IMG/VR virus record: IMGVR_UViG_3300042731_006586
Coordinates: 1-21,293 of that record
Length of the DNA stretch: 21,293 nt
Source: a virus
Direction: 5' to 3' (one strand)
Of the stretch, positions 1-21,293 are shown piece by piece. The notes under the pieces were generated by a model. The model worked only from the letters and a program-made list of their open reading frames with translations, did not search any database and was not told the DNA's origin. Position 1 is the first letter of the stretch. The number at the start of each line of letters is the position of its first letter. The position numbers were made by a program, and so were the translations under genes.

Positions 1-197
1 TGCATGATGCCGTCAGCCCAAAGCTCTTCATCTTGTGTGAGGGTGGACATTGTAAACTTGTGGTCACCATACTCGCATATATCCTCGAGCTGATGACCAG
101 CAAGTTGTGTTGAAATGTCCTGGAGTATCGCGTGACGCTTTGCGATGGGAAACTTGATTATTGGCTGAAACTCGCCGTCTTTCTTCTCGGTAGCCAT
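1..197 (-). CDS. Partial tail gene, candidate tail assembly chaperone
   Basis: This is the 5' end of a gene that leaves the window on the left; 65 codons are visible. The start is an ATG at 197 with an AGGAGG ribosome site at 203-208, five bases away. The visible protein begins MATEKKDGEFQPIIKFPIAK and has no signal peptide or membrane segment. It reads as a small soluble protein with a short stretch, FTMSTLTQDEELWADGIM, resembling the acidic, Trp-containing segments found in some tail assembly chaperones. Its position just after the tail tube genes is where myoviruses usually place tail chaperones, often with a programmed frameshift, which would lie outside the window. The role is inferred mainly from position; another small tail or baseplate protein is possible. 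Confidence 0.55.
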   Translation of the reverse strand, partial: MATEKKDGEFQPIIKFPIAKRHAILQDISTQLAGHQLEDICEYGDHKFTMSTLTQDEELWADGIM

Positions 198-227
198 AAG
201 GCCCTCCTTCAAGGTTGAAGGGTAAAG

Positions 228-255
228 TTTATATTTTACTACACTTTCAGTTCAA
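228..255 (-). promoter_or_regulatory. Sigma70-like promoter in front of the left-edge gene
   Basis: On the minus strand a TTGAAC box (250-255) lies 16 bases from a TATAAA box (228-233). The predicted transcript would start near 220, leaving a leader of about 22 bases that includes the ribosome site of the gene starting at 197. The -35 box overlaps the stop codon of the preceding tube gene. Matches are 4/6 and 5/6 to the sigma70 consensus. The extended core ATATAAACT recurs at 15989-15997. Confidence 0.45.
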
Positions 256-813
256 TCTCAATCTCCTAGTGAACTCTAGGGTTGCTCTTGCCTTTATAAT
301 GCGGTCATCGTTTGCCGCAATAGTAATCCCCCAATCAGAAAACCAAACACCTGCGTAGATGTACGCCCTAATACCACCAAACGGATCACGCCAAATTTCT
401 CTTACAGAGAATGGCTTTACTTGTCTAGTCAAGTTTACCAAGTCGATAGCATTACTGCTACCACTCTCGGCTGGATCTCCAGATCCGACAGTTGGTACAC
501 CAAATGCCTCACCAAGATGAAACGTATAAAGTTCGTAACGCTCTACAGATATCCTGTTTGTATTTTGGATCTGCGCAACTCTCTCAACAGGCTCACCAGT
601 ATTATTAGCCTGTACTTCATACACGGTTTCAATAACCCTGGTCATAGCTGGTGCCCAGGATTGTATGCGACCGATTTTATGTCCCTTATCTGTTCTGATG
701 GTAATAGCATGAGACATTGCCGTACGAGTTGACGGCGGTGATACTGAATATCCTCCAGTATCTTGGCTTCTCAAAAATTCAGAAGCATCTGATAATGACT
801 CAAATAGACCCAT
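247..813 (-). CDS. Tail tube paralogue 3 (tube-like or adaptor protein)
   Basis: 188 residues, clearly related to the two genes upstream of it. Shared landmarks are SHAITIR near residue 34, RISVERYELY, the EAFGVP segment, the PFSVREIW segment and GVWFSDWG. It ends with DDRIIKARATLEFTRR, the counterpart of DRIVNVNATLEYVKR in the first copy. A 35-residue N-terminal extension is unique to this copy, and a Gly/Ser-rich insert follows EAFGVP. The start ATG overlaps the upstream stop by one base (TAATG), and only a weak ribosome site is visible, suggesting translational coupling. Third codon positions are AT-rich, unlike the copy next to the sheath, so it may be made in smaller amounts, for example as a tube-to-baseplate or terminal-ring adaptor. 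The family call rests on context with the sheath; which role this copy has is inference. Confidence 0.62.
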   Translation of the reverse strand: MGLFESLSDASEFLRSQDTGGYSVSPPSTRTAMSHAITIRTDKGHKIGRIQSWAPAMTRVIETVYEVQANNTGEPVERVAQIQNTNRISVERYELYTFHLGEAFGVPTVGSGDPAESGSSNAIDLVNLTRQVKPFSVREIWRDPFGGIRAYIYAGVWFSDWGITIAANDDRIIKARATLEFTRRLRLN

Positions 814-1388
814 TAGATAAACTCAAATGACAATGCGCTGCCTATAGCACCGCTTGCCTTCTGTCTTTTTGTGTACATTATAGTTGCACTTACGTTCACA
901 ATCCGATTATCATCAGAACGTAGTGTCCTACCAATATTTGTGAACCAACAACCTTCGTAAATAAACCTTTCTTGATCGGTGAATGGACTGGCAGTACCAA
1001 ACTTTTCTAAAAGTGTGGCTGGAGCAACGCCAGCATTGATTTGGTTGATAGTTCTGCTGTAATTCTGAATGTCTGGTAATGCCCAGGTTTCTATTACTTG
1101 AAAGGGTTCGTTTTGGCGCGTAAGCATAGTAAGATCTGGAGTGCCAAAAGCTTCTTCCAATCTACGTATGTACGCATCGTAACGGCTCACATTAATTGTG
1201 AGACCCGTAGCATTACCTGGACAATTTTCCACAGGATTGCCGGAATCATCAGTTCCGACTTCAAAGACTGGTGTAATTGTTCTACTAGATGAAGTGTTCC
1301 AGCCGTTTATTAGTCCTACAGTAGTTCCGTTTGCTTTTATGGTAAGCGCATGGGTGGTGCGTACTCTAGTTAGTGGTGTCCGACCCAT
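813..1388 (-). CDS. Tail tube paralogue 2
   Basis: 191 residues, the closer relative of the sheath-adjacent copy. It shares GLINGWN, SRTITPVFEV, SRYDAYIRRLEEAFGTPD, GCWFTNIG and DDNRIVNVSAT. It carries an insert of roughly 30-35 residues (about 110-145, including TLLEKFGTASPFTDQERF) where the first copy has only a short turn, and a hydrophobic C-terminal tail ending SALSFEFI. The start is an ATG at 1388 behind a GGTGAG ribosome site. Its stop overlaps the start of the next copy by one base. The insert may decorate the tube or form a ring-specific contact. Codon use is AT-richer than in the copy at 1403-1867. An alternative reading is that copies 2 and 3 are initiator or terminator rings rather than bulk tube. 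Confidence 0.65.
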   Translation of the reverse strand: MGRTPLTRVRTTHALTIKANGTTVGLINGWNTSSSRTITPVFEVGTDDSGNPVENCPGNATGLTINVSRYDAYIRRLEEAFGTPDLTMLTRQNEPFQVIETWALPDIQNYSRTINQINAGVAPATLLEKFGTASPFTDQERFIYEGCWFTNIGRTLRSDDNRIVNVSATIMYTKRQKASGAIGSALSFEFI

Positions 1389-1402
1389 ACATGCTCACCA
1401 CT

Positions 1403-1867
1403 TTAAGCGGCTGGTTGTACCAGTTCTCGTTTGACGTACTCGAGGGTGGCATTGACGTTGACGATACGGTCACCATCAGAACGGTAGTTCTTGCCAATGT
1501 TGGAGAACCAGCAGCCGGTGTATTGAAGAGTCTCAATAGAACCGTCTGGGTACTGCCAACGTTCCACCACCGAGAATGGTGTGTCCTGAGTGGACAGCAT
1601 CATCACGTCTGGAGTACCAAACGCAACCTCCATGCGTCGCACATAGAGATCGTAGCGCTGTACCGCAATCGTTTGACCAGTGACATTCCCAGGAATCTTC
1701 TCCAATGGATCGCCACTTGTCCTGGTATTGATTTCATAGACAGGCGTGATAGTCCTACTGATAGTAGGATTCCAGCCGTTGATGAGCCCAATAGCGCCGA
1801 CATTTGGAACACGAATAGTTAGAGAGTGTGAACTCCTAACTAGTGTTTGTGGAGGGTTAACTGGCAT
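1403..1867 (-). CDS. Tail tube protein (probable major tube subunit)
   Basis: 154 residues, lying directly after the tail sheath gene, the usual place for the myovirus tube (gp19-like) subunit. It is the most compact of the three copies, without the inserts or N-terminal extension of the others. Recognisable segments are HSLTIRVPN, GLINGWNPT, SRTITPVYEIN, RYDLYVRRMEVAFGTPD, GCWFSNIG and DRIVNVNATLEY. A strong AGAGGAGG ribosome site sits just before the ATG at 1867. Third codon positions are GC-richer than in the two paralogues and resemble those of the sheath and capsid genes, which fits a highly expressed subunit. The tube call comes from position, size and the family-like beta pattern; no single diagnostic motif proves it. 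Confidence 0.72.
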   Translation of the reverse strand: MPVNPPQTLVRSSHSLTIRVPNVGAIGLINGWNPTISRTITPVYEINTRTSGDPLEKIPGNVTGQTIAVQRYDLYVRRMEVAFGTPDVMMLSTQDTPFSVVERWQYPDGSIETLQYTGCWFSNIGKNYRSDGDRIVNVNATLEYVKRELVQPAA

Positions 1868-1876
1868 GCACTTCCT

Positions 1877-1892
1877 CCTCTAGCCTAAGAGG
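1877..1892 (-). other. Small hairpin overlapping the tube gene ribosome site
   Basis: In the 34-base gap between the sheath and tube genes, five bases (CCTCT on the transcript) can pair with AGAGG, which forms the 5' part of the ribosome site of the tube gene, across a six-base loop. Pairing would partly hide the ribosome site. An alternative small stem, GCCT/AGGC, overlaps it. The stem is short, so regulation is speculative. Confidence 0.3.
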
Positions 1893-1901
1893 CACTCCAT
1901 C

Positions 1902-4391
1902 CTAGAAGAATGGGTTATCAACACTGAACTCACCAAAGAATCTCAGTGCCGGATATCTCAAGAAATAGAAATATCTGAAGAAGAACTTCGTAGGATCAGT
2001 CTTGCTCTGCTCCGCTTGAATGTCCTTCGACAGATTGATGTCTCGAGAGATACCATTATCATCTCGGAACGGACCAATTGCGCCAGTCTCAATCAACGAT
2101 GTGAGAACCGACGACACCACAACCTTGATGTCAAAGATGAAATCAGCAAGATCATCCGGCACAACACCACGTAAGTTGCGATCAACTGCTTGATCCACAG
2201 CCCTGGTCACATTGTCCTTCTGTGAAGCCAAAGACCGATACAAGAATTGTGGAAGCTTGCCACCACCACCTTCAGTAGAAACTGGATCAAGCAACTCAAG
2301 ACGACCACCGATGTTTGTTACAACCAGAACACCGTTGGAGGCGAGCTGTGCTCTTTGTGCCTTGACATATGTTGGGAAATTGGTTCCACTGACATCGAAC
2401 CCAACAATTGTCTTGCCAGCAAGAGAGATGGCTGGCGATGTGAAGCTGGTGTGCTTGGCAGCAACCGCACAGGCAACAGCCGTTGAATCCAGAGTGAGAG
2501 TGGTTTGTGAACCATCCTCATTTGTAATGGTACGAATTACGCCTGCTGGCGCAACCAAGTATAGACGGCCACGCGATGGACTGTCAGGCGCAACTTGCAG
2601 AGTGACAGCAGCACGATAGACGAACGTGTCGGGTGTGTCCTTGTCACCAACTTCAGTACCATCCGGCATACCAAACCAGCCGCACCGATAGTTCTTCTCT
2701 GTCGGCGAACTTTGGTTTTCGATGTGTGCCATCAAATGTGTCTGAACATTGATGCGGGTATCATCGACCAGAACGTCAGTCACCAATGACGAAAGTTCTA
2801 AGCCATCAATGGCCGCATTGACCTCGTTGACTGTAGGCAGCCCAGGAGTCAACAGATCATTCACTTGGCTGACAATGATTGATGGCGCATCATTGTCATA
2901 TGCAATCTGACCGAGCATCGCCAGCCTGTTAGTTTCCGCAACAGGCGTGAGATCCTGAACCATCGCATCTTCGCTAAAGAATCTCTTTGGTGTGTTGTAA
3001 TCCTCGGTTGGACGGTCATATGAGTACGTCACAAAATAGATAACGCCGACCGCTGGTTGAGAACCAGTACCAACTACCACGTATGGTAGCTGTGCACTAT
3101 TCAGTCCAAAGATTTCACTGGAAGCATCGTTGGATGCCGCAGCGGCAACTTCAAGACTTGAAGCACCAATCAACGTTGGGCTGGTAAGCACAACTTTGCC
3201 ACCACTAACAGAGGCAACAGTGCCATATTTCGGACCGTAACCAGCAGCCACAGCCAAGACGGCATTGATGTTGTTGGCGATTTCAGCAGCGGTTGCATCA
3301 CCAGGAGTGGCAGGGTTGGCATATCCTGGAGGCGGCGATGATAGACCATTCAGGTCAATGTTTATCGCGGCTTTGCCATCAAACGCCAATCTCAGTGTAT
3401 CGTCTGATGAGATATTAAACTGTCCTGGTGTTGTGCCAGAACCAAGAACACCGGTCAACGTAGCTGCAGAGTGTGGCGACCAATCGATATTGCCGCTGGT
3501 CAGGATGTAGTCCTGAGGAGACAGGAAACTGGTGACACCAGCAAAAGAGCCTACACGCTTCACCAAAGTTGCTGTCTGCAGAAGAGGATCTTGGTCGCTG
3601 TCAACTGCCACATAATCAGCTTCGTATGTGCCAGCAGCGTCGTAATATGCAGCATCGAGTTCAAGAACCGTGGTTGCAAGAGCTGGTGTGGTGAAGCCAA
3701 GAGTTGCAGTGCCATCATTGGCAAATGGCTCGAGAACTTGAATATCAGAGTATGGGGTTGTGATTGGGCTTGTGAACAGGATACCGGTAGTACCAACAGA
3801 AGCGGCTGCAGTATAGGCAATGCCGTAACCAAGGGTGTCTGCAGCAACAAGACCGAGATTGATAGCAGCAACCACTTCCGCTGGTGTGGCCGCATCACCA
3901 AGAGTACCACTGAATGTGGCCTCTACTGTCACCAATGTGCCGCTGATGGTCGGTGTCCCTGGAGTACCGCTATACTCAAGCTGGATTGTGATCTCTTGAC
4001 CACTATCCATCTTGAATCCGAATGCTAATGGAGAACTGATATCGTAAGGACCGAGCCCACTCCCCTCCAGCTCTGCTGCTACGTAGTTCAATCCGCCATC
4101 AGGAATGGTAATAGTAGTAAATCCAATTGTTCTACGGACCGTGGTGTTTGAAATTCTTCGGTCACCACGATTGGTGAGCGTCACTATGTGGGGAGGAGTG
4201 CCAGCAAAGGTGAGCGCCTCTTCCAGAATTTGACCACGTGTAACAGCCTCATCGATTGAACGACTACTGCGGTTACCGGCAGCTACAATCGCGAGAATGT
4301 CTGGAACGGTAGCCAGAGAGATTCCTGCAGGAACAATAACCTCGCCAATGATAACGCCTGGGTCGGTGTATCCTGAAATATTAAGGGCCAT
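1902..4391 (-). CDS. Contractile tail sheath protein
   Basis: 829 residues, large for a sheath. The N-terminus has the typical start, with a PGVIIGEV segment at residues 11-18 (compare the PGVY-x-E-x-V motif of sheath proteins). The C-terminal half carries the conserved core: AAVTLQVAPDSPSRGRLYLV, an IGGRLELLD strand, and the end segment FFFRYFYFLRYPALRFFGEF. Between about residues 100 and 460 lie inserted beta domains, including two copies of a flagellin-hook-IN-like motif (about 168-234 and 365-430), which should project from the outside of the sheath. The start ATG has a GGAGGCG ribosome site six bases upstream. The gene sits between the 371-residue neck/terminator candidate and the tube gene. 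The protein forms the contracting outer cylinder that drives the tube through the envelope. The assignment is firm; the role of the insertions is inferred. Confidence 0.88.
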   Translation of the reverse strand: MALNISGYTDPGVIIGEVIVPAGISLATVPDILAIVAAGNRSSRSIDEAVTRGQILEEALTFAGTPPHIVTLTNRGDRRISNTTVRRTIGFTTITIPDGGLNYVAAELEGSGLGPYDISSPLAFGFKMDSGQEITIQLEYSGTPGTPTISGTLVTVEATFSGTLGDAATPAEVVAAINLGLVAADTLGYGIAYTAAASVGTTGILFTSPITTPYSDIQVLEPFANDGTATLGFTTPALATTVLELDAAYYDAAGTYEADYVAVDSDQDPLLQTATLVKRVGSFAGVTSFLSPQDYILTSGNIDWSPHSAATLTGVLGSGTTPGQFNISSDDTLRLAFDGKAAINIDLNGLSSPPPGYANPATPGDATAAEIANNINAVLAVAAGYGPKYGTVASVSGGKVVLTSPTLIGASSLEVAAAASNDASSEIFGLNSAQLPYVVVGTGSQPAVGVIYFVTYSYDRPTEDYNTPKRFFSEDAMVQDLTPVAETNRLAMLGQIAYDNDAPSIIVSQVNDLLTPGLPTVNEVNAAIDGLELSSLVTDVLVDDTRINVQTHLMAHIENQSSPTEKNYRCGWFGMPDGTEVGDKDTPDTFVYRAAVTLQVAPDSPSRGRLYLVAPAGVIRTITNEDGSQTTLTLDSTAVACAVAAKHTSFTSPAISLAGKTIVGFDVSGTNFPTYVKAQRAQLASNGVLVVTNIGGRLELLDPVSTEGGGGKLPQFLYRSLASQKDNVTRAVDQAVDRNLRGVVPDDLADFIFDIKVVVSSVLTSLIETGAIGPFRDDNGISRDINLSKDIQAEQSKTDPTKFFFRYFYFLRYPALRFFGEFSVDNPFF
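3102..3299 (-). repeat. Hook-IN-like motif, second copy in the sheath
   Basis: Encodes about residues 365-430 of the sheath. The pattern is TAAEIANNINAVLA, then GGKVVLTSPT, a Ser-rich turn, and an end of DASSEIFGLN. It matches the general form of the flagellin hook IN motif (helix with AxxIAxxIN, a strand with xLTS, and a terminal FGL/LGF). It aligns with the copies at 3690-3890 and 4838-5032. Confidence 0.5.
3690..3890 (-). repeat. Hook-IN-like motif, first copy in the sheath
   Basis: Encodes about residues 168-234 of the sheath: TPAEVVAAINLGL, then GTTGILFTSPI, and DGTATLGFTTP at the end. The order helix, strand with FTSP and terminal LGF is the same as in the second sheath copy and in the preceding gene. 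Confidence 0.5.
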
Positions 4392-4405
4392 GTTGACGCC
4401 TCCGA

Positions 4406-5521
4406 CTAGTTCTTCTGAGGAATAGTCACATCCACATCGACACGATCGGCATCGAGATAGAGTGGACTTCCTGATTCAGTAACGACAGATCGATCCAAAT
4501 ACTGAATGGTGGTGACGGGAATGTTGATTCTGTTGACGAACAATTTATCTACCTCATCTCCACCCGGCCTTGGCACTTCACTCTCTCCAGCCATAGACGG
4601 ATCTGGTTTAATAATCACTTGATATGTCTCGTTAGAAATACTAGGGTCAAAAATATTACGTCCCAAGAAGGTATAATTTCGGTCGTTCATATAGAACGTG
4701 AAAAATGTCCACACCAAATCATTCAATTCTGTTCTAATGTTGAAATCCTCGGCAACGACCTCAATCGCTATGTCAAGATAAGTAGATTGAAGATACCTAT
4801 TTGAGGCCAATGAATTGATATATTCCGACTTTTCTCCAGCAGTAAATCCTAACGCTGCAGCTGCTGTGCCAGCCTCACCCTCATCATTACCTATCTCAAT
4901 ATCTCCCGTGACGCCCTGCGTCATAGGACCACCATAAGCTATACTAACATTATTGTCGGTGGTTACAAAACCCCTAGCGAAGAGGGATTGGAAGTTGATT
5001 TCGTCTATTACCTCTTGGGCCGTTGCTTGAGTAATGTCATTGAACCTGTGAGCCCTAAAAATGATCGTGGTCGTGTGTACTTGTTTTTGTTTGTCGGTGG
5101 TTCTGAAAATAAGCGTCTGATTATTCTCGAGTGCAAATGGCTCTGCGTTCGCGGATATTAAGGATGTTCTTTCACTTACCTTATCGACAAATTGACCACC
5201 AATACCCATTGGGAAATTACGGCCAGTAGCACCAAGAACAGCAACAAGTGGTAGATTTTCATTTATATCTGGTAGCTTCTGAATGATCTTGAGCGCGGTT
5301 TCATGCGACCGTTCTTTGACGTTGAAGGAGATATCAAACTTTCTGATGGTTGGTATTTCTTTCAACCTGCTGGCAGGCATCTGGCTTCTATCAAAAAACT
5401 TCTCGAGTTCAAGCACGAACACGTCTTTGGTGGTCTCAACAGGTTGACCAAAAGTAGGCTTGTCCGATGTGTCACGCGGTATTGTTGGTATCGGACGCTT
5501 ATTTAGATTATCAACTGACAT
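4406..5521 (-). CDS. Virion protein, probable tail terminator or neck/tail joining protein
   Basis: 371 residues, immediately upstream of the sheath gene, where myoviruses usually encode the tail terminator or sheath-terminator protein. Visible segments are a basic N-terminus, VFVLELEKFFDRSQMPASRL (34-53), PLVAVLGATGRN (91-102), a hook-IN-like insert (about 164-228, ending AAAALGFTAGE) and a C-terminal part with DLVWTFFTFYMNDRNYTFLG. No signal peptide or membrane helix. The start ATG lies inside the end of the upstream gene (11-base overlap) with an AAAGG ribosome site. The hook-IN-like insert, also found twice in the sheath, supports a position next to the sheath in the particle. Function is inferred from neighbours; a baseplate or neck-collar component is the alternative. 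Confidence 0.55.
   Translation of the reverse strand: MSVDNLNKRPIPTIPRDTSDKPTFGQPVETTKDVFVLELEKFFDRSQMPASRLKEIPTIRKFDISFNVKERSHETALKIIQKLPDINENLPLVAVLGATGRNFPMGIGGQFVDKVSERTSLISANAEPFALENNQTLIFRTTDKQKQVHTTTIIFRAHRFNDITQATAQEVIDEINFQSLFARGFVTTDNNVSIAYGGPMTQGVTGDIEIGNDEGEAGTAAAALGFTAGEKSEYINSLASNRYLQSTYLDIAIEVVAEDFNIRTELNDLVWTFFTFYMNDRNYTFLGRNIFDPSISNETYQVIIKPDPSMAGESEVPRPGGDEVDKLFVNRINIPVTTIQYLDRSVVTESGSPLYLDADRVDVDVTIPQKN
4838..5032 (-). repeat. Hook-IN-like motif in the gene before the sheath
   Basis: Encodes about residues 164-228 of the 371-residue protein: TAQEVIDEINFQSL, then NNVSIAYGGP, GDIEIGND and AAAALGFTAGE. It has the same layout as the two sheath copies but a more diverged strand region. 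Confidence 0.45.
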
Positions 5522-5909
5522 TTAGTGCCTTTGCCATTACGGTCTTTGGTTCGCCTTCATTGATCCATTCACGAATTCCTTCATTCATTATGTTTTGCAG
5601 CAATTCTGAAATGTCGTCTGGTAAAACCTGACCGGCATACCAGTGGCTGTAATCATCCTTGAACATCGCAGAAAACTTAAATGTCTCATAGGATTCTATA
5701 TTAACCTTGATACTTCTGACAATCGCTCTTATTGCCTCTTGATCAATTCGGGTGCCCAAAACAATAGCTAGCTGGACAGAATCCTCAAACTTTCTGATCA
5801 AATATTTCCTCATGGACTCCGCTAGCTCATTGGCAAGATCCATAAATTCGCCATCACCCTCAGGGCCTGATAAAGCGAAAATCTTACCTTTGAACGTAAT
5901 ATGGCCCAT
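5511..5909 (-). CDS. Small neck or tail completion protein
   Basis: 132 residues, soluble, mixed alpha/beta, with no membrane segment. The N-terminus MGHITFKGKIFALSGPEGDG is followed by a helical stretch (ANELAESMRKYLIRKFEDSV) and then IVRSIKVNIESYETFKFSAM, which looks like a beta-rich subunit interface. The size and its place between a neck-like gene and the 371-residue gene fit a head-tail connector or tail terminator subunit. Its start overlaps the upstream stop by one base (TAATG) and its end overlaps the next gene by 11 bases. I do not recognise the family; the role is inferred from position only. Confidence 0.5.
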   Translation of the reverse strand: MGHITFKGKIFALSGPEGDGEFMDLANELAESMRKYLIRKFEDSVQLAIVLGTRIDQEAIRAIVRSIKVNIESYETFKFSAMFKDDYSHWYAGQVLPDDISELLQNIMNEGIREWINEGEPKTVMAKALNVS

Positions 5910-6892
5910 TAGAACACTAGCTTATTGTAGACTTCTTCTGGTTGAGTCCTACGTGTTTCAAATGATTGTTGTGTAAACGTTCCAAGTTCTTCGTCATACG
6001 ATAACTTGAGCGTCACAAATCTATTGCCAGCATTGATGCCGTCAATTCGTTCATAAAACGAATTTTCGAGTATTCTTGCTAGTGGTGTGTTTGGTGGAAT
6101 GGTCGGACAAAAATAGTTGAGTGGTAAAGTCCAAAACCTTTCAGCCATGTTTTCTGTCCTACGACCATACTGCATGAGCGTAGGCAGTTCAGTTACTTGT
6201 GGTCTGAGTATTTTGATGTAGGGATCGTTTCGCATCGCGTGTCTGATGCGAATAATCTCGAATTCTGGACTGCGATGCTCGACACTAGTACGAGTCATCA
6301 TAACTTTTAGATAGATACCACCTATACCAATAGGCTTCTTGCCATTGTCATTGATCTCACTAAGAGGATAATAATTAATACCATCTAATGAAAATGATAC
6401 CGAGACAGTATTGGTATCAACGATGTTTGGACAAACAACCTCATAATCCCAATCAAGACTTAGCGGATTAGAGAATTGAAGTCTTGGTGAAACGATGGTG
6501 CCGACAGTGGCCAACTCTGTCAGCATTATTCTAAATGGTTTTATTTCAGTGTCTTGTTCAACATCAATAAGAGTCAACCCATCAGCGATGGAAGACATAA
6601 ACAATGTTTCATGCGAGAACTTAATATAACCAGGAATCACACCAACACCATAACAACTACTACATGTAACATCAGGACGTTCTGTGGTATCCTTTACACA
6701 CGAACAAATCAAGCTGTTAGGCGTATCCTCAGTAGCCTGCATCCATAAAAATACAGACTTACCACGACTTTCAATCTTATCTTGTAACAATGCCTGTATC
6801 TTTTCAGGAGTTTGCTCCTGCTCGATACGCGTATTAATGTCGCGCCCCCAATAACCAACTGCGTTACGGGAACCTTCTACCTTACAACTCAT
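5909..6892 (-). CDS. Neck/connector virion protein with a Cys4 motif
   Basis: 327 residues. Residues 63-84 contain C-x-C-x11-C-x2-C followed by YGVG (CSSCYGVG), similar to the CxxCxGxG zinc-binding pattern and to Cys motifs seen in phage head-tail connector proteins, where the Cys pair is followed by a GY segment (here VIPGY). The rest is beta-rich with a repeated arginine pattern (MMTRTSVEHRSPEF, IIRIRHAMRND) and ends TRRTQPEEVYNKLVF. The start ATG follows directly on the stop of the 74-residue gene (TAAATG). It sits in the neck portion of the block, before the sheath. Zinc binding is inferred from the cysteine spacing. Neck versus baseplate cannot be settled from the sequence. Confidence 0.55.
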   Translation of the reverse strand: MSCKVEGSRNAVGYWGRDINTRIEQEQTPEKIQALLQDKIESRGKSVFLWMQATEDTPNSLICSCVKDTTERPDVTCSSCYGVGVIPGYIKFSHETLFMSSIADGLTLIDVEQDTEIKPFRIMLTELATVGTIVSPRLQFSNPLSLDWDYEVVCPNIVDTNTVSVSFSLDGINYYPLSEINDNGKKPIGIGGIYLKVMMTRTSVEHRSPEFEIIRIRHAMRNDPYIKILRPQVTELPTLMQYGRRTENMAERFWTLPLNYFCPTIPPNTPLARILENSFYERIDGINAGNRFVTLKLSYDEELGTFTQQSFETRRTQPEEVYNKLVF

Positions 6893-7117
6893 TTAGTTCA
6901 CGTTCTGCATGCCGCCACTAACACTAATGCTGAGATTCCCAGCACCAAGCTCAGTAGCAACAACTGGTATTACCCTGAAATCCTTGATTGAAAGAGTCGT
7001 ATGAACTACTTGCGATTTACCAGCATCTATTGCAACAGCAATAGGAATCACGTCAAAGCCTGTAAAGTCCAGACTAAGAGGCGTGGCCGGTTGAGTGTTT
7101 CTTAGTATTACTCTCAT
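6893..7117 (-). CDS. Small virion protein made of a single 60-residue beta domain
   Basis: 74 residues. It begins MRVILRNTQPATPLSLDFTG and closely resembles the N-terminus of the 191-residue head protein (MKVLLGNPGSNPLSLDV): basic residue, Asn, PLSLD, an AG turn, and a late strand LSISVS matching LTVSTE. It thus appears to be a free-standing copy of a domain that is also present in three larger proteins here. ATGA overlap with the upstream fibre-like gene and TAAATG junction with the next gene indicate coupled translation. It may be a decoration or joining subunit; no enzymatic motif is visible. Confidence 0.55.
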   Translation of the reverse strand: MRVILRNTQPATPLSLDFTGFDVIPIAVAIDAGKSQVVHTTLSIKDFRVIPVVATELGAGNLSISVSGGMQNVN

Positions 7118-9996
7118 GCCTCTGTAATCCTTGTAATGGAGTGGTTGGAGTTTCTAAAGATGATGATTAACCTATACTCGTTGTTGTTGAAAGCTGTGGA
7201 ATCTGTTCCTAAGCTCCAATGCAACGTGCTGCCAGAGGATAACGAATCGTTTCTTGCACCTTTAGAATTGGCTCTACTATCGCCAGCTCCAGTACCATTA
7301 TTACTGCCAATGGGTCTGCCAAGATCGAAGAACTTGCCCTCTACAGCGAGTTCGATCAAAACATTGAGATCGCCAGTACCGTACGGATCTACGTCCGTGT
7401 AATTGATACCAGCAAACGTGATTGCACCAACTGAAGTACCAGATTTGTCAATGAATCGCTGATACTCTTGGTCTGCAGTGAACCCTGGATAGTCACCGGA
7501 ATCAGGATACTGCAACGTACCATTATGGCGTTGCTGTGCATTACCGTTGACCAGCGGGTTTGAAGAGGTAAATGGTGTAGCTGTTCCTGATGTGGTGCCA
7601 GAATTCAACACGATTCTTCTAGCTTCATCAAAGAATTGGTCATCCTTGCCGGTAGACACTGTACCATAAGTGTTGATTAGGGCACTTACGCCAGCGGCTG
7701 TTGCTGTAGAACCAGTATCTGGCTTACGTATAGTAACGCCCAATGATGGTGACATAGAACTCTGATTGGCAACATCCAACGTAATAGTTCTACTAACCAC
7801 AAATTGGTCACTGACTGCAGGCACAGAACCAGGATTATCGATTGATCCACTATGACCAGGGAAGGTGATGTTTCCAACCTGTGTTGGGTGATATGCCTTC
7901 GTGAAAATGCCAGCCGCTGCTGTATATCCGATATCAACTGTTGTGCCAATACCCCAAGCTTCAATACCAGATAGCCATTTAGAAACTTTGGTATTCAATA
8001 CAGCCGTTGGAGCGGCAGCAAACGATGGCGCAGGATTCACATCATCGTAATAAAGCTCATCTTCATTACTCAATCCCGATTGGCTGTGCTGCATGGCATA
8101 CCTATTTCTACCTTCAGCAATCAACGTGAGATTGAGTCTCGCATTTGCTCGTTGGAATACCTCATTATGAGCAACAAGTGCGGTAATGGATATTCTACCA
8201 ATAGTACCAACACCATTGGTGGCTATGTCATATGTTTCAGCAACAGAACCATTCTCTACCAAATCAAGCGAACCAGCACTTGGTTGGCCATCAGTTACAG
8301 TACCAGCCAAGAATCTGTCTGCTGAATCTGGAGAGTCCAGTGTATATGTTGGGTCTACTACGTAGTTTGAGATTGTACTCCCTGGCGTGAGTGCACTCCA
8401 GGCAGCCGACAATCCACTTGGGATTTTGGCCGAATAAAGTGTGGTGCCAGCACGCACCAAATCTTGACCAGTAAGTGATCCTGGAGGAGCTGGTGGAGAA
8501 TAGTGTTCAATCCAGGTGTTGAAGGTACGTAGCCAATAGCTGCCTTCTAATTCAGCAAAAGCAATAGTACCATCATCTTCCACTGCGGCAAGCAATGTGG
8601 CTTCGTCCGGAAAGATCTTTACACCAGCACCACCCTCACTACCACCAGTAGAATCGACAGACACGCTGCCTGTCTCGAGCAATATGTTGTCCAATGTGGA
8701 CAAAAACACATTGCCGCCACCATCAGCATATGTACTGTTTAGCCATCCCTCAAGAATATGATTTGGCAGCGCAACCGTTTGCCCTATTAGACTGAACCCA
8801 ATCCATGCTTGAGAACCAACCAACACCACAAACGATCCAACACAATCGTCCACATCCACATCATACAACATAACTTGAGAATTGTGTCGACCAAAAATGT
8901 TGACACCTTCCTCATAGTCTTGCGTACCGATATGGGTGCCTGGAACACCACCCTGCCGCACTTTTGTTTCTGCTAATGATAGAATAGAGAAATATTCTGC
9001 TATTTGCAGTGGCACGCCAACCAAGTAACTACCGAAGCCAATTTCACACTTGGACTTATGTAGTTTCAATTGGCTCAAGCTGTTCATAAAATGAGAAACC
9101 GAATTAATCCGACTCTCATCTGCTATCAACGAACCAGCACAATATTGTGTACCAACAGTGACAGACGATTCAGCACTCAGCTCGACATTGCATCGCTCAA
9201 CCAATGTGAGCCCACCACAATCTGTTACTGATAGAGTAAGATTTGTGGTTCTATCCAGGATTTCAAAATATTCACCAACCTCAGGCACCTCAAAGAAGAA
9301 ATCAACCTCGAGCGTGTCTTCAGTATTACCCTTAATGAGTCCAAATTGTTTGGTGACTGGACCATCAAAAATCCTGACCAATCTACCAACATGTTCGTCA
9401 ACAACCCAATCGAGCGCACCTATCTGAAGCGAATTGAAAGCAGAGGACGCAATGGTACTGTCATATACCGATTCAGTTGTGCCTATGAGTCTGATAGCAC
9501 CACTATCGGTAGGCCCAAATAGGAATGAGTATGGATCATCAAATTCGTCTAGATCAGATTTCAGACCTTCGTTGGCAGAGAATTTGCTTTTGAGAGTACC
9601 AGTATAATCACCAGCACCCAGATATACGTTCACCACGAAATTGGCGATGTTGTTGGGGATTTTGTCGAGCGCTACTTGAAGATCCTTGATAGCATGCAAC
9701 CCATCTTCGCCAGAGCTTTGATTGTTTCCCTGTACTGCGTCCACAAAGAAATTTAGACTTTCAACAGCAGCTGGCTTACCAATAGACCGAAGCTCTACCT
9801 CATCTCTGATATCTGGATCGTGAAGCACATTGTACTCAATATGCCGTCTATCTCTATGATCTTCTAATTCTTCGATCAATGACTTGGGAACCAAGTCTAC
9901 TGGAACAACAATACGCCTACCACGACCAGCACGAACAGTACCTATCGTTGTAGATACTGGTTGGTCGGTCCTATTAATAATCTCAATTACTGGCAT
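7114..9996 (-). CDS. Large fibre-like virion protein
   Basis: 960 residues. Residues 1-57 form the small domain shared with other virion proteins here (NRTDQPVS, VRAG, VVPVDLVPKSLIEELEDHRD) and may anchor the protein to the particle. Residues of about 80-450 are rich in short strands and turns (for example GRLVRIFDGPVTKQFGLIKG and LSVTDCGGLTLVERCNVELS), consistent with a parallel beta-helix of the pectin-lyase type common in phage fibres and tailspikes. The region after 450 has a linker with a Pro/Gly stretch (PPAPPGSL) and then a beta-rich C-terminal part with Ser/Gly/Asn-rich loops, possibly the receptor- or surface-binding end. No catalytic motif was recognised. Its place between head and neck genes would also fit a collar or neck fibre. 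The stop overlaps the next start (ATGA). Confidence 0.6.
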   Translation of the reverse strand: MPVIEIINRTDQPVSTTIGTVRAGRGRRIVVPVDLVPKSLIEELEDHRDRRHIEYNVLHDPDIRDEVELRSIGKPAAVESLNFFVDAVQGNNQSSGEDGLHAIKDLQVALDKIPNNIANFVVNVYLGAGDYTGTLKSKFSANEGLKSDLDEFDDPYSFLFGPTDSGAIRLIGTTESVYDSTIASSAFNSLQIGALDWVVDEHVGRLVRIFDGPVTKQFGLIKGNTEDTLEVDFFFEVPEVGEYFEILDRTTNLTLSVTDCGGLTLVERCNVELSAESSVTVGTQYCAGSLIADESRINSVSHFMNSLSQLKLHKSKCEIGFGSYLVGVPLQIAEYFSILSLAETKVRQGGVPGTHIGTQDYEEGVNIFGRHNSQVMLYDVDVDDCVGSFVVLVGSQAWIGFSLIGQTVALPNHILEGWLNSTYADGGGNVFLSTLDNILLETGSVSVDSTGGSEGGAGVKIFPDEATLLAAVEDDGTIAFAELEGSYWLRTFNTWIEHYSPPAPPGSLTGQDLVRAGTTLYSAKIPSGLSAAWSALTPGSTISNYVVDPTYTLDSPDSADRFLAGTVTDGQPSAGSLDLVENGSVAETYDIATNGVGTIGRISITALVAHNEVFQRANARLNLTLIAEGRNRYAMQHSQSGLSNEDELYYDDVNPAPSFAAAPTAVLNTKVSKWLSGIEAWGIGTTVDIGYTAAAGIFTKAYHPTQVGNITFPGHSGSIDNPGSVPAVSDQFVVSRTITLDVANQSSMSPSLGVTIRKPDTGSTATAAGVSALINTYGTVSTGKDDQFFDEARRIVLNSGTTSGTATPFTSSNPLVNGNAQQRHNGTLQYPDSGDYPGFTADQEYQRFIDKSGTSVGAITFAGINYTDVDPYGTGDLNVLIELAVEGKFFDLGRPIGSNNGTGAGDSRANSKGARNDSLSSGSTLHWSLGTDSTAFNNNEYRLIIIFRNSNHSITRITEA

Positions 9997-9998
9997 CT

Positions 9999-11921
9999 TT
10001 AACTCTTGAAGAACACGTTCCTGAATAGCGCACCAGCAGGAGCCGCGTTGATTAACTGAGCCAATCTGAAGTTAGGACCGGCCTCAATGTGTAGACTTCC
10101 AGAACTAACAAAGTTGAGCTTCAGCATCGGGATAATCTTATCAAGACGCTGCGACAAGAAGTTCAAATACTGTGCTAATTGTGGTTGATGTTGGATTACG
10201 AACGCATTACCTTGATCATTCCAATTAGGAACGTCTGTATCAACAGCGAACAGCTGTTGACTCATAACACCAGCCAACAATGATGCTTCTATCAAGGTAA
10301 ACTCATAGCACTGATACGGATAGGTATCTATGCTAAAACACCCAGACGGCTGATAGGCATTGATGATTTGAAGACCACTCTCTAAATAGGTATACAACTG
10401 GCCGTCTGTATAGCCCAAAAAGCAAGGATAATCCGGGTCACTTTGAATGAGCTTCAGTGCCTTATCGATTTGCAATCTCAGTTTGCTGATAAGAGACATT
10501 ACCCTTTGGGTAACAATTCTTACATTCTCTGAAATTAGCAGCTCTTCAGAGCCATCAATGCCGCCACTAAGGTTAGCACTAGAAACGGGACCAACAACAC
10601 CAAGTCCAGTTTCTCCAACAGGACTCTCAACTGTAACAATCTCAGCAACCTCTTCATTGTTAGATACCTCAGTAATGATGCTGGCAGCTGTCGTAATGAT
10701 GGCAGATGCCGCATTGGTTGCCAAATTAACGGTCAATATGGCACCATCTCTAACAATAGAGAGAGCTGCGTTAGGTGTTCCTGGATCAACGTATTGCACG
10801 CTGATGAAATTCCCTGGCGTTCCATCAGCCACAGCAGTCCAGATTAGTGTACTGTTTGGATTCACACCAGGATCGATTGTTAATGATGCTTTAACCGGAA
10901 CGATTGATTTCGCACGCCAAGTAAATAGAAAGTCGACTCTCCTATTTGTTTTGTTCTTCTTGGTGGAATCTGTCGCCTCGTTATCTAACCCAATAGGAAA
11001 CTCAAATTTTCCAGGGTATGGGTTCAACATACGTGGTGGATCTGGTTCTCTGCTTGTTGCCGGAAAGTATGTGTCTTCAAGTACGGTTGTGCCATCAATA
11101 CAAGTAACTTCCAATGACAATGCTGCTGGATTCACTAACTGCTTGTTTTCATCACGAAATGAGATTCCAATATTCTTGACAGAGCCACACAATACCAATT
11201 CTGAATCGTGTGGAGCAACATCAGCAAATAGCAATTCTGGATATACGACCTCACTGATTGCAACAGATCCCAATGCCGCCTGGTCATATACCTGTGTATC
11301 TCTGGTACGTGTTACTTCCGGATCATCAGTGGAAATGGTGAAGTACCACTTATCGAGAATCGTCTTTGGAGTTGTAACTGCGGATGCTTGAACCCGATAT
11401 TTACCAGTACCTATCCGCGTTATTGACTGAATTGTTTCAATGACGGTTACACCATCATCTTCCAGAATTTCTACCTGACGCACTTCTGATGGATCAAATA
11501 AAGCGCCAGTTTTGTCGTCCCTAAACTCTAGCGTCAGTAGAATCGGACGAAGCACAACAGCACTGTGTCGTGGTAGAGCTTCCGTACTTTCAACTGCTGC
11601 TGGCTGACTTGGAGCAGCCGCAACATTTGTAGTCTCAATCGAAGTCTTGATAGGACCACCGTCTTCAAGACGGAATAGCCATCTATCTAAGACCAATCCA
11701 GGTGAACTTACGGCATTGATGGTGATTTTGTATGTGCCAAGATCAATTTTTGTAATAGAAGCCGGTAAAATGGTCTGAATAACGGTTTGACCATCAGCCT
11801 GCAGGACATCTACCTGCTCTATTGAGTACGGATCAAAAGGCTGGTCAGTGACCTCTTCTTTGAACGTGATGGTGAGATCAATTTGCTCACCAGTAATGGC
11901 TTCTACACGAGATACAGACAT
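9999..11921 (-). CDS. Virion protein with three Ig-like repeats
   Basis: 640 residues. Three related beta-sandwich segments (about 11-88, 123-199 and 247-338) share the pattern hydrophobic strand, FDP or VNP turn, QVDVL/QVEIL/SLEVT plus DG and TV, GTY/GKY/GKF, and a final aromatic strand (DRWLFRLE, DKWYFTIS, DFLFTWRA). Residues 345-455 form a different inserted domain starting TAVADGTPGNFISVQYVDPG. The C-terminal 180 residues are largely helical (RVMSLISKLRLQIDKALKL) with several Cys and aromatic residues, and are probably the conserved functional end. The gene starts one base inside the stop of the Ig-like gene upstream and ends two bases before the fibre-like gene, so the three probably assemble into one appendage or collar structure. 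Confidence 0.55.
   Translation of the reverse strand: MSVSRVEAITGEQIDLTITFKEEVTDQPFDPYSIEQVDVLQADGQTVIQTILPASITKIDLGTYKITINAVSSPGLVLDRWLFRLEDGGPIKTSIETTNVAAAPSQPAAVESTEALPRHSAVVLRPILLTLEFRDDKTGALFDPSEVRQVEILEDDGVTVIETIQSITRIGTGKYRVQASAVTTPKTILDKWYFTISTDDPEVTRTRDTQVYDQAALGSVAISEVVYPELLFADVAPHDSELVLCGSVKNIGISFRDENKQLVNPAALSLEVTCIDGTTVLEDTYFPATSREPDPPRMLNPYPGKFEFPIGLDNEATDSTKKNKTNRRVDFLFTWRAKSIVPVKASLTIDPGVNPNSTLIWTAVADGTPGNFISVQYVDPGTPNAALSIVRDGAILTVNLATNAASAIITTAASIITEVSNNEEVAEIVTVESPVGETGLGVVGPVSSANLSGGIDGSEELLISENVRIVTQRVMSLISKLRLQIDKALKLIQSDPDYPCFLGYTDGQLYTYLESGLQIINAYQPSGCFSIDTYPYQCYEFTLIEASLLAGVMSQQLFAVDTDVPNWNDQGNAFVIQHQPQLAQYLNFLSQRLDKIIPMLKLNFVSSGSLHIEAGPNFRLAQLINAAPAGALFRNVFFKS
10908..11891 (-). 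repeat. Three tandem Ig-like repeats inside the 640-residue protein
   Basis: Repeat 1 covers about 11658-11891, repeat 2 about 11325-11555 and repeat 3 about 10908-11183 (diverged and longer). Repeats 1 and 2 align along their whole length, with a conserved FDP turn, a DDG or ADG turn followed by VTVIETI or QTVIQTI, a GKY or GTY strand, and a closing VLDRW or ILDKW segment. DNA similarity is weak, so the duplication is old. Confidence 0.5.
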
Positions 11922-12328
11922 TATGAACCTTGTGTGTTTATATCACGCAGTTCTCTAAGAAACTCAACCACTTCCCAGGTTTGACCGGCTGGTGATCCAG
12001 TATTTGCATACCTGAGCTGGTATTTGTCTCTAACTAACTGCGTGGCTGGTGGTGTAGGAACCACAGGACCAGGATCTGCGAATGAATATGCATAAAGACC
12101 AGGTGCAGGCGTACCAATTTCTGTGAAAGACAGAGGCGTTGGAACTCCAACGGTATCTACAAAGGCCGCGCCATCAAAGAAGAATCCATCAGACACGCGT
12201 CGAATATAGATAGTAGGAGTTTGTCCCGCTACTGGCTGGTCAGTGGCATCCAATAAGGCAAGTAACAGCTCAACTGTTGAACCATAGTTGAACTGCTTGG
12301 TCACAAATATAGGTTTGAGTCCCATCAT
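11921..12328 (-). CDS. Small Ig-like virion protein
   Basis: 135 residues, beta-rich, no signal peptide or membrane segment. The order of elements (YGSTVELLLALLDATDQPV, a PTIYIRR strand, GLYAYSF, then DKYQLRYANT and the end TWEVVEFLRELRD) resembles a single Ig-like unit of the kind repeated in the following gene. It probably forms part of the same appendage or collar complex. The ATG at 12328 overlaps the upstream stop (ATGA); a second ATG is the next codon. The stop overlaps the start of the 640-residue gene by one base. Confidence 0.5.
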   Translation of the reverse strand: MMGLKPIFVTKQFNYGSTVELLLALLDATDQPVAGQTPTIYIRRVSDGFFFDGAAFVDTVGVPTPLSFTEIGTPAPGLYAYSFADPGPVVPTPPATQLVRDKYQLRYANTGSPAGQTWEVVEFLRELRDINTQGS

Positions 12329-12654
12329 CTCACCAACTGTGTGACGTTGAGCGGCTTAACTTCGCCTGTCTCGGCGTCTATTTCAACTTGGGTAATATCG
12401 AGCCCATGTTCTTTGAGCTTCATGTTGAAGACCATATTCCACGCTTCTATGCGCTCCTCCAGACTTCTCAATTCCTTTCTTGACAAGTCAATTTGCGCCT
12501 CGTATTTCTCTATCCTTTGCTGCTCAAGTGCCATACGCAGCATCAGATTTTGTAATTCAAGCTTCTCTTCCCCTTCTAATTTCAGCTCTCTTTGCTTTTG
12601 AAGAGATTCGTTATGCTCTTCAATTGGCTGTCCGTTTTCTTCGCTTGTGGCCAT
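12325..12654 (-). CDS. Soluble coiled-coil protein
   Basis: 109 residues, strongly charged and almost entirely helical: QKQRELKLEGEEKLELQ, then RMALEQQRIEKYEAQIDLS and KELRSLEERIEAWNMVFNMK form heptad-rich coiled coils over about residues 15-85. No membrane segment. The start ATG at 12654 lies 73 bases inside the previous gene, yet has its own AGGAGC ribosome site seven bases away, so the overlap looks real. The stop overlaps the next start (ATGA). It could be a chaperone, a tape-like spacer or a soluble partner of the upstream membrane proteins; nothing decides between these. Confidence 0.5.
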   Translation of the reverse strand: MATSEENGQPIEEHNESLQKQRELKLEGEEKLELQNLMLRMALEQQRIEKYEAQIDLSRKELRSLEERIEAWNMVFNMKLKEHGLDITQVEIDAETGEVKPLNVTQLVR

Positions 12655-13010
12655 AAGATAGCTCCTGTCATGAGCCCTCCTGGCACAGTAATGTACCAGG
12701 GTATGTAAACATCCTTGAGAATAGTCAAATTAAGCCATAGTGCTAGCACCCCTAGCCCTATCAACATCGTGTATCGGGCTATTTTAGCACCAAGACTGGC
12801 TAACCACCAGTGTTTACTGTCCCAAAGGTTAATCCACCAATGGGCTGGTAGTACACATGTGTAATAGACATTGCACCAAATATTGTCAACGCCTAGTAGA
12901 TCTCTTTGCATCTCGCTGATTGTGTCGCCAAAACATAATACAACAATATCAAAGATAATCAATAGACCAACCGCACCAAACCATGTATATGTTATTATCT
13001 TGCGTAACAT
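12582..13010 (-). CDS. Multi-pass membrane protein
   Basis: 142 residues with three likely membrane helices: about 8-27 (FGAVGLLIIFDIVVLCF), about 75-96 (MLIGLGVLALWLNLTIL) and about 103-120 (ITVPGGLMTGAILWP). Between helices 1 and 2 is a Trp/Tyr/Cys-rich stretch (IWCNVYYTCVLPAHWWINLW) that may lie at the membrane surface. The C-terminus is basic and soluble. It has a GAGG ribosome site, a one-base overlap with the upstream gene and a 73-base overlap with the next. A holin or a membrane-remodelling role during lysis or infection is possible, but no family is recognised. Confidence 0.5.
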   Translation of the reverse strand: MLRKIITYTWFGAVGLLIIFDIVVLCFGDTISEMQRDLLGVDNIWCNVYYTCVLPAHWWINLWDSKHWWLASLGAKIARYTMLIGLGVLALWLNLTILKDVYIPWYITVPGGLMTGAILWPQAKKTDSQLKSITNLFKSKES

Positions 13011-13483
13011 TACTTGGTTGCCTCTATTGATTCAATGGCCAACAATGTTGCACCAACCGCCACACCGACACCAACTATGATACCATACACAAATGTGGCC
13101 TTTGGTGTTTCGTACCATGAAGGTTCTGGTGGGTCCAAATCAGGAAGGTGCTTCATCGCTATGTCGAACATTTGCTGATTATGATCAGCCAGTTCTGCAT
13201 ATGAAGCGTTCGATTCCTTGTATGAATTTACGGCGTCTTTGAGTGCATTGATTTGAATGGTCTGATTGTCAATGGTATCCAAAGACAATTTGAGCTTGTT
13301 TGTCACAAGCTCGAGTAAAATCTCGGCATCTGCCTTTGGAAACCAGACACCTTCTTGTCCATCATGTTTTAGCTTGACTGCCTTGATATTAATCAAGGCA
13401 TCGTTGATGGCTTCTCTATCGAGATCGTCTGCACGTGCGGTTGCACTAAATGCGAAGATTATTAAAACGGTCAGCAATCTCAT
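13010..13483 (-). CDS. Exported coiled-coil protein with C-terminal membrane helix
   Basis: 157 residues from the ATG at 13483; a GTG two codons upstream (13489) is an equally reachable start, since both lie behind an AAGGGG site. The N-terminus MRLLTVLIIFAFSATARA is a good signal peptide with cleavage before DD. A helical middle (LELVTNKLKLSLDTIDNQTI and LKDAVNSYKES) is followed by a Pro-rich turn and a C-terminal membrane helix (TFVYGIIVGVGVAVGATLLA). This layout, with both ends at membranes and a coiled coil between, recalls unimolecular spanins, but there is no lipobox cysteine. The gene overlaps its upstream neighbour by about 38 bases. Confidence 0.5.
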   Translation of the reverse strand: MRLLTVLIIFAFSATARADDLDREAINDALINIKAVKLKHDGQEGVWFPKADAEILLELVTNKLKLSLDTIDNQTIQINALKDAVNSYKESNASYAELADHNQQMFDIAMKHLPDLDPPEPSWYETPKATFVYGIIVGVGVAVGATLLAIESIEATK

Positions 13484-13784
13484 CTGCACTCATCCCCTTG
13501 GTTTCCAGTTTCTTCTGGAGATTCTCCTTCTGCTTAGAGATCGCTTCTTCCGTATTCTTAGCTACCTGCTCGGCTTCTTCCGCAGATATCTTACCTGCCT
13601 CCGCTTTGGATTTGGCAACAGCGGCTTGTTCTTTCAAATCTTGGACCTTATTTTTAACCAATCTCTCCAGAAGTAATGCCTCGATCCTTTTGCGAAGCTT
13701 GTCGTTAAGCCCGACGAGCACGAATAGGGTGATTAGCCCTACCGCCACCACGCCGAAGCCTATCCACCTTGCGTACTTCTTCAC
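13446..13784 (-). CDS. Inner-membrane-anchored coiled-coil protein
   Basis: 112 residues. One N-terminal membrane helix (about 6-25, WIGFGVVAVGLITLFVLVGL) is followed by a long charged coiled coil (about 28-105, Ala/Glu/Lys-rich). This is the layout of an i-spanin (Rz-like) protein, though many phage membrane proteins look alike. The start is GTG at 13784, overlapping the previous stop (GTGA), with no clear ribosome site, so it probably depends on translation of the previous gene. It overlaps the following exported-protein gene, which recalls overlapping spanin pairs. Spanin function is a hypothesis only. Confidence 0.5.
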   Translation of the reverse strand: MKKYARWIGFGVVAVGLITLFVLVGLNDKLRKRIEALLLERLVKNKVQDLKEQAAVAKSKAEAGKISAEEAEQVAKNTEEAISKQKENLQKKLETKGMSADEIADRFNNLRI

Positions 13785-14116
13785 TTGCCGTTGCCGTTCC
13801 CTTTACCGTAGTACGCCCCAGCGACCATATTCACACCATTCATGGCCAATGTGCCCCAGAACATATTGTACAATCCAGGAGAAACTGGATCAGTAGCAAC
13901 ACCGGTATCAGCCATAATTTGTGATTTCGCCAAGCTCACAATCACAATCACGATGAAGAGGACGAGAGCCATCAAAAGCGACACGAGTTTTTGAACCTTG
14001 GTGAAGTCCACAGCCATGTGCGAATTGCCATCAGCATCCTTCTTTGGCTTCATAAACAGAGCACCAACCCACTTCCAAGACTGATGCTTAATACCGGTTT
14101 TGGTTTCTTCTGACAT
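13781..14116 (-). CDS. Small membrane protein, possible holin
   Basis: 111 residues. One strong membrane helix (about 44-64, LVSLLMALVLFIVIVIVSLA) and a weaker hydrophobic segment near 81-103 (LYNMFWGTLAMNGVNMVAGA). The N-terminal 40 residues are soluble with a Trp motif (HQSWKWVGALF), and the tail is Gly/Lys-rich. I chose the ATG at 14116 (MSEETKTG) rather than the GTG one codon earlier because it has AGGAGG exactly six bases upstream; it then overlaps the preceding stop as TGATG. Size and topology fit a holin or a membrane anchor, without sequence recognition. Confidence 0.5.
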   Translation of the reverse strand: MSEETKTGIKHQSWKWVGALFMKPKKDADGNSHMAVDFTKVQKLVSLLMALVLFIVIVIVSLAKSQIMADTGVATDPVSPGLYNMFWGTLAMNGVNMVAGAYYGKGNGNGK

Positions 14117-14523
14117 CACGCACCTCCTGGTGTGGCTGCGGCAATCATATACACACTAGCTATCACTGGATCGCCACCACTGTTTGTAAGAGTTAATTCA
14201 GATTTCATAATAGTAGGCGGTCCTGCATCGTCAGGATGTTTGTGAATACCTCTGGTTGCAGGCCTAATCTCTTCAAGATCTACTTGTTTGACCTTATGAG
14301 TTCCTATAGCAGCAATGGCTGTAGGAGTACCATCATTTTCACCAGCATACTTTGGCTGTGCCGAGACATTGATGGCACCAGCACCAGTTATATGAACCCA
14401 TGCAAGATAGTGCCTGTATGGATTACCTGATTCAAAGGTAATAGTGATTACGTTGTCAGGCGCTCCTGCAAGAGGAGCCAGCACAACCCTTCTAGTTAAT
14501 TGAATGTGTTCAGCAACTGCCAT
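14116..14523 (-). CDS. Virion protein, tandem paralogue B
   Basis: 135 residues from the second of two adjacent ATG codons; this start gives a six-base gap to AGGAGG and makes the N-terminus MAVAEHIQLTRR match that of the neighbouring copy. It is a beta-rich, soluble protein; roughly half of its positions are identical to the preceding gene, including ESGNPYRHY, AGENDG, EEIRPATRGI and the C-terminus ATPGGA. Likely a small decoration, collar or tail-associated subunit. The high conservation at both ends with divergence in the middle suggests two subunits that share one site or form a mixed ring. No known family is recognised. Confidence 0.55.
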   Translation of the reverse strand: MAVAEHIQLTRRVVLAPLAGAPDNVITITFESGNPYRHYLAWVHITGAGAINVSAQPKYAGENDGTPTAIAAIGTHKVKQVDLEEIRPATRGIHKHPDDAGPPTIMKSELTLTNSGGDPVIASVYMIAAATPGGA

Positions 14524-14927
14524 CATGCGCCTCCTGGCGTAGCCATCGCCAGCATGTAAACACTAAACTCTATTGGATTAGTAACATCCTGGTTTGTGAT
14601 TACAAGCTCAGATTTCAAAATATGAGGTGGAGCATCATCATCAGGATGCGCTTTGATGCCTCTAGTAGAGGGTCTTATCTCTTCCATTGGAACTTTGAAT
14701 ACGACGGTTGGACCCTTTGAACTCACGTTCACAACAGCGCCGTCATTATCTCCAGCGAATTTTGGTTGAACGTCAAGGTCGGGCGTTGCTGAAAGCACAT
14801 ACACCCAAGCCATGTAGTGGCGATAAGGATTACCAGACTCAAGAGTCAAAGTAATACTATCGTTTGGTCCACCATTAGCATCAAGCGTTAACTTGCGTGT
14901 GAGTTGTATGTGCTCAGCAACCGCCAT
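14523..14927 (-). CDS. Virion protein, tandem paralogue A
   Basis: 134 residues, beginning MAVAEHIQLTRKLTLD, with the shared blocks ESGNPYRHYMAWVYV, AGDNDGAVV, EEIRPSTRGIKAHPDD, KSELVITN and the end ATPGGA. An AAGGTG ribosome site precedes the ATG at 14927. The stop overlaps the start of paralogue B as TGATG. It lies between the head-side genes and the membrane-protein cassette. Beta-rich, no signal peptide. It is most plausibly a small structural subunit; the duplicated pair is discussed under findings. Confidence 0.55.
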   Translation of the reverse strand: MAVAEHIQLTRKLTLDANGGPNDSITLTLESGNPYRHYMAWVYVLSATPDLDVQPKFAGDNDGAVVNVSSKGPTVVFKVPMEEIRPSTRGIKAHPDDDAPPHILKSELVITNQDVTNPIEFSVYMLAMATPGGA

Positions 14928-14937
14928 TCTTTACACC

Positions 14938-15891
14938 TTAACCTGCTGTAACAGCAGCCTCGTCATCGGCATCATCACCCTCCATCTGTTGGATGAGTTC
15001 TGCCGTGCGTTGTTTGGCCCACTTCTTCACAGATTTGTAATATCCGTGGGCACGGATGTGCTCGAGATCATCCAGCTTCATGTCTGGAATGTCCTCGAGA
15101 GCTTCAAGAAGCTCACGAGCGGGCATTCGCTCCTCTTCCTCGATTTCAGCCTTCACCTGATTGCACAAGTGAAGAACACGAGGATTGATAATCTCATCTT
15201 CTGAGACCATCTCAGAGGGAGATACGCGCTCGCGCTCTCCAAAGAACTTGGCTCCACCAGGACCAGTACCCTTCTCAGTCACTTCATGGATGGGCTGTGG
15301 TGCATTGCCGGAAACAGGTTCTCTCAGAGTGCGGTCTGCAGTGCGACGACGCCGCTCCTCAGACTCATCGATTGCTGCGTCTACGTCTGGTTTACCTTCC
15401 GAATCCATCATGTTCTTGCTCTTCGCCCGCTTGGAGAAGTATGCCTCATATTCCTCCTGGGACAGAAGCTGGAGCGCTGGTGGTCGACGACTCAGCATCT
15501 TGCGGAAATCCATCGAGCTTTTGATGGCATCGAACGGAATATGCTGGGTCAGATTGACCGGATCTCTGCTATGTGGGAAGGTAAATCCCTCAGTGCGGTT
15601 GTTGTTGATTGGAAACTCTACAGAAACCTGGGCACTGGCCATGTTCTGCACGTAAACGTCGCGTTCCTCTTTGAAATACTCTGTGAAATTACGGATTGCC
15701 ATGTCTCTTCGCTTCCTTCTAATTGAGTCGATTGGCTTGGAATGGAGAAGTTGGATGGCGAAAGGATCTTTGGAGATGACAATTGCCTTGCCTTCCTTTA
15801 CCAACTTCCGCGCTAAAGGAGGCTTGGTGTATTCCAAGAATCGCTTCTCGGAATCCAAAACCAAAATTCCCTGCCAAGGCCGCTTCGCCAT
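14938..15891 (-). CDS. Virion-module protein with RRXRR/PLMP-like N-terminal domain
   Basis: 317 residues. Residues 8-50 (VLDSEKRFLEYTKPPLARKL, then VKEGKAIVISKDPFAIQLL) follow the layout of the RRXRR (PLMP) domain that starts IscB-type proteins: a VLD strand, a P-x-x-A-R-K-L helix, a KA-x-V strand and a PF-x-IQLL strand. It is followed by an Arg/Lys patch (SIRRKRRD), but no RuvC or HNH motif follows. Residues of about 87-145 contain a copy of the small virion domain found in other proteins here (PVNLTQHIPFDAIKSSMDF, LQLLSQEE). The C-terminal half is charged and helical (KAEIEEEERMPARELLEALE) and may be partly disordered. An internal ATG at 15702, behind an AAGGA site, could make a shorter product lacking the first domain. 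The ATG at 15891 has only a distant GAGGGG site. Confidence 0.62.
   Translation of the reverse strand: MAKRPWQGILVLDSEKRFLEYTKPPLARKLVKEGKAIVISKDPFAIQLLHSKPIDSIRRKRRDMAIRNFTEYFKEERDVYVQNMASAQVSVEFPINNNRTEGFTFPHSRDPVNLTQHIPFDAIKSSMDFRKMLSRRPPALQLLSQEEYEAYFSKRAKSKNMMDSEGKPDVDAAIDESEERRRRTADRTLREPVSGNAPQPIHEVTEKGTGPGGAKFFGERERVSPSEMVSEDEIINPRVLHLCNQVKAEIEEEERMPARELLEALEDIPDMKLDDLEHIRAHGYYKSVKKWAKQRTAELIQQMEGDDADDEAAVTAG
15702..15720 (-). promoter_or_regulatory. Possible internal translation start in the 317-residue gene
   Basis: An AAGGAAGCGAAGAGAC stretch precedes an in-frame ATG whose first base is at 15702 (protein start MAIRNFTEYF). It would give a 254-residue product without the RRXRR-like domain. 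The ribosome site is better placed than that of the upstream ATG. It may also be fortuitous, since purine-rich Arg/Lys codons mimic ribosome sites. Confidence 0.3.
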
Positions 15892-15917
15892 GCACAGGCC
15901 AGCCCCTCAATTTGTTT

Positions 15918-15935
15918 GTACCGCCAAAACGGTAC
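15918..15935 (-). other. Perfect six-bp hairpin upstream of the 317-residue gene
   Basis: GTACCG and CGGTAC flank a six-base loop. It lies 27 bases before the start codon on the transcribed strand. It has no following T-run and is not a terminator; it could be a leader structure or protein-binding site. Confidence 0.3.
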
Positions 15936-15954
15936 GGGCGTTTCACCCACCTTG

Positions 15955-15971
15955 CCCTGCCCACCCGGCCC
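15955..15971 (-). other. Canonical G-quadruplex motif on the transcribed strand
   Basis: The minus strand reads GGGCCGGGTGGGCAGGG: four runs of three G with loops of 2, 1 and 2 bases. A fifth GGG follows at 15946-15948. It sits in the leader between the terminator-like hairpin and the start of the 317-residue gene, so it would be in the RNA if transcription crosses this gap. Such short loops normally give very stable quadruplexes, most of all in RNA. Confidence 0.6.
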
Positions 15972-15988
15972 ATTCCGGATGAGGAGAC

Positions 15989-15997
15989 AGTTTATAT
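15989..15997 (-). promoter_or_regulatory. Promoter-like box ATATAAACT
   Basis: Minus strand ATATAAACT, identical to the core of the promoter at 228-255 and similar in form to TATAAATA-type phage late promoters. No -35 box is visible at the right distance. It would give a leader of roughly 90 bases in front of the 317-residue gene, including the quadruplex motif. Confidence 0.28.
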
Positions 15998-16015
15998 CCC
16001 CCTATCGGGAGATCT

Positions 16016-16032
16016 CTCCATCAGAGATGGAG
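16016..16032 (-). other. Seven-bp hairpin with three-base loop
   Basis: CTCCATC and GATGGAG pair around an AGA loop (plus strand reading). It directly follows the terminator-like hairpin at 16042-16069 in the direction of transcription and may act with it to stop or slow RNA polymerase. The overlapping palindrome GAGATCTC at 16009-16016 is an additional symmetric site. Confidence 0.35.
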
Positions 16033-16041
16033 GTAAAATCC

Positions 16042-16069
16042 GGTGAGGCAGCGGTGGAACTGCCTCACC
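16042..16069 (-). terminator. Terminator-like hairpin after the 191-residue gene
   Basis: A perfect 10-bp stem (GGTGAGGCAG with CTGCCTCACC) around an eight-base loop begins 15 bases after the TAG stop of the 191-residue gene. On the minus strand it is followed by GGATTTTACC, a short T-run, so termination is plausible but probably partial. It marks the right side of the largest gene-free gap in the window. Confidence 0.55.
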
Positions 16070-16084
16070 AGAAAATTCACCAGA

Positions 16085-16660
16085 CTACGGCTTCAGGATT
16101 TTCACCCGAAGCGCTGAGTTGATGATGGGAGTCGGAGTACCAGCAACATAGGTGGTCGCGATCGAAATCTCGTCACCCTTCTCCACTGTTGCTCCACCCT
16201 CATCACCGTACAGAGTCTGACGCGCAGCCGTGACAGTCGTGGCATCGGCAACCAAAGCTGATGCAAGAATCGTGGTGCCATTCTTGAGAACATCAAACGT
16301 CATGCTCTCACCAGCACCAGGAATTGCACCAACCTGAGCCTCAACCTGGATCACGCCAGCCATGTCAGCGGTGCCAAGAAGCATCGTTGCTTGAGTGGCA
16401 GCAGCTTCCTGCACCCACTCCATGAGCTGTGAATCCAACAGACTGTCGATGTCTGTCGCTTCGGACTCTGTGGAAACCGTCAGACGACCAGCAGCAACCA
16501 GCTGCTGGATGATCGGACTCTTGTTGAGATCGTCGGCAGCAACTTTGTCACCGACATCGACATTTCCACCGGCAGGAATGTTCTCTCTGAGAACGGTCTC
16601 GCCGATACCAACATCGAGTGACAACGGATTGCTACCAGGATTTCCAAGCAATACCTTCAT
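16085..16660 (-). CDS. Small head-side virion protein
   Basis: 191 residues. Residues 1-65 form the small beta domain reused in this block (MKVLLGNPGSNPLSLDV, IPAGGNVDVGDKV, NKSPIIQQLVAAGRLTVS). An acidic linker with a helix follows (SLLDSQLMEWVQEAAATQA), then a C-terminal beta domain (about 95-191) with AGVIQVEAQVGAIPGAGE and TFDVLKNGTTILASALVA, which resembles small decoration or adsorption-type beta-sandwiches. A strong AGGAGG site lies six bases before the ATG. It sits directly after the major capsid gene, from which it is separated by hairpins. Likely a capsid decoration or head-associated protein; not assigned to a named family. Confidence 0.55.
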   Translation of the reverse strand: MKVLLGNPGSNPLSLDVGIGETVLRENIPAGGNVDVGDKVAADDLNKSPIIQQLVAAGRLTVSTESEATDIDSLLDSQLMEWVQEAAATQATMLLGTADMAGVIQVEAQVGAIPGAGESMTFDVLKNGTTILASALVADATTVTAARQTLYGDEGGATVEKGDEISIATTYVAGTPTPIINSALRVKILKP

Positions 16661-16693
16661 GTTTCTCCTCCTGGTAGAGGTCTAGGTAAGAGT

Positions 16694-16741
16694 GATGGAT
16701 GAGGGGTACTAGTAGTACCCCACCATCCCGTCCTTACGGAC
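16694..16741 (-). terminator. Two hairpins between the capsid gene and the 191-residue gene
   Basis: On the transcript the first is GTCC-GTAA-GGAC (16730-16741), a short stem capped by a GNRA-type tetraloop. The second is an 8-bp perfect stem, GGGGTACT with AGTACCCC (16703-16721), three-base loop, extended by an outer GATGG/CCATC stem to 16694-16727. No real T-run follows, so they may protect or process the capsid mRNA end rather than terminate fully. Confidence 0.45.
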
Positions 16742-16749
16742 AATCACCC

Positions 16750-17985
16750 TTACTTGCGACCCTTCGCCACCGATCTCGGGTTCGGGATACCGAAGCCGAT
16801 GATCTCACCAAAGGCCCAGCCCTTGACCAGACGACGGTGGCTGAACATGTTGAACGGCTCGGAGAACAGCTCAACACGAACGCCCATCTCGCCAAGGTAC
16901 TCACTGCCAGTGACGGCGTAGAAGGTGCCCGCAGGCACGACTTCCTCAACACCGGTTCCGGCTGCCGTGATGATCTGAGCGTTGAGGATGTTGCCGATGT
17001 ACCCGGCGAGAATCAACTCGCGCTCGGTAACCGGGTCAACATTCGCGCTCATCGTCTTCACGATGTCGGAAAGCTCGGCACGGTTGATGAGGAACTTCTC
17101 CACCATCAAGCGGTGACGCTCAACCTGGTAGCGAACATCCTCAAACGCCGAGATGCCCAGCGTGGCGAAGATGGTCTCAGAGTTGACCGTGACAGCCGCA
17201 CGATCGAGAAGGCCGAGGGCTCTCTTGTCCTCTTCCAGCTCGATCTCCTGGCGTGCGGTGTCTTGCGCACGATCCAGAACATCGTAGTTCATCTGGTAGA
17301 TGTCCTCGATGTCCACGGTCGGGAACGCTGTCACCTTGAACTCGGACGGCTGGATGAAGCGCCCATGGAGTCGAGACTCAATGGACTGACCATCCTGGCC
17401 AACCACCCAAGCGGTGGAACGAACGTCCTTCGCGATGCGGAACAACTCGCCTTGCGCGAGCGGGCGCACACGGTAGACCTTGCGTGCCCAACCCTCGTAG
17501 TCGATGATGTCCTTGATCGGAAGGAGCAGCTCCTGACCGACGATGGCAAAGCCTTCACCGGTCGGGTCCTGCATCGCAGCTGCGAGCACCTTGCGGCGAT
17601 CCTCAGCTGGCATCTCGGTGGACGCCTCACGATAGAACTGACCAGGAGCAGCCTTCTTCGTGACCGTGTTCAACAGATACGCGATCTGTTGAAGGGCATC
17701 GTTGTCGTCCTGCGCGTTCAGCTCGCCCTTCTTGTCGAACATCCGGTTCGAAAGCTTGGTCGAGCCAACAGCCTGACGAATGCCCTCACGATGTTGGTGA
17801 CCACCGTAGGCAACAGGGTTGAAGTTCCCATCCGGATCGTGCGACTGCTCTTGAGCCGGATTGGTGAAATGCTCAACCTTGTGAGCGTGAACTCGGTCGG
17901 GCTGAGCAGGCGGAGGGGCTTCTGTTGGCTGACGAGCTGCCGCCCCGGCTGCAGCAATGCGTCTGTAAGGATTCACAACACCCAT
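16750..17985 (-). CDS. Major capsid protein (HK97-fold type)
   Basis: 411 residues from the ATG at 17985 (MGVVNPYRRIAAAG). This start has AGGAG nine bases upstream; the reading frame is open further back but only reaches a poor TTG. Residues 1-80 are Ala/Pro/His-rich and look like a removable N-terminal arm. The core holds segments typical of myovirus capsid proteins: FKVTAFPTVDIEDIYQMNYD, VLDRAQDTARQEIELEEDKR (spine-helix-like) and the C-terminal strand GWAFGEIIGFGIPNPRSVAK. It assembles the capsid shell. It is flanked by hairpins on both sides and has GC-rich codon use, both fitting very high expression. Residues 69-77 (IRQAVGSTK) match a motif near the C-terminus of the upstream putative scaffold protein. 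Confidence 0.83.
   Translation of the reverse strand: MGVVNPYRRIAAAGAAARQPTEAPPPAQPDRVHAHKVEHFTNPAQEQSHDPDGNFNPVAYGGHQHREGIRQAVGSTKLSNRMFDKKGELNAQDDNDALQQIAYLLNTVTKKAAPGQFYREASTEMPAEDRRKVLAAAMQDPTGEGFAIVGQELLLPIKDIIDYEGWARKVYRVRPLAQGELFRIAKDVRSTAWVVGQDGQSIESRLHGRFIQPSEFKVTAFPTVDIEDIYQMNYDVLDRAQDTARQEIELEEDKRALGLLDRAAVTVNSETIFATLGISAFEDVRYQVERHRLMVEKFLINRAELSDIVKTMSANVDPVTERELILAGYIGNILNAQIITAAGTGVEEVVPAGTFYAVTGSEYLGEMGVRVELFSEPFNMFSHRRLVKGWAFGEIIGFGIPNPRSVAKGRK
17755..17781 (-). other. IRQAVGSTK motif in the capsid protein N-terminal arm
   Basis: Encodes residues 69-77 of the capsid protein. The same nine-residue pattern, IRQAVGTTK, occurs at residues close to the C-terminus of the protein encoded at 18907-21293. 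The codons differ, so it is conserved at the protein level rather than as a DNA repeat. Candidate prohead-protease site or shared binding motif. Confidence 0.5.
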
Positions 17986-18028
17986 TTTCTTGTTCTCCTC
18001 TTGTTTTCTCGTTTTCTGGTTCTCCTGA
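17986..18028 (-). promoter_or_regulatory. Capsid gene leader with duplicated ribosome-site block
   Basis: The minus strand holds two near-identical blocks, AGGAGAACCAGAAAA and AGGAGAACAAGAAAA, separated by an A-rich spacer. The second, with AGGAG at 17995-17999, is correctly spaced for the capsid ATG. The A-rich, unstructured leader right after a strong hairpin should load ribosomes well. Confidence 0.5.
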
Positions 18029-18030
18029 AA

Positions 18031-18056
18031 CGGTGGGCTCAATTAAGAGCCCACCG
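18031..18056 (-). terminator. Strong hairpin between decoration and capsid genes
   Basis: A perfect 10-bp stem (CGGTGGGCTC with GAGCCCACCG) with a six-base AT loop, 14 bases after the upstream stop codon. Only TTTC follows on the transcript, so it is either a leaky terminator or an RNA-end/processing element isolating the capsid message. It lies 45 bases before the capsid start codon. Confidence 0.5.
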
Positions 18057-18070
18057 TACCGGGATTACTA

Positions 18071-18859
18071 TCAGGTCACGATAACAGGATCACCACCCAA
18101 CCGCACGCCGAGGAACGGATCATCGGCAGACGGGAGCTGGATGACGTGACCTACGAAATCACCCTCACCACTGTCACTGGTGAACAAGCCAGCCAGCGCA
18201 GGGGTTGCACCACCACAGTACAGGTTCTTCGTGACACCCGTGAGAGTGTACACTTGAGCCGTGTCATACTGAGTGGTGTAGAGGATGGTGGCGTCGGTGA
18301 TGACCGTGATTCGGCCATCAGCGATGGTCACATCATCCAGGAAGTTGAAGAAGTTCCGACCTTGGAAGTCGAAATCGCTGCTGGACAGCTCGAACGTGTA
18401 CGTGACGTACACAGTGGTGGCAACCGGAATGGAAGAACCACCACCCGCGTGGGTGACAGTACCATTGGCTGCCGAAACCGTATAGTCCGTCGTGAGAGTG
18501 TACGGCGTACCAGCGAGATCTGGCAGATCCTGGATCTGCAGATTGCTCACGTTCGGCTTCTTCAGGTTGACGGTATCGCCAGAAGCCGGGAACGAAATCG
18601 GTTCGTCCACATTCACTGCTTTGTAGACGTTCGTCTTGTTCCACTTGGCAACACCAAGAACTGGCTTGCTGGTGCATTTGACAACTTCACCGGCAGCATC
18701 GTGCGCGACGAGCATGCCTGCTTCGAAGTCAGCCGCCTCAGCAGCCTTCCACACTCCGACATCCTGAAGGATGACGGACCGACCCAGGTCCAGCCCTCTC
18801 GGGAAGATATCCGACTGGAATGCTCCAAGACGAGGGCTGTTAAGTCCCACTGCACCCAT
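18071..18859 (-). CDS. Putative head decoration protein
   Basis: 262 residues, beta-rich, no signal peptide. The central part contains the sequence TDYTVSAANGTVTHAGG followed by a VYVTYTFEL strand, a pattern common in Ig-like or lectin-like beta domains of virion proteins. The C-terminal part (NLYCGGATPALAGLF, GDFVGHVIQLPSADDPFLGV) resembles the end of capsid fibre or decoration proteins, where a vertex or surface subunit is encoded next to the capsid gene. An AGGAGG site lies eight bases before the ATG at 18859. Position directly upstream of the major capsid gene supports a head-surface role; the exact family is not established. Confidence 0.58.
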   Translation of the reverse strand: MGAVGLNSPRLGAFQSDIFPRGLDLGRSVILQDVGVWKAAEAADFEAGMLVAHDAAGEVVKCTSKPVLGVAKWNKTNVYKAVNVDEPISFPASGDTVNLKKPNVSNLQIQDLPDLAGTPYTLTTDYTVSAANGTVTHAGGGSSIPVATTVYVTYTFELSSSDFDFQGRNFFNFLDDVTIADGRITVITDATILYTTQYDTAQVYTLTGVTKNLYCGGATPALAGLFTSDSGEGDFVGHVIQLPSADDPFLGVRLGGDPVIVT

Positions 18860-18889
18860 TTGATTAACCTCCTAGTTGCAGTTTAAAGT

Positions 18890-18904
18890 GGGGCGGATTG
18901 CCCC
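18890..18904 (-). other. GC hairpin after the putative scaffold gene
   Basis: GGGGC pairs with GCCCC around a five-base loop, two bases after the TAA stop. ACTTTAAACT follows on the transcript. The stem is short and the T-run has three bases, so at most a weak terminator. Confidence 0.3.
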
Positions 18905-18906
18905 CG

Positions 18907-21293
18907 TTACACTCCTAAACTCGATCTGCTTGACGCCACTTTGGTAGTCCCGACTGCCTGCCTGATAGACGCCCTCTTCTTATCGGGATCTTTTCTATCC
19001 AGGTTTTCAGACCCTGACGGGTTGAGTTGCAGATTCCCAGCATTGGCAGCCTGCCGCATGTTCACATCAGCGGTCTTCTTTTTGGCTGGTGCTGAGCTTG
19101 CAACCGGAACCATGGCTGCTTGCATGTTTTGAAGATCAGCCTCGATTTGCATCAGAGACTCATCATTCATCTCCATGACAGCCGCTGCTCTATCAAACAG
19201 GCCATCAATGAAGGTTTCCCAAGCGCTCTTGTCGATTCCCTCAATCAGAGGCTCATCAAAGGCAGCCTCAACGAGATAAACCGCAAGCCGCTCATCCATC
19301 GGCTCGTAGTCGTAACCATCACCCAGCGGACGAGGATTACAAAGAGCAACGCCAAACGCTTCCTTCATTGGCGAGTGCTCCAGGTTCAGAGCTTGACGAC
19401 GTGCAACAATCTTCATTGCACGAACGAAGCGATCGGTGAAGGTACTGATAAATTCCTTCTTCTCCTTCTCGATCGCAGCCTCTTTTGCTTGCAGGCGCTT
19501 CGAGTAGAGCCGCTCCAATCTGGACGCATGCTTCTTCACGTCAACCTCTGCCGTTTTCTCATCACCGCAGGTATCGGCAGCTTCCACATCCGTGGCAGCT
19601 TCAGTGTCAGATGCTGCTTCTGTGTCAGCTTCTGCAGACTTCTTCTTTTTCTCGTTCATCGGACACTCATCAGTGTCAGACATCGGACCAGTACCATCAG
19701 GCTTGCGCGGTCCCTTGTCCTTGCCAGCGACCTTTTCTTTGTGGTCCACAGAGATGTCATCGACCGCACTTTGACTCAGACTCCAATCCTTGCGCTTGTC
19801 ACGCATGTCAGAGTCTTTGTTCTCTGTGACCGAAAGACCACCAGAATCGCGGTCATGCTGCTCATCCTCGACATCGGTCTCGCGACCGGTCAGAACGTCA
19901 ACATTCTTCACATCCTTGGTTTCGCGTTTCTCCTGCATGTCACTGTCTTCGCCAGTGCCAGTGGCAGTTTCTGTCTTCTGGTCCTTGGTGCGCTTCTCCT
20001 GTGTGTCGGTCTCTTGCTCATCCAACACGGACTCAGTTTTGCCACGCTCCTCGTTGAGCATGTCGTCCATGTAGTAGTCCAGGACTTGCGCAAGGCGAGG
20101 ACCAACAATGGCTGCTGTGCGCTTGACCGTACCACCCATGCCGTGCTCGGCAATCATGGTGAGAACGGACTTGGCAAGATCTTCATCCGTCTTGCCCGCC
20201 AACTTGCTGTCATTCGGGATGCTACCCGGCTTGACAACAAACATGGTGCCCTCATCATCAAAGATTCGGACATTACCGGCAGAAGTAATTTCCGCCTTGA
20301 TGTGCTTGTACGACTTTGCAAAACGCAACATCGATGGACCTCCAAGATTCTCTAGGGCACGTAAGAGTTGACTTCCATCTTTCGAGCCACGCCTTGGTGG
20401 AGGAGGCGGTGGCATTCCTGGTGGCATACCACCAGGCGCTACGCCACCTGGTGCTGGTGGCGGAGGCTCAGGTGCCATACCAACAGCAGGAGGTGACATT
20501 TGCTTCCCTGGACCAGCAGGCGTGAGGCCCATAGCTTCAGGCGTGAGATCACCAATAGGTGTTCCCATTCCTGGAGTCTCCTCTAATGGCTCTTCAGACT
20601 CTATCTCCACATCCTCAGGACCACTCTCAGGAGATTTGATGTTGATATTAACATCACTGTCCTTCTGAGCGACCTTTGCGAACTTTTCTTGCACTGTTTT
20701 CTCGAGCTGCGTGAGTCTGGCTTGGAGGGTAAGAATCTCAGATTCGTTTCTAAGCTTCTCATCTCTCTCCATTTGGTCGATCTTCTGAGCGACTCTCAGA
20801 ATCTCATACTGCTCAGCCTTTGGATCGGCTGGGTCGTGAACACGACTATATTCGTCATAGATAACACCCTCGCACCACTCGTGCGCGATGGCGACTTTGA
20901 CAAGCCTACCTTTCATATCCTTGAGGATATAGGCTACCGGCTTGAAATCCGGATCAGATTCGTCGTATTCCTTACCCTTGTTGCTGGCTATGTGCTTGCA
21001 AAACTCACTGCGAGTGTAAGCAACATTAGAGCAAACATTGCAGCGAGTACGAACGCAAGAACAGCCCATAGAACCGTTCTTAAGAATCCCATTCAAGACA
21101 CCATTAGCGAACGATGTATCCTTCTTGGTGTCTATGGCAACAAGCAGTTCAACGAACTCGTCTTTTACAATTTCGCCACACTTGCGACAGTGTATACCAG
21201 TTTCTGGGTCTCGCTCTTCGACGGATGCCGTTCTGTTGCCACAATTTGGGCATTCATCAAGCGGCGCTGCGCTGTCGTTGTAGTGAGCATCAA
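18907..21293 (-). CDS. Partial large Cys-rich head protein, probable scaffold/prohead core component
   Basis: The frame is open to the right edge, so the start is outside; 794 complete codons are visible. From the N-side: a zinc-ribbon-like CPNC...CRKC (about 21178-21252), then a second Cys/His cluster (CSCVRTRCNVCSN, FCKHI), a segment EWCEGVIYDEYSRVHDPADP like the FxExSxVxxPADP stretches in phage prohead proteins, a coiled coil, a Pro/Gly-rich linker (PGGMPPGMPPPPPPRR) and a conserved block (RALENLGGPSMLRFAKSYKH). A long acidic/basic disordered region has degenerate DSDMQEKR/DSDMRDKR units and SDTEAATDVEA repeats. The C-terminal part is helical and ends with IRQAVGTTK. Length, low complexity and position upstream of decoration and capsid genes suggest a scaffold or internal head protein. 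Protease activity is not shown. Confidence 0.55.
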   Translation of the reverse strand, partial: DAHYNDSAAPLDECPNCGNRTASVEERDPETGIHCRKCGEIVKDEFVELLVAIDTKKDTSFANGVLNGILKNGSMGCSCVRTRCNVCSNVAYTRSEFCKHIASNKGKEYDESDPDFKPVAYILKDMKGRLVKVAIAHEWCEGVIYDEYSRVHDPADPKAEQYEILRVAQKIDQMERDEKLRNESEILTLQARLTQLEKTVQEKFAKVAQKDSDVNINIKSPESGPEDVEIESEEPLEETPGMGTPIGDLTPEAMGLTPAGPGKQMSPPAVGMAPEPPPPAPGGVAPGGMPPGMPPPPPPRRGSKDGSQLLRALENLGGPSMLRFAKSYKHIKAEITSAGNVRIFDDEGTMFVVKPGSIPNDSKLAGKTDEDLAKSVLTMIAEHGMGGTVKRTAAIVGPRLAQVLDYYMDDMLNEERGKTESVLDEQETDTQEKRTKDQKTETATGTGEDSDMQEKRETKDVKNVDVLTGRETDVEDEQHDRDSGGLSVTENKDSDMRDKRKDWSLSQSAVDDISVDHKEKVAGKDKGPRKPDGTGPMSDTDECPMNEKKKKSAEADTEAASDTEAATDVEAADTCGDEKTAEVDVKKHASRLERLYSKRLQAKEAAIEKEKKEFISTFTDRFVRAMKIVARRQALNLEHSPMKEAFGVALCNPRPLGDGYDYEPMDERLAVYLVEAAFDEPLIEGIDKSAWETFIDGLFDRAAAVMEMNDESLMQIEADLQNMQAAMVPVASSAPAKKKTADVNMRQAANAGNLQLNPSGSENLDRKDPDKKRASIRQAVGTTKVASSRSSLGV
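18940..18966 (-). other. IRQAVGTTK motif at the C-terminus of the putative scaffold protein
   Basis: Eight of nine residues match IRQAVGSTK of the capsid arm; only one Ser/Thr change. Ten residues follow before the stop. The basic residues before it (DKKRAS) parallel the charged HREG before the capsid copy. Confidence 0.5.

Follow-up and report, generated by a model that had tools for sequence, protein, structure and literature searches.

The 21 kb virus record analysed here (IMG/VR record IMGVR_UViG_3300042731_006586; 21,293 nucleotides, hereafter the window) carries on its minus strand a gene, PLMP-X, in which an N-terminal PLMP (RRXRR) domain is fused to an unrelated body, X (Table 1). A single gene (16085-16660) separates the major capsid gene from the fusion, and in all relatives with a known upstream region PLMP-X closely follows the capsid gene. 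Two adjacent small paralogues of 134 and 136 aa, both MAVAEHIQLTRK-like, come immediately after the fusion on the same strand (14116-14927). Three further paralogous genes (188, 191 and 154 aa) stand in tandem at 247-1867 on the minus strand, after a sheath-like gene of 829 aa, and two of these three match phrog_985 (virion structural protein).

Table 1. Features of the PLMP-X locus and of the second leader in the window
Feature	Position	Strand	Description and evidence
PLMP-X fusion gene	14938..15891	-	317 codons; ORF; same layout in 28 distinct sequences
Major capsid gene (context, upstream of fusion)	16750..18015	-	phrog_2522, E 7e-59; 72% identity to Rctr197k
RRXRR/PLMP domain, residues 8-50	15742..15870	-	PF14239, E 9e-7; fold match to IscB/IsrB
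Internal ribosome-binding site, agaaggaagcgaagagac	15703..15720	-	Codes for basic linker; conserved purine-rich Shine-Dalgarno; raised codon identity
Body X from internal ATG	14938..15702	-	254 codons; phrog_17686; fold matches to PLMP-less PaBG, Motura and other proteins; L003 starts here
Structured leader	15918..15989	-	P1 15953-15989, P2 15936-15948, P3 15918-15935; MFE z -3.2; covariation in six relatives
ATATAAACT, -10-like box ahead of leader	15989..15997	-	Only two exact copies in window, each before such a leader
Second, similar leader	192..221	-	P1 206-221, P2 192-203, overlaps start codon at 197; sequence and fold; counterparts in relatives
Second late gene, start	1..197	-	About 175 codons in relatives; runs off window

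PLMP domains have so far been known from RNA-guided nucleases, the ancestors of Cas9. The initial annotation had assigned residues 8-50 (GILVLDSEKRFLEYTKPPLARKLVKEGKAIVISKDPFAIQLLH or near it) to this domain and had described it as joined to a different body without a nuclease motif, and profile searches bear out both assignments. On the full protein, PF14239 matches residues 9-55 over profile positions 1-47 of 174 (E 9.1e-7, 29.3 bits; curated cut-off 25 bits), and the N-terminus alone also passes the cut-off (E 3e-8, 34.2 bits). The same profile matches 14 of the 17 members scanned at E 0.01 or better, whereas none of the 17 matches RuvC or HNH; the match to PHROG 2214 (HNH endonuclease) is confined to residues 9-48. 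A match limited to profile positions 1-47 means that the protein has the PLMP domain but lacks what comes next in IscB, the bridge helix and the RuvC part.

Structure prediction with AlphaFold yielded a beta-beta-alpha-beta-beta arrangement for residues 9-48 (pLDDT about 85-93), followed by a disordered linker (57-64). The body (69-185) is predicted to be rich in beta strands and to contain helices, and beyond it a disordered stretch leads to a C-terminus that is helical. When the domain was modelled alone and searched against the PDB with Foldseek, the first nine places were all taken by IscB or IsrB (E 8e-4 to 1e-2, probability 1.00), with IF3 N-domains lower in the list as a weak fold match. 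The predicted domain model superposes on the PLMP domains of IscB and IsrB at 0.7-1.7 Å over 46-50 columns, and on TbaIscB at 0.7 Å over 47 columns with 36% identity. The P-L-M-P motif itself is absent in most members, which read LEYT or LSYT instead, while L012 has LLTP. Profile, fold and conservation rule out a chance resemblance, and these results demonstrate that a genuine PLMP (RRXRR) domain, of the type seen in IscB and IsrB, stands at the N-terminus of a nuclease-free body. PLMP-X is not an IscB; it places a known domain in a new architecture.

The fusion was found in 28 distinct sequences, the window included, of large environmental tailed phages with identities down to about 25%, the relatives being IMG/VR records plus Virus Rctr197k, a phage of 197 kb that stems from a methane-oxidising enrichment. 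Domain and body share one frame without a stop codon in all 28, and within the group the N-terminal domain is missing from a single relative, L003. The outcome that the initial annotation had named as refuting, no profile or structural match or a domain lacking in every homologue, was therefore not observed. Whole-record searches showed that 20 of 21 records contain PF14239 once and once only, and no IscB that could be a nearby donor in the same genome was found in the 21 records searched, many of which are fragments. A search with a clade B alignment of the PLMP domain only returned nothing beyond PLMP-X family members, and a pattern search for the protein in GTDB genomes found no relative. 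Two other candidates, H4 (MT835856) and H2 (Microcoleus phage), proved to be ordinary IscB-type genes. In L003, the capsid gene is followed by two genes (7165-7894) before X begins, at the place where other relatives have the leader and the PLMP domain; one of the two looks dCMP-deaminase-like on visual inspection.

The domain is also absent from the relatives of X in other jumbo phages, so it may have been gained by fusion, and this absence would suit a reading in which an IscB once inserted ahead of gene X is now decaying and the domain is what is left of it. That explanation is very improbable: dN/dS in the domain segment is 0.06-0.29 in ten pairs, and purifying selection of this kind refutes a mere remnant, although the domain may still descend from an ancient IscB insertion. 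The retention of the domain, always in frame, across very divergent phages also speaks against decay. IscB may conversely have taken the domain from a phage family, as the initial annotation suggested, though some 45 residues are too few to resolve the order of events. No match to HEARO RF02033/omegaRNA was detected in the window, L002 or L004, though the same model finds the RNA of a true IscB (L006, positive control) at 129 bits.

The boundary between domain and body coincides with a conserved internal start signal. The second start that the initial annotation had noticed, an ATG at 15702 that would separate the two parts, is indeed in frame, conserved and preceded by a Shine-Dalgarno sequence, and nearly all members carry an in-frame ATG with a strong Shine-Dalgarno at this junction; in L055 the ATG is lacking and a GTG preceded by AAAGGAGG is found instead, and the start in L038 is ambiguous. 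The mean anti-Shine-Dalgarno energy of junction starts is -8.3 kcal/mol (22 loci), and that of the 134 internal AUGs elsewhere is -3.2. The Mann-Whitney p of 3e-11 for this difference is generous, given the relatedness of the sequences and the choice, in each gene, of the best among one to three candidates. Furthermore, identical residues are encoded by identical codons at a frequency of 0.68 in the 12 codons before the junction versus 0.48 in the body, and L003, without the domain, starts exactly at body X. The RRKRR stretch of the window's linker was rejected as the RRXRR motif because it is not conserved, relatives reading RRKT, RRKQ or RRRK; its presence is more readily put down to the purine-rich sequence of the internal ribosome site. 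On the simplest reading of these sequences, the gene probably yields two products, PLMP-X and X alone, with the fusion itself under selection.

Upstream of PLMP-X, a hairpin leader ends shortly before the start codon. The arrangement AACC-[P1]-GAG(G/A)U-[P2] is common to 13 leaders (L012, L013, L015, L018, L021, L022, L027, L028, L034-L037 and L040), in which eight of nine pairs show compensatory change and 95.6% of cells pair, versus 40-53% in slid controls. Within the window's own group (six sequences; P1, P2 and P3), 10 of 23 pairs are changed on both sides, with 94.6% paired versus 37-52% in slid controls. A covariance model built from the 13-leader set, R1, recovered two untrained members (E 1e-21 and 7e-18); it gave no match to the window's group, L055 or L057, and the equivalence of leaders across groups therefore rests on layout. 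The clade C leaders (L004, L005) gave no significant fold, and in L003 the leader is missing, as is the PLMP domain, a co-loss based on this one genome. A DNA-pattern search with the clade B leader hit 12 contigs, nine of which are PLMP-X phages, the other three looking like chance repeats. In L012, the interval between the capsid gene and the leader contains a tRNA-like sequence at about 1420-1520 (…GGTTCGAATCC…CTCCACCA).

Body X matches phrog_17686 in 13 of 17 members (best 1.6e-8), the window itself giving 5e-4 over residues 74-166, and a fold search finds its likeness in proteins of PaBG, Motura and others that are too short to include the PLMP domain. By profile and fold, PLMP-X probably shares its body with the phrog_17686 proteins of the jumbo phages PaBG (S5VV81), Lu11, Motura and Yoloswag, which differ in being about 200-250 residues long without a PLMP domain. 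In PaBG and Yoloswag their genes are not part of the head cluster but have primase, Holliday-junction resolvase and CRISPR/Cas-associated genes as neighbours. None of the genes that flank the capsid gene of PaBG, Lu11, Motura or phage G matched X, whose relatives lie elsewhere. Since these neighbourhoods are not those of head genes, the virion-type label for X, which comes from gene position only, is tentative. In Salmonella phage Sen-NF (PV359490), the region homologous to X (24469-25173) contains in-frame stops (TAA, TGA), which reflect either a broken gene or a sequencing problem.

In-frame internal starts are known in phage head genes, and long and short forms of a protein encoded just downstream of the major capsid gene would fit the proposal of the initial annotation that the PLMP domain was recruited to bind nucleic acid or a protein in the particle, here the virion or prohead, with a minority of long and a majority of short X packaged. 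We consider such a role unlikely, given that X is placed with the virion by gene neighbourhood only, that its relatives in PaBG and Yoloswag stand apart from head genes, and that the leader would be left unexplained; a structured leader just upstream points to mRNA binding rather than to binding in the capsid.

A second copy of the leader rules out that the element is unique to PLMP-X, and the leader is therefore not private to this gene. In several genomes this second, mostly weaker copy lies 11-13 kb downstream, directly before a gene of about 175 codons. Its form in relatives is ACCCCGC-loop-GCGGGAG followed by GGAGC-GAAA-GCUC-AUG, with the Shine-Dalgarno inside the hairpin, and the window's group has its own version, which in the window (226-192, within region 1-234) is preceded by ATATAAACT exactly as the PLMP leader is. 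The second late gene, absent from the window's ORF list because it runs off the window, has no Pfam or PHROG match, and only its position and size recall those of tail-assembly chaperones. In both L113 and L114 (records of L034 and L036) this gene contains one in-frame TAG, which could reflect readthrough, recoding or a frameshift, all common in tail-chaperone genes. The second-gene leader is missing in L003, L004 and L012, of which L004 and L012 do have the PLMP domain.

The second copy implies that either PLMP-X serves both mRNAs or the element is a general late leader. Were it general, it would be a generic 5' region of late transcripts (promoter, protective hairpin and ribosome site) at two operon heads, unrelated to PLMP, and the domain would act otherwise, for instance on ribosomes like IF3-N or on another phage protein. 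The occurrence of the element before a gene without a PLMP domain, the ATATAAACT box shared by both leaders in the window and the weak fold match to IF3-N are all consistent with this. We nonetheless regard it as somewhat unlikely, because the element occurs at only two places per genome and not at most late genes, and because L003, which has no PLMP domain, carries it at neither gene. The resemblance of the PLMP fold to IF3-N has been published (PMC9581776) and agrees with the weak Foldseek match obtained here; the folds are similar, but no sequence or fold score between the IF3 N-terminal domain and PLMP-X is significant.

Characterised PLMP domains offer a closer comparison. In IsrB, the domain binds the tandem hairpins with which omegaRNA ends on its 3' side, and it contacts the terminal hairpin, which contains the Shine-Dalgarno of the IsrB reading frame (PMC9581776); in IscB, it recognises the terminal omegaRNA hairpins mainly without sequence specificity (PMC9640706). 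PLMP-X shares with these systems the domain, by profile and fold, and an arrangement like that of the omegaRNA 3' end, in which hairpins carrying ribosome-binding signals immediately precede the reading frame. It differs in having no bridge helix, RuvC, HNH or HEARO/omegaRNA, the leader showing no sequence homology to omegaRNA, and in having L-[ES]-Y for the PLMP motif in most members, another body, an internal start and a fixed genomic position. The phage genes repeat the IsrB/IscB order of hairpins, start codon and PLMP, minus guide and nuclease, and for this reason we favour the reading in which PLMP-X binds its own leader. Ribosomal-protein type autoregulatory leaders likewise combine a conserved structured 5' leader, reaching up to the start codon, with a putative RNA-binding protein; the PLMP-X leader differs from them in fitting no Rfam family and in being paired with a domain of the OMEGA kind.

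We tentatively propose, as a possible mechanism, that both PLMP-X and X are made and that the PLMP domain binds its own mRNA leader, and possibly the second leader, to tune translation. Full-length PLMP-X would be produced alongside X alone, the latter from the strong internal ribosome-binding site, with a short disordered basic linker tying the PLMP domain to the unrelated body of about 250 residues. The domain would keep the task it has in IsrB, holding tandem hairpins and the Shine-Dalgarno region just before its own reading frame, its target here being the structured leader and perhaps that of the second late gene. Binding would tune the ratio of full-length to short product, and perhaps the second gene too, while the internal start would supply X without its RNA-binding head. 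In this proposal we infer two proteins in vivo, RNA binding and autoregulation from the conserved sequence features described above. Together, the fusion, the internal start and the leader suggest a second job for the PLMP domain as an mRNA regulator.

The PLMP domain has been described in the OMEGA nucleases IscB and IsrB, where it stabilises the guide RNA beside the nuclease's own ribosome-binding site (PMC9581776, PMC9640706). No prior report of its nuclease-free use was found in the literature searched, a body of work that left most subscription journals and all bioRxiv preprints outside its scope. A broader proposal, speculative and with a small chance of being correct, is that PLMP-X is a phage translational regulator that reads the tandem-hairpin leaders of its own mRNA and of at least one further late mRNA; that the basic function of the PLMP domain is to bind the leader of the mRNA encoding it; and that the omegaRNA 3' end, with its Shine-Dalgarno hairpin, is an elaboration of such a leader. 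If true, this would show how RNA-guided nucleases could have come by their guide RNA. A widely conserved, nuclease-free use of the domain with its own leader RNA would split the RNA-binding role of PLMP from DNA cutting, would give a testable model for the linkage of IscB with omegaRNA, and would mean that large phages also control genes in a way not anticipated so far.
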